From positions 2,678,501 through 2,742,500 of the forward strand of contig NZ_CP029553.1 in the NCBI RefSeq assembly GCF_003173755.1: a DNA stretch of 64,000 nucleotides, written 5' to 3'. The notes under the pieces are model-generated. The model was not told the DNA's origin, ran no database searches, and saw only the letters and a list, made by a program, of their open reading frames with translations. This DNA is from Methylobacterium terrae (GTDB lineage: Bacteria > Pseudomonadota > Alphaproteobacteria > Rhizobiales > Beijerinckiaceae). Every line of letters begins with the position of its first letter. Positions within the stretch are counted from its first letter, which is position 1. Shown one piece after another: positions 1 to 64,000 of the stretch. Position numbers and translations under genes: made by a program.

Positions 1-771
1 GACGCCGATCCCCTGCGTGACCAGCGCCAGCACGCCCATCAGCACCAGGATCGCGGTGATCACCGCGGCCTCGCTGCGCAAGCGGTCGTTGGCCCAGCGG
101 ATCAGCCAGAAGACCAGGCGGCGCCCGACCGTCAGGCTGAGTCCGAGGAACACCAGGGTGCCGGCGAGGCTGCGGCCGACCGCCCACAGGTCGATGGTGC
201 CTCCTTGCGCCAGGCTGAAGATGACCGCGATGATGACCCAGCCGATCGTGTCGTCGATGATCGCCGAGGCGACGATGACCTGCCCGACGTTGCGGCGCAG
301 AAAATTCATCTCCCGCACCACCATCGCGACGATCTTGACCGATGAGATCGCGAGCGCGGTGCCGAGGAAGAGCGCGGTGACGAGGCGGAGCTCCGGATGC
401 GGCAGCATCGCCTCGGGCAGGAACCAGCCGAGGGTGAAGCCGCAGGCGAACGGCACCGCGACGCCGGTGACCGAGACGCTCAGCGCCGCGCGCCGGACCT
501 TGCGCACCAGCGCGAGGTCGGTCTCCATCCCGGTCATCAGCAGCAGGAGCAGGATGCCGAGCTGGGCGATGCCGTCGAGGAGCGCCTTCTGGTCGCGCCC
601 GGGCGGAAACAGCCAGGCCTGCGCGTCCGGCCACACCGCCCCGAGGAACGATGGGCCGAGCAGGATGCCGGCCAGGAGCTGGCCCATCACCGCCGGCTGG
701 CCGATCCGCAGCATCGCCTCGCCGAGCAGGCGCCCGACGGTCAGGAGCAGCACGATCTGGACGACGAGCAC
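1..771 (-). CDS. Cation:proton antiporter (CPA2/KefB type), 3' part off the window
   Basis: Membrane antiporter exchanging Na+ or K+ for H+. The translated part is a chain of hydrophobic helices containing the family's conserved stretches: GQLLAGILLGP near the N-terminus, then SVKIVAMVVREM, and ASAIIDDTIGW with the paired acidic residues of the ion-binding site. The frame is open through base 1, so the C-terminus lies outside the window. The only standard start is the GTG at 771-769, with GGAA shortly upstream. The same frame stays open back to a stop at 978-976 and reads a signal-peptide-like stretch (AILALVATAGAAQAA), but no ATG, GTG or TTG lies there. The true N-terminus is therefore uncertain. 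The small membrane protein ending at 976 lies just upstream on the same strand and may be co-transcribed. Confidence 0.8.
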   Translation of the reverse strand, partial: MLVVQIVLLLTVGRLLGEAMLRIGQPAVMGQLLAGILLGPSFLGAVWPDAQAWLFPPGRDQKALLDGIAQLGILLLLLMTGMETDLALVRKVRRAALSVSVTGVAVPFACGFTLGWFLPEAMLPHPELRLVTALFLGTALAISSVKIVAMVVREMNFLRRNVGQVIVASAIIDDTIGWVIIAVIFSLAQGGTIDLWAVGRSLAGTLVFLGLSLTVGRRLVFWLIRWANDRLRSEAAVITAILVLMGVLALVTQGIGV

Positions 772-975
772 GACTTCCGAGGGGCCGCCCGCCGATCCGA
801 TCCCGGCCGCTTGCGCGGCGCCCGCGGTGGCGACGAGCGCCAGGATGGCAGCCTTCGCACCGCGAGCGAGGCGGGCTGACGGCGCCGCGATATCGGTCTT
901 GAGCGCGCTGATCGTTTCGGGCCCCGCGTTCGTGCGAGCGTCAACCGGGAGAAGCCGGCCCGGTTCCTGGCGAAA

Positions 976-1257
976 TCACAGGGCGGAGGCGAACCGCGCG
1001 GCCCCCGGCCGGGGATGGTGCGGCGGGTAGGACCCGGCGAGGCGCCGGCGCGTCAGGCGCGGGACGTCGTCCGTCGCCGGCTCCGGATCTTCCGCGCCCG
1101 CGCGGCGATCGATCCGCACGACGAGGGAGGCGGCGAAGGCGGCGCTCGCCAGGCCGGCCGTCAGGGCGGCGAGGCCGGCGGCCACGGGTCCGTCCTGGAT
1201 CAGGAAGATCGCCGTCGTCAGGCCGGCACCGATCGCCGCCGTCATGGTGAAGAACAT
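976..1257 (-). CDS. Small two-helix membrane protein, 93 aa
   Basis: No family recognised. The ATG at 1257-1255 has a good Shine-Dalgarno (GGGAG) 7 bases upstream, which fixes this start over longer readings. The N-terminal 50 residues hold two hydrophobic segments (TAAIGAGLTTAIFLI and AAGLAALTAGLASAAFAASLVV). A polar, Arg/Pro-rich tail of about 40 residues follows, probably cytoplasmic. It lies immediately upstream of the antiporter gene and shares its frame, so it may be an accessory subunit or simply the first gene of a two-gene unit. That link is inferred from position only. Confidence 0.55.
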   Translation of the reverse strand: MFFTMTAAIGAGLTTAIFLIQDGPVAAGLAALTAGLASAAFAASLVVRIDRRAGAEDPEPATDDVPRLTRRRLAGSYPPHHPRPGAARFASAL

Positions 1258-1427
1258 CTGTTGGCTCCCGCGTGCGGGGAGGAATGCACCAGGGCCTGGC
1301 CAGTTCGCGTCGCCCGGCCGCCATGGTGTGCAGATCCTGAACGGCACCGCGGAAAACCGCGGGAGACTCTTTTTAAGGTGTCGGCGCCTAGTCTCGCCGA
1401 TGGTCAACCGTTCCTGAGTACCCGACC

Positions 1428-1760
1428 GTGTCCCTGCGTACCAACCTCACCCTGGCGGCGATCGCCGGCCTCGGCTTCGCCACGGTCTGCGCCGTCTGCT
1501 CGGCGCAGCTCGACCGCGAGCCGCCCCAGCCGCAACTCGTCGCCGTCGCGAAGCCCGCGATGCCCCTCGACGAGCCGGTCACCACGGGCTCGATCGTGCC
1601 GGCGCCGCCGGCCGCCAAGGTCGCCCGGCTGGCGAAGGTCGAGCCCAGGCCGGAACCGAAGAAGGAGGCCAGGCCCAAGCCGAAGGCCGAGCCGGCCCTC
1701 GATTCCGAGCGCCTGGCGGCGCTGCTGGCCGAGCCGACGGTGATGAAGCCGAAGCGCTGA
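1428..1760 (+). CDS. Secreted Pro/Ala/Lys-rich hypothetical protein, 110 aa
   Basis: Function unknown. The GTG start gives an N-terminal hydrophobic segment (LTLAAIAGLGFATVCAVCSA) typical of a signal peptide. Low-complexity sequence follows, with repeated proline, alanine and lysine (PEPKKEARPKPKAEP), the kind of extended periplasmic linker seen in envelope proteins. The last 20 residues (SERLAALLAEPTVMKPKR) look more ordered. It lies convergent to dsbB with only 4 bases between the two stops. The composition argues for a real exported protein rather than a shadow frame, but no domain is recognisable. Confidence 0.6.
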   Translation: MSLRTNLTLAAIAGLGFATVCAVCSAQLDREPPQPQLVAVAKPAMPLDEPVTTGSIVPAPPAAKVARLAKVEPRPEPKKEARPKPKAEPALDSERLAALLAEPTVMKPKR

Positions 1761-1764
1761 ACCG

Positions 1765-2289
1765 TCAGGCGCGGCGCAGGGCCCGCCACGCGCCGGTTCC
1801 CGCGAGGGCCGCCAGCCCCAGCGCGATCAGGGCGTTGTAGCCGGCGAGCGAGATCCCGAGGAAGCGCCAGGAAGCGGCCGTGCAATCGACCGGCCGGGTC
1901 GCCTCGAGGGATTTCAGGAAGTCGTCGACGCCGGCCGGCGCCGGACCGGTGCCGCCGCCGCAATCGCTCGGCCCGGGCCAGAAGCCCCACTCGGCCCCGG
2001 CATGGTAGGCGCCGAGCCCGGTCCCGACCAGGAAGATGAGTGCCACCAGGCCGAGCAGCCCGCCCGCGAGGCGTCGCGGCAGCAGCAGCGCGGCGGCGAG
2101 CAGCGGCAGGGCGAGGTAGTAGGGCTGGCGCTCGGTCAGGCAGAGCTTGCACGGCACGTAGCCGAGCCCGTGCTGGAAGATCAGCGCGCCGCCGACGGTG
2201 GCGGCGGCGCCGACGAGTACCAGAAGCGCCGCCGGCCGGGGCGCGGTGAGCCGCGTGACGAGGCCGCGCGCCGGAAGCGCTTGATCCAT
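1765..2289 (-). CDS. dsbB: Disulfide bond formation protein B
   Basis: Inner-membrane quinone reductase that reoxidises periplasmic DsbA. The 174 residues form about four membrane helices. The first periplasmic loop carries the CxxC pair (VPCKLCLTERQP). The second loop, after AYHAGAEWGFW, carries the other two cysteines (SDCGGG and PVDCT), so all four redox cysteines are present. The W-G-F-W segment before the second loop is usual for the alphaproteobacterial branch. The dedA-type gene lies upstream on the same strand, with its stop 11 bases from this start, so the two probably form an operon. Confidence 0.88.
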   Translation of the reverse strand: MDQALPARGLVTRLTAPRPAALLVLVGAAATVGGALIFQHGLGYVPCKLCLTERQPYYLALPLLAAALLLPRRLAGGLLGLVALIFLVGTGLGAYHAGAEWGFWPGPSDCGGGTGPAPAGVDDFLKSLEATRPVDCTAASWRFLGISLAGYNALIALGLAALAGTGAWRALRRA

Positions 2290-2299
2290 GGCCGAACCC

Positions 2300-2881
2300 T
2301 CAGAACAGGTAGCGGAAGCCGACGAAGCCGAGGATGCAGACCGCCCCGAACACCGCCGCCACCGCGTTCAGGTGCCGGTCGAGGACGGTGCGGATGCCGA
2401 CGCCGTAGCGGCCGACGAGGCCCGCCAGGATGAAGAACCGCGCACCCCGGGTGATCAGCGACAGCACGATGAACCAGAACAGGTCGTAGCCGGCGAAGCC
2501 CGACGTGATGGTGACGAGCTTGTAGGGGATCGGGGTCAGGCCCTTGAGCAGGATCACCCAGTGCCCGTAATGCGCGTAGGCCTCCCGGAAGGCGTCCGCG
2601 CCCTTGTCGAGTCCGTAGAGGTGGAAGAGCCAGGCGCCGAGCGAATCGTAGAGCAGCGCCCCGATGGCGTAGCCGGCGATCCCGCCCGCCACCGAGGTCA
2701 GCGTCGCGATCAGCGCGTAGGTCCAGGCCTTCTCGGGCTGGGTCACCGCCATCGGCACCAGCATCACGTCCGGCGGGATCGGGAAGAACGAGCTCTCGGC
2801 GAAGGAGACCGCGCCGAGCGCGTAGGGAGCCGACGGGCGCGCGGCGAGCGCGAGGATCCACTCGTAGAGGCGGCGCAACAT
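2300..2881 (-). CDS. DedA/YqaA family membrane protein
   Basis: Member of the DedA (SNARE-associated/VTT) superfamily, YqaA branch, linked in other bacteria to undecaprenyl-phosphate recycling and envelope homeostasis. The chosen ATG at 2881-2879 gives 193 aa beginning MLRRLYEW, the usual length. The family signature ESSFFPIPPDVMLVP is near residue 28, and the re-entrant-loop region (LLKGLTPIPYKLVTITSG) lies in the middle with its conserved glycines and prolines. Longer upstream readings are Arg-rich and unlike protein. It precedes dsbB on the same strand with a short gap, suggesting co-transcription. Confidence 0.85.
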   Translation of the reverse strand: MLRRLYEWILALAARPSAPYALGAVSFAESSFFPIPPDVMLVPMAVTQPEKAWTYALIATLTSVAGGIAGYAIGALLYDSLGAWLFHLYGLDKGADAFREAYAHYGHWVILLKGLTPIPYKLVTITSGFAGYDLFWFIVLSLITRGARFFILAGLVGRYGVGIRTVLDRHLNAVAAVFGAVCILGFVGFRYLF

Positions 2882-3225
2882 TGGTCTGGGAGAGCCCGTC
2901 TGGGATGAGTCGCGCCCTTTGAGCACAGGATTGCGGCGCTGGCGAGGGCAGCGGCGGCCACACCGCCGAAGGGATGACAATCCGGGAGACGAGATCGCAC
3001 CGGAAGCGCAGGGCCCGTGCGCGGTTCTTGGCCGAAGGTCCGGACGAGCGGTTCGGAAGCGACAAGGTCTCGACCGACAGGACATCGGCCGAAGAGACAT
3101 CGGCCGGAAGGATTAGTCCTGCCTGCGCGAGCCGGTTTCTGCTTGACGAAGCTTCGCGAATCCGCCCGATCCCCGCCACGATGGGCGATCGTCGATCGCA
3201 CCGAACTCCACCGAGGCTCCGCGCG
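2882..3225. other. Divergent intergenic region with a short direct repeat
   Basis: 344 bases between the DedA-type gene (leftward) and a small secreted protein (rightward), so promoters for both should lie here. The only structure I see is a direct repeat of GACATCGGCCG at 3081-3091 and 3096-3106. No terminator or RNA gene is recognised. Confidence 0.4.
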
Positions 3226-3522
3226 ATGTCGCCCCTGCGTTCGTCCCTCATCCTGGCACTGCTCATCGCCGGCGCCGCCCCGGCCGCGGCGGACGACCTC
3301 GTCGCGCGCTGGCAGCGCTCCGATGCCGCCTGCGCCCTCCCGGCTTCGCCGCTCGCCAACCAAGCCTGCGAGGACCGCGATCGCAACGCCGCGGCCCTGC
3401 GCCGCCAGGGCTGGTGCGAATCACGCGCCACGACCGCCTACGACCATTGGGGCTGGCAGCGTTGCGCGCCCGCCAGGACGGCGCGCGCCGCGCCGCGGCG
3501 CCGGACCCGGCCGCAAGCCTGA
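3226..3522 (+). CDS. Small secreted cysteine-containing hypothetical protein, 98 aa
   Basis: Unknown function. The start is set at ATG 3226 because it opens a classic signal peptide (SSLILALLIAGAAPAAADD). Upstream in-frame starts only add Arg-rich sequence. The mature part has four cysteines (DAACAL, NQACED, GWCES, WQRCAP), consistent with two disulfides in the periplasm, and a basic Arg/Ala-rich tail of about 20 residues. A run resembling QGWCESRATTAYDHWGWQRC is the most conserved-looking core. It converges on tyrS. Confidence 0.6.
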   Translation: MSPLRSSLILALLIAGAAPAAADDLVARWQRSDAACALPASPLANQACEDRDRNAAALRRQGWCESRATTAYDHWGWQRCAPARTARAAPRRRTRPQA

Positions 3523-3642
3523 TCCCTCCCGCAAACGGAGGATGCGGGGACCGGGCGGACGGCGCTAGGATCCAGGCTCTGGACCTCGACTTCGAGCCCC
3601 GCCCGGCCCCCGCCGGCGGGGCTTCTCTCGTCGCGCGCCCGA

Positions 3643-3667
3643 ACCCTCCCCCGCGATGGGGGAGGGT
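3643..3667 (-). terminator. GC-rich hairpin downstream of tyrS
   Basis: A perfect 10-base stem (ACCCTCCCCC paired with GGGGGAGGGT) with a short loop sits 3 bases beyond the tyrS stop. There is no T-tract on the tyrS strand, so it may terminate weakly or act as an mRNA 3' stabiliser. Confidence 0.45.
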
Positions 3668-3669
3668 CC

Positions 3670-4944
3670 TCACACCACCCGCAGCAGCACGTGCTTCTTG
3701 CGGCCGAAGGACAGCTTCACCACGCCCTCCGGAGTCACGTCGCCCGCGCCGATCACCGCGCGCTCGTCGGTGACGGGGGCGTCGTTGACCTTGAGCCCGC
3801 CGCTCTTGACCTGCCGGCGCGCCTCGCTGGTCGATGGGACGAGGGCCGCGTGCTCCGGCCCGAAGGCCGAGAGCACGCCGAGGCCCGCCTCGATCGCGGC
3901 GCGGGAGACCTCGACGGTCGGCAGGCTCTGGGCGAGCGCGCCCTCCTCGAAGGTGCGCCGCGCGGTCTCGGCGGCGGCGTCCGCCGCCTCGCGGCCGTGC
4001 AGAAGGGCGGTGGCCTCGGTCGCCAGCACCTTCTTGGCCTCGTTGATCTCCTGGCCGCCGAGGCCTTCGAGCCGCGCCACCTCGTCGAGCGGCATCAGGG
4101 TGAACAGGCGCAGGAAGCGGCCGACATCCGCGTCCTCGGTGTTGCGCCAGAACTGCCAGTAATCGTACGGGCTCAGCATGTCCGGGTTGAGCCAGACCGC
4201 GCCCGAGGCCGTCTTGCCCATCTTGGCGCCCGAGGCCGTCGTCATCAGCGGGCAGGTCAGGGCGTGGAGCTGGGGCGTGCCGAGGCGCCGGCCGAGATCG
4301 ATGCCGGTGACGATGTTGCCCCACTGGTCCGAGCCGCCCATCTGCAGCGTCACGCCGTAGCGGCGGTTCAGCTCGGCGAAGTCGTAGGCCTGCAGGATCA
4401 TGTAGTTGAATTCCAGGAACGACAGCTCCTGGTCGCGCTCCAGCCTGAGCCGCACGCTGTCCATCGACAGCATCCGGTTGACCGAGAAATGCCGGCCGAC
4501 GTCGCGCAGCATCTCGATGTAGTTGAGGGTGGTCAGCCACTCGGCGTTGTCGGCCATGAGCGCCGCGTTCGAACCGGCGCCGAAATCGAGGAAGCGCGAG
4601 AAGGTCTTGCCGATCTCGGCCTTGTTGGCCTCGATCTGGTCGAGCGTCAGGATCTTGCGGCTCTCGTCGCGGCCCGACGGATCGCCGACCCGGGTGGTGC
4701 CGCCGCCCATCAGCGCCACCGGCTTGCCGCCGGTCGCCTGGAGCCAGTGCAGCATCATGATCGAGAGCAGGTGGCCGATATGCAGCGACGGCGCCGTGCA
4801 ATCGTAGCCGACATAGGCCGTCAGCCGGCCCTCGCGGGCGGCCTCGTCCACGCCCGCGAAATCGGAGCATTGGTGGACGTAGCCGCGCTCCAGGAGGACG
4901 CGGAGGAAGTCGGAACGCGGCGCGAAGTCGGTGGGCGCGGCCAT
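3670..4944 (-). CDS. tyrS: Tyrosyl-tRNA synthetase
   Basis: Charges tRNA-Tyr with tyrosine. The 424 residues match the usual bacterial length. The class I signature HIGH is at residues 55-58 (after [12 protein letters not shown]), and the KMSKS loop appears as AKMGKTASG around residue 244, the variant normal for TyrS of this type. The tRNA-specific GGSDQWGNI motif precedes it. The last 70 residues form an S4 RNA-binding domain ([18 protein letters not shown]). The neighbouring anmK is divergent, an arrangement I recall as common in alphaproteobacteria. Confidence 0.96.
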
Positions 4945-5085
4945 GGAACTCTCGATCAGTCTCGTGAAGGCAATCTGCCGTGGGCTGCGGCGCGACAGCG
5001 CGGCGCCGCCATGCTAGCTCCGTCGGATTCGGAACGGGTCGGTCCATAGCAGTGCCGGCCCCGAAAGGCACGGGGGCGATTCGGC

Positions 5086-6225
5086 ATGACGATGCGGCGG
5101 GCGATCGGGCTGATGAGCGGCACCTCCCTCGACGGCGTCGATGTCGCCCTGATCGAGACCGACGGCGAGACGATCCGGGTCGAGCGCAGCCACAACGGCT
5201 ACCTCGAGCCGCTCGGGCCGACCGGCTACCGCGCCTATTCCGACGACGACCGGGCGCTGCTGCGCCAGGCCCTCGTCGATGCGGAAGCCGTGACCGAGCG
5301 CAGCGAGCGGCCGGGCTGCCTGCCCGAGGCCGAGGAGCTGGTGACGCGGCTCCACGCCGAGGCGGTCGAGAATTTCCTCTCCGAGAACGGGCTCTCGCCC
5401 GCCGAGATCGACGTGATCGGCTTCCACGGCCAGACCGTGGTGCACCGGCCCGACCAGAAGATGAGCGTGCAGATCGGCGACGGGGGCGCCTTGAGCCGTC
5501 GCCTCGGCATCAAGGTGGTGTCGGACCTGCGCCACGCCGACATCGAGGCGGGAGGGCAGGGGGCGCCGCTGGTGCCGGTCTTCCACCGGGCGCTCGCCCA
5601 GGCCTCGGGCTTCACCGAGAGCCTCGGCATCCTCAACATCGGGGGCGTGGCCAACGCCACCCTGATCGCCCGCGACGGGCGGATCCTCGCCTTCGACACC
5701 GGGCCGGGCAACGCGCTCATCGACGACTGGATGCGCGAGCGCACCGGCCACGCGCTCGACGATAACGGCCGCACCGCCGCCCGCGGCCGGCCCGACGAGC
5801 CGCTGCTGGCCTGGCTCCTGATCCACCCGTTCTTCTCGCGCCGGCCGCCGAAATCCCTCGATCGGAACTGGTTCTCGCACAAGCTCGCCGGCCAGCTCTC
5901 GACCGAGGACGGCGCCGCGACGCTCACCGCCTTCACGGCGCGCGCCGTCGCCCGGGCCCTCGACCACGCCTCCGACCCGCCGGTCCGCTGGATCGTCGCC
6001 GGCGGGGGAGCGCGCAACGGCGAGTTGCTGCGCCAGCTCAACTACCACCTGCGCGCCGAGATCACGACCGCCGACGCGATCGGCTGGTCCTCCGCGTTCC
6101 TGGAGGCCCAGGCCTTCGCCTACCTGGCGGTGCGCTCGGTCGAGGGCCTGCCGATCACCTTCCCGTCGACGACGGGGGTGAGCGAGGCGATCAGCGGTGG
6201 TGTGCTGGCGCGGCCGGAGGAGTGA
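5086..6225 (+). CDS. anmK: Anhydro-N-acetylmuramic acid kinase
   Basis: Phosphorylates and opens 1,6-anhydro-MurNAc released during peptidoglycan turnover, giving MurNAc-6-phosphate for recycling. The protein is 379 aa, near family size. It begins with the ATP-binding GLMSGTSLDGVD (residues 8-19), has the substrate loop GFHGQTVVH and the NIGGVANAT and AFDTGPGNALID motifs of the ASKHA fold, and ends with the VAGGGARNGELL phosphate-2 motif. All expected catalytic motifs are intact. It is divergent from tyrS. Confidence 0.95.
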   Translation: MTMRRAIGLMSGTSLDGVDVALIETDGETIRVERSHNGYLEPLGPTGYRAYSDDDRALLRQALVDAEAVTERSERPGCLPEAEELVTRLHAEAVENFLSENGLSPAEIDVIGFHGQTVVHRPDQKMSVQIGDGGALSRRLGIKVVSDLRHADIEAGGQGAPLVPVFHRALAQASGFTESLGILNIGGVANATLIARDGRILAFDTGPGNALIDDWMRERTGHALDDNGRTAARGRPDEPLLAWLLIHPFFSRRPPKSLDRNWFSHKLAGQLSTEDGAATLTAFTARAVARALDHASDPPVRWIVAGGGARNGELLRQLNYHLRAEITTADAIGWSSAFLEAQAFAYLAVRSVEGLPITFPSTTGVSEAISGGVLARPEE

Positions 6226-6391
6226 CCCCCCCTTTGCGCCGCGTGGCGCGGAGGCGAGCCCTGACGAGCGCCGGCGCGAGGGTGCCGGACATCCTGCCGG
6301 CGGCAGGGCCGCTGAGGAAGCCGGGCCGGTGGGCCGGTGCGGCACCGCAGGACGTTGCGCATCCGGTAGTCCCGCCGCTAAGCGGGCGCGC

Positions 6392-7510
6392 ATGAGCAGT
6401 TCCTCCACCCTCAGCCTCGCCCCTCACGCGGCGCCCGCCGCCGCGGCGCCCCGGTCCCGCCGCGCCGTGCGGACCTGGCTCTTCGTCATGGCCGCCCTGG
6501 TGGTGGCGATGGTGGCGGTCGGCGGCGCGACCCGGCTCACCGGCTCGGGCCTGTCGATCACCGAGTGGAAGCCGGTGACGGGGGCTATCCCGCCGCTCTC
6601 AGGCACCGCCTGGGCCGAGGAATTCGCCAAGTACCAGGCGACCCCGCAGTACAGGTTGCTCAACCAGGGCATGACCCTGTCCGAGTTCCAGTTCATCTAC
6701 GCCTGGGAATGGGGCCACCGTCTGCTCGGCCGCGTGCTCGGCCTCGCCTTCTTCCTGCCGCTGCTGTTCTTCTGGTGGCGCGGTCAGCTCGACCGGCGCC
6801 TGTCCCTCAGCCTGCTCGGCCTCGGCGCGCTCGGCGGCCTGCAGGGTGCGGTCGGCTGGATCATGGTCGCCTCCGGCCTGCAGCCCGGCATGACCGCGGT
6901 GGCGCCGATCAAGCTCGCCCTGCACCTGACGCTGGCGAGCGGGATCTATGCCGGCCTCGTCTGGGTCGCGTCCGGCCTCGACCGGCGACGCGACGAGGCG
7001 GTGCCGGCCGGAATCCCTGCCGGAATCCCCGCCAGGATCTCCGGCACGGCGCTCGCGCTGATGGTCCTGGTGCTGGTGCAGATCGCGCTCGGCGGCCTCG
7101 TCGCCGGCTCGAAGGCCGGGCTGACCTACAATACCTGGCCGCTGATGGACGGCGGGCTCGTCCCCGCGGGCCTGTTCTCCGGCACGCCCTGGATCGAGAA
7201 CTTCGTCGACAACGTGACCCTGGTGCAGTTCAACCACCGGCTGACCGCCTACGCGCTGCTGGCGCTGGCGATCGTCCACGCCGTCGACGTCCGGCGCCGC
7301 GTACCGGGCACCGGCGCGGCGCGGCGGGCCACCGCGCTCGCCGGCCTCGTCGCCGGGCAGGCGATGCTCGGCATCGTCACGCTGCTCCTCGTCGTGCCGC
7401 TCTGGGCGGGCCTCGCCCACCAGGTCGCCGCGATGCTGGTCCTCGGCATGGCGACCGTCCATGCGCGGCTCTGCCGCAGCCCGGCGCCGATGCGAGCCCC
7501 GGCGGCCTGA
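6392..7510 (+). CDS. ctaA: Heme A synthase (COX15/CtaA)
   Basis: Inner-membrane enzyme oxidising heme O to heme A for aa3-type cytochrome oxidase. The ATG at 6392 gives 372 aa with eight hydrophobic helices, the two-repeat COX15 layout. The four conserved heme-ligand histidines are present in WEWGHRLLGR, KLALHLTLA, FNHRLTAYA and LAHQVAAM, and the VGGATRLTGSGLSITEWKP motif follows helix 1. The sequence upstream of the ATG, although open in frame, is Arg/Gly-rich and not conserved-looking, so I exclude it. No oxidase subunit genes lie nearby. Confidence 0.94.
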   Translation: MSSSSTLSLAPHAAPAAAAPRSRRAVRTWLFVMAALVVAMVAVGGATRLTGSGLSITEWKPVTGAIPPLSGTAWAEEFAKYQATPQYRLLNQGMTLSEFQFIYAWEWGHRLLGRVLGLAFFLPLLFFWWRGQLDRRLSLSLLGLGALGGLQGAVGWIMVASGLQPGMTAVAPIKLALHLTLASGIYAGLVWVASGLDRRRDEAVPAGIPAGIPARISGTALALMVLVLVQIALGGLVAGSKAGLTYNTWPLMDGGLVPAGLFSGTPWIENFVDNVTLVQFNHRLTAYALLALAIVHAVDVRRRVPGTGAARRATALAGLVAGQAMLGIVTLLLVVPLWAGLAHQVAAMLVLGMATVHARLCRSPAPMRAPAA

Positions 7511-7602
7511 AGCGCGGCCGGGACCGTTCGTCCGACGTTCATGCTTCCGCATTAACTTTCGTGAACCGGGAGGCTCCTCCCGGTCCCGACAGCGGAGGCC
7601 CG

Positions 7603-8328
7603 ATGCCTGTGCAGGAGCAATCCCTGGACGCTTCCTCCCCCCTGAACGCGCGTTTCGCGCCGGACGGACGCCCCTTGAGCCTCGCCTGGACCTACACCCC
7701 GCGCGAGCTCGTCGCCGACGGCGTCGTGCACGTGGTCGGCGTCAGCCTCGGTGTGATCGGCGCCCTGGCGCTGACGATCAGCGCCGCGCTCTCGAACCTC
7801 GCCCCCTCCGAGAAGGTGGCGGTAGGCGTCTACGCCGCCGGCCTCGTGGCGATGCTGAGCACCTCGGCGGCCTACAACATGTGGCCGGTCGGCCGCCTGA
7901 AATGGCGCCTGCGCCGGGCCGACCACGCCACCATCTTCCTGATGATCGCCGGCACCTACACGCCGCTCGTCGCCCTGGTCGGGACCGACGGCTTCGCCTT
8001 CGGGCTGCTCGCCGGGATCTGGCTCGTGGCGGTGGCGGGCGCCGCCGTGAAGCTGACGCTGCCCGGGCGCTTCGACCGCCTGGCGATCGCCCTCTACCTG
8101 GCCTTGGGCTGGAGCGGCATCATGGCCTACGAATCGGTCATCGCCGCCCTGTCCCCGCCGGCCCTCTGGCTGCTCGCGGCCGGCGGCCTGCTCTACTCGC
8201 TGGGGGTCGTCTTCCACGTCTGGCGGCGCCTGCCGTTCCAGAACGCGATCTGGCACGGCTTCGTGCTGGCGGCCGCCGCCTGTCATTACGGCGCGGTGTT
8301 CCGCAGCGTGCTCGACGTGGGGGCGTGA
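7603..8328 (+). CDS. Hemolysin III family (PAQR-like) membrane protein
   Basis: Seven-helix membrane protein of the HlyIII/YqfA branch of the PAQR superfamily, whose metal-binding relatives include receptors and hydrolases. The bacterial role is not settled. 241 aa from the ATG at 7603. Family motifs: SAAYNMWP after helix 2, RRADHATIFLMIAGTYTPL with the conserved His, and the C-terminal pair IWHGFVLAAAACHYGA giving the remaining metal-site histidines. It is isolated between heme A synthase and a decayed acetyltransferase. Confidence 0.88.
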   Translation: MPVQEQSLDASSPLNARFAPDGRPLSLAWTYTPRELVADGVVHVVGVSLGVIGALALTISAALSNLAPSEKVAVGVYAAGLVAMLSTSAAYNMWPVGRLKWRLRRADHATIFLMIAGTYTPLVALVGTDGFAFGLLAGIWLVAVAGAAVKLTLPGRFDRLAIALYLALGWSGIMAYESVIAALSPPALWLLAAGGLLYSLGVVFHVWRRLPFQNAIWHGFVLAAAACHYGAVFRSVLDVGA

Positions 8329-8332
8329 GGGA

Positions 8333-8745
8333 TCACGGCACCGGCTGAACCGGGATGTCGAAGTGGTGGACCTCCTCGCGCAGGCCGAGCTTGGTGTAGA
8401 GCGCGATCGCGGGCGCATCCCCCGGATCCGCCTGGACGAGGATCACGTCGGCGCCGCCTGCCGCCGCGCCCGCTCCGCCTTGTCGAGGGCGTAGGCGGTC
8501 AGGCCACCGACGACGGTTCCCTCCGCCAACGCCACCAGCACGGTGACGTGCTCGCGGCCGAGCAGGGCGGTCAGGTAAGCGTCGTCCGGCGGCGCGCCGC
8601 CATGGGTCTCGCGATCCTCGAAGATCTCGCCGAACAGGGCATTGAGCTCGCGCAGGAGCGCGACGTCGGCGGCAGCCAGGCGGCGGATCGTGACCGGCGC
8701 CTCGACCGGCCCGCCCACCTCAGAACGGCGTGTAGTCGCCACCAT
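8333..8745 (-). pseudogene. AAC(3)-I-type GNAT acetyltransferase, internal deletion and frameshift
   Basis: The N-terminal part reads as a normal GNAT ([25 protein letters not shown] ... [22 protein letters not shown]) up to about 8460 and then hits a stop at 8443. In the next frame the characteristic C-terminus continues ([27 protein letters not shown] and HFDI) to a stop at 8335-8333. From memory of the AAC(3)-I family, about 35-40 residues are missing between the parts: the YIYDLAV strand and the R-x-x-G-x-A acetyl-CoA loop. The product cannot be a working acetyltransferase. The start is either ATG 8745 or GTG 8718, overlapping or abutting the upstream gene. Confidence 0.8.
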
Positions 8746-8968
8746 CCGTGATCGTGTCGAGCGCCCGCTCGATCGACGTCACCGCGTCCAGCACCATCTG
8801 CACCGTGCGCTCGGTCTCCCCCCGCGGCCGGCCGAGGAAGGCCGCGCGGGCGCCGATGTCGTGCAGCTGCTCGGCGATCGTCACCAGGTCGGAGACGACC
8901 GACGCGGTGGCGCGGGCGGCGGCATCGGGCGCCGGGCGCGGGCGCAGCAGGGGGACGACGTTGCTCAT
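8720..8968 (-). CDS. Small conserved hypothetical protein, 82 aa
   Basis: Unknown function. The ATG at 8968-8966 gives MSNVVPLLRPRP followed by a predicted long helical body (SVVSDLVTIAEQLHDIGARAAFLG and ERTVQMVLDAVTSIERALDTITDG). The short, soluble, mostly alpha-helical, acidic form suggests a regulatory or partner protein. The upstream open frame is not protein-like. Its stop lies inside the start region of the decayed acetyltransferase, so the two were probably once translationally coupled. Confidence 0.6.
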   Translation of the reverse strand: MSNVVPLLRPRPAPDAAARATASVVSDLVTIAEQLHDIGARAAFLGRPRGETERTVQMVLDAVTSIERALDTITDGGDYTPF

Positions 8969-9168
8969 CGGCCCGGACTCTCGCGCAAAGCTCCCGACTC
9001 CGCCAGCCGAAGAATCGCACCCCTCCACACATTCCGCGATGCGCGGCGCGGGAGGCACAGGGGAGGGGTTTGCGGCCAAGGCGGGGCGGGTGCGCCTTGA
9101 CGGGCGGGCGGGAGCGGGGCACCCCGGCGGCACTGTCAGCGCCAGAACCCTCGAATCAGGACCGATCC

Positions 9169-9384
9169 ATGCGTTTCCTTCGTGTCGCCGCGGCGCTCAC
9201 CCTCGCGGGCCTCGCCGCCGCCTGCACCAGCGCCGGCGACCCGCGCGGCAGCGGCCTCGCCGAGACCTTCGACACCAAGAACTACGTGCGCTCGAACGAC
9301 ACCAACGGGACGCAGCGCCGGCCCGACGTGAACCGCGCCTTCACCCAGCCGTCGATCCCGAGCATCTCGAACCGCGGCTTCTAA
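9169..9384 (+). CDS. Small lipoprotein-like hypothetical, 71 aa
   Basis: Begins with a hydrophobic signal ending in LAGLAAACTS, a plausible but imperfect lipobox with cysteine at residue 19. The remaining 50 residues are polar (DTKNYVRSNDTNGTQRRPDVNRAF). No domain is recognised. The size and shape fit the many small envelope lipoproteins of this group. It converges on the DUF192 gene. Confidence 0.6.
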   Translation: MRFLRVAAALTLAGLAAACTSAGDPRGSGLAETFDTKNYVRSNDTNGTQRRPDVNRAFTQPSIPSISNRGF

Positions 9385-9392
9385 AGCTCGTT

Positions 9393-9412
9393 CCGGCGGC
9401 GCGAGCCGCCGG
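9393..9412. terminator. Hairpin between convergent genes
   Basis: CCGGCGGC and GCCGCCGG form a perfect 8-base stem with a 4-base loop between the stops at 9384 (+) and 9419 (-). There is no clear T-tract. It could act for both directions. Confidence 0.4.
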
Positions 9413-9418
9413 AGGCGG

Positions 9419-9910
9419 TCAGCGTCCGCGGAACAGCGGGTGCTCGACCTTGTCGCCCGCGTGCAGCCCGAGGCGCGCGGCGGTGCCGGCATTGAGCTCG
9501 AGCACGCCCAGCACCGGCTCGCCCGATTCGATGGTGCGGGTCGAGAGCGGCTCGGTATCCGTGGCGATCCGCGCCACCGTGCCGTTGGGGCGGATGAACA
9601 GCATGTCGAGCGGCAGGTAGGTGTTCTTCATCCACATCGCCACCGGGGCGTTGCGCTCGAAATCGAACAGCATGCCGCGGTCCGGCGCCATCGCGCGGCG
9701 GAACATCAGCCCCTGGGCCCGTCCGGCATCGTCGCGCATCACCTCGACCTGGAAGGTGTGACGGCCGGAGCGCGAGACGATCGTCAGCGGCTCGAACGGG
9801 CCGTCGGCGAAGGCGGCCGACGGGGAGAGCGCCGGCAGGAGCAGGAGGACGAGCGCGGCGAGGAGCCGGCGCGGCGAGGCGGCGCGAGGCCGTGCGAAGC
9901 GGAGCGACAT
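9419..9910 (-). CDS. DUF192 family exported protein
   Basis: Conserved protein of unknown biochemical role, 163 aa. A signal peptide (RRLLAALVLLLLPALSPSAAFA) is followed by one DUF192 domain. The hallmark segment GLMFRRAMAPDRGMLFDFE then MWMKNTYLPLDMLFI is complete, and the C-terminal VLELNAGTAARLGLHAGDKV is the usual ending. Usually a single gene near cold-shock genes in alphaproteobacteria, as here, with the tandem cold-shock gene just upstream on the same strand. Confidence 0.88.
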   Translation of the reverse strand: MSLRFARPRAASPRRLLAALVLLLLPALSPSAAFADGPFEPLTIVSRSGRHTFQVEVMRDDAGRAQGLMFRRAMAPDRGMLFDFERNAPVAMWMKNTYLPLDMLFIRPNGTVARIATDTEPLSTRTIESGEPVLGVLELNAGTAARLGLHAGDKVEHPLFRGR

Positions 9911-10029
9911 GAGGCTGAGCTAGGGCATTGTCCTGCGAAAGGGATGGGGGCTCCGCCGCGGGAAACACGAGCGAATCGAAAATACCGCGGCGCGCCCGGT
10001 GCGCGATGGCGCGCTGCTCGCGGGCAGCC

Positions 10030-10668
10030 TCAGTGGGACGAGGGAGGCCCCGCTCCCACGCTCGCCTCGGTCAGCAGGCGCACCTCGGCCGCCATCAAGC
10101 CCTTCGAGCCGTCGCCGTAGCGCACCATGACGTGCTCGCCGGGCTTCAGCTCGGCGATGCCGTAGCGCCGCAGGGTCTCCATGTGGACGAAGATGTCCGC
10201 CGTGCCGTCGCCGCGGCTCAGGAAGCCGAAGCCGCGCAGGCGGTTGAACCACTTCACGACCGCCATCTCGAGCCCGCTCGTCGGCACCACGGTGACGTGG
10301 GTGCGCGGCATCGGCAGCTCGGCCGGGTGGGTCGCCGAGGACTGGTCGAGGGAGATCACCCGGAAGGCCTGCCAGCCGCGCGCGCGCTGCGCCGCCTCGA
10401 CCACGATCCGGGCGCCCTCGCTGGCGCTCTGGTGGCCGTCGCGGCGCAGGCAGGTGACGTGGAGCAGCACGTCGGGCGCGCCACTGTCCGGCACGATGAA
10501 GCCGAAGCCCTTGGCGACGTCGAACCACTTGATGCGACCGCTGACCTCGACGAGTTCGGTCGGGCGTTCCACTGCCGCATCGAGCCCGGACCGGGTGTCG
10601 CGCGCGCCTTCTCCGAACGCGCCCACCAGCCGCTCCCCGGCCGGGGCTGAACCGAACTCGTCCGACAT
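10030..10668 (-). CDS. Tandem cold-shock-domain protein, 212 aa
   Basis: RNA/ssDNA-binding chaperone with two cold-shock domains. The first runs from SGRIKWFDVAKGFGFIVP, the second from MAVVKWFNRLRGFGFLSR. Each keeps the RNP1-like KGFGFI/RGFGFL and an RNP2-like V-L-L-H-V or I-F-V-H-M. The ATG at 10668-10666 begins an about 50-residue acidic/variable leader. Double-CSD proteins of this size are typical of alphaproteobacteria (Caulobacter CspC/D type). The 259-base leader region to the divergent DUF1624 gene could hold cold-responsive elements, but I see no specific structure. Confidence 0.9.
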   Translation of the reverse strand: MSDEFGSAPAGERLVGAFGEGARDTRSGLDAAVERPTELVEVSGRIKWFDVAKGFGFIVPDSGAPDVLLHVTCLRRDGHQSASEGARIVVEAAQRARGWQAFRVISLDQSSATHPAELPMPRTHVTVVPTSGLEMAVVKWFNRLRGFGFLSRGDGTADIFVHMETLRRYGIAELKPGEHVMVRYGDGSKGLMAAEVRLLTEASVGAGPPSSH

Positions 10669-10927
10669 CGTAAGCAACCCACTCGAATCGCGTCGCGCGC
10701 TTCCCCGCCAGATTAACAAAGTCATGACTTCGGGGAAGCCCAAATCGGCCGAGTTGAGACACCTCACCGGTGATGTCCTCGCCCGATTCGCCTCCCCGCC
10801 GGGCATTCTGCGGGCCGCGGAGGCAGACGCAGGCGACATCGCCCGGCGGTCGCGGCGAGCGAGCCGCCGCGGGCCGCGCCGCTGCGCGTTTTCGCCGCAG
10901 GGGCGAGCGGAGGCCGCCGGCTCGGCT

Positions 10928-11932
10928 ATGACGGCCCCCGTGACGCACTTCAGGAGAGCCGCGATTCAGCCTCCCACCCCACCCGTCCGGCGCCTCGCGG
11001 TCGTCGACCTCGCCCGCGGCATCGCGCTCGCGGCGATGGCCCTCTACCACCTGACCTGGGATCTCGGTTTCCTGCGGCTGACGCCCGAGAACGCCGCCCT
11101 GTCGCCCCCGGGCCGCGCGGCGGCGCACGGCATCGCGGGCAGCTTCCTGGTGCTCGTCGGGGTGAGCCTCGTCCTCGCCCGGGGCCGGGGAGGGTGGCGC
11201 TCCTACCTGGCGCGGCTCGGGCGCATCGCCCTGGCGGCGGGGGCGATCTCGCTCGCGACCCTCTGGCTGTTTCCCGGGTCGTGGATCTTCTTCGGCATCC
11301 TGCACTGCATCGCGGCGTCGAGCGTGCTGGCGCTGCCGGCCCTGTCGGCGCCGCTGCCCCTCGTCGGGCTCGCAGCCCTCGCCGTGCTCGCGGGTCCCAC
11401 GCTCGCGTCGCTCGCGGGCGCGCCGGCCATCCTCGACGCGCCGGGGCTGCTCTTCCTCGGCCTCGGCGCGAGCGTGCCGACGACGAACGACTACGTGCCG
11501 CTGTTACCCTGGTTCGGGTTCGTGCTGATCGGGGTGGGGCTCGGCCGGCTCGGGCTGACCCGGCTCGCGGCCTCGCCGATCGGACCCTGGGCGCCGCGGA
11601 ACCGGATCGGGCGGCTCGCGACGGCGGCCGGGCGGCACAGCCTCGCGGTCTACCTCGTGCACCAGCCGGTGCTGCTCGGGCTGCTCTACGGGATCGCGAC
11701 GCTCACCGGACCGCATCCGCGGGCGGGGGAGGGACAGTTCCTGCGCGACTACCGGGCGAATTGCGCCGAGGCCGGCGGGGCCGAGGCGGCCTGCCGGGTG
11801 GCGGCGCGCTGCGCGCTCGTGCGGCTGCGCGACGAGGGCCTGTGGCGGGCCGCCGGCGGCTACACGGCGGAGGAGCAGGCCCGGGCGATCGCGGCGTCGC
11901 GGGCCTGCTTCAGGGAGGCGGGCGGGGGCTGA
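10928..11932 (+). CDS. DUF1624 / heparan-alpha-glucosaminide acetyltransferase-like membrane protein
   Basis: Polytopic membrane protein, 334 aa, with about nine hydrophobic segments. The N-terminal RRLAVVDLARGIALAAMALYHLTWDLGFL is the DUF1624/YeiB-type signature, with the histidine in the ALYH position used by membrane acyltransferases. The C-terminus contains a cysteine-rich helical tail (NCAEAGGAEAACRVAARCALVRL). The substrate is unknown; relatives are proposed to acylate envelope sugars. Start at ATG 10928, before MTAPVTHF. Confidence 0.82.
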   Translation: MTAPVTHFRRAAIQPPTPPVRRLAVVDLARGIALAAMALYHLTWDLGFLRLTPENAALSPPGRAAAHGIAGSFLVLVGVSLVLARGRGGWRSYLARLGRIALAAGAISLATLWLFPGSWIFFGILHCIAASSVLALPALSAPLPLVGLAALAVLAGPTLASLAGAPAILDAPGLLFLGLGASVPTTNDYVPLLPWFGFVLIGVGLGRLGLTRLAASPIGPWAPRNRIGRLATAAGRHSLAVYLVHQPVLLGLLYGIATLTGPHPRAGEGQFLRDYRANCAEAGGAEAACRVAARCALVRLRDEGLWRAAGGYTAEEQARAIAASRACFREAGGG

Positions 11933-11944
11933 CCCCGTCCGGGA

Positions 11945-12514
11945 TCAGTCCTTGGCGCGCTCGACGTAGGACGCGTCGGCGGTCATGACGACGATGCGGG
12001 TGCCGGCGGCGATGTGCGGCGGCACCAGGGTGCGCACGCCGTTCGACAGCGTCGCGGGCTTGTAGGACGAGGACGCGGTCTGGCCCTTGGTCACCGGCTC
12101 GGTGTCCGTCACCTCGAGGGTGACGCGCTGCGGCAGCTCGAGCGCCAGCGGCACGCCGTTATGGGTCGAGAGCATCACCGCCATGCCCTCCTGCAGGTAG
12201 GGGGCCTGGTCGCCGATCACGTCCTCGGGCACCGCGAGCTGCTCGTAGGATTCCGGGTTCATGAAGTGGAACCCCTCGCCGTCGCTGTACAGGAAGGTGT
12301 GCTCCCGGTCCTCGACGTAGGCGCGCTCGACCTGCTCGGTCGTGCGGTAGCGCTCCGACACCTTCACGCCGTCGGTGATCCGGCGCATGTCGAGCTGGGT
12401 GACCGGGGTACCCTTGCCGGGGTGGATGTTCTCGGCGGAGAGGATCACGTAGAGCCGGCCGTCCTTGTCGACGACGTTGCCTTTGCGAAGTGAGCTGGCG
12501 ATGACCTTCGGCAC
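11945..12514 (-). CDS. efp: Translation elongation factor P
   Basis: Binds between the P and E sites of the ribosome and relieves stalling at polyproline. GTG start at 12514-12512 gives 189 aa, the family length; upstream frame sequence is not EF-P-like. Lys34 sits in the loop NIHPGKG and is the site modified by EpmA/EpmB. Three beta-barrel domains are recognisable, ending [20 protein letters not shown]. The two modification genes lie directly across a short divergent intergenic region, so all three parts of the pathway are together. Confidence 0.96.
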
Positions 12515-12671
12515 GGGGCGAATCCTGAACTGGAAGCGTTGACAGAGAGCGGCGGCGTCCGCCAAGCCGCGCAAGTTCGAGCGCCGCGCCGGCGGAGGAT
12601 GCCTTCCGGCCCGCCCTATCGCATCTCAGGCGCGACCGCCAGTCGCCCGCCATCCGATCGATGTCCGCACC

Positions 12672-13739
12672 ATGACCTCTGCCTCGCCCTGGTGGGCCCC
12701 TCACGTCCACGCCGACCGCCGGCCGCGCCTCCTCGCGCGCAACCGGATCGCCGCGGCCCTGCGCGGCTGGTTCGCCGAGCGGGACTTCGTCGAGGTCGAG
12801 GCGAGCGCCCTCCAGGTCTCGCCCGGCAACGAGACGCATCTCTCGGCCTTCGCCACCACGGCGATCGGGCCGGACGGGGCGGCGCACCCGCTCTACCTGC
12901 ACACCTCGCCGGAATTCGCCTGCAAGAAGCTGCTCGCGGCGGGGGAGACGCGGCTGTTCAGCCTCGGGCCGGTCTACCGCAACAGGGAGCGCGGGGCCCT
13001 GCACCACCCGGAATTCACCATGCTCGAATGGTACCGGGCGGGGGAGACCTACGACGCCCTGATGCAGGACTGCGCCGACCTGATGCGCCTGGCCGCCGAG
13101 AGTACGGGCGCGACGACCTTCGCGTGGCGCGGGGTCGAGGCCGATCCGTTCGCCCCCCTCGAGCGCCTCACCGTCGCCGAGGCGTTCCGGCTCCATGCCG
13201 GCATCGACCTCCTGGCGAGCGTGGCGCCGGATGCGAGCACCGACCGGGCGGCGCTCGCCGCCGCGCTCCGGACGGCCGGCATCCGCACCGCCCCGGACGA
13301 CAGCTGGGCCGACCTGTTCAGCCGCGTCATGGTCGAGCGGGTCGAGCCCGCGCTCGGCCGCGGCCGGGCGACGATCCTGTGCGAGTACCCGATTCCCGAG
13401 GCGGCGCTCGCCCGGCCGAGCCCCGCCGACCCGCGGGTGGCGGAGCGCTTCGAGCTCTATTGCTGCGGCGTCGAGCTCGCCAACGCCTTCGGGGAACTGA
13501 CCGACGCGGCCGAGCAGCGCCGGCGGTTCGCCGCCGAGATGGACGAGAAGGAACGGATCTACGGCGAGCGCTATCCCCTCGACGAGGACTTTTTGAGCGC
13601 GCTCGCGCAGATGCCGGAGGCGAGCGGCATCGCGCTCGGCTTCGACCGGCTCGTCATGCTGGCGAGCGGTGCCCGCCGGATCGACGAGGTGATCTGGACG
13701 CCGGTCGCCGAGTATCCCCGCGTCGAGTTCTCCCGGTGA
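12672..13739 (+). CDS. epmA: EF-P--lysine ligase (EpmA/PoxA/GenX)
   Basis: A lysyl-tRNA-synthetase paralogue without the anticodon-binding domain, which attaches beta-lysine to EF-P Lys34. 355 aa. Class II motifs are visible: motif 2 around LFSLGPVYRNRERGALHHPEFTMLEW, the ELANAFGELTD segment, and motif 3 as ASGIALGFDRLVML. The N-terminus begins directly with the catalytic domain (RPRLLARNRIAAALRGWFAERDFVEVE). Its TGA overlaps the GTG of epmB by 3 bases, so the two are translationally coupled. Confidence 0.94.
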   Translation: MTSASPWWAPHVHADRRPRLLARNRIAAALRGWFAERDFVEVEASALQVSPGNETHLSAFATTAIGPDGAAHPLYLHTSPEFACKKLLAAGETRLFSLGPVYRNRERGALHHPEFTMLEWYRAGETYDALMQDCADLMRLAAESTGATTFAWRGVEADPFAPLERLTVAEAFRLHAGIDLLASVAPDASTDRAALAAALRTAGIRTAPDDSWADLFSRVMVERVEPALGRGRATILCEYPIPEAALARPSPADPRVAERFELYCCGVELANAFGELTDAAEQRRRFAAEMDEKERIYGERYPLDEDFLSALAQMPEASGIALGFDRLVMLASGARRIDEVIWTPVAEYPRVEFSR

Positions 13740-14809
13740 GCGGGTCGATCCGCGGCGCGGGCGGTCTCGCGGCGCGCGGCCTGGTGCCGGCGGAGCGTCT
13801 GCCGGCGCTCGAACGGGTGGCGGCGCGCTACGCCGTGTCGATCACCCCCGAGATGGCGGGGCTGATCGCCGATCCGGACGACGGCATCGGCCGCCAGTTC
13901 GTCCCGCGGGCCGAGGAGCTGGTCACCGCACCCGAGGAGCGGGCCGACCCGATCGGCGACGAGGCCCATGCGCCTCTGCCCGGCATCGTCCACCGCTATC
14001 CGGACCGGGTGCTCCTCAAGCCGCTCCACGTCTGCCCGGTCTATTGCCGGTTCTGCTTCCGCCGCGAGGTGGTGGGGCCGGACGGGGAGGGCAGCCTGAC
14101 CGACGCGGAGCTGGATGCGGCCTTGGCCTACATCGCCGCCCGTCCGGAGATCTGGGAGGTGGTGGTCACCGGGGGCGATCCGCTGGTGCTCTCGCCCCGG
14201 CGCCTCGGGCGCATCGCCGCCGCCCTGCGCGACATCCCGCATGTGCGGGTTCTGCGGCTCCATACCCGCGTGCCGGTGGTCGATCCGTCCCGGGTCGATG
14301 CGGGCCTGATCGCGGCGCTGAAGGGATTCGAGGGCGCGGTGTTCGTGGCGCTCCACGCCAACCACCCGCGCGAGTTCACGCAGGACGCCCGGGCCGCCAT
14401 CGCCCGCCTCGTCGATGCCGGGATCCCGATGGTGAGCCAGTCGGTGCTGCTCGCCGGAATCAACGACGATCCCGACACGCTGGCGGCCCTGATGCGCGCC
14501 TTCGTCGAGAACCGGATCAAGCCCTACTACCTGCATCACGGCGACCTCGCCCCGGGCACAGGCCACCTGCGCACCACGCTCGATCGCGGCCGGGCGCTGA
14601 TGCGCTCGATGCGCGGCCGGGTCTCGGGGCTGGCGCAGCCGACCTACATCCTCGACATCCCGGGCGGATACGGCAAGGTGCCGGTGGGGCCGGGCTACCT
14701 GACGGGCGGCCCCGCGGGCTGGACCGTCACCGACCCGACCGGTCGGGCGCACGCCTACCCGCCTGAACCTGAGGGGGAGACGCCATGCGCAGGCTCTGGG
14801 GACGGCTGA
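13736..14809 (+). CDS. epmB: EF-P beta-lysylation protein EpmB (lysine 2,3-aminomutase type)
   Basis: Radical-SAM enzyme converting L-lysine to beta-lysine for EF-P modification. GTG start at 13736 overlaps the epmA stop. 357 aa. The [4Fe-4S] motif CxxxCxxC is complete at Cys100, Cys104 and Cys107 (HVCPVYCRFCFRR). The SAM-binding region VVVTGGDPLVLSP and the PLP-lysine region near NRIKPYYLHHGDLAPGTGHLRT follow. The size fits EpmB rather than the longer clostridial KamA. Its end overlaps the glutathione transferase start by 25 bases. Confidence 0.92.
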   Translation: MSGSIRGAGGLAARGLVPAERLPALERVAARYAVSITPEMAGLIADPDDGIGRQFVPRAEELVTAPEERADPIGDEAHAPLPGIVHRYPDRVLLKPLHVCPVYCRFCFRREVVGPDGEGSLTDAELDAALAYIAARPEIWEVVVTGGDPLVLSPRRLGRIAAALRDIPHVRVLRLHTRVPVVDPSRVDAGLIAALKGFEGAVFVALHANHPREFTQDARAAIARLVDAGIPMVSQSVLLAGINDDPDTLAALMRAFVENRIKPYYLHHGDLAPGTGHLRTTLDRGRALMRSMRGRVSGLAQPTYILDIPGGYGKVPVGPGYLTGGPAGWTVTDPTGRAHAYPPEPEGETPCAGSGDG

Positions 14810-15402
14810 GCTCCGTCAACGTGCAGAAGGCGGTGTGGGGCCTGGAGGAACTGGGCCTGGCCTACGAGCGGCTCGAGGCCGGCGGCGCCTTCGGGCGGGT
14901 GCGCGACCCGGACTACGTCGCGCTCAATCCCAACAGCCTCGTGCCGGTGATGGAGGAGGACGGCTTCGTCCTCTGGGAATCGAACGCGATCCTGCGCTAC
15001 CTCGCCCGCGGGCACGGCGCGGGCAGCCTGTGGCCCGAGGATCCGCGCGAGGCGGCCCTCGTGGACCAGTGGCTCGACTGGCAGGCGACCCGCTTCACGC
15101 CCGCGACCCGGGACGCGTTCTGGCAGACCGTGCGCACACCGCCCGAGCGGCGCGACCAGGCGACCATCGACCGCTCGGTCGCCGCCTCGGAGGAATGCGC
15201 GGCGATCCTCGAAGCGCACCTGATGGGGCGCCCCTTCATGGTCGGCGACCGCTTCACCGCCGCCGACATCGCGGCCGGCGCCGCGGCGCATCGCTGGCTC
15301 CACCTCGACGTGCCCCGCACCGAGCGGCCGGCCCTGCGCGCCTGGTACGAGCGCCTGCGGGCGCGGCCGGCCGTCGCGGTCGCGCTGCCGCCGTTGAGCT
15401 GA
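14785..15402 (+). CDS. Glutathione S-transferase family protein
   Basis: 205-residue GST with an N-terminal thioredoxin fold (RRLWGRLSSVNVQKAVWGLEELGLAYE), the cis-proline region NSLVPVMEEDGFVLWESNAILRYLA that binds glutathione, and an all-helical C-terminal domain carrying FMVGDRFTAADIAAG (the N-capping box). The catalytic residue is probably Ser in the SSVN segment. The overlap with epmB places it in the same transcript, but I know of no functional link to EF-P modification. Confidence 0.88.
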   Translation: MRRLWGRLSSVNVQKAVWGLEELGLAYERLEAGGAFGRVRDPDYVALNPNSLVPVMEEDGFVLWESNAILRYLARGHGAGSLWPEDPREAALVDQWLDWQATRFTPATRDAFWQTVRTPPERRDQATIDRSVAASEECAAILEAHLMGRPFMVGDRFTAADIAAGAAAHRWLHLDVPRTERPALRAWYERLRARPAVAVALPPLS

Positions 15403-15496
15403 GCCATACGGAAATCGGCCGTCCCTGGCTGTTGCCCAAGGCACTCGTCGCAGCATCCGATACCGGATTTTTCGGCGTGTTCTGCGATTTGAAAGT

Positions 15497-15665
15497 AGAA
15501 CGCTCCTCCCCTCTCCCGTGTGGGAGAGGGGCCGGGGGTGAGGGTGACACGCTTCCGTGTACAACGATCACCGTCGTGCTGGCAGCGGAACGGTTTCAGT
15601 TCGATTCGGAGCCGTGTCACCCTCACCCCTACCCCTCTCCCACACGGGAGAGGGGGTCCCGCGAC
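15497..15665. repeat. Composite REP-like element, copy 1
   Basis: Two inverted copies of a palindromic unit (CCCTCTCCCGTGTGGGAGAG type, each followed by a GGGTGAGGGTGACAC arm) at about 15507-15551 and 15613-15657 flank a centre containing CGTCGTGCTGGCAGCGGAAC. The centre recurs in the element at 33517-33680, so the whole is one mobile-looking composite. It fills most of the 408-base gap between the GST gene and the RraA-like gene; I see no gene here. Confidence 0.75.
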
Positions 15666-15810
15666 CTTCTCGTCTTTGATGCTTGTTCTTGCGACAGCAG
15701 GTGCTGCACGACCGCCGTTTCCACCCCGGCCATGCGCTGATGGCGTGGCCGCTGAGGCGCGGATCGGCTAGGTGTCTATGTGTCCCTTTCCCCACGCCCC
15801 CGAAGGCCCG

Positions 15811-16515
15811 ATGCCGCTCGACAAGACGCTCCTCGACGCCCTGCAGGCCGTCACCACCGCCACCCTCACCACCGTGCTCCTGAAGAAGGGCATCCGCCGC
15901 TGCTGGATGCGCGGGCCGATGCCGCGCTTCGCGGCCGGCCAGCGGATCGTCGGCCCGGCCTTCACCCTGCGCTTCGTGCCGGCCCGCGAGGACCTGGCCA
16001 CCCCCGAATCCTGGTCGAGCCCGACCTCGACCCGCGCGGCGATCGAGGCGATGCCCGAGGGCTGCATCGCGGTGGTCGACGCGATGGGGGTGCAGGATGC
16101 CGGCATCTTCGGCGACATCCTGTGCGCCCGGATGAAGAAGCGCGGCGTCGCGGCCCTGATCACCGACGGCGTCGTGCGCGACGGCGAGGGCGTCGAGGGC
16201 ACCGGCCTGCCGGTCTGGTGCTCCGGCGTCGCGGCCCCGGCCTCGGTGGCGGGCCTGACCTTCGTCGGCTGGGGCGAGCCGGTCGGCTGCGGCGGCGTCG
16301 CGGTCTATCCCGACGACATCGTGGTGGCGGACGGCGACGGCGCGGTGTTGATCCCGGCGGCGCTCGCCGAGGAGGTGGCGCTCGCCGCCGTCGAGCAGGA
16401 GCGCCTCGAGCTCTGGATCATGCGCGAGGTCGACAAGGGCCTGCCCCTGCCGGGCCTCTATCCGCCGAACGCCGAGACCCGCGCCCGCTACGAGGCCGAG
16501 ACGAACAAGGCCTGA
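15811..16515 (+). CDS. RraA family protein (HMG/CHA aldolase-like)
   Basis: Belongs to the RraA/MenG-like family, which includes 4-hydroxy-4-methyl-2-oxoglutarate aldolases and inhibitors of RNase E. 234 aa from ATG 15811; an alternative start lies 13 codons upstream. Motifs: ATLTTVLLKKGIR at the N-terminus, AIVDAMG-like VVDAMGVQDAGIFGDILC, the ALITDGVVRDGEGVEG segment with the metal-site region, and the ending YPDDIVVADGDGAVLIP. Substrate cannot be read from sequence. A YdcF-type gene follows 26 bases downstream on the same strand. Confidence 0.85.
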   Translation: MPLDKTLLDALQAVTTATLTTVLLKKGIRRCWMRGPMPRFAAGQRIVGPAFTLRFVPAREDLATPESWSSPTSTRAAIEAMPEGCIAVVDAMGVQDAGIFGDILCARMKKRGVAALITDGVVRDGEGVEGTGLPVWCSGVAAPASVAGLTFVGWGEPVGCGGVAVYPDDIVVADGDGAVLIPAALAEEVALAAVEQERLELWIMREVDKGLPLPGLYPPNAETRARYEAETNKA

Positions 16516-16541
16516 TCCGCTCCGCAGCCGGGACCCTCCCG

Positions 16542-17330
16542 GTGTTCTTCGTGCTCTCGAAGGTGCTGTGGTTCCTCGCGGCGCCTTCGAACCTGCTCCT
16601 GCTCCTGGTTCTCGCCGGGGCGGGGCTCTCCCTGCGCTGGCGCCGTCTCGGCCTCGGGCTCGTCGCGAGTGCCGGCCTCATCCTCCTCGTCGGCGGGGTC
16701 TCGCCGCTCGCCTCCCTGGTCTTCGGCCCGCTCGAGGACCGCTTTCCGGAGTTCCGCGACGACGGCGCGCCGGTCGCCGGCATCGTGGTGCTCGGCGGCG
16801 CGGTCGAGACCGGGCTGTCGGCGGCCCGCGGCCAGCTCGTCGTCAACGATGCCGGCGAGCGGATGATCGCGCTCGGCGACCTCGCGCGGCGCTATCCCGC
16901 CGCGACCGTGGTGTTCACCGGCGGCTCCGGCCGGCTCACCGGCGACGGCGCGGTGTCTGAGGCGCAGATCGTCCGGCGCCACGCCGCCTCCCTGGGCATC
17001 GCGCCGGAGCGGATCACCTACGAGGACCGCTCGCGCAACACCCGCGAGAACGCCGCCTTCAGCGCCGCGCTGGTGAAGCCCAAGCCCGGCGAACGATGGC
17101 TCCTCGTCACCTCGGCCTGGCACATGCCGCGGGCGATGGGATGCTTCCGGCGCGCCGGCTTCGCGGTGACCGCCTACCCGGTCGATTACCGGACCGGCCC
17201 CGGGGCGGTGGCGCTCCACTCGACGGCCGGCGACGGGCTGTTCGAACTGGACATCGCGGTGCGCGAATGGCTCGGCCTCGCGGCGTACCGGGCGTCGGGG
17301 TACACGGAGGCGGTGTTTCCGGAGCCGTGA
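16542..17330 (+). CDS. YdcF/ElyC family protein (DUF218)
   Basis: Inner-membrane protein of the DUF218 family, relatives of which act in envelope biogenesis or vancomycin sensitivity. GTG start at 16542 gives 262 aa, with two N-terminal membrane helices (FLAAPSNLLLLLVLAGAGL and LGLVASAGLILLVGGVSPL). The DUF218 domain starts at AGIVVLGGAVETG and contains the conserved VVFTGGSG, DRSRNTRENA and WLLVTSAWHMPRAMG segments. It probably shares a transcript with the RraA-like gene. Confidence 0.88.
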   Translation: MFFVLSKVLWFLAAPSNLLLLLVLAGAGLSLRWRRLGLGLVASAGLILLVGGVSPLASLVFGPLEDRFPEFRDDGAPVAGIVVLGGAVETGLSAARGQLVVNDAGERMIALGDLARRYPAATVVFTGGSGRLTGDGAVSEAQIVRRHAASLGIAPERITYEDRSRNTRENAAFSAALVKPKPGERWLLVTSAWHMPRAMGCFRRAGFAVTAYPVDYRTGPGAVALHSTAGDGLFELDIAVREWLGLAAYRASGYTEAVFPEP

Positions 17331-17393
17331 CCCGAGCGATGGTGTCGTGACGGCTCGGGGCTTTGCGCCCCTCGAGGATCCAATAATCCTCCG

Positions 17394-17651
17394 CGTCATT
17401 CCAGGGCCGCGAGAGCGGAGCCCGGAATCCAGAATTACAGGACGTTCAGGACAGGGCAAGACACGTTCCGCCCGATCTTGCACGACCGGAGTGTCTGTTT
17501 GATTGGCTCCTGCAGCCTATCTGACTTGGGCATCGCCATCTCACGTCATCGAGCCGTAGGATGACGTTGGTGGGGTCGAAATTGGTCCCGCCAATCAAGC
17601 AGGCTCTGAGTGTCTGGATTCCAGGCCCCGCTGCGCGGCCTCGGAATGACG
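17394..17651. repeat. Inverted pair of about 39-bp intergenic palindromic repeats
   Basis: A 39-base unit starting CGTCATTCC and ending GGAATCCAG lies at 17394-17432. A close inverted copy (TGGATTCC ... GGAATGACG) ends at 17651. Each unit can itself fold (GGGC/GCCC and ATTCC/GGAAT stems). Units of this type are widespread between genes in Hyphomicrobiales. The rest of the 595-base gap (17331-17925) holds only the doubtful remnant at 17719. Confidence 0.7.
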
Positions 17652-17718
17652 AGCAGCGTGTGAAGGCCGTGTCGAATCAGACCTGTCGGCGAGGCCAAGC
17701 GAGAGCCGAGGAGATCCC

Positions 17719-17925
17719 ATGCCTCAGGACGCCGCTCGGGGCGAGCACAGCGACCCGCGCCCCCACTCTGCCGCCGAGCCCGACGATCGTCGCGTCTTCA
17801 CACGTGACGAGGCTGAGTGGACCCGGTTCGTCGCCGGCCTCGATGCGCCGCCGCGCGCTCCGGGACGGTCGGTCGACCCGTTCGACACGCCTCAGGCCTT
17901 CGTCCATCGCCGACGATACGCCGCG
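17719..17925 (+). pseudogene. Possible truncated small protein (DUF1778-antitoxin-like tail)
   Basis: The ATG at 17719 has a strong Shine-Dalgarno (GAGGAG, 5 bases before). The peptide contains VFTRDEAEWTRFVAGLDAPPRAP, which resembles the C-terminal end of DUF1778 (TacA-like) antitoxins, where a helix is followed by L-x-x-PP-x-P. No stop follows before the frame runs into sequence antisense to the DUF3253 gene, so the original end seems lost. It might instead be an unrelated short ORF. No toxin gene is adjacent. Confidence 0.3.
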
Positions 17926-18189
17926 CTACCGCGGGAGCGACAACCGGTAGACCCCGCGAAAATCATCGGGATCGTCCACCACCTTGCCCTTGCGCAAGAT
18001 GGCGATGCGGCCCTCCTTCATCAGGCGCACCGCCTGGCGGCGGACCGGCTGCATCAGCGGTCCCCAGCCGTCCGGATGGGGACCGCCGAGCGCCCGGGCG
18101 ACCTCGGAGGGGCAGACGGTCTTGTCGGCCCCGCGGTCGGTCACGAGGCGCATCAGGGTGAGTTCGAGTTCGAAATCGTCAGGGTTCAT
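17926..18189 (-). CDS. DUF3253 domain protein, 87 aa
   Basis: Small soluble protein of the DUF3253 family, a winged-helix-like fold of unknown role. The core reads MRLVTDRGADKTVCPSEVARAL, then WGPLMQPVRRQAVRLMKEGRIAILRKGKVV, both typical family segments, and ends with GVYRLSLPR. The length is normal. Its start overlaps the end of the DUF599 gene by 11 bases, so the two are co-translated. Confidence 0.85.
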   Translation of the reverse strand: MNPDDFELELTLMRLVTDRGADKTVCPSEVARALGGPHPDGWGPLMQPVRRQAVRLMKEGRIAILRKGKVVDDPDDFRGVYRLSLPR

Positions 18190-18886
18190 CGTGGTCCTGC
18201 AGGGCCCGGCGGGCGTCGGAGGCGAACTGGCGCTGCCACATCACGGTGAGCACCATCGCGGTGGTGACGAACAGCACGTAGGCGCTGACGAACCACCCGA
18301 GATACGCCAGAGCGAAGAAGAACGCACGCTGCCCGCGGTTGAAGTGGCCGCCCGCCACCACGTTCATGGCCGCAGCCCGCCGCGCCGCGCGCGCGACGGC
18401 CACCGGGTCGCCGTCGCGCGGCGGCACCGCGCCGATCAGGATGGCGCCGTAGTTGAACAGCCGGTAGGCCCAGGCGAACTTGAAGAACGCGTAGACGAAG
18501 ATCAGGGCGAGGCCCGCCACCTTGATCTCCCACACCACCCGGGTCATCGGCGCGCCGAAGGGCAGGGTGGAGAACAGCGTGAGCGCGTCGTCGGTGGAGC
18601 GCGACAGGGTCAGCGCGCTCCCGAGCGCGATCAGCGCCGTCGAGGCGAAGAAGGCGGTGCCGTTCTGGAGCGAGGCGTTGATGGTGGTGTCGACCACCCG
18701 GTTCTCGCGCAGGATCTGTTGGTCGGCCCAGGCATGCCGGTAGCGGTTCATCATGCCGTTGAGGCTGCGCTTGCCGCCCGACAGGTGCTCGACCGCGTAG
18801 GAATAGCCGAACCACGCCGCGAGGAAGCAGACGAGGGCGGTCAGATCGAGCAGCGAGAAGCTGCTCAGGCCCGGATCCGGGTGCAT
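18179..18886 (-). CDS. DUF599 family membrane protein
   Basis: 235 aa inner-membrane protein with four or five hydrophobic helices (LLDLTALVCFLAAWFGYSYAVEHL, FFASTALIALGSALTL, VAGLALIFVYAFFKFAWAYRLF, AYLGWFVSAYVLFVTTAMVLTVMW). Conserved DUF599 features include NRYRHAW, ENRVVDTTINASLQNGTAFFAST and FKFAWAYRLFNYG. The role is unknown. It overlaps the DUF3253 gene and follows acylphosphatase on the same strand by 12 bases, so three genes form one unit. Confidence 0.88.
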   Translation of the reverse strand: MHPDPGLSSFSLLDLTALVCFLAAWFGYSYAVEHLSGGKRSLNGMMNRYRHAWADQQILRENRVVDTTINASLQNGTAFFASTALIALGSALTLSRSTDDALTLFSTLPFGAPMTRVVWEIKVAGLALIFVYAFFKFAWAYRLFNYGAILIGAVPPRDGDPVAVARAARRAAAMNVVAGGHFNRGQRAFFFALAYLGWFVSAYVLFVTTAMVLTVMWQRQFASDARRALQDHDEP

Positions 18887-18898
18887 GCGAGGGTCCCG

Positions 18899-19195
18899 TC
18901 AGGCGGTCGGCAGGATCTGCACGCCGCGCGTGCCGGCGGCGGGGCTCGACGCCGCCCGGTCGCTGACCGTCAGGTCCTCCACCCTCGCCCCGGGCGGGCC
19001 CTGGCGGCAGGCCTCGATCACCGCCGCCACGGCCTCGGCCGGCCCGGCGAGATGGGCCTCGACGCTGCCGTCCTGCCGGTTGCGCACGGTGCCGGCAAGG
19101 CCCCGCGCCTCGGCGACGCCCTTGGTCCAGGCCCGGTAGCCGACGCCCTGGACCCGGCCCCGGACGATGATGGCCACGCTGCGGTGCTCGCTCAC
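18899..19195 (-). CDS. acyP: Acylphosphatase
   Basis: Hydrolyses acyl phosphates such as acetyl or carbamoyl phosphate. 98 aa, the family size. Catalytic Arg21 lies in RVQGVGYRAW and Asn39 in GTVRNRQDGSVE; both are present. The C-terminal extension of about 10 residues (RAASSPAAGTRGVQILPTA) replaces the usual F-x-I/R-Y ending. It is the first gene of the unit with DUF599 and DUF3253. Confidence 0.93.
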   Translation of the reverse strand: MSEHRSVAIIVRGRVQGVGYRAWTKGVAEARGLAGTVRNRQDGSVEAHLAGPAEAVAAVIEACRQGPPGARVEDLTVSDRAASSPAAGTRGVQILPTA

Positions 19196-19271
19196 GATCC
19201 TCCGCTCCCCGAATGGTCCCCGATCGGGCGGGATCTAGGGCATTTCCCCGCGCGAAGGGAGGGTGGGAGCG

Positions 19272-19682
19272 TCAGGCGCTCGCGGCGACGAGCGGGCGGA
19301 TCGCGGCGACGTGGCGCGGCGCGGGCGCGCGCAGGCGCACGAGGTCGGCGAGCGGCACGAAGGCGTCCGGCGCAGCGCCCCCAACCCGGGTGCCGAAGCC
19401 GAGCGCGAAGGAGAGGGTGAGCTTCCGGTCGGGGGCGAAGCCGAAGGCCTCGAGCGCGGCCGAGAACGCCTCGCGGAAGCTGCGCACCCCGCACCAGCTC
19501 TTCTCCGAGAGGTGCAGCGGCCATTCCCAGTAGCCGTCCGGCCGCCGGGCGGTCAGGGCGTCGCGCTCGATGAAGTAGCCGGTCTCGCGGTGCTCGAGAC
19601 CGTCCGCGTGGAGGCGCCAGTCCCGATTCTCGAACAGCGGGGCGGCCCCGGCCGCGACGTCGTCCAGGCGGGTGGTCTCCAT
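19272..19682 (-). CDS. Unknown protein, 136 aa, divergent from the repair operon
   Basis: Not recognised. ATG 19682-19680 is preceded by GGGAG, and the protein (METTRLDDVAAGAAPLF...) is soluble with an aromatic-rich middle (DGYWEWPLHLSEKSWCGV followed by REAFSAALEAFGFAPD). A LexA-type site (19743-19757) sits 61 bases upstream of the start, and the gene is divergent from the coiled-coil/ATPase/phosphoesterase operon, so it is probably damage-inducible with it. It could be a partner or inhibitor; there is no direct evidence. Confidence 0.6.
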   Translation of the reverse strand: METTRLDDVAAGAAPLFENRDWRLHADGLEHRETGYFIERDALTARRPDGYWEWPLHLSEKSWCGVRSFREAFSAALEAFGFAPDRKLTLSFALGFGTRVGGAAPDAFVPLADLVRLRAPAPRHVAAIRPLVAASA

Positions 19683-19742
19683 GCCGGTCTCCCGTGGTTC
19701 CGCCGCGACGCCGCGCCGCCTCCCGGACCGGCTCATCGCATG

Positions 19743-19757
19743 GAACATTACCGGAAC
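19743..19757. promoter_or_regulatory. LexA (SOS) operator, GAAC-N7-GAAC
   Basis: Perfect match to the alphaproteobacterial LexA half-site pair (GAAC at 19743-19746 and 19754-19757, spacer ATTACCG). It lies between two divergent gene starts (19682 and 19857) and can serve both. The flanks (GGAACA ... GGAACAC) match those of the site at 24059. Confidence 0.7.
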
Positions 19758-19856
19758 ACTGGTCTGATTTGCACAGGTCGTCAACAGGTTTCGACGGAAC
19801 TTTCGCCAGCCCGGGATGCGGTTGCCAAAGCCGGGCCCGAATGCCACCTCAACCGG

Positions 19857-20216
19857 ATGACGACGAGGAGCGAGATGGAGCGCAGCCGCAAGGGGCAGGA
19901 GCCGACTTCGCGAGAGCTCGGTCCGCGAGGTTCCGGCAGCGACGTCGAGGCGCTCAAGCGCCTCGAGGCGCTGCAGCCGGCCTACGAGCGCCTGCGCGCC
20001 GACCGCATCCGGGCCGAGAGCGACGTCGAGCGGCTGACCGCCGAGCTGGCCGCCGCCCGGGCCCAGGCCCGGGAGGAGCTCGGCACCGACGACGAGGCCG
20101 AGATCCGCCGGATGATCGAGGAGGCGCGGGCCGAGAATGCCCGCCGGGTGGAGGATTTCGCCCAAGCGCTGCGGGCGGTGCAGGACCGCCTCGACGCCCT
20201 CGACGGCGCCCGCTGA
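19857..20216 (+). CDS. Coiled-coil protein, 119 aa
   Basis: Function unknown. After a polar, unstructured 28-residue N-terminus, almost the whole protein is a continuous charged helix with heptad character (ALKRLEALQPAYERLRADRI, ESDVERLTAELAAARAQARE, EIRRMIEEARAENARRVEDF). A second in-frame ATG lies at 19875. It precedes the ATPase by 8 bases in an apparent operon. Because that ATPase lacks one arm of a normal Rad50 hairpin, this peptide could pair with its coiled coil or act as an accessory clamp; that is inference. Confidence 0.65.
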   Translation: MTTRSEMERSRKGQEPTSRELGPRGSGSDVEALKRLEALQPAYERLRADRIRAESDVERLTAELAAARAQAREELGTDDEAEIRRMIEEARAENARRVEDFAQALRAVQDRLDALDGAR

Positions 20217-20224
20217 GAGATCCC

Positions 20225-22164
20225 GTGACCCCGACCGACCGCCAGGACGCGCTCGCCCGCGCCGGCCGCCTGCTCGCCCGCCTGGAGGCGACCCGCGACC
20301 GCGACCGCGACACCCTCGCGGAGCGCACGCGGGCGGTGGCCGCCGCCAAGGGCCGCCTCGCCCAGCGCGACGCGATCGACACCTACCTGCGCGAGTTGCA
20401 GCAGGACGCCAACCGGCGCAGCGTCGCGACCTTCGAGACGCTGCTCACCGCCCTCGTCCAGGAGGTGCTGCCCGGCGAGAAGCCGGTGCGCCTGGAACTG
20501 ACCACCGAGCGCGGCCTGCCGGCCCTCGACATCGGGGTCGAGCGGCCCGACGGCGGCCGCGAGGACGTGCTGGAGGACAATGGCGGCGCGATGACCAACG
20601 TGGTCGGGATGGCGTTGCGCCTGATCGCCGTGGTCAAGGCCGGCGTCGGCCGCTTCCTCGCCCTCGACGAGGCCGATTGCTGGATCGCGCCCGACCGGGT
20701 GCCGGCCTTCTACCGGGTGCTCGACGACGGGGCCGCGCGGCTCGGCGTCCAGTGCCTGGCGATCTCCCACCACGACGTCGCCGGATTCGACGCCGGGCTG
20801 ACGGTGAGCCGCATCGCCGGGCGCCCCGAGACCGGCGTCGCGATCGACGGACCGGCCGCGTCCTGCGCCGCCGCGTGGGATCCCGGGGTGCCCGGCTTCC
20901 GCTTCATCCGCCTGGTCGACGTGCAGGGATTCGCCGACGCGACGCTGCCGCTCGCGCCCGGCGTCAACGCCCTCGTCGGGCCGAACAACCACGGCAAGTC
21001 GACGGTGATCCGGGCGCTGCGGGCGGTGTTCTACGGCGAGGTGCGCGACAGCCTGGTGCGGGCGGGCGCGAGCGCGGCGCGGGTCGAGATCGGCGTCGCC
21101 GAGGGCCGGGTGCTCCGCTACGTCCGCCAGCCGAAGCGCACCCCCGTCAACCTGTGGTCGCTGCACGAGGCCGACGGCGCGCTGGTGCAGGAGAACGGCA
21201 CCACCTTCGAGACCGGCGGGCGCGACGTGCCGCCCTGGGTCGAGCGGCTGTTCGGCATCACCCGGGTCGAGGATCTCGACGTGCACGTGGCGCACCAGAA
21301 GTTCCCGGTGTTCCTGCTCGGCGAGAAGCCGGCCCGGCGCTCGGCGGTGCTGTCGATCGGCCGCGAGGCCGGGCTGATCCGCGACATGCAGGCGCTCCAG
21401 CGCGAGCGCGTCACCGAGGACCAGCGCACGATCCGCGAGGGCGAGCGCGAGATCGCGCGCCTGCGCGACGCGCTCGCCGCCCTCGACGGGCTCGACGCCC
21501 TGGCGGAGGCCCTGAACGAGCTCAAGGCCCGAGCCGGCACCCTCGCCGAAGCGGCGGCGCACCTGCGCGACCGCGATGCCCTGGCCGATCGCCTCGCCCG
21601 GGCCCACCGTCTCGCCGGCGGGGCCGCCGCCCGGGCCCGGGTGCTGGCCGACCTGCCGGGGCCCGAGATCGGCGCCGAGTTGGGACGGGCTCTGGCCGAG
21701 GCGCGCCACCGCGAGGCCCTGGGCCGCCGGGTGCTCGCCGCCGCCGCCGACCTCGCGGGCGCGCGGGCAGGGCCGCCGCCCTCGCCGACCTGCCGGAGGT
21801 CCCGTCGCCGCGCGAGACCGCGCAGGCCGCCGCCCACGCCGCCCGCCTGACCCGGCTGGCGCGGGACCTCGCGGATGCGCAGCGGCGGGCCGCAGCGTTG
21901 CGCACCCTGCCCGAGGCGGCGCCCCGGCCGGTGCTCCGGCCGCAGACCGGCGTGACCGGGGACCGCCTCGCCGAGATCGGCCGCCGCCTCGCCGAGGCGA
22001 AGGAGCGCGTGGCGCTCGCCCGCGACGGGCTGGCGGCGGCGGAGGGCGAGATGGCGGCCCTGCTCGCCACGACCGGCGGGCGCTGCCCGGCCTGCGGCAC
22101 CCCCGCCGCCCCAGCCTCGCTGCTCGCCGGCCACCGCCACGCCAGGCCGGAGGAAGCCGCGTGA
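20225..22164 (+). pseudogene. Rad50/SbcC-like ATPase with swapped lobes, single-base frameshift near 21767
   Basis: GTG start at 20225. Residues 1-75 are coiled coil. An SMC-type C-lobe follows: signature-like DNGGAMTNVVGMALRLIAV near 118-136, Walker B RFLALDEADCW at 143-153 and H-loop AISHHD. Then comes an N-lobe: VDVQGFADATLPL, Walker A VGPNNHGKST at 251-260 and a Q-loop region VHVAHQKFPVFLLGEKPARR, followed by about 150 residues of coiled coil. The frame then shifts: from about 21767 the reading continues in the -1 frame (AALADLPEVPSPRETAQ) to a zinc-hook-like CPACG and a stop at 22162-22164. One extra base would restore 646 aa. Unshifted, translation ends at 21850 and lacks the hook. The stop overlaps the phosphoesterase GTG. 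Either decayed or a sequencing error. Confidence 0.75.
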
Positions 22165-23162
22165 TCCTCGGCCGCGAGCGGCTCGACGCCGCGCCGGTGC
22201 CGTGCGCCGGCCTCCTCGTCATCGGCGATCCGCACGTCTCGTCGCGCCGCCCCGGCCGGCGCAAGGATCCCGACTGGCCGGCGCCGATCCTGGCAAAGCT
22301 CGAGCATTGCGTCGCGCTCGCCAACGCGCGGGACCTCGCGCCTCTGCTCCTCGGCGACCTGTTCGAGCGGCCGGTGGAGCCGGACGAGAGCCTGAAGTCG
22401 CGCCTGATCCGGATCCTCAAGGGCTTTCGCCACCGCCCGCTCGCCAATGTCGGCAACCACGACATCCGCCACACCCGCCTGTCGGACGGCGACAGCCTGG
22501 CGATGCTGGCGGTGAGCGACGTCCTCGACGCGGTGCCGGAATCGGGCCCGGCGGCGCATTACCGCGTCGGCGACCGCACGATCGGGCTCGGCGCGACGCC
22601 GTTCGGCCAGGCGATCCCGGCGGATGCCCGCGGGCTGTTTGCGGGCGCCGACGACGTCGTCTGGCTCACCCACCACGACCTCGCCTTCGGGGCGGGCTAT
22701 CCCGGCGCGGTGCCGCCGGAGGGGATTGCCGGCTGCGCGCTCGCCCTCAACGGCCACGTCCACAAGCGCCACGCGCCCCTGCGGGTCGGCGGCACGCTGT
22801 GGTTCAATCCCGGCAACATCACCCGCGGCTCGGTCGACCTCATCGCCCACGTCCCGGCCGTCTTCGTGCTGTCGGGCGACCTCGCGCTCGCCGAGGAGCG
22901 CCTGCCCTTCGCGCCGGACGTGTTCGACCTCACCGGCCGCCAAGTCGCGGCCGATCCCTCGCCCGAGGCGATCGGCCGGATCGAGAGCGCCTTCGTGTCG
23001 CTGCTCCAGGCCGAGACCACCACCGACCTCGCCCGCAGCGACGACGGCGCGCTGATCCGCGAGGAGATCGAGGCGAAGTTTCTTCGCGATGAGACGCCGG
23101 AGCCGGTGCGGGCGGCGATCCGCTCGCTGGTCGAGGCGGCGGTGGCGAAGAAGGGCCTTTAG
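22161..23162 (+). CDS. Metallophosphoesterase, SbcD/Mre11-like, 333 aa
   Basis: Probable two-metal nuclease subunit partnering the upstream ATPase. All calcineurin-type motifs are present in order: GDPHV (Asp23, His25), LLLGDLFER (Asp66), NVGNHD (Asn99, His100), LTHHDL (His171) and NGHVHKRH (His199, His201). The C-terminal 100 residues (from AEERLPFAPDVFDL) are helical and could be the ATPase-binding part. The GTG start overlaps the ATPase stop, implying a complex. It is shorter than E. coli SbcD (about 400 aa) and closer to phage gp47-like versions. Confidence 0.82.
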   Translation: MILGRERLDAAPVPCAGLLVIGDPHVSSRRPGRRKDPDWPAPILAKLEHCVALANARDLAPLLLGDLFERPVEPDESLKSRLIRILKGFRHRPLANVGNHDIRHTRLSDGDSLAMLAVSDVLDAVPESGPAAHYRVGDRTIGLGATPFGQAIPADARGLFAGADDVVWLTHHDLAFGAGYPGAVPPEGIAGCALALNGHVHKRHAPLRVGGTLWFNPGNITRGSVDLIAHVPAVFVLSGDLALAEERLPFAPDVFDLTGRQVAADPSPEAIGRIESAFVSLLQAETTTDLARSDDGALIREEIEAKFLRDETPEPVRAAIRSLVEAAVAKKGL

Positions 23163-23306
23163 ACGATCTTTCGCCTCCGCAGAGCGTCGCGGCAGGCGGT
23201 CCTGACACCCTCCTCGTCGTCCCGCGCTCGGCTGCGCGGACCCGGTGCGACCCGGAGGGTTTCGAGATCGCCTTCGCGATCGTCGGACCAGGATCCTCGG
23301 GACGAA

Positions 23307-23987
23307 TCAGAACCCGAACGGATCCGGATACGGCAGGACCCGCCGCCGCACCGGCGTCTCGGGTAGGATCGGCCGGCTGATATCGACCGCCACCAGTCCC
23401 TCGACGGCGAGCGCCAGCACCGCCGCGACGCCGTCCTGGGCGTTGATCGCCATGGCGGCGCACTCGACCAGGCGGCCGGTGCCGCACTCGTCGAGGTGGT
23501 GCAGGATCCGCACCCGGTCGCCGGCCGAGACGTAGGTGCGGCGGCAGGCCATGATCAGGCGCACCGTCGAGACCCGGGGCTCGGCCCGCAGGGTCGCGGC
23601 GCTCTCGATGACGAAGCGGCGGCCGTCCTCGGCCACCACCGGCTCGCCCGCGACGTAGGCCGTGCGGAACGGGTGACGGCCGAGATCGCTCTCCGCCACC
23701 ACGTCGATTAGGAGGCCCGGCTCGTCGGTGCGCACCTGCTCGAAATCGGCGGCGTGCTCCACCGTCGCGTCGCCGAGTTGCAGGCGGACCGGGGCGGGGG
23801 CGGCGCGCAGGCGCTCCACCGCCGGGTCGAGGGCCGCGATGGCGAGGAAATCCGCCACCAGGGCCGGGCGCGGCACCGCCGGAACCAGGGTGCTCCCGCG
23901 CCGGGGCGGTGCGCCCCGCACCGCGCTGCGGCGCTGGCCCGGGCGCTCGAGCAGGGTCGAGGGATCGAGGAGGGCGGGGGTGCTCAT
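23307..23987 (-). CDS. Unknown protein, 226 aa, under a LexA-type site
   Basis: No family recognised. ATG 23987-23985. A basic, Pro/Arg-rich first 40 residues is followed by a globular part with many beta-strand-like stretches (GLLIDVVAESDLGRHPF, RTAYVAGEPVVAEDGRRFVI, VSTVRLIMACRRTYVSAGDRV, LLVAVDISRPI-like end). The E/D-rich strand pattern would be compatible with a restriction-endonuclease-like fold, but I cannot identify a catalytic set. A perfect GAAC-N7-GAAC site lies 72 bases upstream. It converges on the phosphoesterase gene and is divergent from the annealing-protein candidate. Confidence 0.6.
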   Translation of the reverse strand: MSTPALLDPSTLLERPGQRRSAVRGAPPRRGSTLVPAVPRPALVADFLAIAALDPAVERLRAAPAPVRLQLGDATVEHAADFEQVRTDEPGLLIDVVAESDLGRHPFRTAYVAGEPVVAEDGRRFVIESAATLRAEPRVSTVRLIMACRRTYVSAGDRVRILHHLDECGTGRLVECAAMAINAQDGVAAVLALAVEGLVAVDISRPILPETPVRRRVLPYPDPFGF

Positions 23988-24058
23988 GCGGGGCTCCGGA
24001 TGCGGCGGACGGCGCGTCTCGACCGGTCGGCCACAGTCTTGCGCCGAAGGCGTGATAG

Positions 24059-24073
24059 GAACATTTAGCGAAC
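24059..24073. promoter_or_regulatory. LexA (SOS) operator, GAAC-N7-GAAC
   Basis: GAAC at 24059-24062 and 24070-24073 with a 7-base spacer (ATTTAGC), 72 bases upstream of the leftward gene start at 23987. It shares the GGAACATT core with the site at 19743. Confidence 0.7.
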
Positions 24074-24256
24074 ACAACGGCCGCGGGCAACGGCCCAGAA
24101 ATCGTCCCACCGAAAGCGCGGCCGTTGCGGTCGGACATCGTCCTGCCGCGGCCGCCCCTCCGGCTGGGAGGCGCGACATCAATTCATCGCGGCGGTGCAT
24201 TTCGTCTCGTCGGGATCTCGCGAAAACGCTCGCGCATCCCCATATCCCATGCTAGA

Positions 24257-24271
24257 GAACAAACGTGGAAC
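24257..24271. promoter_or_regulatory. LexA (SOS) operator, GAAC-N7-GAAC
   Basis: GAAC at 24257-24260 and 24268-24271 with spacer AAACGTG, 52 bases upstream of the ATG at 24324. The position is typical for overlap with a promoter. Confidence 0.68.
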
Positions 24272-24323
24272 CGGCCGCCCCGCCTCGTCCGGAATCCGCT
24301 GTCAGCAGGTGAGATCGATCGAG

Positions 24324-25115
24324 ATGAGCGCAACCACGGACAAGCAGATCGCGGACATCCTCGCCACCTACGGCGAGCCGCTGGCCGGCAACGTCTGGCG
24401 CGTGCAGGGCACCGCCGTGATCTACCACAAGGCCCTGGAGCGGATCGCCGTCCAGGCCCGCATCCGCTTCGACGCGCCGGTGATCGTGCGGGCGGAGCGG
24501 GACGAGGCGGTGATCCTGGTGACCGGCCACATGCCGGGCCCGAACGGCGACCGCACCGAATGGTCGATCGGCGAGGCGCTGATCGGCGTGAACTACCGCG
24601 TGTCGGGCCGCCAGGCCGCCTACGTCTTCGCGATGGCGGAGAAGCGGGCCAAGGACCGGGTGATCCTCAAGCTCGCCGGCCTGCACGGCCTGCTCTACTC
24701 CGAGGACGAGGCCGACGAGTTCAAGGCGAGCCGGCCCGACCTGGTGGCGGCGAACCAGTCGCGCCGGGCCGAGCCGGTGCGCGAGGCGCAGATGTCCGGC
24801 GAGGCCGAGCGGGAGACCGCGCAGGATGCGAACGGGCGGGATACGAACGGGCATGACGCGGAAGCCGCGAACGACGCCGATGCACCGCGCACCGACGCCG
24901 CGTCGGCGGAGGCCGACCTGACCGCCCGTATCGACCAGGCGCAGTCGATCAACGCGGTCACCGACCTGATGCTCGCCCCCGAGACGCAAGGAGCGCTCGC
25001 CGCCATGCCGCCGGGCGTGCGCGACGAGGTGCGCGAGCACGCCAAGGCCCGGCTCGTGGCCCTCGGCTGGCCGGCCCGCAACCCGGCCAAGGGACGCAAG
25101 GCCGCGGTGGCGTGA
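24324..25115 (+). CDS. Candidate Rad52/Sak-like ssDNA-annealing protein, 263 aa
   Basis: Conserved N-terminal domain (residues 1-135) then a low-complexity Asp/Ala-rich linker (DANGRDTNGHDAEAANDADA) and a short helical C-terminal part. The segment AMAEKRAKDRVILKLAGLHG (104-123), followed by LLYSEDEADEF, parallels the Rad52 helix pattern EKA-x-KEA-x-TDALKRAL-x-x-FG-x-x-L. It follows a strand region with EWSIGEA. From memory, similar domains occur in phage proteins near recombinases. An annealing role is inference. The ATG at 24324 lies downstream of a LexA-type site; a terminator hairpin follows at 25139. Confidence 0.5.
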   Translation: MSATTDKQIADILATYGEPLAGNVWRVQGTAVIYHKALERIAVQARIRFDAPVIVRAERDEAVILVTGHMPGPNGDRTEWSIGEALIGVNYRVSGRQAAYVFAMAEKRAKDRVILKLAGLHGLLYSEDEADEFKASRPDLVAANQSRRAEPVREAQMSGEAERETAQDANGRDTNGHDAEAANDADAPRTDAASAEADLTARIDQAQSINAVTDLMLAPETQGALAAMPPGVRDEVREHAKARLVALGWPARNPAKGRKAAVA

Positions 25116-25138
25116 CCGCGTCCATCGGATTCGACGAC

Positions 25139-25169
25139 GAGGCCGTCCGCTCGCGCGGGCGGCCTCTTT
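25139..25169 (+). terminator. Rho-independent terminator after the annealing-protein candidate
   Basis: A 12-base stem (GAGGCCGTCCGC with GCGGGCGGCCTC, one G-U pair) and TCGC loop followed by TTT, 24 bases beyond the stop at 25115. Confidence 0.7.
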
Positions 25170-25303
25170 CCGTTGCTCCGGCGCCCCGGGCCTGACCGGA
25201 TCGTGACCGTGGACGGGGCATGTTCGCCCTTGCTCCCCAGCCCCCGCCACGCATGATCGCGCCCGGCGCGGCAAACCGGCGCCGTGACAGCGGGAGGGCC
25301 AGG

Positions 25304-26203
25304 ATGGCGATGAGCGACGACGCGCGGGGCAGCGATTCGACCGATCTCGAACAACTCGACGGCCTGGTGACCCCGCCCTTCTCGCGGCGCGGCTTCGTGA
25401 TGACGAGCCTGATGACCGGCCTGACGCTGGCCACCACTCGGGTCGAGGCGCAGGCCATCCGCACCGACGAGACCGGCATCGTCGCCGGGGAGGTGCGGAT
25501 TCCGGTCGGCGACGGGCCGATGCCGGCCTACCGGGCGATGCCGCAGGGAGCCGGGCCGTTCCCGATCGTGCTCGTTGTCGAGGAGATCTTCGGCGTCCAC
25601 GACTACATCAAGGACATCTGCCGGCGGCTCGCCAAGGCCGGCTACACCGCGGTGGCGCCGGAGCTGTTCGCCCGCCAGGGCGACGTCTCAAAGATGACCG
25701 ACGTGCAGGAGATCGTCCGCGAGGTCGTCTCGAAGACGCCGGACGCGCAGGTGATGGGCGACCTCGATGCCGCAGCCGCCTGGGCGGCGGCGGAGGCCAA
25801 GGGCGATTCGGGCAAGCTCGGCATCACCGGCTGGTGCCGCGGCGGGCGCACGGTGTGGCTCTATGCCGCCCACAGCGCCAGCCTGAAGGCCGGTGTCGCC
25901 TGGTACGGCAATTTCGGCGGCAACCGCACCGGCATCCAGCCGAAGACCGCCGCCGACGTGATCCCCGACATCCGCGCGCCGATCCTCGGCCTCTACGGCG
26001 CCGCCGATACCGGCATCCCGGTCGCCGACGTCGAGAAGGCGCGGGACGCCGCGAAGGCCGCGGGCAAGGACGTCGAGATCGTGATCTTCCCGGAGGCCCC
26101 GCACGGCTTCCACGCGGATTACCGCCCGAGCTACCGCAAGGGCCCGGCGGAGGAGGGCTGGACCCGGATGCTGGCGTGGTTCCGCCAGCACGGCGTGGCC
26201 TGA
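25304..26203 (+). CDS. Dienelactone hydrolase family protein, Tat-exported
   Basis: Alpha/beta hydrolase of the carboxymethylenebutenolidase family, 299 aa. The N-terminus has a twin-arginine signal (SRRGFVMTSLMTGLTLATT, Arg28-Arg29), suggesting folded export to the periplasm. Catalytic elements: VVEEIFGVHDYIKD (the conserved Glu), the nucleophile Cys178 in GWCRGG, an Asp in LYGAADTGIP and the His in PHGFHADYRPSY. The ATG at 25304 follows a GGGAGG; a second ATG two codons on is also possible. The substrate is unknown. Confidence 0.9.
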   Translation: MAMSDDARGSDSTDLEQLDGLVTPPFSRRGFVMTSLMTGLTLATTRVEAQAIRTDETGIVAGEVRIPVGDGPMPAYRAMPQGAGPFPIVLVVEEIFGVHDYIKDICRRLAKAGYTAVAPELFARQGDVSKMTDVQEIVREVVSKTPDAQVMGDLDAAAAWAAAEAKGDSGKLGITGWCRGGRTVWLYAAHSASLKAGVAWYGNFGGNRTGIQPKTAADVIPDIRAPILGLYGAADTGIPVADVEKARDAAKAAGKDVEIVIFPEAPHGFHADYRPSYRKGPAEEGWTRMLAWFRQHGVA

Positions 26204-26312
26204 TCGACCCCGGCGTTGCGGCAGCCCTTGCATTGCCGCAACCCCTCGGAAAGGATGAGCGCAGGGCTCCGGGAGCTATGCAACCAGTGGGCCGTCCGCT
26301 CGTTCCCTGCAC

Positions 26313-26723
26313 ATGACCGAGTCCAGCGCCGCCGCGAAGACCCAGCCCGTGATCCTGGTCGTCGAGGACGAACCGGAGGAGCGCTTCCTCGCGGCTACGC
26401 TGCTGGAGGAGACGGGCTTCCGCGTCATCGAGGCCGAGACCGCCGAGAAGGCGCTGGCGATCCTGCGCGAGCGGGGCGAGGAGGTGAACGTCGTCTTCTC
26501 GGACGTGCGGACTCCCGGCCAGATCGGCGGGTTCGAGCTGGCCCGGATCATCGGCGTCACCTGGCCGCGGGTCCACGTGCTGCTCACCTCCGGCGATGCC
26601 GGCGACCAGCCGAGCGACCTGCGGATGTCGGCGACCTTCATCCCCAAGCCGTGGCGGGCCCTCGACATCCTGACGCTGGTCGAGCAGGCGGCGGGGTACC
26701 GGGCGGCCGGCGACGCGCATTAG
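26313..26723 (+). CDS. Single-domain response regulator receiver
   Basis: CheY-like receiver domain without an output domain, 136 aa. The acidic pocket is in VVEDEPEE, the phosphoacceptor Asp64 in VVFSDVRTPG, the Thr/Ser position in LLTSGDAG, and the conserved Lys in TFIPKPWR. The loop SDVRTPGQIGGFELA is the common alphaproteobacterial form. No kinase gene adjoins it, so the input partner is elsewhere. It converges on the RidA-like gene. Confidence 0.9.
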   Translation: MTESSAAAKTQPVILVVEDEPEERFLAATLLEETGFRVIEAETAEKALAILRERGEEVNVVFSDVRTPGQIGGFELARIIGVTWPRVHVLLTSGDAGDQPSDLRMSATFIPKPWRALDILTLVEQAAGYRAAGDAH

Positions 26724-26841
26724 GGTTCGATCGACGCGGCGCGAAGCAGATTCTCGGCATCGGGGTCGGTTCGACTTGGGCAACGGACCTCGCACGGGGC
26801 AGCGCCGGCGCGACCGGCTCGCCCCAGAGCCCGCCCGAGCC

Positions 26842-27318
26842 TCACCGCACCTCGAAGATCGCATCCACCTCGACGCTGGCATTGGCCGGCAGGCTCGCGA
26901 CGCCGATCGCCGTGCGGGCGTGGCGCCCGGCCTCGCCGAACAGCTCCGCCATCAGCCCGGAGGCGCCGTTCACCGCCTTCGGCACGTCGGGCCAGCCCTG
27001 GTGCACCTGCACGAACCCGCCGAGGCGGTGGCAGCGCACCACCCGGTCGAGATCGCCGTCGAGGGCGAGGCTCAACGACGCCAGGAGGTTGAGGGCGCAA
27101 AGTCGCGCCGCTTCCTGCCCGGCGGCGATGTCGGTCACCGGCCCGGTGAAGCGCACCTCGCCCTCCCACTCGCAGATCTGCCCGGCGAGCCACAGGGTCG
27201 GGCCGATGCGTGAGAACGGCAGGAAGGCGCCGCGGGGTTCGGGCACGCGCGGCAGGGTCAGGCCGAGGGCGGCGAGGCGCCGGGCCGGCTCGCCGCGGAG
27301 GGTGGGAGACTGGGTCAT
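26842..27318 (-). CDS. RidA/YjgF family protein
   Basis: Member of the RidA superfamily, whose archetype deaminates reactive enamine/imine intermediates of PLP enzymes. 158 aa, of the longer subgroup. Family segments: GPTLWLAGQICEWEGEVRFTGPV, AARLCALNLLASLSLALDGDLDRVV and the ending GVASLPANASVEVDAIFEVR. The arginine that binds the carboxylate in archetypal RidA (R105) is not obvious in the final segment (HARTAIGVASLP carries an Arg three residues before), so archetypal activity is uncertain. Confidence 0.85.
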   Translation of the reverse strand: MTQSPTLRGEPARRLAALGLTLPRVPEPRGAFLPFSRIGPTLWLAGQICEWEGEVRFTGPVTDIAAGQEAARLCALNLLASLSLALDGDLDRVVRCHRLGGFVQVHQGWPDVPKAVNGASGLMAELFGEAGRHARTAIGVASLPANASVEVDAIFEVR

Positions 27319-27345
27319 GGAGAAGCCTCTCGCCGCATCCGCGGA

Positions 27346-27783
27346 TCAGTGGGAGCGGGCGCCGGGGATCGGCGGCGGTACGACGAAGACCCCGCCCGAC
27401 GGGGGCGGCACCGGGGCGGGCCCGTAGGGTAACGGGCCGTAGCGGTCGTAGCGGTCCGCCCGCATTCCGTCGTCCCATCGGCGGTCGTTGCGGACGCGCC
27501 CTTCCGCGTCGCGGCTCTCGCGCCCGGCCCGGTCGCGGCGGCCGACGTCGCGATCCCGGTCGTCGCGGTCGCGGCGCCGGGGCAGGATCTCGTCCGGGTC
27601 GCGGCGCCCGGCGTCTTGCCGGTCGAAGTCCAGTCTCTCATCGCGCGAGCGCGGGCGGTCGGTCGCCCGCCGGTCGACATCGTCGCCGCGCCGGGCGGTG
27701 GGGCGATCGTCGTCGTCCCACTGCGCCGCGGCGGGACAGGCGATGACGCCGGCGAGCAGGGCGGCGGCGAGCAGAAGTCTCAT
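27346..27783 (-). CDS. Secreted Arg/Asp-rich low-complexity protein, 145 aa
   Basis: A clear signal peptide (RLLLAAALLAGVIACPAAAQ) starts at ATG 27783-27781. The mature part is dominated by alternating arginine and aspartate (RRRDRDDRDRDVGRRDRAGR) and ends in a Pro/Gly-rich tail (APVPPPSGGVFVVPPPIPG). No folded domain is expected. Such mixed-charge proteins occur in the periplasm of this group, with no assigned role. The frame is open far upstream, but only as antisense or shadow sequence. Confidence 0.6.
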   Translation of the reverse strand: MRLLLAAALLAGVIACPAAAQWDDDDRPTARRGDDVDRRATDRPRSRDERLDFDRQDAGRRDPDEILPRRRDRDDRDRDVGRRDRAGRESRDAEGRVRNDRRWDDGMRADRYDRYGPLPYGPAPVPPPSGGVFVVPPPIPGARSH

Positions 27784-27812
27784 CGGGAAACGCGATCCTC
27801 CGGTTGACCGGG

Positions 27813-28943
27813 TCAGGCGACGGGCTGGTCGTCGCCCGCCGTGTATTCCCGCCACAAGAGCACCAGGGCCGCCATCACGGCGGGCCCGAGGAACAGGCCG
27901 AGCAGCCCGAAGCTCTCGACGCCGCCGAGGATGCCGAGCAGCACCCACAGGAAGGGCAGGCGGGTGGCGCCGCCGATCAGCGCCGGGCGGACGAAGTGGT
28001 CGGCCACGAAGGTGACGACGAGGCCGGCCACCGCCACGACGACCGCGGCCGTGACGCCGCCCTGCGCGGCGGCGAGCAAAGCCGCGAGCCCGAAGGCGAC
28101 CGGCGCGCCGAACGGGATCATCGCGGCGAGCGCCGTGAAGGCGCCGAGCAGGACCGGGTGCGGCACGCCGGCGAAGACGTAGACCACGCCGAGCAGGAAA
28201 CCCTCGCCGAGGCCGACCAGCACCAGGCCGTCGACGGTGCCGTGGACCGAGGCGGCCATCTGGCCCGCCACCCGCTCGCCCCGCGGGCCGAACAGCCGGC
28301 GGGCCGCAGACAGCCCCTGGCTCGCCACCGACGGCCCGTCGCGGAAGAGGAAGAACAGGGTCAGCAGCGTGAAGCCGAACAGCATCAGGCGGTGGACGAT
28401 CTGGCTGCCGAAGGTGCGCCCGAATCCGACCAGCGACGAGTGGTTGATCGACTGGTCGACGCGCTTCAGGACCTCGGACGAGCCCTGCGGGTGGCTGAGA
28501 TTCTCCTGCCACCAGGCCGTCACCTGCGCGGCCCCGAACGGCAGGCGGGAGACGAAGTCCGGCACCGGCCAGCCCTGCTCCTCGATCTGGCGCCAGAACG
28601 CGACCGCGTCGTGCGCCTCCCGCGCCGCCTGCACGGCGACGACCACCAGCGGCACCAGGATCACCAGGGCGACGGCGAGGGTGAGGAGGGCCGGCCACAG
28701 AATGTTGTGACGGCCGGGCGGCGCGATCCGCACCAGCCGCTCGCGCAGGGGCCAAAGGGCGATGGCCAGGATCACCGCCCAGGCGAGCGCGGGCAGGAAC
28801 GGGTGCAGCACCCACAACCCGAGGGCGGCGAGCGCGACGACGAGGGCGGCGCGCGCTAAGGCGGAGGTGCCGGCGGCGGGCGGCGGCGGAGCCACCGGGG
28901 CGGGTCCGGGCCCTTGGCCCATCGGGGGCTTCACGTGTTCCAT
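27813..28943 (-). CDS. AI-2E family transporter (PerM/TqsA-like)
   Basis: 376 aa permease of the AI-2E/UPF0118 family, whose members export autoinducer-2 or act as Na+/H+ antiporters. Eight hydrophobic helices; the family core FLFRDGP followed by GTVDGLVLVGLGEGFLLGVVYVFAGVPHPVLLGAFTALAAMIPFGAP is complete, with LIGGATRLPFLWVLLGILGGVESFGLLGLFLGP near the C-terminus. The substrate cannot be told. The last 10 residues (EYTAGDDQPVA) are variable. It is divergent from the acpXL locus. Confidence 0.92.
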   Translation of the reverse strand: MEHVKPPMGQGPGPAPVAPPPPAAGTSALARAALVVALAALGLWVLHPFLPALAWAVILAIALWPLRERLVRIAPPGRHNILWPALLTLAVALVILVPLVVVAVQAAREAHDAVAFWRQIEEQGWPVPDFVSRLPFGAAQVTAWWQENLSHPQGSSEVLKRVDQSINHSSLVGFGRTFGSQIVHRLMLFGFTLLTLFFLFRDGPSVASQGLSAARRLFGPRGERVAGQMAASVHGTVDGLVLVGLGEGFLLGVVYVFAGVPHPVLLGAFTALAAMIPFGAPVAFGLAALLAAAQGGVTAAVVVAVAGLVVTFVADHFVRPALIGGATRLPFLWVLLGILGGVESFGLLGLFLGPAVMAALVLLWREYTAGDDQPVA

Positions 28944-29184
28944 GCCGGCTTCGTCCTCCCCGCATCCCCCGCGGGTGCCTCGTCCCGCTTGACCTAGGGC
29001 AGGGGGCCGCCCGCGGAAACGCCCGCGGTTGCCGGCCCGTCCCCCCTCGTGTATGCGGGCCCTTCGACCGGGCCGAGGCCCGGCGGACCCGTTTCGGGTA
29101 GGCGGTTTCGTGGCCGGGGCGCGGGCGGTGCCCGGAGGTCGCGCCGTTCGAGCCAGACCTCAGCAGGAAGACGGCTGCACGTCC

Positions 29185-29472
29185 ATGTCCGACACCTTCG
29201 ACCGCGTCGCCACCATCATCGCCGACGTCGCCGACATCCCGCGCGAGACGATCACGCCGGAGAGCCACGCCATCGACGATCTGGGCATCGACAGCCTGGC
29301 CTTCCTCGACATCGCCTTCGAGATCGACAAGACCTTCGGGATCAAGCTGCCCCTGGAGCAGTGGACCCAGGAGGTCAACGAAGGCAAGGTTCCGGCCGAG
29401 CAGTACTTCGTGCTGAAGAACCTCTGCGAGCGCATCGACGGCCTGGTGGCCGAGAAGGCCGCCAAGGTCTGA
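29185..29472 (+). CDS. acpXL: Acyl carrier protein AcpXL
   Basis: Specialised ACP carrying the very-long-chain (27-hydroxyoctacosanoyl type) fatty acid destined for lipid A. 95 aa. Ser37 in [10 protein letters not shown] is the phosphopantetheine site. The longer length than AcpP and the region [30 protein letters not shown] are AcpXL features. It heads the ordered set of dehydratase, two ketosynthases, reductases and acyltransferase, as in Rhizobium. Confidence 0.92.
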
Positions 29473-29495
29473 GCCGGGTTTAGGCGGCCGCGGGG

Positions 29496-29960
29496 ATGCG
29501 CCTCGAATATTTCGACATGATCGACCGGGTCGTGAGCCTCGACCGCGCGAGCGGGCGAATCGAGGCGCTCGCCACGGTGCCGCAGGAGAGCCCGGTCTTC
29601 GAGGGGCACTTCCCCGGTCACCCGCTGGTGCCGGGCGTGCTCCTGACCGAGACCATGGCGCAGGCCTCCGGCTACCTGCTGCTCGCCCGTGCGTCGTTCA
29701 GCCACATGCCGTTCCTGATGGGCGTCGACAAGGCGCGCTTCCGCACCTTCGTCGGCCCCGGGGCCGAACTGCAGGTCGAGGCGAGCCTGGAGCACGACGG
29801 CTCCGGCTACGCCGTGACCAAGGCGGCGATCCGGGCCGAGGGCAAGCCGATCTGCAATGCCGAGTTGCGGTTCAGGACCATGCCGTTCCCGGACGGGCTC
29901 GGCGCGCTGATGCGCGAGCGCACCGCCCGGATCGGCCTGACCGACGGAGCGGATTCGTGA
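29496..29960 (+). CDS. fabZXL: FabZ-like beta-hydroxyacyl-ACP dehydratase of the VLCFA locus
   Basis: Hot-dog-fold dehydratase acting on AcpXL-bound intermediates. 154 aa. The catalytic His lies in FEGHFPGHPLVPGVLLTETMAQASG, the standard FabZ signature with acidic residue E in the second helix. It follows acpXL by 23 bases and overlaps the next ketosynthase by 4 bases, so the genes are tightly coupled. Confidence 0.92.
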   Translation: MRLEYFDMIDRVVSLDRASGRIEALATVPQESPVFEGHFPGHPLVPGVLLTETMAQASGYLLLARASFSHMPFLMGVDKARFRTFVGPGAELQVEASLEHDGSGYAVTKAAIRAEGKPICNAELRFRTMPFPDGLGALMRERTARIGLTDGADS

Positions 29961-31096
29961 CAAGGCCGGTTGTCGTCACGGGCCTCGGGCTCGTCTCCTG
30001 CGCCGGCGAGGGCGTCGAGGCGCATCTCGCGGCCTACCGGGCGGCCGGGGCGCCGCGCACCGACGCAGCGACCTTCGCGCCCTATCCCGTCCACCCGGTC
30101 GCGCCGCTCACCCTCGACGGGCAGATCCCGAAAAAATCCGACCAGCGGCAGATGGAGCCGTGGCAGCGGCTCGGCGTCTACGCCGCGGGCCTCGCCCTCG
30201 AAGCGGCCGGCGCCAAGGCCGATGCGGCCCTCAAGGCCGCCATGCACCTCGTCGTGGCGGCGGGCGGCGGCGAGCGCGACTACGCGGTCGACGGCCAGAT
30301 CCTGACCGGCCTGCGGAACGCGGCCGATCCCGGCGCCTACCTCAACGAGCGGCTGCAGAACGACCTGCGCCCGACGCTGTTCCTCGCGCAGCTCTCGAAC
30401 CTGCTCGCCGGCAACATCGCCATCGTGCACGGCGTCACGGGGGCCTCGCGCACCTTCATGGGCGAGGAATCGAGCGGGGTGGATGCCCTGCGGATCGCTC
30501 AAGGACGCATCGCGGCCGGCCAGCTCGACATCGTCCTCGTCGGCGGCTCGTACAATGCCGAGCGGGCCGACGTGCTGCTGATCCACGAGATGGGCGGCTA
30601 TCTCGCCAAGCCCGCGTACCGGCCGGTCTTCGACCGGGCCGAGGCGCCCGGCTTCATCCTCGGCTCCGGCGCCGCCTTCCTGGTGCTGGAAGCCCAGGAC
30701 CATGCCGAGACCCGCGGTGCCCGCGCGCTCGCCCGCCTCGAGGCTGTGGCGAGCGACCGCACGCGGCGCACGCCCGGGAGCGTCGGAGCGAGCCTGACGG
30801 ATCTCTGGGGCAGGGCGGGTTCGGAGAAGCCCGACGCCGTGATCTCGGCCGCGACCGGCTGCGCCGGCATCACCGACGAGGAGCGCGACGCGCTGGCGAG
30901 CCTCGCGCCGAACGCGCCCGTCCGGGCGCTCGGCGACGTCACCGGCCACACGCTCGAGGCGGCCGCCCCCTTCGGGGCCGCCATCGCCGCCGCCCTGGTG
31001 GCGGCGGGCGAGGCGCGTGAGGTCGCCGTCACGGCGGTCGGCCATCGCCGGGGCGAGGGCGTGCTGCGCCTCACCACAGCAGGGGAGACCGCATGA
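29957..31096 (+). CDS. fabF2XL: Ketosynthase-like protein lacking the active-site cysteine (FabF2XL)
   Basis: KAS II-fold protein, 379 aa, beginning VVVTGLGLVSCAGEG. Where a ketosynthase has T-A-C-S/A, this reads VTGASRTFMGEESSG, so the nucleophile is absent. The first catalytic His region (NAHGT-x-T) is replaced by ATGCAGITDEER, while GDVTGHTLEAAAPFGAA keeps the second. It therefore resembles a chain-length factor that pairs with the active partner encoded next, with which its gene overlaps by 4 bases. Symbol assigned by synteny with Rhizobium. Confidence 0.88.
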   Translation: MTRPVVVTGLGLVSCAGEGVEAHLAAYRAAGAPRTDAATFAPYPVHPVAPLTLDGQIPKKSDQRQMEPWQRLGVYAAGLALEAAGAKADAALKAAMHLVVAAGGGERDYAVDGQILTGLRNAADPGAYLNERLQNDLRPTLFLAQLSNLLAGNIAIVHGVTGASRTFMGEESSGVDALRIAQGRIAAGQLDIVLVGGSYNAERADVLLIHEMGGYLAKPAYRPVFDRAEAPGFILGSGAAFLVLEAQDHAETRGARALARLEAVASDRTRRTPGSVGASLTDLWGRAGSEKPDAVISAATGCAGITDEERDALASLAPNAPVRALGDVTGHTLEAAAPFGAAIAAALVAAGEAREVAVTAVGHRRGEGVLRLTTAGETA

Positions 31097-32364
31097 GCCG
31101 CGACCGCGACGCGATGGGCCGTCCCCTGGTGGCGGTCACCGGCCTCGGCGTGGTGACCTCGCTCGGCCAGGGCGTCGCCGACAACTGGGCGGCGCTGACC
31201 TCCGGGCACTCGGGCATCCACGCCATCACCCGCTTCCCGACCGAAGGCCTGCGCACCCGCATCGCCGGCACGGTCGATTTCGTCGCCGCCGACCCGATGG
31301 TGGCGCCGCTGCTCTCCGAGCGCTTCGCCGAGGCCGCCGCCGAGGAGGCGATCGGGCAGGCCGGGCTCCCGGGCGACTTTCCGGGCGCGCTGTTCATGGC
31401 GGTGCCGCCGGTCGAGATCGAGTGGCCGCAGCGCCAGGCGCTCGCCGAGGCGGCCGTGTCCAGCGGCGACGTGACCTACGCCGACCTGCTGCGGGCCGCG
31501 GGCACCCGGCGCTTCGACGACTGGCACGACCTGTTCATCTTCGGCACCGTCGCCGACCGCATCGCCGACCGCTTCGGCACCAGGGGCTCGCCGATCTCGC
31601 TCTCGACCGCCTGCTCGTCGGGCGCGACCGCGATCCAGCTCGGCGTCGAGGCGATCCGGCGCGGCGAGGTCGAGGCGGCGCTCTGCATCGGCACCGACGG
31701 CTCGGTGAACCCGGAATCGCTGATCCGGTTCTCGCTGCTCTCCGCCCTCTCGACCCAGAACGACCCGCCGGAGGCCGCCTCCAAGCCCTTCGCCAAGAAC
31801 CGCGACGGCTTCGTGATGGGCGAGGGCGCCGCCGCCCTGGTGCTGGAGGATGCCGCACGCGCCCGGGCCCGCGGCGCCCGCATCCTCGGCTACGTGCTCG
31901 GCTGCGGCGAGAAGGGCGACGGCTTCCACCGCACCCGCTCGAGCCCCGACGGCGCGCCGATCATCGCGGCGATCCGCGCGGCGATCGACGATGCCGGGCT
32001 GCACCCGGACCAGATCGACACCGTGAACGCCCACGGCACCGGCACGCCGGAGAACGACAAGATGGAGGCGATGGGCTGCCTCGCGGTGCTCGGCGAGCGC
32101 ATGCGCAGCGTCCCGATCTCCTCCAACAAGTCGATGATCGGCCACACGCTCACCGCCGCCGGCGCGGTCGAGGCGGCGTTCTCGCTCCTCACCATCGCGC
32201 ATGGCCGGGTGCCGCCGACCCTGAACTACGCCGTACCCGATCCGGCTATTCCCCTCGACGTGGTGACGAGCGCCCGCGACGTGCCGGTCAGGACGGTTTT
32301 GTCGAACTCCTTCGGCTTCGGCGGCCAGAATACCTGCCTGGTGTTCGGGGCGGAGCCGGCATGA
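31093..32364 (+). CDS. fabF1XL: Beta-ketoacyl-ACP synthase II-type (FabF1XL)
   Basis: Condensing enzyme elongating the AcpXL-bound chain with malonyl units. 423 aa. The complete triad is visible: Cys174 in STACSSGA, His in NAHGTGTPEND and His in SNKSMIGHTLTAAGAVE. The ending NSFGFGGQNTCLVFG is canonical. Overlaps of 4 bases with genes on both sides imply coupled translation and a heterodimer with the cysteine-less protein. Confidence 0.93.
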   Translation: MSRDRDAMGRPLVAVTGLGVVTSLGQGVADNWAALTSGHSGIHAITRFPTEGLRTRIAGTVDFVAADPMVAPLLSERFAEAAAEEAIGQAGLPGDFPGALFMAVPPVEIEWPQRQALAEAAVSSGDVTYADLLRAAGTRRFDDWHDLFIFGTVADRIADRFGTRGSPISLSTACSSGATAIQLGVEAIRRGEVEAALCIGTDGSVNPESLIRFSLLSALSTQNDPPEAASKPFAKNRDGFVMGEGAAALVLEDAARARARGARILGYVLGCGEKGDGFHRTRSSPDGAPIIAAIRAAIDDAGLHPDQIDTVNAHGTGTPENDKMEAMGCLAVLGERMRSVPISSNKSMIGHTLTAAGAVEAAFSLLTIAHGRVPPTLNYAVPDPAIPLDVVTSARDVPVRTVLSNSFGFGGQNTCLVFGAEPA

Positions 32365-33128
32365 GCGCGAACCCGCACAACCGGCGCGTCCTGGTCACCG
32401 GGGGCGGACGGGGTCTCGGGGCCGCGATCGTGCGGTCGCTGATGGCGTCGGGCCACGACGTCGACTTCACCTACCGAGGCTCGCGCGACGCCGCCGAGGC
32501 GCTCGCGCTCGAATTGACGGCGCTCCACCCCGAGCAGCGCGTGCGGCCCCACGGCCTCGACCTGTCGGACAAGGCGGCGCTCGACGATTTCTGCGGCGTG
32601 ATGGAGGGCGAGGGCGTGTTCGGCCTCGTCCACAATGCCGGCCAGCCCTGCGACAGCCTCGCGGCGGTGCTCGACCAGGACCGGGCCGAAGCCGCGATGC
32701 AGGTCAACTTCTGGTCGCTCACCCGCCTCGCCAAGGCCCTGGTACGGCCGATGACCCGGGCCAAGGCCGGGCGCATCGTGGCGATCGGCTCAGTGGCGGC
32801 GCTCCAGGCCAATCCCGGCAACGCGGCCTACGCGGCGAGCAAGGGCGCGCTGATCGCCTATTGCCGGACGCTCGCCATCGAGTCGGCGCGGCGCGGCGTC
32901 ACCGTCAACGTGGTGGCCCCGGGCTTCATCGACACCGACATGATGGCGCCCTATGCCGCCCACCGCGCCGGGATGGAGAAGCAGATCCCGACCGGGCGCT
33001 TCGCCGCGCCCGAGGAGGTCGCCGATCTCGTCGCATTCCTCGTGGGCCCCGCGGCGGGCTACATCACCGGGGCGGTGCTGCCGGTGGATGGCGGCCTCAC
33101 CGCGATGATGGGCATCCACCGCAGCTGA
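32361..33128 (+). CDS. FabG-like short-chain dehydrogenase
   Basis: Probable 3-oxoacyl-ACP reductase of the very-long-chain pathway. 255 aa SDR with the NADP-binding TGGGRGLGAAI near residue 14, NAG in VHNAGQPCD, catalytic Ser (AIGSVAA) and the Tyr-Lys pair in YAASKGALIAYCR, then PGFIDTDMM. ATG overlaps the fabF1XL stop. An SDR at this place supplies the ketoreduction step that FabF needs. Confidence 0.9.
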   Translation: MSANPHNRRVLVTGGGRGLGAAIVRSLMASGHDVDFTYRGSRDAAEALALELTALHPEQRVRPHGLDLSDKAALDDFCGVMEGEGVFGLVHNAGQPCDSLAAVLDQDRAEAAMQVNFWSLTRLAKALVRPMTRAKAGRIVAIGSVAALQANPGNAAYAASKGALIAYCRTLAIESARRGVTVNVVAPGFIDTDMMAPYAAHRAGMEKQIPTGRFAAPEEVADLVAFLVGPAAGYITGAVLPVDGGLTAMMGIHRS

Positions 33129-33140
33129 CGAAACGGACCC

Positions 33141-33458
33141 ATGCGGCACCCCCTCTTGCGGGCCCCCTCGCGCGCCGCCGCCGCGGCGGCGCTCCTTCTC
33201 CTCGCACCGGCCTGGGCCTCGGCTCAGGATTTCGGCCGTCCGGACTTCTTCCGGGTCGAGGGGCTGCCCCCGGGCGACACGCTCAGCATCCGCGAGGCGC
33301 CGGACGCCGATTCCCCGGCCCTCGGGCAGGCCCCGGCCCGCGGACGGCTTCGCGGCTTCGGCTGCACCAACGAGACCCCGAGCGGCCTGACCTGGTGCCG
33401 GGTGAAGCTCGGGCCGATCGTGGGATGGGCGCGGCGGCGGTACCTGACGCCGGAGTGA
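33141..33458 (+). CDS. SH3-like secreted protein, 105 aa
   Basis: A signal peptide (AAAAAALLLLAPAWASAQ) precedes a small SH3b-type domain: GDTLSIREAPDADSPALGQAPARGRLRGFGC and TWCRVKLGPIVGWARRRYLTPE, the pattern of bacterial SH3 domains with the terminal GWARRRYL. Two cysteines (GFGCTNE, TWCRV) may bond. These domains often bind peptidoglycan peptides. It lies 12 bases after the SDR and is likely in the same transcript, though not part of the lipid pathway. Confidence 0.8.
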   Translation: MRHPLLRAPSRAAAAAALLLLAPAWASAQDFGRPDFFRVEGLPPGDTLSIREAPDADSPALGQAPARGRLRGFGCTNETPSGLTWCRVKLGPIVGWARRRYLTPE

Positions 33459-33516
33459 GGCGGCGTTGATCGGCCGGTCTCCTCCGTCTAAGTCCCGTTC
33501 GAGAAGCGAGCGCGGG

Positions 33517-33680
33517 ATCCCCTCTCCCGAGAGGGGCAGGGGCGATCGAAGATCGCGCGAGGGTGACATGCCTCGGCGTGAATCGCCGAGCGTCGTGCTG
33601 GGAGCGGTACGGTTCAGCCTTTTTTGCGGCACCGTCTCCACCCTCACCCCTGACCCCTCTCCCGCACGGGAGAGGGTGAC
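33517..33680. repeat. Composite REP-like element, copy 2, inside the lipid A locus
   Basis: CCCCTCTCCCGAGAGGGG palindrome at about 33519-33536 with GGTGACATG arm, then CGTCGTGCTGGGAGCGGTACGG at 33591-33612, and an inverted CCCTCACCCCTGACCCCTCTCCCGCACGGGAGAGGG unit. The same order as at 15497-15665. It fills the 300 bases between the SH3 gene and the zinc dehydrogenase; no gene is seen. Confidence 0.72.
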
Positions 33681-33758
33681 CGCGCCAGCCTTGCGGCGAT
33701 CGCGCCTGGTCCCGGGCCGAATCCACGAGGCTGCCCCGCGAGAGACGATAGGACCCTG

Positions 33759-34781
33759 ATGAAAGCCCTCCAGCTCTTCGGCGACCGCGACCTGCGCCTG
33801 ACCGAGGTCCCGGACCTCGATGCCCCCGGCCCCGGCGAGGTGCAGATCCGGGTCCGCGCCGTCGGTCTCAACTTCATCGACGTGTGGGGCTTTCGCGGCA
33901 TGGCCTTCGCCAAGCGCAGGCTGCCGCTCACCGTCGGTGCCGAGGCCGCCGGCGAGATCGCGGCGCTCGGCGAGGGCGTCGAAGGCCTCGAGGTCGGCGA
34001 CAAGGTCGCCCCCTACGGCGCGCTGACCTGCGGAAAATGCCGCGCCTGCCGCGAGGGCCGCGACAACCTGTGCGAGGATGTCGGCGGGGTGCTCGGCTTC
34101 CACGTCGACGGCTTCGCCCGCGAGTTCGTCAACCTGCCGGCTCGCCTCGTGGTGCGGGTGCCCGACAGCGTCAGCTTCACCGACGCCGCCTGCGCGCCGA
34201 TCGCCTTCGGCACCGTCCAGCACATGCTGTTCGACAACGCCAAGCTCGAGCCCGGCGAGACCATCCTGGTCCATGCCGGGGGATCGGGCATCGGCACGAC
34301 CGCGATCAAGATGGCCAAGGCCATCGGCTGCACGGTGTTCACCACCGTCGGCGACGACGCCAAGGGCGAGAAGGCGAAGGCTCTCGGGGCCGATCACGTC
34401 GTCAATTACCGCACCGAGCGCTTCGAGGGCGAGGTGCGCAAGGCCACGAAGCGCAAGGGCGTCGACGTGGTGTTCGAGCATGTCGGCCCCGAGACCTGGA
34501 ACGGCTCGCTGCTCTGCCTCAAGCGCGGCGGACGGCTCGTCACCTGCGGCTCGACCTCGGGCGTCTCCACCACCATGAACCTGATGCAGCTGTTCCAGCA
34601 GCAATACCGCATCACCGGCTCGTTCGGCTGCCGCATCGCCAACATCCGCGACGCGCTCGCCAAGATGGCGGACGGGATGACCCCGGTGATCGACACCGTG
34701 CTGCCGCTCGGCGATTTCGCGCAGGGCCTGGAGCGGCTCGAATCGCGCAAGGTGTTCGGCAAGATCCTCGTGACGCTCTAA
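33759..34781 (+). CDS. adh2XL: Zinc-binding alcohol dehydrogenase family protein of the VLCFA locus
   Basis: MDR-superfamily NAD(P)H oxidoreductase, 340 aa, matching the adh2 gene of the rhizobial acpXL-lpxXL cluster; proposed as the enoyl reductase or oxidation step of chain synthesis. N-terminal catalytic fold with the structural-zinc cysteines in ALTCGKCRACREGRDNLCED, then the Rossmann motif VHAGGSGIGTTAIKMAKAIG and KALGADHVVNYRTERF. It is separated from upstream genes by the repeat element. Confidence 0.88.
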   Translation: MKALQLFGDRDLRLTEVPDLDAPGPGEVQIRVRAVGLNFIDVWGFRGMAFAKRRLPLTVGAEAAGEIAALGEGVEGLEVGDKVAPYGALTCGKCRACREGRDNLCEDVGGVLGFHVDGFAREFVNLPARLVVRVPDSVSFTDAACAPIAFGTVQHMLFDNAKLEPGETILVHAGGSGIGTTAIKMAKAIGCTVFTTVGDDAKGEKAKALGADHVVNYRTERFEGEVRKATKRKGVDVVFEHVGPETWNGSLLCLKRGGRLVTCGSTSGVSTTMNLMQLFQQQYRITGSFGCRIANIRDALAKMADGMTPVIDTVLPLGDFAQGLERLESRKVFGKILVTL

Positions 34782-34925
34782 CAGCCACAGGGGTGGCGTA
34801 AGTGCGCGAGGATCACCCTCGCGCCCTTGCGCAATCGCATCCGGCGCGAGAAGAGGCTTCGTGCAGGGCGCGACGATCCTGCACACCGCCCCGAGATTTC
34901 CCGCTCTCCCGCCCCGGACTACTTC

Positions 34926-35906
34926 GTGAAGATCGTCGTACTGCGTCTGAAGCTGAGGCTCTACCGCGCCCTGACCCGCCTCGCCGGCCTTCCGATGGTC
35001 TTCGTGGTGCGGGCGCTGTTCGCGCTCGCCCGCCTCCTCGGCCCGGCCCGCGCGGCGGCGGCGGGCGCCGCGATCGCGAAGGCCGTCGGCCCCCGTCTGC
35101 CCTCGCACCGCACGGCGCTCAAGAACCTGCGCCAGTCGTTCCCGGAGAAGGGCGAGGCCGAGATCGCCGCCATCGCGCGGGGCTCCTGGGACAATCTCGG
35201 CCGCACCGGCGCCGAGTACGCGCACCTCGCCGAGATCTTCGACTACGACCCGGATGCCGCGACGCCGGGGCGGATCGAGGTCGAGGGCATCGAGCATTTC
35301 TTCTCGCTCCGCGACGACGGCAAGCCGGGCCTGATCTTCTCGGCCCATCTCGCCAACTGGGAATTGCCGGCGATCTGCGCCGCCCGGTTCGGCTTGGAGG
35401 CGAGTGCGGTGTTCCGCCCGCCGAACAGCCCGGCGGCGGCACAGCTGGTGCAGGAGGTGCGCCGCGCCACCATGGGGGGACTGACCGCGGCCGGGCCCGG
35501 CGCCGCCTTCGCGATGCAGGGCGTGGTGGCGCGCGGCGGCCATCTCGGCATGCTGGTCGACCAGCACTTCACCCGCGGGGTGGTGGTAGATTTCCTCGGG
35601 CACCCGGCCCTGGTCAACCCGCTGCTCGGCAAGCTCGCCCGGCACTACGACTGCCCGGTCCACGGGGTGCGGGTGATCCGGCTGCCCGGGGACCGCTTCC
35701 GCCTGGAACTCACCCCGGCGCTGACCCTGCCGCGGGATGCGGGCGGCGCGATCGACGTGCAGGGCGCCATGCAGGCGATGACCGACGTGATCGCGACTTG
35801 GGTGCGCGAGCATCCCGAGCAGTGGCTGTGGATGCACCGGCGCTGGCGCCCGTCGATGCTGCCTCGGGCCGCGGCCCGGGCGCCGGCCGCCCAAGCCTCA
35901 AGCTAA
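34926..35906 (+). CDS. lpxXL: Lipid A very-long-chain acyltransferase (LpxXL/HtrB type)
   Basis: Transfers the acyl chain from AcpXL to the lipid A precursor at the inner-membrane face. The LpxL/HtrB fold starts with a basic, hydrophobic helix (KIVVLRLKLRLYRALTRLAGLP). The catalytic HX4D-like region appears as IFSAHLANWELPA (His with downstream acidic residue), and LGMLVDQHFTRGVVVDFLG and PEQWLWMHRRWRP are family segments. The GTG at 34926 gives 326 aa. A TTG at 34827 would add 33 residues, and neither has a strong Shine-Dalgarno. It ends the acpXL locus. Confidence 0.88.
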   Translation: MKIVVLRLKLRLYRALTRLAGLPMVFVVRALFALARLLGPARAAAAGAAIAKAVGPRLPSHRTALKNLRQSFPEKGEAEIAAIARGSWDNLGRTGAEYAHLAEIFDYDPDAATPGRIEVEGIEHFFSLRDDGKPGLIFSAHLANWELPAICAARFGLEASAVFRPPNSPAAAQLVQEVRRATMGGLTAAGPGAAFAMQGVVARGGHLGMLVDQHFTRGVVVDFLGHPALVNPLLGKLARHYDCPVHGVRVIRLPGDRFRLELTPALTLPRDAGGAIDVQGAMQAMTDVIATWVREHPEQWLWMHRRWRPSMLPRAAARAPAAQASS

Positions 35907-35947
35907 CGTGACTTCTCTCCGCCCGTCCGCCGGGTGTTGATGATCGC

Positions 35948-36694
35948 ATGATGCGCGCGCCCCTCCACCGCCTGCTCGCCGGCCTGGTCCCGGTCGGCCT
36001 CGGCCTCCTCGGTCCGGCGCGCGCCGGGGACGCGCCCCCGCGGGCGGTGGTCGAGCTGTTCACGAGCCAGGGCTGCTCCGCCTGCCCGCCGGCGGACCGG
36101 CTGGTGACGGAGCTCGCCCGCGACCCCGGGGTGATCGCCCTGACCCTGCCGGTGACCTACTGGGACTATCTCGGCTGGAAGGACACGCTCGCCAGCACCT
36201 CGTTCACGGCGCGCCAGCGCGCCTATGCGAGCATGCGCGGCGACCGCCAGGTCTTCACCCCGCAGGCGGTGGTGAACGGCGCCGCGACGGTGGTCGGGTC
36301 GGACCGGGCGGCGCTCGAGCGCAGCATCCGCGACCCCGGCACCGCCGCGAGCCTGCCGGTGGCGATCCGCAGCGAGGGGATCCAGGACCGCATCGTGATC
36401 GATGTCGGCCCGGCGGCGGAGGCCGGCCGTACCGCCGAATTGTGGCTTCTGCCCGTCGCCCGCACCCGCGAGGTCGCGATCGGCCGTGGCGAGAACCGGG
36501 GCCGCACCGTGACCTACCGCAACGTGGTGCGCGGCATGCACCATGTCGGCAGCTGGCGCGGGGCGCCCGCCCATTACGAGGTGCCGCGCACGGCCCTCGC
36601 GGAGGCCGATGCCGATTCCTACGTCGTGGTGCTCCAGGCCGAGAATAACGGGCCGGGGCGGATCCTCGGGGCGGCCAAGGGCCCGGGACTCTGA
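35948..36694 (+). CDS. DUF1223 secreted thioredoxin-like protein
   Basis: 248 aa. Signal peptide (LLAGLVPVGLGLLGPARAGD) then the DUF1223 core AVVELFTSQGCSACPPADRLVTELA, with a CxxC in the thioredoxin position, DYLGWKDTLAS and RQVFTPQAVVNG. Probably a periplasmic redox or metal-related protein; the biochemical role is not established. Follows lpxXL by 41 bases. Confidence 0.88.
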   Translation: MMRAPLHRLLAGLVPVGLGLLGPARAGDAPPRAVVELFTSQGCSACPPADRLVTELARDPGVIALTLPVTYWDYLGWKDTLASTSFTARQRAYASMRGDRQVFTPQAVVNGAATVVGSDRAALERSIRDPGTAASLPVAIRSEGIQDRIVIDVGPAAEAGRTAELWLLPVARTREVAIGRGENRGRTVTYRNVVRGMHHVGSWRGAPAHYEVPRTALAEADADSYVVVLQAENNGPGRILGAAKGPGL

Positions 36695-36804
36695 CGGACG
36701 TCCGACAGGTGATAACAGATCCGATCCGGTTCACGGCTTCCGGACGAGGTCGCGAACCGAATGACGGCGGCGCCGGACGAATGCGTCGCCAGGAGGAGAC
36801 GCGC

Positions 36805-37842
36805 GTGACCGGTCCGACCGACATTCCCGCCTACAACCTGCCCGACCGCAACCGCCGGGTGCTGCTCGTGCGCCGCCCCGCCGGCATCCCGCAACCCGAG
36901 GATTTCGGCCTCGACGCCGTCGCGGTGCCGGAGCCCGGCCCGGGCGAGATCCTGGTGCGCAACCTCTACCTCTCGGTCGACCCGGCCCAGCGCGGCTGGG
37001 CGAGCGCCGAGGCCAACTATTCCCAGCCCGTGCCCCTCGGCGGCCCGATGCGGGCGCTCGCGGTCGGCATCGTGGTGCGCTCGAACAGCCCCGAGGTGGC
37101 CGAGGGCGGCTTCCTGTACGGCTGGTTCGGCTGGCAGGATTACGCCGTGGTGCCGGTCTCGGCGATCTTCCGGCGCTGCACCGAGGCGGTGCCGCTCTCG
37201 GCCCATGCCGGGCTCCTCGGCCTCAACGGGCTCACCGCCCATCTCGGGCTGACCGAGCTCGGCCGGCCGCGACCGGGGGAGACCGTGCTGGTCTCGACCG
37301 CCGCCGGGGCGGTCGGCAGCCTCGTCGGCCAGATCGCCCGCAACCTCGGCTGCCGCCCGCTCGGCCTCACCGGCGACGACGCCAAGGTCGCCCGCTGCCG
37401 CGAGGCCTACGGCTACGCCGCCGCCTGGAACTACCGCAGCGGGGACTGGGCGGAAGCCCTGCGGGAAGAGGCGCCGGATGGGGTGAACGTCTACTTCGAC
37501 AATGTCGGCGGGCCGATCCTCGATACGGCGCTTCGCCGGATGGCGGTGGCTGGGCGCATCGTCCAGTGCGGCACCGCCTCGGTCGCGAGCTGGACCGAGG
37601 TACCGACGGGCCCCCGCGTCGAGCGCGAGATCCTGACCCGGCGCCTGATCTGGAGCGGCTTCGTGGTGCTCGACCACAAGGCCCGCTTCGAGGAGGCGGT
37701 GGCGCAGCTTTCCGGCTGGTACGCCGAAGGCCGCATCCTCCTCGACGAGGACGTCTCCGAGGGCATCGAGGCCGCTCCCGGCGCGATCGCGGGGCTGTAC
37801 CGCGGCGAGAACCGCGGCAAGCGGCTCATCTACGTGGGGTAG
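36805..37842 (+). CDS. NADP-dependent oxidoreductase (MDR, curcumin reductase-like)
   Basis: Zinc-independent medium-chain reductase of the leukotriene B4 12-hydroxydehydrogenase/CurA group. GTG at 36805 is chosen because AGGAGG lies 8 bases upstream; 345 aa. Motifs: VDPAQRGWA (substrate loop), LSAHAGLLGLNGLTAHLGL, nucleotide-binding STAAGAVGSLVGQIARNLG and NVYFDNVGGPILDTALRRM. The cell substrate, probably an enal or enone, is unknown. Confidence 0.9.
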   Translation: MTGPTDIPAYNLPDRNRRVLLVRRPAGIPQPEDFGLDAVAVPEPGPGEILVRNLYLSVDPAQRGWASAEANYSQPVPLGGPMRALAVGIVVRSNSPEVAEGGFLYGWFGWQDYAVVPVSAIFRRCTEAVPLSAHAGLLGLNGLTAHLGLTELGRPRPGETVLVSTAAGAVGSLVGQIARNLGCRPLGLTGDDAKVARCREAYGYAAAWNYRSGDWAEALREEAPDGVNVYFDNVGGPILDTALRRMAVAGRIVQCGTASVASWTEVPTGPRVEREILTRRLIWSGFVVLDHKARFEEAVAQLSGWYAEGRILLDEDVSEGIEAAPGAIAGLYRGENRGKRLIYVG

Positions 37843-37861
37843 GGGCTCTCGGGGTAGCGGG

Positions 37862-39106
37862 TCAGTCGACCCACTCGCCCCGGCGCATCAGCGGCTCGGA
37901 TCTGCCCTCCGGCGTCACCCCGTCGACGTCGACCTCGGCCGAGCCGATCATCCAGTCGATGTGGATCAGGCTGCGGTTGGCGCCGCGAGCGGTCAGGTCC
38001 TGCTCGCTCATTCCGGCGCCGCCATCGCGAAAACACTTGCTGTAGGCCTGGCCGAGCGCGATGTGGCTCGCGGCGTTCTCGTCGTAGAGGGTGTTGCAGA
38101 ACAGGAGGCCCGAGGCCGAGATCGGCGAGGAGGCCGGCACCAGCGCGACCTCGCCGAGGCGGCGCGCGCCCTCGTCGGTGTCGATGACCTTCGCCAGCAC
38201 GTCGCCCCCGGTGCGGGCCCGCGCCTCGACGATGCGGCCCTCCTCGAAGCGCACCGCGATCCCGTCGATCAGGGTGCCCTGGTAGGAGAGGGGCTTCGTC
38301 GCGCTGACATGGCCCTGGACCCGCATCTTGTGCGGCGTCGTGAAGACCTCCTCGGTCGGGATGTTGGCGTTGCAGACGATCCCGTTCTTCGCCGTGGTGG
38401 CGCCGCCGCACCACTCGTGGTCGTCGGCGAGGCCGACGGTGAGGTCGGTGCCGGGCCCGCGGAAATGCAGGGCGGCGTAGCGGCGCCCGTTGAGCGCGGC
38501 GGTCCGGTCGCCGAGCGCCCGGTTATGCGCCGCCCAGGCGCCGACGGGATCGGGTCCGTCGACGCGCGAGGCGGAGAAGATCGCGTCCCACAGCCGGGCG
38601 ACCGCCTGGTCCTCGGGCAGGTCCGGGAACACCGTGCGGGCCCAGGCCGGGCTCGCCGCCGAGACGATGGTCCAGTTGGTGGCGAAGTTGGCGATCTGCT
38701 CGAGCGCCGGCATGTAGGCTTTCGACCGGGCGCGGTTGGCGCGCGCCACCTTGTCCGGATCCTGGCCGGCGAGCAGCGAGGGGTCGTCGCCCGAGACGGC
38801 GAGGCGCGCCGCGCCGCCGCGGTAGGCGCTCGCCATGCCCTCGTAGAGCCAGCTCGCGGCACGATCGAAGGCGTCGTCGTGGCCGTGCTCGAAGCGGGCG
38901 AGCGTCGCCTGATCGTCGGCGAGCAGGGTCGTCACCACCGAGGCGCCGGCCCTGTAGGCCTGGACGGTGATGCGGCGGGCGAGCGGCAGCGCGTCGAGGG
39001 GCGCCGTCATCACCAGCTCCTGCCCGGGCCGCAGCCCGAGCCCGACCCGCACGGCGACCTCGGCGAGCCGGTCGAGGCGGGCGTCGAAGTCGGGGGTGTT
39101 CGTCAT
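37862..39106 (-). CDS. Aminopeptidase, M29 family
   Basis: Metallo-aminopeptidase of the thermophilic AmpS/AmpT type, 414 aa. Metal-ligand segments are visible: NIPTEEVFTTPHK (Glu, His), GTLIDGIAVRFEEGRIVE, GEVALVPASSPI with the Glu, and the C-terminal LIHIDWMIGSAEVDVDG with His and Asp. Start at ATG 39106 (MTNTPDFDARL); the longer in-frame start adds non-conserved sequence. Cytosolic, unspecific N-terminal trimming is the family role. Confidence 0.9.
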   Translation of the reverse strand: MTNTPDFDARLDRLAEVAVRVGLGLRPGQELVMTAPLDALPLARRITVQAYRAGASVVTTLLADDQATLARFEHGHDDAFDRAASWLYEGMASAYRGGAARLAVSGDDPSLLAGQDPDKVARANRARSKAYMPALEQIANFATNWTIVSAASPAWARTVFPDLPEDQAVARLWDAIFSASRVDGPDPVGAWAAHNRALGDRTAALNGRRYAALHFRGPGTDLTVGLADDHEWCGGATTAKNGIVCNANIPTEEVFTTPHKMRVQGHVSATKPLSYQGTLIDGIAVRFEEGRIVEARARTGGDVLAKVIDTDEGARRLGEVALVPASSPISASGLLFCNTLYDENAASHIALGQAYSKCFRDGGAGMSEQDLTARGANRSLIHIDWMIGSAEVDVDGVTPEGRSEPLMRRGEWVD

Positions 39107-39277
39107 GGTGGGACTACCTTCGGTTCGGGCGTGGATGATGACGTGCCCCGGCCGCACGGCGCCGGTGGGACATGACACCCTCCTCGTCATGTCGGGGACC
39201 GCTCTCGCGGCCCCTTGAATGACGCGAAGGGTATCAGGTCCGTCGCGCGAATCGGAAGGAGGGAGGAAGGCCCCGGC

Positions 39278-39589
39278 TCACCCCACCCGCGTCCAGGCGA
39301 TGCCGCCCAGATCCTCCCGGAAGGCGAAGCGGGCGAGGTGCTCGGCGACCACGCCCTGCATCCGGGTGAGGGTCTCGAGGTCCGCCGCCTCGACCCGCAG
39401 GGTCAGGCCGTCGGGGTCGGCCTCGGCGGTGAAGCGGCGGTCCTCCCCGAACGGCACCACGCCGCGCTCGGGCGTGAAGGTCGTGTCGGGGAACTTGTGG
39501 CTCCAGTGCTTGCACAGCTGGGTCAGGTAGCGGCTCGCATTCGCCGTCTCGACGCGTGCTTGGGCCGCCAGGGTCACGGGATCGCTCAC
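39278..39589 (-). CDS. DUF2218 domain protein, 103 aa
   Basis: Small protein of the DUF2218 family (QARVETANASRYLTQLCKHWSHKFP, then AEADPDGLTLRVEAADLETLTRMQGVVAEHLARFAFRED). In other bacteria it often adjoins siderophore or metal genes; its role is unknown. GTG 39589-39587 overlaps the stop of the molybdenum hydroxylase gene (4 bases), so the two are co-translated here. Confidence 0.85.
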   Translation of the reverse strand: MSDPVTLAAQARVETANASRYLTQLCKHWSHKFPDTTFTPERGVVPFGEDRRFTAEADPDGLTLRVEAADLETLTRMQGVVAEHLARFAFREDLGGIAWTRVG

Positions 39590-41943
39590 GCGGCCTCTCC
39601 CGCCCGCTGGAGCGCCGACCAGATCGCCTGCGGCGTCGCCGGCATGTTGATGTGGCGGATGCCGCGGGGGCGAAGCGCATCGACGAGGGCGTTCATCACC
39701 GACGGCAGCGAGCCGGCGCAGCCCGCCTCGCCGCAGCCCTTCACCCCGAGCGGGTTGGTGGTGGCGGGCACGGCGTGGCTCTCGAAGCCCATGAACGGCG
39801 CGTCGGAGGCCCGCGGCAGGCAGTAATCCATGAACGAGCCGGTGACGAGCTGGCCCTGCTCGTCGTAGGCCGTGCGCTCCATGAGCGCCTGGCCGATGCC
39901 CTGGACCACGCCGCCGTGGAGCTGGCCTTCCACCAGCATCGGGTTCACCAGCGTGCCGAAATCGTTGACGGTGGTGTAGCGCACCACCGTGGCGACGCCG
40001 GTCTCGGGATCGACCTCGACCTCGGCGACGTGGCAGCCGTTCGGGAAGGCCGAGGGCGATTCCTTGTGGGTGTGGGCGACGTCGAGGCTCGTCGGCGCCG
40101 CCGGGTCGGGCAGGCCCGCGCGCACCTTGGCGGCCAGTTCCAGGAGGCCGATGCCCCGGTCGGTGCCCGCGATGGTGAAGCGGCCGTCGCGGAACTCGAT
40201 GTCGGCGGGGCCCGCCTCCAGCACCGCGGCGGCCGCCTCGCGGCCCTTGGCGATGACGAGGTCGCCGGCCTCGACCAGAGCCGTGCCGCTCGCCATCAGC
40301 GACTTCGAGCCGCCGGTGCCGCCGCCGGCGATGAGCTGGTCGCTGTCGCCCTGGAGCAGGCGCACGCGGTCGACCGGGATGCCGAGGCGGTCGTGCAGCA
40401 CCTGGGCGAAGGGCGTCAGGTGGCCCTGGCCGTAATCGAGGGTGCCGGTGACGATCGTCACCGTGCCGTCGGCCTCGAAGCGGATGCCGCCCATCTCGTT
40501 CGTCGGCGGCGCCGTGATCTCGAGGTAGTCGCCGATGCCGATGCCGCGCAACTTGCCCTTGGCCTCGCTCTCGGCGCGCCGGGCCGGAAAGCCGTCCCAG
40601 TCCGCGGCCGCGAGCGCCCGGTCGAGCACCGCCGGGAAGTCGCCGCCGTCGTAGGTGAGGCCGGACGGGGCCCGGTAGGGCATGTCGGCCGGGCGGATGT
40701 GGTTGCGGCGGCGCAAGCTCACCCGGTCGATGTTCATCTCGGCGGCGGCCGTGTCGATCAGGCGCTCGATGAAGTAGTTGCCCTCGGGCCGCCCGGCGCC
40801 CCGGTACGCGCCGATCGGCGTGGTGTTGGTGTACAGGCACTCCACCGCCACGTCGAAGACCGGGGTGCGGTACACGCCGACCATGTTGCGGGCGATGTTG
40901 ACGGTCTGGAACAGGGGCGAGAGCGGGTTGAGGTAGCCGCCCATGTTGGCCCGCCCCTTGATCCGGAAGGCCAGGAAGGTGCCGTCCGCGGCGAGCGCGA
41001 GGTCCGCCGTCACCGCGACGTCGCGGCCGTGATGGTCGGACAGGAAGCTCTCGGAGCGCAGGTCGGTCCACTTCACCGGCCGGCCCAGCAGCTTCGCGGC
41101 GTGCAGGAGCGGCAGGTACTCGGGGTAGACCGGCGCCTTCATGCCGAACGAGCCGCCGACATTGCCGGTGAGCACCCGCACCTTGTCGCGTGGCAGCTTC
41201 AGCACGCCCTCGGCGAGGCCGTTGCGCAGGCCGAACACGCCCTGGGAGCCGACATGGAGGGTGAAGCGCCCGTCCTCCGGCTCGTACACGCCGATCGCGG
41301 CGCGCGGCTCCATCGGGTTGATGACGAGGCGGTTGTTGAGAAGGTCGAGGGAGGCGACGTGGGCCGCCTCGGCGAAAGCCGCCTCCGTCGCCGCCTGGTC
41401 GCCGGTGCGAAAATCGAGCGCCAGGTTGCCGGGCGCGTCGTCGTGGAGGAGCGGCGCGCCCTCGGCGGCGGCCTCGTCGGGGGTCGTGACGACGGGCAGG
41501 TCCTCGATGTCGAGCACCACGGCCTCCGCGGCGTCGCGGGCCTCGGCCAGGGTCTCGGCCACCACCAGCGCCACCGGCTCGCCGACGTAGCGCACCCGGT
41601 CGGTGCTGAGCGAGGCCTGGGGCGGCTTGCGCATCGGCGTGCCGTCCTGGCTCTTGAATGGCAGGGCGTTGCCGATCGCGCCGTAACCGCCGAGGTCGGC
41701 GGCGGTGACCACCCGCAGCACGCCCGGCATCCCGAGCGCCGCCTCGGCGTCGATGCCGCGCAGGATGCCGTGGGCGATCGGGCTTCTCACGAAGACGCCG
41801 TAGGCCTGGCCGTCGAGCGCGAGGTCGTCGGTGTAGCGGCCCTCGCCCCGCACCAGCACCGGGTCCTCGGCCCGCTTCACGGACTGGCCGATGCCGAATT
41901 TCTGCGGAGCTGCGAAGTCGCGGGCGTCGGGACGGGCGTTCAT
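39586..41943 (-). CDS. Molybdenum hydroxylase large subunit (xanthine dehydrogenase/CoxL family)
   Basis: Mo-cofactor-binding subunit, 785 aa. N-terminal domain FGIGQSVKRAEDPVLVRGEGRYTDD; cofactor-binding PLLHDDAPGN and GNVGGSFGMKAPVYPEY segments; the active-site loop AYRGAGRPEGNY of the form II (CoxL-like aldehyde or unknown substrate) type, not the form I CO dehydrogenase; and catalytic Glu in VKGCGEAGCAGSLPSV. No FAD-binding or [2Fe-2S] subunit gene lies nearby, only DUF2218. Partner subunits must be encoded elsewhere. Confidence 0.92.
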   Translation of the reverse strand: MNARPDARDFAAPQKFGIGQSVKRAEDPVLVRGEGRYTDDLALDGQAYGVFVRSPIAHGILRGIDAEAALGMPGVLRVVTAADLGGYGAIGNALPFKSQDGTPMRKPPQASLSTDRVRYVGEPVALVVAETLAEARDAAEAVVLDIEDLPVVTTPDEAAAEGAPLLHDDAPGNLALDFRTGDQAATEAAFAEAAHVASLDLLNNRLVINPMEPRAAIGVYEPEDGRFTLHVGSQGVFGLRNGLAEGVLKLPRDKVRVLTGNVGGSFGMKAPVYPEYLPLLHAAKLLGRPVKWTDLRSESFLSDHHGRDVAVTADLALAADGTFLAFRIKGRANMGGYLNPLSPLFQTVNIARNMVGVYRTPVFDVAVECLYTNTTPIGAYRGAGRPEGNYFIERLIDTAAAEMNIDRVSLRRRNHIRPADMPYRAPSGLTYDGGDFPAVLDRALAAADWDGFPARRAESEAKGKLRGIGIGDYLEITAPPTNEMGGIRFEADGTVTIVTGTLDYGQGHLTPFAQVLHDRLGIPVDRVRLLQGDSDQLIAGGGTGGSKSLMASGTALVEAGDLVIAKGREAAAAVLEAGPADIEFRDGRFTIAGTDRGIGLLELAAKVRAGLPDPAAPTSLDVAHTHKESPSAFPNGCHVAEVEVDPETGVATVVRYTTVNDFGTLVNPMLVEGQLHGGVVQGIGQALMERTAYDEQGQLVTGSFMDYCLPRASDAPFMGFESHAVPATTNPLGVKGCGEAGCAGSLPSVMNALVDALRPRGIRHINMPATPQAIWSALQRAGEAA

Positions 41944-42187
41944 GCCGTGGCTCTCCGGGAGTCTTGTCAGCGTGAGCTAGCAACTCGGGCAGGCCATGCA
42001 AGACGCCAAGCAGGCAGGCCACCCCGGCGCGCAGGGCACGGCTCGCACGGAAGTCGCTCCAGGACCGGAAACCGGCCCTTGCGGAACGACCGTCGATCGC
42101 GGCAAGCCTTGTGTCGCCCGAGCTTTCTGCCGCCCGAGCCTCGTGCCACGGACGACGGCAAGGCGCATCACCGACGGGGCCCGCCCG

Positions 42188-42841
42188 ATGACCCTCTCGA
42201 TCAACCTCCCGCTGATCCTCTCGGCGGCCTTCGTCGCCAGCGCCAGCCCCGGCCCGGCGACGCTGGCGATCGCCGACACGGCGATGCAGGCCGGGCGCCG
42301 CGCCGGCCTGACGCTCGCGCTCGGCGTCGCGACCGGGTCGCTGACCTGGTCGATCGCCGCGGCGCTCGGGCTCGCGGCGGTGATGGCCTCGAGCGCCTGG
42401 GTCCTCGAGATCCTGCGCTACGCCGGCGGTGCCTACCTGATGCTCCTGGCGGTCAAGTCGGCCCGCAGCGCGATCAAGGGACCGCCTTCTGCCGCCCGGC
42501 CCGAGGCCGCGCCCTCGCGCATCGATTCCAGGAAGCCCGACCTCCGGCGAACCTACGTCAAGGGTCTCGCCCTCCACCTGACCAACCCGAAGGCGATCCT
42601 GTTCTTCGGCTCCCTCTACACCCTGGGACTCTCGGGCCGGACCTCGCCCGGGGAGCTGGCCCTGGTCATCGCCGCGGTCGGCCTGCAGAGCACGCTGATC
42701 TTCACCGGCTACGCCTGGCTGTTCTCGAACCGCCGCATGGCCGCCGGCTACCGCCGCCTGCGGCGCTGGTTCGACGGCGCCTTCGCGGCGCTCTTCGCGG
42801 GGCTCAGCCTGAAAATCCTCACCGCGCGGCTGACGCCGTGA
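42188..42841 (+). CDS. LysE family exporter
   Basis: Amino-acid or small-metabolite exporter of the LysE/RhtB superfamily. 217 aa with six hydrophobic segments. The N-terminal ASPGPATLAIADTAMQAGRRAGLTLALGVATG is the RhtB signature, and LHLTNPKAILFFGSL is the conserved mid-protein motif. ATG 42188. Its stop overlaps the following ACP start, so it shares expression with the ACP/FkbH pair and may export their product; that is inference. Confidence 0.9.
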   Translation: MTLSINLPLILSAAFVASASPGPATLAIADTAMQAGRRAGLTLALGVATGSLTWSIAAALGLAAVMASSAWVLEILRYAGGAYLMLLAVKSARSAIKGPPSAARPEAAPSRIDSRKPDLRRTYVKGLALHLTNPKAILFFGSLYTLGLSGRTSPGELALVIAAVGLQSTLIFTGYAWLFSNRRMAAGYRRLRRWFDGAFAALFAGLSLKILTARLTP

Positions 42842-43080
42842 CCGAGGAGGGCGCGATGGCGGCCCTGGCGCCGCTGTTCGAGGAGGTGTTCGGCGAGGCG
42901 GTTCCGCTCACGCCGGACCTCTCCGCCGAGGATGTCGAGGGCTGGGACTCGACCCGGATGATCGAGCTCGTCATCGCGGTCGAGGCGCGGTTTGCCCTCA
43001 AGCTCACCACCCGGGAGGTCGACGGGCTCGCGACCGTCGGCGACCTCGCGGCGCTGGTCGCCCGCAAGGCGGCGCGGTGA
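42838..43080 (+). CDS. Stand-alone acyl carrier protein, 80 aa
   Basis: ACP with Ser38 in VEGWDSTRMIELVIAVEARF as phosphopantetheine site, of the type found beside FkbH enzymes rather than fatty-acid AcpP. GTG 42838 overlaps the LysE stop; an internal ATG at 42856 is also possible. The gene precedes the FkbH-like gene by 10 bases. It probably carries a glyceryl or similar unit loaded by that enzyme. Confidence 0.82.
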   Translation: MTEEGAMAALAPLFEEVFGEAVPLTPDLSAEDVEGWDSTRMIELVIAVEARFALKLTTREVDGLATVGDLAALVARKAAR

Positions 43081-43090
43081 AGGCGCCGCG

Positions 43091-44956
43091 GTGACGGCCG
43101 ACCTCTCTTGGCTGCCCGCGCCGCCGCCGGACTTCGCCGCCCGGCTCGCCGCGCTCGACGGCCTGCCCGGGGCCTGGGACGCGCTCGTCGCGCTCGCCCG
43201 CACCCGGCTCGACCCGGCGCGGACCAACCGGCTCGACCGAACGCTGCGGCGGCGCGTCCCGGACCGTGAGCCCGTCCGCCTCGCGCTCCTCGGCTCCTCG
43301 ACGCTCTCGCACCTCGCCGCCGGGATCCGGGTCGGGGCTTTGCGTCGCGATCTCCCGCTCACGGTGATCGAGGGGCCGTATGGCCAGTACCGCGAGACGA
43401 TCGACGGCGAGGCCCTGCGCGCCGCCCGGCCCGACACCGTGCTCCTCGCCCTCGACGCCATCGATCTCCTGGGGCCGGGCGATCCCGCCGCCGGGCCGGA
43501 GGCCGCGGGCATCGCGGGCGCCCTCGACGGCCTGAAGCGCTTGTGGGCGCGGGCGCGGGCCGCCCATCGCTGCACGATCATCCAGCAGACGCTGCTGCCG
43601 ACAGCGCTGCCGCTGCTGGGGGGCAACGAGCACCGGATGCCGGGCTCGCTCGCCGCCCGCACCCTGCACCTCAACGCCGCCCTGCGGGAGGCGGCTGCCG
43701 AGGAGGGGGTCGATCTCCTCGCCCTCGACGAGGCGGTCGCGCGCCACGGCCTCGACGCCTGGCACGATCCGGCCCTCTGGCTGCGGGCCCGCCAGGCGGT
43801 GACGCCGGCCGCCGGCCCGCTCTACGGCGACCTCGTCGCCCGCCTCGTCGGCGCGCGGCTCGGCCGCTCGGCCAAGGCGCTGGTGCTCGACCTCGACGAC
43901 ACGCTGTGGGGCGGGACGATCGGCGAGGACGGCCTTGCGGGCATCGTCGTCGGGCAGGGCAGCGCGCTCGGAGAATCCGTCCTGGCCCTGCAAGCCTACG
44001 CCCGCGACCTTGCCCGCCGCGGCATCGTGCTCGCCGCCTGCTCGAAGAACGATCCCGCCCTGGCACGGCTGCCCTTCGCCGCGCATCCCGACATGCTCCT
44101 GCGCCTGCCCGACTTCGCCGCCTTCGCGGCGAACTGGGACGACAAGGCGACGAACCTCCGGCGCATCGCGGCAGAGCTCCGGCTCGGGCTCGACGCCCTC
44201 GTCTTCGTCGACGACAACCCCTTCGAGCGCGCCCTGGTGCGCGAGCACCTGCCGATGGTGGCGGTGCCGGAGGTGCCCGACGAGCCGGCGCTGGTCGCTC
44301 GCTGCCTCGCGGATGCGGGCTACTTCGAGGCCGTGTCCCTCACCGACGAGGATCGCGGCCGGGCCGAGGCCTACGCGCGCCGGATCGTGACGACCGGGGA
44401 AGCCGCCGACGACACCGCCGGGACCGATCTGGCGGGCACCCTGGCGGGGCTCGGCATGCGGCTCACCTGGCGCCCGTTCGACGCGATCGGGCTCCCGCGC
44501 ATCGTTCAGCTCGTCAGCAAGACGAACCAGTTCAACCTGACCGCCCGGCGCCTGCGCGAGCCCGAGGCCGCCGCGCTGATCGACGATCCCGGCACCCTGA
44601 CGCTTCAGCTGCGCCTGACCGACCGCCTCGGCGACAGCGGCGTGATCGCGGTGGCGATCGGCCGGCTCGCGGAGGGCGACCTCGTGATCGAGACCTGGCT
44701 GATGAGCTGCCGGGTGCTCGGGCGGCGCGTCGAGGAGGGCACGCTCGCCGCGCTCGCCGCGGAAGCCGGGCGCCGCGGCGCCCGGCGCCTCGTCGGACAC
44801 TATCGCCCGAGCGGGCGCAACGGGATGGTGGCGGACCTCTACCCGCGCCTCGGCTTCACCGCGGACGGGCAGGGCGAGGAGGGGGGACGCTGGGTGCTCG
44901 ACCTCGCCGGATACGCGCCGCCGGGGGATCTGCCGATGGTCGTGGAAGCGGCATAA
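43091..44956 (+). CDS. FkbH-like HAD-IIIC phosphatase/transferase
   Basis: 621 aa. N-terminal SGNH-like segment (LALLGSSTLSHLAAG, about residues 60-250) then HAD-IIIC domain with motif I DLDDTLWGG (Asp267, Asp269), the later VFVDDNPFERALVREHLP, and a GNAT-like C-terminal domain (LVSKTNQFNLTARRL ... SCRVLGRRVEEGTLAALA). FkbH proteins dephosphorylate 1,3-bisphosphoglycerate and load glycerate onto an ACP. Paired here with its own ACP. No polyketide or peptide synthase is adjacent, so the product is open. Confidence 0.9.
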   Translation: MTADLSWLPAPPPDFAARLAALDGLPGAWDALVALARTRLDPARTNRLDRTLRRRVPDREPVRLALLGSSTLSHLAAGIRVGALRRDLPLTVIEGPYGQYRETIDGEALRAARPDTVLLALDAIDLLGPGDPAAGPEAAGIAGALDGLKRLWARARAAHRCTIIQQTLLPTALPLLGGNEHRMPGSLAARTLHLNAALREAAAEEGVDLLALDEAVARHGLDAWHDPALWLRARQAVTPAAGPLYGDLVARLVGARLGRSAKALVLDLDDTLWGGTIGEDGLAGIVVGQGSALGESVLALQAYARDLARRGIVLAACSKNDPALARLPFAAHPDMLLRLPDFAAFAANWDDKATNLRRIAAELRLGLDALVFVDDNPFERALVREHLPMVAVPEVPDEPALVARCLADAGYFEAVSLTDEDRGRAEAYARRIVTTGEAADDTAGTDLAGTLAGLGMRLTWRPFDAIGLPRIVQLVSKTNQFNLTARRLREPEAAALIDDPGTLTLQLRLTDRLGDSGVIAVAIGRLAEGDLVIETWLMSCRVLGRRVEEGTLAALAAEAGRRGARRLVGHYRPSGRNGMVADLYPRLGFTADGQGEEGGRWVLDLAGYAPPGDLPMVVEAA

Positions 44957-44989
44957 GCGTCCTGCGTCGACACCGACCCAGACGCGCAC

Positions 44990-45037
44990 CCCTTTCCCGA
45001 ATCTCCTTCCGCTTCGCTCCGGTCGTCAGGGAAAGGG
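44990..45037. terminator. Hairpin after the FkbH gene
   Basis: CCCTTTCCC at 44990-44998 and GGGAAAGGG at 45029-45037 pair across a 30-base loop, 33 bases beyond the stop. Terminator-like but with a long loop and no T-run. Confidence 0.4.
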
Positions 45038-45102
45038 CGAAGGCTCATGCCTGGGAATTCCGACGGTATCCGCATCGCGAAGCGATCAATCGGATTTCGC
45101 AT

Positions 45103-45140
45103 GATGCCGCCTCCGGAAGTAGCCGTCCGGAGACGGCATC
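45103..45140. terminator. Bidirectional hairpin between convergent genes
   Basis: GATGCCGCCTCCGG at 45103-45116 pairs with CCGGAGACGGCATC at 45127-45140 with one mismatch. It lies at the stop of the leftward gene (45139) and downstream of the FkbH gene. Confidence 0.5.
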
Positions 45141-46209
45141 ATCCCACCCCCGGCAGGCACCCCTCCGTCACCCGCCAGTTTCGTGTCTCGACCGCCGTCC
45201 CGGCCGGCCCCGCCAGCATCAGCCCGACCTCGGCCTCGCTCTGGCGCTTGCGCGTCCGGGTCGCCGTGTAGACGGTCTGCCAGGTGCCCCGGCAAGCGGG
45301 ATCCGCCTCGCGGCGAGCATGGGGCGCGGCGTCGACGAAGGCGAGGGCGGCGCGGGTGCCCGAAAAACTCTCGGGCAGGCGGATCTCCGCCGCGACCGTG
45401 TGGAGGCGGTTCGGCCGCAGGCCGGCGACCGGGCGGGCACCGGTGAGCACCCCCGGCCCGGGTGCCGCGGCGGGGAGCGCGTGGCGGGTGGTCTCGGGCA
45501 TCGCGAAGAGCGGCGGACCGGCCGGCGCCAGGGATGGGGGCTCGACGAGGCTGTTGCGGAGCGCGTAGGCCCGGCCGCAGACGGCGAGCCAGCCTTCGAG
45601 GTCGGCGTCGGTCGCCGCGGCGTAGGGGGCGAAATGCGGCATGGCGCCCTGCATCAGGCCCTCGCCGCGCCAGGCCACCCGTCCCGGAGCGAGGGCGCCG
45701 GCCTCGCAGACCCGCAGCAGCGTCACCGGGCCGATCGCCCGCAGGCCCGCGAGGAGGCGCCGCACCCCGGCTTCCGTCTCGCCCGGCGGTCCCTTGCGGA
45801 CCAGGATCTTCTCGCCCTCCGCGAGGTCGGCGAGCAGCCGCTCCTTCAGGTAGCCGACCCGGCGGATCTCCCGGTCGAGGATGTCGGCCGGCCGCACGCG
45901 GGGCACCGTGTCCCCGGTATGGTAGGCGAAGGCGTAGCGGCGGCTGTGGCAGAACAGGTAGCCGCCTGCGCCGACCCGGACCTCGATGTCGTCGGGCCCG
46001 CCATACTGCGCGAACCGCGTCTCGACCGCGTGGGTGAGGTCGGCGAGCGGCGCCGAGGACAGGCGGAACAGTCCGAGGGGGTCGATGCCGGCGTAGCGCT
46101 GGGCGATGCCGAACTCGCAATTGTCGCCCAGGCTCTCGAAGCCGCCGAGCAGGTCCGCCGCGGTGAGGCCCGTCGGCGCGGCCGGAGCCCGGCCGAACAG
46201 CGAGATCAT
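45139..46209 (-). CDS. Conserved hypothetical protein, 356 aa (SLGDNCEFG family)
   Basis: Unknown function. The N-terminal half has FESLGDNCEFGIAQRYAGIDPLGLFRLSSAPLADL, a motif I recall from proteins in glycan or capsule loci, possibly related to DUF1796/papain-like proteins. A Cys in LGDNCEFG and a His in YLFCHSRRYAFAYHTGD could be catalytic. The C-terminal part from about residue 230 (ALRNSLVEPPSLAPAG) is Pro/Ala-rich and then another domain (HTVAAEIRLPESF). It overlaps the end of the FAD oxidase gene by 4 bases, so they share a transcript. Confidence 0.65.
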   Translation of the reverse strand: MISLFGRAPAAPTGLTAADLLGGFESLGDNCEFGIAQRYAGIDPLGLFRLSSAPLADLTHAVETRFAQYGGPDDIEVRVGAGGYLFCHSRRYAFAYHTGDTVPRVRPADILDREIRRVGYLKERLLADLAEGEKILVRKGPPGETEAGVRRLLAGLRAIGPVTLLRVCEAGALAPGRVAWRGEGLMQGAMPHFAPYAAATDADLEGWLAVCGRAYALRNSLVEPPSLAPAGPPLFAMPETTRHALPAAAPGPGVLTGARPVAGLRPNRLHTVAAEIRLPESFSGTRAALAFVDAAPHARREADPACRGTWQTVYTATRTRKRQSEAEVGLMLAGPAGTAVETRNWRVTEGCLPGVG

Positions 46210-47750
46210 GCGGCCGTGCCGGACCGTGCCGCCGTCACGGAACCCGCGGCCTTGGCGGGGAACGCCTCCGGCCCGCCTTCCCCGGCCAGCACCTTGCCGG
46301 GATTGAGCAGCCCGTGCGGATCGAGCGCGCCCTTGAGGCGGCGCATCAGGTCGAGGGCGACCGGGTCCTTGTAGCGGGGCAGCTCGTCGCGCTTGATCAG
46401 GCCGACGCCGTGCTCGGCCGCGATCGACCCGTCCATCGCGTGGACGATGTCGTGGACGATGCGGTTGAAGCGCGGCCACTCGGCGAGGAAGGCCGCCTTC
46501 TCGGCCCCGACCGGCTGGGTCAGGTTGAAGTGGATGTTGCCGTCGCCGAAATGCCCGAAGGCGCAGACCCGCACCCCCGGCAGGGCCGCCTCGCAGGCGG
46601 CACCCGCCCGCTCCAGGAATTCCGCCACCCGGGAGACCGGCACCGAGACGTCGTGCTTGATCGAGCCGCCCTCGTACCCCTGCATCTCCGACAGGCTCTC
46701 GCGCAGGCGCCACAGGGCGGCTCCCTGCGCCTCGCTCTGGGCCAGGACCGCGTCCTCGGCGAGCCCGGCATCGATCAGCTCGGCGAGGCGCGCCTCCAGC
46801 TCCTCGTGGGCGTCGGAGGCCGGCGAGGAGAGCTCGACGAGTGCGTAGGAGTGATGGTCGCCTTCGAGCGGCCGCACGGCGCCGGGCAGGTGGCGCAGCA
46901 CCACCTCGAGGGGGAAGCGCGGCACGTACTCGAAGGCGGTCAGCCGCGGCCCGAGCCGGTCGCGCAGGGCCCCGAAGGCGTCGAGCGCGGCCCGCGCGGA
47001 GGCGAGACCCAGGAACGCCGTCGCCTTCGAGACGGGCCGGGGGTGCAGCCGCAGCACGGCCGCCGTGATGATGCCGAGCGTGCCCTCCGAACCGACGAAG
47101 AGGTTCTTCAGGTCGTAGCCGGAATTGTCCTTGCGCAGGGCCCTGAGCCCGTTCCAGACCTGCCCGTCGGCCAGCACCACCTCGAGGCCGAGCGTCAGCT
47201 CGCGGGCATTGCCGTAGGCGAGCACCGCGGTGCCGCCGGCATTGGTGGCGAGGTTGCCGCCGATGCGGCACGAGCCCTCGGAGGCGAGCGAGAGCGGGAA
47301 CAGCATGCCGGCTCCTTCCGCCGCCGCCTGGACGTTCGCCAGCACGCAGCCGGCCTCGACCGTGATGGTGGCGTCGAGGGGATCGACCGCCCGCACCCGG
47401 TCGAGGCGCGCGAGCGAGATCACCACGCCGCCGAACGGCACGCCGCCGCCGACGAGCCCGGTATTGCCGCCATGGGCCACCACCGGCACCCGCGCCTCGG
47501 CGCAGGCCCGCATCGCGAAGGCGACCTCGTCGGTGTCGCGCGGGCGAAGGACCGCGAGCGCCCTGCCGCGATAGAGGCCGCGGGTCTCGGCGAGGTGCGG
47601 GGCGAGATCCGTCTCGTCGGTGAGGACGTGCGCCGGCCCGAGGCGGGCCGCGATCGTGTCGAGGAGGCTGTGGGTCACGGGGAGCGCCGGGGGCTTGGTC
47701 GCGGACGGGGGGAGGGGGTTGCGGCGGGGCGGGATGGCGCGCCGCGTCAC
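46206..47750 (-). CDS. FAD-linked oxidase (D-2-hydroxyacid/D-lactate dehydrogenase type)
   Basis: GlcD/D2HGDH-family flavoprotein oxidising a D-2-hydroxy acid such as D-lactate, glycolate or D-2-hydroxyglutarate. 514 aa at full open length. PP-loop FAD-binding segment PVVAHGGNTGLVGGGVPFGGVVISLARLDRVR, then GGNLATNAGGTAVLAYGNARELTLGLEVVLADG and the C-terminal VFGHFGDGNIHFN-like FGHFGDGNIHFNLTQPVG and IAAEHGVGLIKRDELPRYK. The start is uncertain: GTG 47750 adds a Pro-rich leader, GTG 47678 begins VTHSLLDTIAARLG. Confidence 0.9.
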   Translation of the reverse strand: MTRRAIPPRRNPLPPSATKPPALPVTHSLLDTIAARLGPAHVLTDETDLAPHLAETRGLYRGRALAVLRPRDTDEVAFAMRACAEARVPVVAHGGNTGLVGGGVPFGGVVISLARLDRVRAVDPLDATITVEAGCVLANVQAAAEGAGMLFPLSLASEGSCRIGGNLATNAGGTAVLAYGNARELTLGLEVVLADGQVWNGLRALRKDNSGYDLKNLFVGSEGTLGIITAAVLRLHPRPVSKATAFLGLASARAALDAFGALRDRLGPRLTAFEYVPRFPLEVVLRHLPGAVRPLEGDHHSYALVELSSPASDAHEELEARLAELIDAGLAEDAVLAQSEAQGAALWRLRESLSEMQGYEGGSIKHDVSVPVSRVAEFLERAGAACEAALPGVRVCAFGHFGDGNIHFNLTQPVGAEKAAFLAEWPRFNRIVHDIVHAMDGSIAAEHGVGLIKRDELPRYKDPVALDLMRRLKGALDPHGLLNPGKVLAGEGGPEAFPAKAAGSVTAARSGTAA

Positions 47751-47843
47751 CGCCCTCTAGATAACGGTCGGCCGGCCCTTTTTCCAAGATGCGCGGCCCT
47801 TCGTGAACCATCGCCCGAGACAGCAGGCCCGAGACCGCAGCTC

Positions 47844-48542
47844 ATGCTCTCCGTGATCCCGAACCCGCCGCGCACCGCGCTCCCGATCCAAGGCACCGAC
47901 GACCTGTTCCCCGTGCGCCGGGTCTACTGCGTCGGGCGCAACTTCGCCGCCCATGCCCGCGAGATGGGCGCCGACCCGACCCGCGAGCCGCCGTTCTTCT
48001 TCATGAAACCCGCCGACGCGCTCCAGGTGGTGCCGGACGGGCAGGCGGTCGAGCATCCCTACCCGCCGAAGACCGAGAACTACCATCACGAGGTCGAGCT
48101 GGTGGTGGCGCTGGCCAAGGGCGGGCGCGACATCCCGGTCGCGGACGCCCTCGACCACGTCTACGGCTACGGCGTCGGCCTCGACATGACCCGGCGCGAC
48201 CTGCAAGACGACGCCAAGGCGCTGCGCCGCTCCTGGGAGCTCGGCAAGGCCTCCGACCTGTCGGGCCCGGTCGGCACCCTCAAGCCCGCCTCGGTCATCG
48301 GCCACCCGGACAAGGGTGCGATCACGCTCTCGGTCGACGGCGCCTTACGCCAGAAGGGCGATCTCTCCGACATGATCTGGTCGGTCGCCGAGCAGATCGC
48401 GTATCTCTCGACCTACTTCGCGCTCGAGCCCGGCGACGTGATCTTCGCCGGCACGCCGGAGGGCGTCGGCGCGGTCACCCGCGGCCAGACCATGGTCGGG
48501 ACGATCGAGGGCGTCGGCGAGATCCGCCTGACGGTGGTCTGA
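47844..48542 (+). CDS. Fumarylacetoacetate hydrolase family protein
   Basis: 232 aa FAH-fold hydrolase of the short (FAHD1/fumarylpyruvate hydrolase) group. Metal ligands lie in YHHEVELVVAL (two Glu) and DMTRRDLQ (Asp). Other family segments: VYCVGRNFAAHAREMG, FFFMKPADAL and FAGTPEGVGAV. ATG 47844 after GAG-rich sequence. Substrates such as acylpyruvates or oxaloacetate are likely; it is divergent from the FAD oxidase. Confidence 0.92.
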   Translation: MLSVIPNPPRTALPIQGTDDLFPVRRVYCVGRNFAAHAREMGADPTREPPFFFMKPADALQVVPDGQAVEHPYPPKTENYHHEVELVVALAKGGRDIPVADALDHVYGYGVGLDMTRRDLQDDAKALRRSWELGKASDLSGPVGTLKPASVIGHPDKGAITLSVDGALRQKGDLSDMIWSVAEQIAYLSTYFALEPGDVIFAGTPEGVGAVTRGQTMVGTIEGVGEIRLTVV

Positions 48543-48555
48543 GGAAGGACGCGGG

Positions 48556-49026
48556 ATGACGCGCCGACAGGCTCTGCTGATGCGGGGCGCCCACCTCGTC
48601 TGGCGCTTCACCCGCGGCATGACCCTCGGGGTGCGCGGGGCGGCGATCGACGGCGAGAACCGCGTCTGCCTCGTGCGCCACACCTACATGAACGGCTGGC
48701 ACCTGCCGGGCGGCGGGGTCGAGCCGGGCGAGACGGCGCTCGACGCGGTCGCCCGGGAGCTCCGCGAGGAGACCGGGATCGTCCTCGATCCCGCCGCGAC
48801 GCCGGTCCTGCACGGCTTCTACTTCAACGATCGCGCCTCGCGCCGGGACCACGTCGCGCTCTACGTCGCCCGCGCCTTCGCGGTGCCGGTGCCGAAACGC
48901 CCCGACCGCGAGATCGCCGAGGCCGCCTTCTTTCCCCTCGACGCCCTGCCGCCGGACACCACCCCGGCGACCCGGGCGCGACTCGTCGAAATCCGCGACG
49001 GCCGCCCGCCCGCCGCGACCTGGTAG
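48556..49026 (+). CDS. Nudix hydrolase
   Basis: 156 aa. The Nudix box is complete: GGGVEPGETALDAVARELREETGI (G-x5-E-x7-R-E-L-x-E-E-x-G-I) at about residues 51-74, with the metal-binding glutamates. An N-terminal segment RQALLMRGAHLVWRFTRGMTLGVRGAAID precedes it. Substrate, a nucleoside diphosphate derivative, unknown. It follows the FAH gene by 13 bases on the same strand. Confidence 0.9.
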   Translation: MTRRQALLMRGAHLVWRFTRGMTLGVRGAAIDGENRVCLVRHTYMNGWHLPGGGVEPGETALDAVARELREETGIVLDPAATPVLHGFYFNDRASRRDHVALYVARAFAVPVPKRPDREIAEAAFFPLDALPPDTTPATRARLVEIRDGRPPAATW

Positions 49027-49128
49027 CGGGCGCCCGAAGCCGGCTCCGCAACCCCTTGCGCTCCCCGGCGGAATGGTGTTTAAGCCGCTCATCGGCGCCG
49101 CCACGGTGACGCCGGCGGAAAACAGCGA

Positions 49129-49203
49129 GCGGGTGTAGCTCAGGGGTAGAGCACAACCTTGCCAAGGTTGGGGTCGAGGGTTCGAATCCCTTCGCCCGCT
49201 CCA
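49129..49203 (+). tRNA. tRNA-Gly (GCC)
   Basis: Complete cloverleaf of 75 bases with encoded CCA: 7-base acceptor stem GCGGGTG/CGCCCGC, D-arm GCTC...GAGC, anticodon stem CAACC/GGTTG with loop TTGCCAA (anticodon GCC), T-arm GAGGG TTCGAAT CCCTT. First of three identical copies. Confidence 0.97.
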
Positions 49204-49233
49204 GTTTTTCAACGTGAGGCCGAACGGGTTTGG

Positions 49234-49308
49234 GCGGGTGTAGCTCAGGGGTAGAGCACAACCTTGCCAAGGTTGGGGTCGAGGGTTCGAATCCCTTCGC
49301 CCGCTCCA
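49234..49308 (+). tRNA. tRNA-Gly (GCC), second copy
   Basis: Same 75-base sequence as the copy at 49129, with CCA encoded and 30 bases of spacer between them. Confidence 0.97.
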
Positions 49309-49333
49309 AGTTCGGGACGGCCTCGCAGAGTGA

Positions 49334-49408
49334 GCGGGTGTAGCTCAGGGGTAGAGCACAACCTTGCCAAGGTTGGGGTCGAGGGTTCGAATCCCTTCGC
49401 CCGCTCCA
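49334..49408 (+). tRNA. tRNA-Gly (GCC), third copy
   Basis: Third identical copy, 25 bases after the second. The spacers differ from each other, so the repeats are gene duplications limited to the tRNA itself plus the CCA end. Confidence 0.97.
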
Positions 49409-49674
49409 AATCTCCTAACCACCATCACGAACGCAAGCGGATCGTCGCTTGGACCGACTCGGTCGGATCGAAGCCCGAGGACGATCGTCCGCTGCGGCGG
49501 ACTTCCGCTCGAACCAGGCGCCAAGCCGTGCTCCGCCGATCCTCCCGCGTGTTCGAACGCCTCGACCCGCCATGCAATCGGATGCCCGGCAAACCGGTGA
49601 TCGGCTAAGGGGCATGACCACGCCTCGAGCGAGGTCACGCACGGGCGCGGATCACCCGGGAGGCGTCGCGGACG
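49409..49674. other. Intergenic region between tRNAs and the BI-1 gene terminator
   Basis: No coding potential is convincing here. Short open frames in this stretch are Arg-rich shadows. Apart from the terminator at its right end, I see nothing definite. Confidence 0.4.
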
Positions 49675-49708
49675 AAAAAACCCGCCGGTCCCTCGCGGGA
49701 CGGCGGGT
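49675..49708 (-). terminator. Rho-independent terminator of the BI-1 gene
   Basis: On the minus strand a stem ACCCGCCGTCCCG/GGGACCGGCGGGT is followed by TTTTTT (AAAAAA at 49675-49680 on the plus strand), 33 bases beyond the BI-1 stop. The best terminator in the window. Confidence 0.8.
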
Positions 49709-49740
49709 GGAAGTCGAGGGTCCGTGGTGGAGGGAAGGGC

Positions 49741-50451
49741 CTATTCCCGCTCGCCGGTGAGGCTCAGCAGCATCTGGAACAGGTTGATGAAGTTCAGGTA
49801 GAGCGACAGGGCGCCGAACACCGCGAGCTTGGAGGTGGCTTCCTCGCCCCAGTTCTCGGCGTACTGCTCCTTGATCGACTGCGTGTCGTAGGCGGTGAGC
49901 CCGGTGAAGATCACGACGCCGATGAGCGAGATCGCGAATTGCAGCGCGCTCGAGGCCAGGAAGATGTTGACCAGGCTGGCGATGACGAGGCCGATCAGGC
50001 CCATCACCAGGAACGAGCCCATCCGCGAGAGGTCGCGCTTCGTGGTGTAGCCGTAGAGGCTGGTCGCCCCGAACATCGCCGCGGTGATGAAGAACGTGCG
50101 GGCGATGCTGGTGCCGGTGAAGACCAGGAAGATCGAGGCCAGGGACAGCCCCATCACCCCGCAGAAGGTCCAGAACAGGGTGTGGGCGGTGGCGACCGAG
50201 ATGCGGTCGGCGCGGAACGACAGCACCATGATGAAGGCCAGCGGCGCCAGCATCACGACGTATTTGAGCGGCGTGCCGAAGAGCGGCTTGTAGAGCGCCG
50301 GGGTCGACGAGACGCCGAGCGCCACGAGGCCGGTCAGCGCCAGGCCGAGGCCCATCGTGTTGTAGACCCGCAGCATGTGCCGCCGCAGGCCCTCGTCGAA
50401 GACCGCACCGGCGGGGGCCGCGTGGGTCTGCCAGGCGAAGGGGGTGTTCAT
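49741..50451 (-). CDS. Bax inhibitor-1/YccA family membrane protein
   Basis: Seven-helix protein of the BI-1/TMBIM family (YccA/YbhL), which in bacteria includes pH-sensitive calcium-leak channels. 236 aa. Family features: HMLRVYNTMGLGLALTGLVAL, GYTTKRDLSRMGSFLVMGLIGL, LTAYDTQSIKEQYAENWGEE and the ending ALSLYLNFINLFQMLLSLTG with the conserved Asp pair region. Transcribed alone, with the terminator downstream. Confidence 0.93.
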   Translation of the reverse strand: MNTPFAWQTHAAPAGAVFDEGLRRHMLRVYNTMGLGLALTGLVALGVSSTPALYKPLFGTPLKYVVMLAPLAFIMVLSFRADRISVATAHTLFWTFCGVMGLSLASIFLVFTGTSIARTFFITAAMFGATSLYGYTTKRDLSRMGSFLVMGLIGLVIASLVNIFLASSALQFAISLIGVVIFTGLTAYDTQSIKEQYAENWGEEATSKLAVFGALSLYLNFINLFQMLLSLTGERE

Positions 50452-50489
50452 CGGGGAGATCGCTCCGGGATGGTGGCGGGTGGGGAGGG

Positions 50490-51269
50490 TCAGTGCTGCA
50501 GGGCCGCCAGGGTGGCGGCCGCGCGGCCGAGATCGGGCTCGTTGCCCGAGCCGCTCAGCGCGTAGGCGCCGCGTCCGGCGGTCCAGTAGACCGTCACGGC
50601 CTCCGGCGAGCGGACGATGGCCGGGGCGTGCGCCGCCGCATCGGCGCTGCGAGTGGCGAAGAGCGCGACCTTGCCGAGGCTGCCGGCATCGATCGCGACC
50701 TCGACGCCCGCGCCGCTGCGGGCGGGGAAGATCTGCATGTCGTCGACGCGCCAGTCCGACGGCAGGTCGGGCAGGGCGATGCCGGTCGCCGCCTCGACCT
50801 CGCGGCGGTCGTAGGCGGGGGTCGGGCGCTGCGAGGTCACGCGGGCCCGCACCAGGGCCGCCTGACGGGCCTGGAGCGCTTCCTCGACGAAGGCCGGGGA
50901 GTGGGTCTGCGCGACCGTGTTCTGCACGCCGAAATCGCCGGTCTCGTTGTGCAGGAGCCAGCCGGTGCCGACCAGCATCGCGATCACCGCGGCACGCTGG
51001 AGCCGCGCGCCGATGCGCCGCCAGGTGAGCGCCCGGTCGAGGCGGCGCGCCGCCGCGGCGAGACGCTCCGGCGTCGGGCCGACGCGCACGGCGCCGTCCC
51101 GCGCCGACCCGAAGGCGGCGCAGAGGGCGTCGCGGGTGTGCAGGTCGGCCATCACCTGCGCCGCCACCTCGGGCCGCGCCGCCAGGTGCTCCTCGACCTC
51201 GATCCGCCGGCCGAGATCGAGCTGGCCGTCGATGTAGGCGTTCAGGTCCGCCTCGGTGATCGGGTCCAT
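50490..51269 (-). CDS. Anti-sigma factor (transmembrane)
   Basis: Probable regulator of the ECF sigma factor encoded just upstream. ATG 51269 is favoured because GGAG lies 6 bases before it; an ATG at 51299 that overlaps the sigma stop as TGATG is the alternative. 259 aa. An N-terminal helical sigma-binding region (ITEADLNAYIDGQLDLGRRIEVEEHLAARPEVA) lacks the zinc-type HxxxCxxC. One membrane helix (AVIAMLVGTGWLLH, about 105-118) precedes a periplasmic domain of about 140 residues ending LGRAAATLAALQH. Confidence 0.85.
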   Translation of the reverse strand: MDPITEADLNAYIDGQLDLGRRIEVEEHLAARPEVAAQVMADLHTRDALCAAFGSARDGAVRVGPTPERLAAAARRLDRALTWRRIGARLQRAAVIAMLVGTGWLLHNETGDFGVQNTVAQTHSPAFVEEALQARQAALVRARVTSQRPTPAYDRREVEAATGIALPDLPSDWRVDDMQIFPARSGAGVEVAIDAGSLGKVALFATRSADAAAHAPAIVRSPEAVTVYWTAGRGAYALSGSGNEPDLGRAAATLAALQH

Positions 51270-51298
51270 CGCCGCCTCCGCTGAATGCTCGCGTCTCA

Positions 51299-51877
51299 TC
51301 ACGACGCCCTCGCGGGGCCGGCCCCGCCATCGACCACCCGCAGCCGCGGACCCGGTCGAGCCGGAGGCTCGTCCGGGGCGGCCTGGCGGGCGGTGCCGCC
51401 GCTCTCGATGTTGCGCAGGGCCGCCCGGGCGCGCCCGAGGCGCGACATCAGCGTGCCGATCGGGATGCCGAGCACGTCGGCGGCCTCCTGGTAGGCCAAT
51501 CCCTCGATGGTCACGAGGTGCAGGGCCTCGCGCTGCTCCGCCGGCAGGCGCTGGAACGCCTCGCGCACCTGCGCCAGGCGCACGTGCCCTTCCTGGGCCG
51601 GCGGCGTCGCCTCGTCGCTCATCTGCCCGAGGGCGTCGGCGTAGCGCGCCTCGACCTTGCGGCGGCGCTGGTCGTCGATGAAGGCGTTGTGCAGCACCGT
51701 CATCAGCCAGGTGCGCAGGTTGGTCCCCGGCCGCAGGGTGCCCTGGCGCTCGAGGGCGCGCACGAGAGTGTCGTGCACGAGGTCGTCGGCCTGCGCGGCG
51801 TCGCGCGTGAGGGACCGGGCGTAGCGCCGGAGCGGCACCATCAGGTCGAGGACGTCGGGGCGCTTGCGAAGCATCAT
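51299..51877 (-). CDS. ECF RNA polymerase sigma factor
   Basis: 192 aa group-4 sigma factor. Region 2 is DLMVPLRRYARSLTRDAAQADDLVHDTLVRALERQ ... GTNLRTWLMTVLHNAFIDDQRRRK; region 4 is FQRLPAEQREALHLVTIEGLAYQEAADVLGIPIGTLMSRLGRARAALR. The C-terminal 35 residues are Pro/Arg-rich and variable. Its gene is coupled to the anti-sigma gene by an overlapping stop/start. The promoter class it recognises cannot be read from this window. Confidence 0.93.
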   Translation of the reverse strand: MMLRKRPDVLDLMVPLRRYARSLTRDAAQADDLVHDTLVRALERQGTLRPGTNLRTWLMTVLHNAFIDDQRRRKVEARYADALGQMSDEATPPAQEGHVRLAQVREAFQRLPAEQREALHLVTIEGLAYQEAADVLGIPIGTLMSRLGRARAALRNIESGGTARQAAPDEPPARPGPRLRVVDGGAGPARAS

Positions 51878-51950
51878 ATGGGGTGAACGTCCGCCGGGGC
51901 CGGTCTAATCCCGCGCCGGTCGCCCCTCGCGCACGGGGAGTTCACGTCCG

Positions 51951-52000
51951 CGTGAGCCGATCTCGCGCGTGAGCCGATCTCGCGCGTGAGCCGATCTCGA
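51951..52000. repeat. 17-bp tandem repeat, almost three copies
   Basis: CGTGAGCCGATCTCGCG at 51951-51967 and 51968-51984, then a 16-base copy to 52000 ending in A. It lies 74 bases upstream of the sigma factor start, on the likely promoter side. Confidence 0.85.
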
Positions 52001-52044
52001 CCCTGCCCCGCGAAGGGGGGGAGGGTTGGGGCGGCGGCTCGAAC

Positions 52045-52077
52045 GAGAAGGGGCCCGCATCGGGGCCCCTCGCTCGC
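52045..52077 (-). terminator. Hairpin downstream of gltL
   Basis: AGGGGCCC and GGGCCCCT pair around a 6-base loop, extended by CGAG/CTCG. It lies 24 bases beyond the gltL stop. On the minus strand it is followed by only two Ts, so termination may be partial. Confidence 0.5.
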
Positions 52078-52100
52078 CTCGTCTCGGACAGGAGATCGCG

Positions 52101-52961
52101 TCAGTGCGACAGGATTCGCGACAGGAAGGTCTGGGCGCGCTCGCTGCGGGGGGAGCCGAAGAACTCCTCCTTCTGCGCGTCCTCGACGATCTCGCCCTTG
52201 TCCATGAAGATCACCCGGTGGGCGACCTTGCGGGCGAAGCCCATCTCGTGGGTCACCACCATCATGGTCATGCCCTCGCGGGCGAGCTCGACCATGACAT
52301 CGAGCACCTCGCCGACCATCTCGGGATCGAGGGCCGAGGTCGGCTCGTCGAACAGCATCACGATCGGGTTCATGGCGAGTGCCCGGGCGATGGCGACGCG
52401 CTGCTGCTGGCCGCCGGAGAGCTGGCCCGGGAACTTGTGGGCGTGGGCCTTGAGGCCGACCCGCTCCAGCAGCGCGAGGCCCTTGGCCTCCGCCTCGTCT
52501 CGGCCGCGGCCCAGCACCTTGCGCTGGGCGAGGCTCAGGTTGTCGGTGATCGACAGGTGCGGGAACAGCTCGAAGTGCTGGAACACCATGCCGACCCGCG
52601 AGCGGAGCTTGGGCAGGTTGGTCTTCCTGTCGGCGATCTTCGTGCCGTCGACGGTGATCTGGCCCTTCTGGAACGGCTCGAGGGCGTTGACGCACTTGAT
52701 GAGCGTCGACTTGCCCGAGCCCGAGGGGCCGCAGACCACCACCACCTCGCCCTTGGTGACCGAGGTGGTGCAGTTCGTCAGCACCTGGAAGTCGCCGTAC
52801 CACTTCGAGACGTCGTCGATGGCGATCATCGGACCCGTCGTCGCCGCCACGGGCGGCCGCTCGGTGAGCAGGGTGCCGACGGGGCCGGTGCCCGGCGCCG
52901 CGTCGACAGCGGCCTGCGGCTCCGGAACGGGGCTGACGGGCGGCATCGCGGAGGAGGTCAT
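52101..52961 (-). CDS. gltL: Glutamate/aspartate-type ABC transporter ATP-binding protein
   Basis: ATPase of a polar amino acid importer. 286 aa, with an extra Pro/Ala-rich N-terminus of about 44 residues before the usual [12 protein letters not shown]. Walker [10 protein letters not shown] at 78-86, Q-loop [12 protein letters not shown], signature LSGGQQQR, Walker [15 protein letters not shown] and switch His in VTHEMGFAR are intact. It is the last gene of the four-gene set gltI-J-K-L. Confidence 0.93.
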
Positions 52962-52972
52962 GGCGGCAAACC

Positions 52973-53665
52973 CTATCGGATGATGGCGACCCGGCGCTGC
53001 AGGCGGCGCACCAGGAGCGAGGCGATGAAGCAGACGGCGAAGTAGACGATCGCGGCGAACACGTACATCTCGACCAGGCGCCCGTCGCGCTGCGCGATCT
53101 TGGACGCGGCACCGAGGAAGTCGGTGATCGAGAGAACGTAGACCAGAGAGGTGTCCTGGAACAGCACGATGGTCTGGGTCAGCAGCACCGGCAGCATGTT
53201 GCGGAAGGCCTGGGGCAGGATGACGGTGCTCATCGACTGCCAGTAGGTGAGGCCGAGCGCCGAGGCCGCCGCCGCCTGCCCCTTCGGGATCGACTGGATG
53301 CCCGCCCGCATGATCTCGGAGAAGTACGCCGCCTCGAACAGCGTGAAGGTGATGAGCGAGGACGAGAAGGCGCCGACCTGGATCGGCCGCTCGGCCCCGA
53401 TGACCCACTGCCCGATATACGGCACCAGGAAGTAGAACCAGAAGATCACCAGCACCAGCGGCAGCGAGCGCATGAAGTTGACGTATGCCTTGGCGACCTG
53501 CGGCAGCACCGGCAGGCCCGACAGGCGCATCATGGCGATCAGCGTGCCCAGCACCACGCCGCCCACCGCCGCGAGCGCGGTCAGCGTCAGCGTGAAGGCC
53601 ATCCCGTCGAAGAACAGGTAGCGCCAGGAATTCAGGATGACGCTGAAGTCGAAGTTCGAGAACAT
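52973..53665 (-). CDS. gltK: Polar amino acid ABC transporter permease (GltK-like)
   Basis: 230 aa inner-membrane subunit with five helices. N-terminal [32 protein letters not shown], the polar-amino-acid permease motif [26 protein letters not shown], and the EAA-type loop [43 protein letters not shown] that contacts the ATPase. Separated from gltL by 11 bases. Confidence 0.92.
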
Positions 53666-53695
53666 CGCAGGCCCTTGCCCGGTAAGCCTAGAGGA

Positions 53696-54415
53696 TCAGC
53701 GGCCCGGCACCGCGACGCGGCGTTCGATCACGCCGGCCACCGTCACCACGAGCAGGTTGATGATGATGTAGATCACGGTCGCGGCCGTGAAGGCCTCGAA
53801 GACCTGGAACGAGAATTCCTGCATCGCGCGGGCCCGGGCGGTGAGCTCCAGGAGGCCGATCGTCAGCGCCACCGACGTGTTCTTCAGGTTGTTGAGGAAC
53901 TCGGAGGTCAGCGGCGGCAGGATGATGCGGTAGGCGTTGGGCAGCAGCACGTAGCGGTAGGTCTGGGCGGTGGTGAGCCCGAGCGCCGTGCCGGCCATGC
54001 GCTGGCCCCGCGGCAGGGCCTGGATGCCGGCCCGCACCTGCTCGGCGACGCGCGAGGCGGTGAAGAAGCCGAGGCACACCACGGCGGTGTAGAACGGCGC
54101 GTTCGGCAGCTGCTTGAGCCAGGTGCCCCAGGATTCCGGCAGCACCTCGGGCAGCACGAAGAACCACAGGAACATCTGCACGAGGAGCGGGATGTTGCGG
54201 AACAATTCGACGTAGGCGTTGCCCACCGCCTGGGCGCCGCGGCTCGGCAGGGTGCGGAGCACGCCGACCACCGAGCCGACCGCGAACGCGATGACCCAGG
54301 CGCAGAGCGCCGTGACGATGGTCCAGATCAGGCCCGACAGCAGCATGTCGGCGTAAGAGCCTGTCCCCTCGGGCGACGCCTCGAAGAAGATGCCCCAGTT
54401 CCAGTTGTAGTTCAT
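53696..54415 (-). CDS. gltJ: Polar amino acid ABC transporter permease (GltJ-like)
   Basis: 239 aa partner permease. Begins MNYNWNWGIFFEASPEG, as GltJ does, with YVELFRNIPLLVQMFLWFFVLPEVLP and the ATPase-contact loop VRAGIQALPRGQRMAGTALGLTTAQTYRYVLLPNAYRIILPPL. Four or five helices. Start ATG 54415. It lies between gltI and gltK. Confidence 0.92.
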   Translation of the reverse strand: MNYNWNWGIFFEASPEGTGSYADMLLSGLIWTIVTALCAWVIAFAVGSVVGVLRTLPSRGAQAVGNAYVELFRNIPLLVQMFLWFFVLPEVLPESWGTWLKQLPNAPFYTAVVCLGFFTASRVAEQVRAGIQALPRGQRMAGTALGLTTAQTYRYVLLPNAYRIILPPLTSEFLNNLKNTSVALTIGLLELTARARAMQEFSFQVFEAFTAATVIYIIINLLVVTVAGVIERRVAVPGR

Positions 54416-54561
54416 GCCCTGTCTTCCGGGTGCGCCTGATGTCGGATGGTATACGGTTTTTCGGCCCGGGCGAGGCGGGGCGCGGTCGAGGGCACAGGGA
54501 AAAGTGCCCGAGGGAACGAAATCCGGCGCCGCCCCGGGGGAGGCGGCGCCGGGTCGTCGGC

Positions 54562-55473
54562 TCAGTAGGCGGCCGGGTCCGGGCTGTCGCTCGGCTTGGC
54601 GAAGGCGTGCTGCAGCGCCTCGCTCATCGGCAGGTTCAGGTTGATGTCCCGCGGCGGGATCGCTTTCATGAACCACTTGTCGTAGGTCGGCTTGCTCTCG
54701 GCGCTCTTGTAGAAGGCGGCCGTGGCGGCATCGACGACCTTCTTGAACGGGGCGTCGTCCTTGCGCAGCATGATGCCGTAGGGCTCGGGCTTCGACAGGG
54801 CGTCGGTCGAGATCGCGTAGGCGGTCGGCTCCTTGGAGGAGGCGGCCAGCGAGGCGAGCAGCACGTCGTCCATGACGAAGGCCGCGGCGCGGCCGGTCTC
54901 GACCATCAGGAACGCCTCGGCGTGGTCCTTGGCCGGCAGGATCGTGATGCCAAGCTTCTTCTCGGCGTTGTACTCGTTGATCATCTTGATGTTCGTGGTG
55001 CCCGAGGTCGACACGACGGTCTTGCCCTTCAGGTCCTCGAACTTCGTCAGGCCGCTCGACTTCTTGGCGACGAAGCGGTTGGCGGTCAGGAAGTGGGTGT
55101 TGGTGAAGGCGACCTGCTTCTGCCGGTCGACGTTGTTGGTGGTCGAGCCGCACTCGAGATCCACCGTGCCGTTGGCGATCAGCGGGATGCGCGTCGCCGA
55201 GGTCACCGGGTTGAGCTTCACCTCGAGCTTGTCGAGCTTAAGGTCGGCCTTCACCGCGTCGACGATCTTGTAGCAGATGTCCATCGCGAAGCCGACCGGC
55301 TTCTGGTTGTTGTCGAGATAGGAGAACGGCACCGAGGAATCGCGGTAGCCCAGCGTGATCTGCCCGGTCTCCTTGATCTTCTTCAGCGTCCCGGTGAGGT
55401 CCTGGGCCGAAGCGGCCCCGGCGGAGGCCGCCAGGCCGGCGAGCAGGACGGGAAGCAGGCTTCTCAAACGCAT
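54562..55473 (-). CDS. gltI: Amino acid ABC transporter substrate-binding protein (GltI-like)
   Basis: Periplasmic binding protein of the glutamate/aspartate type, 303 aa. Signal peptide (SLLPVLLAGLAASAGAASAQ) then SBP-3 fold: GQITLGYRDSSVPFSYLDNNQKPVGFAMDICYKI, ATRIPLIANGTVDLECGSTTNN and GKTVVSTSGTTNIKMINEYNAEKKLG. ATG 55473 has AGGAGAG 7 bases before it. Because dgcN-dgcA are divergent next door, D-glutamate could be a ligand; that is inference. Confidence 0.93.
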   Translation of the reverse strand: MRLRSLLPVLLAGLAASAGAASAQDLTGTLKKIKETGQITLGYRDSSVPFSYLDNNQKPVGFAMDICYKIVDAVKADLKLDKLEVKLNPVTSATRIPLIANGTVDLECGSTTNNVDRQKQVAFTNTHFLTANRFVAKKSSGLTKFEDLKGKTVVSTSGTTNIKMINEYNAEKKLGITILPAKDHAEAFLMVETGRAAAFVMDDVLLASLAASSKEPTAYAISTDALSKPEPYGIMLRKDDAPFKKVVDAATAAFYKSAESKPTYDKWFMKAIPPRDINLNLPMSEALQHAFAKPSDSPDPAAY

Positions 55474-55788
55474 TCGTGCTCTCCTATTGGGCATCGACCT
55501 AGTCCGCCACCGCGATCATCACGTCAAGGGTTGGGCTGGGGATGGCGGCGGTCCCGGGCGGGGCGTTCTGCGTAAGACCGTCGGACCGTCGGGCGGCCGT
55601 GCCCGAGAGGTGGTCAGCAAGGCGCGGGCCAACCGGGGCGGCGGCCCGGCCGGGCAGCCCCTCGCGCCCGGCCTGTTGCGCCCCGGACCCACCCGCGCGA
55701 CAGTGCCACGCCCGACGATCCGCGCCTACGCGGCGCGAATCCTGCCCGGCACCCGTGACGACCCCGCGACGACGGACCGACGAGACCG
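55474..55788. other. Divergent promoter region of gltIJKL and dgcNA
   Basis: 315 bases between two divergent starts. It must hold both promoters. I see no regulator gene, riboswitch fold or clear operator in it. Confidence 0.4.
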
Positions 55789-56799
55789 ATGCAGATCGCC
55801 ACGCCTTACCTGATGTTCCTCGGCGACGTGCCGGACAGGCTCGCCGCCAAGACCGCCTACGGCATCGTCGACTGGCGGCCCGAATGGTGCGTCGGGCAGC
55901 TGCGCCTGCCCGGATGCGCCGCCGATCTCGGCATCCCGGACCTGGCCATCGCGGAGGGTGCGGCCAAGGGCGCGCGCACGCTGATCGTCGGCGTGGTCAA
56001 TGCCGGCGGCGTGCTGCCGCCGCACTGGATCGCCACCATCGTCGAGGCGCTCGAGGCCGGGCTCGACGTGGCGAGCGGCCTGCACACCCGCCTCGGCTCG
56101 GTGCCGGAGATCGCGCAAGCCGCCGCGCGCCACGGGCGCACCCTCCACGACGTGCGCCATTCCGACCAGCGCTTCGACACCGGCAAGGGCACGCGCCGGC
56201 CGGGGCGCCGGCTCCTCACCGTCGGCACCGACTGCTCGGTGGGCAAGAAGTACACCGTGCTGGCGCTCGAGAAGGGCATGCGCGAGCGCGGCCTCGACGC
56301 CGATTTCCGCGCCACCGGCCAGACCGGGGTGTTCATTTCCGGCCGCGGCGTCGCCATCGACGCGGTGGTGGCCGACTTCATCTCCGGCGCCGTCGAGTGG
56401 ATCGCGCCCGCCGCCGATCCGGGCCACTGGGACCTGATCGAGGGCCAGGGTTCGCTGTTCCACCCGAGCTTCGCCGGCGTCAGCCTCGGCCTGCTGCACG
56501 GGGCGCAGGCCGACGCCTTCGTGGTCTGCCACGAGCCGACCCGCACGACCATGCGCGGCGTCAAGCACGCGCTCCCGACCATCCGCGAGGTGATCGATCT
56601 CACGGTGCAGCTCGGCCGGCTCACCAACCCGGACATCCGGCCGACCGGCATCGCGGTCAACACGCAGGCCCTCGAGGAAGCGGAGGCGCGGGCGCTGCTC
56701 GAAGCATTGGCCGCCGAGCACGGCCTGCCGGCGACCGACCCGGTGCGGTTCGGGGTCGAGGCGCTGGTCGACCGCCTGGTCGCGGAGTTCCCGGCGTGA
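55789..56799 (+). CDS. dgcN: D-glutamate N-acetyltransferase (DgcN, former DUF1611)
   Basis: 336 aa protein of the DUF1611 family, members of which acetylate D-glutamate as the first step of its catabolism. A P-loop-like segment GTDCSVGKKYTVLALEKGM, GQTGVFISGRGVAIDAVV and EGQGSLFHPSFAGVSLGLLHGAQADA are family hallmarks. Its stop overlaps the dgcA start by 4 bases. Identification of DgcN rests on the family plus the DgcA neighbour. Confidence 0.87.
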   Translation: MQIATPYLMFLGDVPDRLAAKTAYGIVDWRPEWCVGQLRLPGCAADLGIPDLAIAEGAAKGARTLIVGVVNAGGVLPPHWIATIVEALEAGLDVASGLHTRLGSVPEIAQAAARHGRTLHDVRHSDQRFDTGKGTRRPGRRLLTVGTDCSVGKKYTVLALEKGMRERGLDADFRATGQTGVFISGRGVAIDAVVADFISGAVEWIAPAADPGHWDLIEGQGSLFHPSFAGVSLGLLHGAQADAFVVCHEPTRTTMRGVKHALPTIREVIDLTVQLGRLTNPDIRPTGIAVNTQALEEAEARALLEALAAEHGLPATDPVRFGVEALVDRLVAEFPA

Positions 56800-57776
56800 T
56801 CCGGCTCGCGACCGCGATCGAGCGCTGGCCGATCGCCGGCACCTTCACCATCTCGCGCGGCAGCCGGACGGAAGCCGTGGTGGTGACGGCCGAACTCACC
56901 GACGGGACCGTCACCGGTCGCGGCGAGTGCGTGCCCTACGCCCGCTACGGCGAGACGGTGGAGGGCGTGCGCGACCTGATCGCGGCGCAAGGGGACGCAC
57001 TCGCCGCGGGGCTCACCCGGCAGGAGCTGGCCGCGCGCCTGCCCGCAGGCGCGGCCCGCAACGCCCTCGACTGCGCCCTGTGGGACCTCGAGGCCAAGCG
57101 CGCCGGTACGCGCGCCCACGGGCTGGCCGGCCTCCCGGCGCCCGCTCCGGTCACGACCTGCTACACGCTGAGCCTCGGCACCCCGGAGGCGATGGAGGCG
57201 GCGGCGCGCGCAGCGGCCTCCCGCCCGCTCCTCAAGGTGAAGCTCGGCGGGGCCGGCGACCCGGAGCGGATCGCGGCGGTGCGGCGGGGCGCGCCGGATT
57301 CGGCGCTCGTGGTCGATGCCAACGAGGCGTGGTCGCCCGAGACGCTGGAGGCCAACCTCGCGGCTTGCGTCGCGGCCGGGGTGCGGCTGATCGAGCAGCC
57401 GCTGCCGGCGGGCGACGACGCGGCGCTCGCCGGGATCCCCCGGCCGATCCCGATCTGCGCCGACGAGAGCCTGCACGACCGCGCCGGCCTCGACGGGCTG
57501 AGGGACCGCTACGACGCGATCAACATCAAGCTCGACAAGGCCGGGGGCCTCACCGAGGCCCTGCTGCTGGCCCAGGCCGCCCGGGCGCGGGGGCTGTCGA
57601 TCATGGTCGGCTGCATGCTCGGCACCTCGCTCGCCATGGCGCCGGCGATGCTGCTCTCGGGCTACGCCGACTTCGTCGACCTCGACGGGCCGCTGCTGCT
57701 CGCCCGCGACCGCGCGCCCGGCCTCGTCTTCGAGGGCAGCCTCGTGCATCCGCCGGAGCCGGCTTTGTGGGGGTGA
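56796..57776 (+). CDS. dgcA: N-acetyl-D-glutamate racemase / dipeptide epimerase (DgcA)
   Basis: Enolase-superfamily enzyme of the muconate-lactonizing subgroup, 326 aa. Catalytic Lys pair in LLKVKLGG, metal ligands Asp in VVDANEAW, Glu in LIEQPLP and Asp in CADESLHD, and the second acid/base Lys in INIKLDKAGGLTEAL. Family members also epimerise Ala-Glu dipeptides from peptidoglycan. GTG 56796, coupled to dgcN, supports the racemase role: D-Glu is acetylated, racemised and fed into L-glutamate. Confidence 0.88.
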   Translation: MIRLATAIERWPIAGTFTISRGSRTEAVVVTAELTDGTVTGRGECVPYARYGETVEGVRDLIAAQGDALAAGLTRQELAARLPAGAARNALDCALWDLEAKRAGTRAHGLAGLPAPAPVTTCYTLSLGTPEAMEAAARAAASRPLLKVKLGGAGDPERIAAVRRGAPDSALVVDANEAWSPETLEANLAACVAAGVRLIEQPLPAGDDAALAGIPRPIPICADESLHDRAGLDGLRDRYDAINIKLDKAGGLTEALLLAQAARARGLSIMVGCMLGTSLAMAPAMLLSGYADFVDLDGPLLLARDRAPGLVFEGSLVHPPEPALWG

Positions 57777-57880
57777 CGACCTTCGGGCAGGCCCGGCGCG
57801 CTTGCGCTGGGTGACGAAACGATGCTCTCTGAAATCCAGGGACCGGGAACGGGTCCCGCATCCGGGAGAGAACCAACGCC

Positions 57881-58198
57881 ATGATCCTGGTCAGCGTGAT
57901 GTATCCGGGCGGCGCCGACGCCCAGGCCTTCGACCTCGGCTACTACCTCAAGCACCACATGCCGCTGGTGCGCGAGCGCTGGTCCTCGATGGGCCTGGAC
58001 AAGGTCGAGGTGGTCAAGGCCAGCGGCACGCCGGACGGCAGCCCGGCCCCGTTCCAGGTGATGGCGTTCCTCACCTTCCGCTCGCTGGAGGATTTCCAGA
58101 AGGCGGGAGCCGCCCACGGCAAGGAGATCTTCGGCGACATCCCGAACTTCTTCAAGGGCCAGCCGGTGGTGCAGATCAACGAGCCGCAGAGCTTCTGA
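57881..58198 (+). CDS. EthD family protein, 105 aa
   Basis: Dimeric alpha+beta-barrel protein: ILVSVMYPGGADAQAFDLGYYLKHHMPLVRERW with the conserved H-H-x-P, and the ending FMAFLTF-like MAFLTFRSLEDFQKAGAAHGKEIFGDIPNFFKGQPVVQINE. EthD relatives support ether or aromatic degradation; here the substrate is unknown. The next small gene follows by 11 bases. Confidence 0.87.
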   Translation: MILVSVMYPGGADAQAFDLGYYLKHHMPLVRERWSSMGLDKVEVVKASGTPDGSPAPFQVMAFLTFRSLEDFQKAGAAHGKEIFGDIPNFFKGQPVVQINEPQSF

Positions 58199-58209
58199 TC
58201 GCCGAGATC

Positions 58210-58491
58210 ATGATCGACATCGTCAAGGTCCTGCGCGAGCAGCATCCGGATCTCGGCCCCTACGTCCTGGCCCTGCGCGAGCGGTCCGGGCTGGTCGCGC
58301 CGGACGATTCCGACGCCCTCGCGCCCGAGGTGCGGGACTGGGCCGCGGCGGAGGCTCCGAGCGCGGCCTTCAGCCGGCGCGCGGTCACCTACGTGCCGTT
58401 CCCCGGCCTGCCGGAGGAGACCCGCAGCCTCGGCGTCGTCGCCTTCGCGAGCGCCGCGGACCTCGCCCGCTTCGCCACCCGCTGGACCTGA
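58210..58491 (+). CDS. Hypothetical protein, 93 aa
   Basis: Not recognised. Start ATG 58210 (MIDIVKVLREQHPDLGPY). Helical N-terminal half (LALRERSGLVAPDD, EVRDWAAAEAPSAAF) and a strand-rich end (VTYVPFPGLPEETRSLGVVAFASAADLARFATRW). Position after the EthD gene suggests co-expression. It converges with the next gene, 4 bases between stops. Confidence 0.55.
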   Translation: MIDIVKVLREQHPDLGPYVLALRERSGLVAPDDSDALAPEVRDWAAAEAPSAAFSRRAVTYVPFPGLPEETRSLGVVAFASAADLARFATRWT

Positions 58492-58495
58492 CGGG

Positions 58496-59074
58496 TCACC
58501 GGCCCCGCACGGCGATGCCGCGCGGTGTCGGGGGAGCACCGTCCATGCGGGTGCTCAGGGTCAGGCCCAGATCGATGCAGAGCACCAGCAGGATGGCGGC
58601 GAGGAGCGCGATGATCGCCGTCTGTCCGCGGGGGCTGAAGGCCACCGGGGCCGCCCGCGCCTCCGCCGGGGGCGGGGGAGGGACGTCGGATGCCGGCGCC
58701 TGCGCCTCCTCGGCCGGAGCCGGCAGCCCCTCCAGGGAATCGAACCGGGGCCGGTAGCCGCCGACCGGCACGGTGACGCGGACCTCCAATCCTTCGGCGT
58801 GCTGGGCATAGACCTCGTCCAGGGCCCGCCGCAGCCGCCCGGCCTCCACGCGCACGCTCGGATCGAGGCTCGGGTCGAAATCGGGCCCGCGGCCGAGGGC
58901 CTGCGTGGCGATGGTGTAGGCCTTGATGGTCGCCCCGCGCCCGGCCAGCTCCTCCTCGACCACGAAGCGCAGGAAGCGCGCGAGCTTCGGCGAGCGCACG
59001 AAGGGCGGTGCCCGCAGCACGATCTCCAGGGTCGCGACCACGCGGCCGGCCTGATCCTCCTCGGTCACCGACAT
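58496..59074 (-). CDS. Winged-helix-like domain with C-terminal membrane anchor, 192 aa
   Basis: Residues about 15-115 resemble the N-terminal domain that precedes adenylate cyclase/TPR proteins: FVRSPKLARFLRFVVEEELAGRGATIKAYTIATQALGRGPDFDPSLDPSVRVEAGRLRRALDEVYAQHAEG and VTVPVGGYRPRF. A Pro-rich linker then leads to one membrane helix (AIIALLAAILLVLCIDLGLTL) and a 20-residue tail. Topology suggests a cytoplasmic DNA- or protein-binding head tethered to the membrane. Start at ATG 59074; no partner domain is fused. Confidence 0.65.
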   Translation of the reverse strand: MSVTEEDQAGRVVATLEIVLRAPPFVRSPKLARFLRFVVEEELAGRGATIKAYTIATQALGRGPDFDPSLDPSVRVEAGRLRRALDEVYAQHAEGLEVRVTVPVGGYRPRFDSLEGLPAPAEEAQAPASDVPPPPPAEARAAPVAFSPRGQTAIIALLAAILLVLCIDLGLTLSTRMDGAPPTPRGIAVRGR

Positions 59075-59244
59075 CAGACTGCCTTCCCCCCGAGGCCGGA
59101 GGGGAACTCCCACCCGTCGCCGGGGCACCGCCGCCGGACGCCGCGGATCCCACTGAACTCCCTGTGAGTATATAGAGGGCGCTGCAGGTTGTTAGTCCTT
59201 TTCACTCCGGCGATCCCGTCCGCCTGGGGATAGGCGTCGGGATC

Positions 59245-59469
59245 TCACGGCGAGGGGAACGGCACGGTGAAGAGCAGGCTGCGCGCCTCGTCACGCACCT
59301 CGACGCGCCACGCGCGCCAGTCGATCCGCGTCGCCTCCGGGCCGTTCATCGCGTCGGCGATCAAGGTCTGGGCCTGGCGGTGGGCCTCGCCGAGGTCGCG
59401 ACAATCGAGTCCGGCCTCGTCGGGCACGCTCTGGGCCGAATCCATGACATCGAAGAAGTAGCGGGGCAA
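59245..59469 (-). CDS. DUF6894-like small protein, 74 aa
   Basis: Reads LPRYFFDVMDSAQSVPDEAGLDCRDLGEAHRQAQTLIADAM, the usual P-R-Y-F-F-D opening of a small family abundant in Methylobacterium and Bradyrhizobium, then WRVEVRDEARSLLFTVPF. TTG at 59469 is the natural start, since P-R-Y-F-F begins at residue 2 in the family. The ORF upstream of it is not protein-like. Role unknown. Confidence 0.75.
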   Translation of the reverse strand: MPRYFFDVMDSAQSVPDEAGLDCRDLGEAHRQAQTLIADAMNGPEATRIDWRAWRVEVRDEARSLLFTVPFPSP

Positions 59470-59800
59470 GGCGGCTCGGACTCGAAGGTCTGGATGGATG
59501 GGGGTAGGGTAACACCACCGTTTCGCCGGTAGCCGACCCGAGGCCGCGCAGCAATTCCGATGATCGAATGTTAGGTCCACGTTCTGGAAACGGAGGCGAC
59601 ACGCCAAGGTTCCGCTTCGTCCTCGCCCGGCCGGCATAGGTCGTTCGGCCTAGAGCGGCCGCCGATATCGTGCAATCGCAGGCAATCGCGGCCCCTGATC
59701 CGGCCGGTTTCTCCCCGGCGGCGGGCCTTCCACTTGGCCGGGAACGCCTCGAACGCGGCCGATGCCGTCGTATCCTTGCCTGATTATCCCGGGAACCGGC
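59470..59800. other. Intergenic, no gene seen
   Basis: 331 bases between two leftward genes, less GC-rich than coding DNA. No repeat, RNA gene or terminator is clear. Confidence 0.4.
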
Positions 59801-60142
59801 TCAGCGGGCCTCGCGCTCCGGGGCGCCGCGCCAGGCGGGCTGGCGGTCGTGGGCGGTGAGGGTGTCGCGCGAGGGCGGGCGGGCCGCCTCCGCCACGGCC
59901 GCCTGCAGCCCGGTCCCGAGCGCGCGCCCGGCCTCCACCGCGGCGAACTCGGCCGCCCGGGCGCGCAACGGGGCGGGCAGAGTCTCGAGGAGCGGCCCGG
60001 CGACCTCCGCGAGCGCCGACGCCCCCGTCGCGCCCGGGATTGCGTGAGCGGTCCGGCTGGGGGCGGGCGCGTCGCCGGAGCGCAGCGGCGACAGGTAGTA
60101 GATCGCGCCGATCACCAGCCCGGCCCGCAGCCAGAAGGCCAT
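59801..60142 (-). CDS. Small membrane-anchored hypothetical, 113 aa
   Basis: ATG 60142-60140 with GGGAG 8 bases before it opens MAFWLRAGLVIGAIYYLSPLR, one membrane helix. The rest is Ala/Arg-rich and helical (ALAEVAGPLLETLPAPLRARAAEFAAVEAGRALGTGLQAAVAEAARPP). Resembles the DUF5330-type small proteins of Hyphomicrobiales, but I am not sure. Role unknown. Confidence 0.6.
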   Translation of the reverse strand: MAFWLRAGLVIGAIYYLSPLRSGDAPAPSRTAHAIPGATGASALAEVAGPLLETLPAPLRARAAEFAAVEAGRALGTGLQAAVAEAARPPSRDTLTAHDRQPAWRGAPEREAR

Positions 60143-60416
60143 CCCGTACTCTCCCGTCCCGTCGCCCCGCGGGGGCCACCCTGGACCGGCAATCGTGAAG
60201 CCTTCCTGGCGCGGCAGGCGCCGATCTCCCGACATGCCTAACGGCCCGCATGCCCGGCCGCACTCGACCGATCCTGTTCGCAACCGGACGAGGGGGGTTC
60301 AATTTTTCTGAGCATCCTGCTCAAGCGATTTGATCTGTTCGAAGGTAGCGGCCTCGGCCTAAAATCCCTCCCACGCCAGCCGCTCCCTGACGGCCCCAGA
60401 ACAACGATCGGGACCC

Positions 60417-62093
60417 ATGCCGACCGACATCGAGATCGCCCGCGCGGCCACCCTCCAGCCGATCACCGCGATTGCGCAGAAGATCGGCATCCCCGACGAG
60501 GCCCTGCACCCCTACGGGCGCCACATCGCCAAGATCGACCATGCCCATATCCGGGGTCTCGAGGCGCGGCCCGAGGGCAAGCTGATCCTGGTGACGGCGA
60601 TCAGCCCGACCCCGGCCGGCGAGGGCAAGACCACCACGACGGTCGGCCTGGGCGACGCCCTCAACCGCATCGGCCGCAAGACCGTGATCTGCCTGCGCGA
60701 GCCCTCGCTCGGGCCCTGCTTCGGCCAGAAGGGCGGGGCGGCCGGCGGCGGCCGGGCCCAGGTGGTGCCGATGGAGGCGATCAACCTCCACTTCACCGGC
60801 GACTTCCACGCCATCACCTCGGCCCACAGCCTCGCCGCCGCGCTGATCGACAATCACGTCTACTGGGGCAACCCGCTCGGCATCGACCTGCGCCGGGTGG
60901 CGTTCCGGCGCGTCCTCGACATGAACGACCGGGCCTTGCGCACCATCACCCAGAGCCTCGGCGGCGTCGCCAACGGCTTCCCGCGCGAGGACGGCTTCGA
61001 CATCACGGTGGCCTCCGAGGTGATGGCGGTGTTCTGCCTCGCCCGCGACCTCGCCGACCTCGAGGTGCGGCTCGGCCGCATCGTGGTGGCCGAGACCCGC
61101 GACCGCAAGCCGGTGACGCTCGCCGACCTCAAGGCCACCGGCGCCATGACGGTGCTCCTCAAGGACGCGCTGCAGCCCAACCTCGTCCAGACCATCGAGG
61201 GCAGCCCGGCGCTGATCCATGGCGGGCCCTTCGCCAACATCGCGCATGGCTGCAACTCGGTGATCGCGACGCGGGCGGGGCTCAGGCTCGGCGACTACGC
61301 GGTGACCGAGGCCGGATTCGGCGCCGATCTCGGGGCCGAGAAGTTCTTCGACATCAAGTGCCGGCAGGCCGGCCTGAACCCCTCCGCCGTGGTGATCGTC
61401 GCGACCGTGCGCGCCCTCAAGATGCATGGCGGCGTCGCCAAGGCGGATCTCGGTGCCGAGAACGTCGCGGCGCTGGAGCGGGGATTTGCCAACCTCGCCC
61501 GCCACGTCGAGAACGTGCGCCGCTTCGGCGCGCCGGTCGTGGTCGCGGTCAACCACTTCCATGCCGACACGGAGGCCGAGCACGCGGCGCTGAAGGCGCT
61601 CTGCCGCGACCGCCTCGACGTCGAGGCGATCACCTGCCGGCACTGGGCCGAGGGCGGCGCCGGGGCCGAGGACCTGGCCCACGCCGTAGCGGCGCTCTCC
61701 GATGCGGGCCCGGCCGCGACGCCGCGCCTGGCCTATCCCGACGCGATGCCGCTCGAGGACAAGATCCGCACGGTCGCGCGGGACTTCTACGGCGCCGCCG
61801 ACATCCAGGTCGAATCGAAGGCGGCGGCCAAGCTCGCGGCGTTCGAGCAGGCCGGCCACGGCCGGCTTCCGGTCTGCATGGCCAAGACCCAGTACTCGTT
61901 CTCGACCGACCCGACCCTGATGGGCGCGCCGAGCGGCCACGTCGTCGCGGTGCGCGACGTGCGCCTCTCGGCCGGCGCCGGCTTCGTGGTGGCGATCTGC
62001 GGGGAGATCATGACCATGCCGGGCCTGCCGAAGGTGCCGGCGGCCGAGGGCATCCACCTCGACGCCGAGGGGCGGATCGAGGGCCTGTTCTGA
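60417..62093 (+). CDS. fhs: Formate--tetrahydrofolate ligase
   Basis: Makes 10-formyl-THF from formate, THF and ATP, a central step of assimilation in methylotrophs (ftfL). 558 aa, normal length. Motifs: [19 protein letters not shown] (P-loop), [50 protein letters not shown], and [19 protein letters not shown]; ends with [16 protein letters not shown]. All expected signatures are intact. Transcribed alone from an upstream gap of 274 bases. Confidence 0.97.
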
Positions 62094-62117
62094 GGCCGCA
62101 CGCGGGCGCCGGCCCGC

Positions 62118-63113
62118 TCAGGCCTCGGCCCTGAGCGGCCGGCCGAGCAGGTCGGCGATCGCCGCATCGAGGCTGACCGCGCCGGTCAGGAGCGCGGCCA
62201 CCGCCTCGGCCACCGGCATCTCGACCCCGCGGCGGCGCGCGAGGGCCACCAGCCCCTGCGCGGTGAGCGCGCCCTCGGCGAGCTTGCCGCCGGAGGCCTC
62301 CTCGAGGCTCGCGCCTCTCCCCAGGCGCTCGCCGAAGGCGAAGTTGCGCGACTGCGCCGAGGCGGCGCTGAGCACGAGGTCGCCGAGGCCCGACAGCCCC
62401 ATCAGGGTCTCGGGCCGGGCGTCCCAGGCGCGGGCGAAGCGCATCAGCTCGGCGAAGCTGCGGGCGACGAGCGCCGCCCGGGCGCTCTCGCCGAGGCCCC
62501 GGCCGATCGCCGCCCCGCAGGCGATGGCGAGCACGTTCTTGGCCGCCCCGCCGATCTCGACCCCGCGCGGATCGGTGCCGTGATAGACCCTGAAGGTCGG
62601 CCCCGACAGGGCCGCGGCGAGGCGCGCGGCCAGCGCGCCGTCGCGGCTCGCCAGCGTCACGGCGGTGGGCAGGCCCCGGGCGACGTCCGCCGCGAAACTC
62701 GGGCCCGACAGCACCGCGACGGCCGCGCCCGGCGCGGCCTCTCCCGCCACGTCGGTCAGGAAGGCGTCGGTGCCGCGCTCGATGCCCTTCGCGCACAGGA
62801 TCAGTGCCGCCTCCGGCCGCAGGTGCGGGTGCAGGGCGCCGAGCACGCTCCGCAGCGTCTGGGCCGGCGTCACCACCAGCACCGCCTCGGCCTCGCCGAG
62901 ATCGGTCGCCGCCGCGGTCGGGCGCACGCCCGCATGCAGCCTCACCCCGGGGAGATGGCGGGCATTCTCGCGCGTGCGGGCCATGGCGGCGGCGCCCTCC
63001 GCGTCGCGCATCCACAGTACCACCGGGCGCGGAGCCGCGGCGGCGGCGGCGTTGGCGAGCGCCGTGCCCCAGGCCCCGCCGCCCAGGACCGCGATCGGGC
63101 CGATGGTGGTCAT
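62118..63113 (-). CDS. gpsA: NAD(P)H-dependent glycerol-3-phosphate dehydrogenase
   Basis: Reduces dihydroxyacetone phosphate to sn-glycerol-3-phosphate for phospholipids. 331 aa. N-terminal Rossmann IAVLGGGAWGTALANAAA, then LVVTPAQTLRSVL, CAKGIERGT, VLSGPSFAADVARGLPTAV, and the catalytic Lys in GGAAKNVLAIACGAAIG, with the C-terminal SGLGDLVLSAASAQSRNF. Its ATG overlaps the stop of the acetyltransferase gene by one base (TGATG). Confidence 0.95.
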   Translation of the reverse strand: MTTIGPIAVLGGGAWGTALANAAAAAAPRPVVLWMRDAEGAAAMARTRENARHLPGVRLHAGVRPTAAATDLGEAEAVLVVTPAQTLRSVLGALHPHLRPEAALILCAKGIERGTDAFLTDVAGEAAPGAAVAVLSGPSFAADVARGLPTAVTLASRDGALAARLAAALSGPTFRVYHGTDPRGVEIGGAAKNVLAIACGAAIGRGLGESARAALVARSFAELMRFARAWDARPETLMGLSGLGDLVLSAASAQSRNFAFGERLGRGASLEEASGGKLAEGALTAQGLVALARRRGVEMPVAEAVAALLTGAVSLDAAIADLLGRPLRAEA

Positions 63114-63994
63114 CAGAAGCTCCTCATCGCGAAATCCGCCGCCGCCAGCCGGTACAACCGGTGCGGCCGCAAGCGATGCCCCTCGGGCAGGCCCGGATGG
63201 TCGAACCCGCCGACCTCGCTCATCCCGAGCCGCTCCATCACCCGGCGCGAGGGGGTGTTGCTCTCCGCCGTGCAGGCGACGACCTCGGCGAGCGCGCAGC
63301 GGGAGAAGGCGTCGGCCAGCGCCAGGCGGGCGCCGCGCACGGCAAAACCCCGGCCCCAGGCGGGCCGGGCGAGCCGCCAGCCGATCTCGACGAGGCCGGT
63401 CTCCCGCCCGAGCAGGTCGCCGAGCGGCAGCGGCCGGGCCGGACGCCAGCAGCCGACGAAGCCGCAGAACCCCTCCGGCGCCTCGACGGCCCAGGGGCCG
63501 AACCCGTCCTCCTCGAAGCGCCGGTCGAGCGCCCGGGCCTCGGCCTGGCTCTCGCGGGCGGTCTTCGGCGCGGGAAAGTAGCGCATCACCTCGGGGTCGG
63601 CGCAGAGCGCCGCGAACGGCGCGTCGTCGGAGAGCTGCCAGCGCCGCAAGGCGAAGTTCTCGCCGGTCAGGCGGGCCGGCGCCGGCGGCACCGGGCGCTT
63701 GCGCCGCCACAGGAGCGAGCGGTGGTTGAGCGCCGCGAGGTCCTGGCGGCCGGCCAGCACCGCCTCGCCGAGGCTCACCGCGAGCGCCAGGCGCTCGGGC
63801 GGCATGTTGGCCCAGGCCGGCGGGGCGACGCTCTCGCGCCAGGGCCCGCCGCAGGCATTGTCGAGCAGGATGCGGGCGAAGCAGTGGTTGCGCGAGACCG
63901 GCCAGTCCGGACGCGCCCGCGCCGCCTCCGGCAGGCGCTCGTCGACCAGGGCCCGCCAGCGGCGCTGCTGCGCCTCGGCCTCGGCGGGAGTCAT
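63113..63994 (-). CDS. GNAT acetyltransferase with N-terminal RNHCFARILLDNACG domain
   Basis: 293 aa in two parts. Residues 1-105 form a compact domain (WRALVDERLPEAARARPDWPVSRNHCFARILLDNACGGPW ... LAALNHRSLLWRRKRP) that I know as a free-standing small protein. Residues 106-293 are a GNAT of the ribosomal-protein (RimJ-like) group: LTGENFALRRWQLSD, VEIGWRLARPAWGRGFAVRGARLALADAF and AESNTPSRRVMERLGMSEVG. The start at 63994 is near the window end, so a longer N-terminus is possible. It is coupled to gpsA. Confidence 0.82.
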   Translation of the reverse strand: MTPAEAEAQQRRWRALVDERLPEAARARPDWPVSRNHCFARILLDNACGGPWRESVAPPAWANMPPERLALAVSLGEAVLAGRQDLAALNHRSLLWRRKRPVPPAPARLTGENFALRRWQLSDDAPFAALCADPEVMRYFPAPKTARESQAEARALDRRFEEDGFGPWAVEAPEGFCGFVGCWRPARPLPLGDLLGRETGLVEIGWRLARPAWGRGFAVRGARLALADAFSRCALAEVVACTAESNTPSRRVMERLGMSEVGGFDHPGLPEGHRLRPHRLYRLAAADFAMRSF

Positions 63995-64000
63995 CCGACG

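Follow-up and report, generated by a model that had tools for sequence, protein, structure and literature searches.

In models of Rad50 and SMC proteins, the two coiled-coil arms belong to one chain that runs out to the hook and back. The locus reported here shares with Rad50-Mre11/SbcC-SbcD both ABC half-lobes, a coiled coil, a CxxC hook, and an adjacent gene for a five-motif phosphoesterase, but differs by an ATPase (gene C) permuted at the hook, an extra coil gene (gene B), and a degenerate signature, reading NGGAxTN in most members. A second point of comparison is the split SbcC-like ATPase of Bacillus phage vB_BboS-125 (gp32, gp34, and gp35; PHROGs 16465, 18563, and 15167), whose lobe I (carrying the coil and a CxxC), small coil protein, and lobe II are each encoded by a gene of their own. 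Its lobe I part (E value 1.6e-11) and its lobe II part (1.7e-4) are homologous to C, whereas gp34 resembles B in size, place, and coil only. The phage form thus comprises three genes with lobe I first, the form studied here a single chain with lobe II first, and no annotated Mre11-type gene was seen within the 12 kb fetched around the phage genes. Mre11/Rad50 fusion proteins, being the products of rearranged genes linked to viruses and plasmids, have been described as well (PMC3175470). The rearrangement and the virus and plasmid links recall our locus; in contrast to it, Mre11 and Rad50 are fused, and in the part of that article available to us Rad50 is not described as permuted, though the term "circularly permuted" occurs once elsewhere in it. 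For the annealing side, the available part of a study on the Rad52 annealase superfamily gives a beta-hairpin plus a beta-sheet crossed by a helix as the shared fold (PMC11783212). Gene F resembles the Rad52/Erf/Sak annealers in its predicted beta-hairpin, three-stranded sheet, and crossing helix, as well as in phage relatives located beside a RecE-like exonuclease and SSB or beside NinB, but differs in having a conserved C-terminal helical domain and in being chromosomal and SOS-box-linked. Neither a described permuted or split Rad50 (titles and abstract beginnings) nor a comparable SOS locus in Methylobacterium (among the matches listed) was recognised in our literature search, with preprints and most subscription journals lying outside its range.

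The window, i.e., the whole analysed stretch of 64,000 nucleotides from Methylobacterium terrae, contains a cluster of six genes at positions 19,272-25,115, ordered and oriented A-, B+, C+, D+, E-, F+, and the genes proposed there by the first-pass annotation were all recovered. We consider it probable (roughly 0.7) that this locus represents an SOS-inducible end-processing and annealing pathway for DNA repair, assembled from parts of mobile elements.

Gene C (20,225-22,164, forward strand) encodes, going by the order of its motifs, a circularly permuted Rad50 with the chain opened at the zinc hook. Instead of the Rad50/SbcC succession of N-lobe, coil, hook, coil, and C-lobe, it has C-lobe, N-lobe, coil, and hook; a signature-like motif and Walker B (DE) precede Walker A, and the CxxC (CPACG) is found at the C-terminus. 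The same reversed order was present in the aligned Methylobacteriaceae C proteins, in the loci L164, L165, and L168, and in six plasmid proteins. Both lobes are recognizable in the alignments, with GKS and a Q invariant in the Walker A/Q-loop lobe and DE and SH invariant in the Walker B/H-loop lobe; the CxxC is likewise invariant in the narrower alignment A3 and in A8, which comprises nine divergent members, though C-terminal. Compared with solved Rad50 structures, the A8 profile matched the C-domain (E values 0.004-0.007), the N-domain (3e-10), and the hook (9e-5) in that order, coiled-coil profile matches being prone to chance. The Rad50 C-domain was absent among the best 60 matches of the A3 profile. 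An AlphaFold2 model of C (mean pLDDT 81, pTM 0.58) superposed with residues 221-420 on the heads of SMC proteins and Rad50, a comparison that hardly extended into lobe II. An ordinary SbcCD was ruled out by the reversed lobes, which C shares with all full-length relatives read. No canonical SbcC (TIGR00618) exceeded the cut-off in the strain's own genome, a cut-off that just 1 of 14 controls reached, so that this negative carries little weight. A phylum-wide profile search (A7) gave a match in 332 of 398 genomes; among the matches listed, only those in the own genome and in G062 span the model in full; the rest are short and mostly located around the P-loop. The first-pass annotation named an SMC/Rad50-fold ATPase but overlooked its permutation, as it did a frameshift. 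In the window, the frame of C changes near 21,755-21,790, leaving the last part in another frame, while six relatives checked have C as a single intact frame of 641-647 codons, which rules out a programmed frameshift. Since the downstream frame runs on without a stop through the hook into the stretch shared with D, we infer a recent lesion or an assembly error. Estimates of dN/dS for one species pair (0.15-0.28) indicate that B (0.19), D, and C in its first part are strongly constrained; for the last part of C the value was 0.53.

C is flanked by two genes on the same strand. Gene B (19,857-20,216; alternative start 19,875) encodes a small coiled-coil protein of 119 aa with a GTDD-type turn, and a small coil gene also directly precedes C in six plasmid cases as well as in L164 and L168. 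At the level of sequence, tblastn with B from the window reached an E value of 1e-3 only in L295, L298, and L168. Gene D (22,161-23,162), the start of which overlaps the end of C (GTGA), encodes an Mre11/SbcD-type metallophosphoesterase of 333 aa containing all five metal motifs (DPH, GD, GNHD, THH, and GHVH). The five motifs were complete in 7 of the 9 D-position proteins checked, and 6 of 10 family members matched Pfam Metallophos at an E value of at most 0.1; with the D profile, SbcD was retrieved from among solved SbcD/Mre11 structures at 0.45. The D-position gene of a Pseudomonas Leaf58 plasmid (L296:8838-9740) keeps one metal motif and that of Alteromonas (L297:8641-9417) none, both showing no tblastn similarity to D; these may be Mre11-type partners without activity that were retained next to the permuted ATPase.

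Extension of the search toward mobile elements located relatives of C, queried with the Acidithiobacillus protein, on 22 of 72,556 plasmid records, all of them typed as non-mobilizable and, for the 20 listed, 0.27-1.32 Mb in size. These large plasmids belong to alpha-, beta-, and gammaproteobacteria. All six plasmids inspected have a small coil gene, C, and a further gene in the same order, whereas by tblastn B was matched in only two of the six loci and D was recognizable in four. Genes for RecJ, thymidylate synthase (thyA), topoisomerase, RecQ, RNR, or LigD were found ~7 kb or less from C on five of these plasmids, the sixth, of M. extorquens AM1, having a PLSDB record without listed genes around C. 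On that megaplasmid, B-C-D was located at L294:6470-9921, where the PLSDB table has no genes. This setting speaks for a replication or maintenance module in which B-C-D would serve the processing of ends or forks of very large replicons, the chromosomal copy being a relic, and the frameshifted C of the window would fit a relic. We regard such a module as quite unlikely, considering the intact C of the six relatives, the strong dN/dS constraint noted above, and a tree of 20 C proteins, in which the SOS-linked form with its conserved sites constitutes one group (support 94/99, just under the mark set by the program). A Bosea plasmid protein adjoins this group; several plasmid proteins form long branches, and the tree has a midpoint root only.

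Phages contributed far fewer relatives. The C family was represented in phage records by one phage in two records; no relative of C was found in viral contigs with alignment A1, and none of D in phage records with one query, taken from L168. Because of these scarce matches, plasmids are the better-attested carriers. A single weak relative of C (26%) was obtained from viral contigs with A8, in a 406,734-base IMG/VR contig (L300). The Sabulicella locus L164 (5981-10798) offers a parallel to our locus, with B-C-D coming after genes for another type of phage recombination protein (phrog_7838, phrog_2489) and for an ImmA/IrrE-like peptidase.

Carriage of the C family by plasmids would also suit a defence function, in which an SMC-family ATPase and a nuclease destroy the ends of foreign phage or plasmid DNA with the neighbouring genes as accessories. 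The Walker A lobe weakly matches models of 62 families (25 of them listed), GajA, LmuB, and PtuA included, but the listed matches extend over only ~20-110 residues around the P-loop, which is what SMC ATPases in general would give. D, E, and F were without a match to any defence model at an E value of 1, and SOS-type sites together with an annealer fold point to repair, rendering defence improbable.

These sites had already been noticed in the first-pass annotation, which placed a perfect GAAC-N7-GAAC in the promoter areas of the locus. Our motif scan found three of them, all on the forward strand: the putative LexA operators between A and B (19,743-19,757), of E (24,059-24,073), and of F (24,257-24,271). 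A fourth site of the window lies away from the locus at 7,526-7,540. Shuffled windows contained 0.93 sites on average, with four or more in 1 of 100 shuffles. Across the genome (one 6.16-Mb contig), the 69 perfect sites only modestly exceed the 55 of a read-backwards control; a single site consequently means little, and it is clustering and conservation that count. Given 69 sites in 6.16 Mb, the Poisson chance of three or more within 5.8 kb is ~4e-5. In loci encoding C, a perfect site was present in 51 out of 51 A/B gaps and 44 out of 44 E/F gaps, their limits being the ends of the tblastn matches plus a 30-60 nt margin, compared with 47 sites per 800,258 bases outside these gaps in the same fetched stretches. 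All 30 orthologues of A tested, including 15 less similar ones (53-61% identity, L101-L115), are preceded by a site at a distance of up to 400 nt, and the same holds for 28 of 30 orthologues of F. Reading the genes that adjoin 21 of the 69 genomic sites, picked by eye for AT-rich spacers, we recognised seven from their translations (no database matches), which we take to be imuA, ssb, a umuD-like gene, parE, parC, gyrA, and dnaB; the remaining 14 were unclear or not familiar as SOS genes. The locus accordingly displays the operator feature of alphaproteobacterial LexA regulons, a GAAC-N7-GAAC at promoters that is kept in position. These position-conserved sites and the same motif in front of presumably classical SOS genes support the LexA-type (SOS) control proposed earlier, as far as motifs can tell. 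An extra GAAC-N7-GAAC recurs past gene A at a distance of at least ~1.5 kb, e.g., at L128:5929 and at like positions in many Microvirga loci. In L164, one such motif precedes the first gene by ~120 nt and a second one precedes ssb (recognised by eye), and L165 has them at the same places.

The first-pass annotation had staked its module idea on the genes being co-located elsewhere, and the idea withstood this comparison. Scanning one genome per species for C yielded 54 loci (13 Methylobacterium, 35 Microvirga, 2 Aurantimonadaceae, and 1 each from an unclassified Rhizobiales, Sabulicella, Roseococcus, and Acidithiobacillus), and all six genes were found in 44 of them by tblastn on the fetched stretch. 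The ten incomplete loci (ABCD in 4, ABC in 3, CD in 2, and BCD in 1) include four truncated by contig ends (L120, L124, L126, and L167). Within the genus, gene A was present in 99 of 99 genomes and gene F in 76 of 99, each count including the own genome, while gene D was detected in 5 of 61 relatives. Gene E was found with at least 78% identity in 15 of 99 genomes, a figure that rises to 37 of 99 when weak matches are included (own genome counted). Among the longest forward ORFs of eight of the 15 less similar A loci, no B-like gene was recognised across the site from A. Its presence in every genome and the retention of its own SOS-type site mark gene A (19,272-19,682, reverse strand, 136 aa) as a core SOS-box gene, to the promoter of which B-C-D adjoins. 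On this genomic distribution, A is a core gene of the genus and not specific to the module, which ruled out a phage capture of all six genes. Such a pattern could also mean that the locus is made up of three separate damage-inducible units (A, B-C-D, and E-F) that share SOS control and are neighbours by chance, especially since A and F are widespread in genomes that yielded no D or no close E, and E-F is located elsewhere in G020, G035, and G085. We nevertheless judge unlinked neighbours to be rather unlikely, as order and orientation are kept in the 44 loci from Methylobacterium, Microvirga, and the two Aurantimonadaceae, the latter having E and F swapped yet still adjacent.

The two outward-facing genes were examined at the level of profiles and predicted folds. 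TnsA has an active site with a catalytic Glu/Asp/Lys set. Gene E (23,307-23,987, reverse strand, 226 aa) matched the model of a TnsA-like endonuclease subunit (NF033179) over residues 46-213 with an E value of 6e-6, at 25.8 bits against a cut-off of 110, and 4 of 13 family members did likewise; none gave a Pfam match at 0.1, and E gave no PDB match at 10. Inspected by eye, nine aligned orthologues have Asp in place of the first Glu, keep the Asp, and lack the Lys. In addition to this absent lysine, E differs from the TnsA-like subunit in that no transposase gene was seen in the locus. E is perhaps TnsA-like without the catalytic lysine. The two genes of 136 and 226 aa that had been announced as new members therefore correspond to A and E, of which A turned out to be the core gene described above and E acquired this possible relationship.

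Gene F (24,324-25,115, forward strand, 263 aa) is predicted to adopt a fold of the Rad52 superfamily (SSAP) followed by a C-terminal helical domain, which lends support to the earlier guess that one of the two diverging genes is Rad52-like. The secondary structure of its model consists of a beta-hairpin and a beta-sheet crossed by a helix. RAD52 and Mgm101 were the best matches in the structure comparison, Sak and Red-beta ranked lower, and a dsRBD entry was tied within 1 Z. The scores are modest, with TM-scores of at most 0.44 on query length and up to 0.76 on target length for one entry (viral library only), the mark for superfamily membership being a TM-score above 0.5 to a representative. 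No Pfam SSAP family matched the 28 F members at an E value of 1. F has many phage relatives, one of which sits between a RecE-like exonuclease and SSB; in 84 loci around such relatives, queries with A, B, C, D, and E gave no match at 1e-3. The capture from a phage put forward in the first-pass annotation is thus supported in part: F has these relatives, while the C family occurs chiefly on large plasmids and is known from phages in one split form. An F profile (A2) matched the own genome alone out of 240 class-wide genomes, a search that was probably too strict, as relatives turned up elsewhere in other orders and in phages. Many relatives of F carry the NCBI name "trna delta -isopentenylpyrophosphate transferase", with which the predicted fold does not agree.

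In the repair pathway that we favour, DNA damage would cause LexA to leave the three operators. B, C, and D may then form a Rad50-Mre11-type complex in which, on the motif order, lobe II and lobe I of C are fused head to tail with the hook as a free C-terminus, and B would supply a separate piece of coiled coil. D, given its motifs, is a putative metal-dependent nuclease, and the complex would open or trim damaged DNA ends. F, as a phage-related candidate annealer of predicted Rad52 type, could pair the exposed single strands. Being perhaps TnsA-like and lacking the catalytic lysine, E is a possible DNA-binding partner and the weakest step, and A would be the neighbouring core SOS-box gene. 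The first-pass interpretation is in part supported by these data; its resection and annealing are still what we infer.

A more specific reading combines these elements into an open Rad50, which would be a third architecture of this protein. Its head would be a single module of fused lobes II and I, and its arms would lack covalent closure: one would terminate in a free hook, and B would complete the other. Together with its Mre11, this open Rad50 would be a mobile cassette of large plasmids and phages, taken once into alphaproteobacterial chromosomes and wired to the SOS response with a phage-type Rad52 annealer for RecA-independent break repair. We put this forward tentatively, at slightly less than even odds, and rate it lower because B was matched by sequence in only two and D in four of the six plasmid loci. 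Chromosomal placement refers to the window contig and one Microvirga record, judged by size or title, the other loci including draft contigs.

Strains of Methylobacterium can be grown and are probably genetically manipulable. A natural family cut at the hook, along with a phage form in pieces, would allow a direct test of whether the sensing of ends and the control of the nuclease depend on covalent closure at the hook. In parallel, the locus may serve as a well-delimited example from bacteria in which a machine for end processing and an annealer of Rad52 type come under apparently shared damage control.
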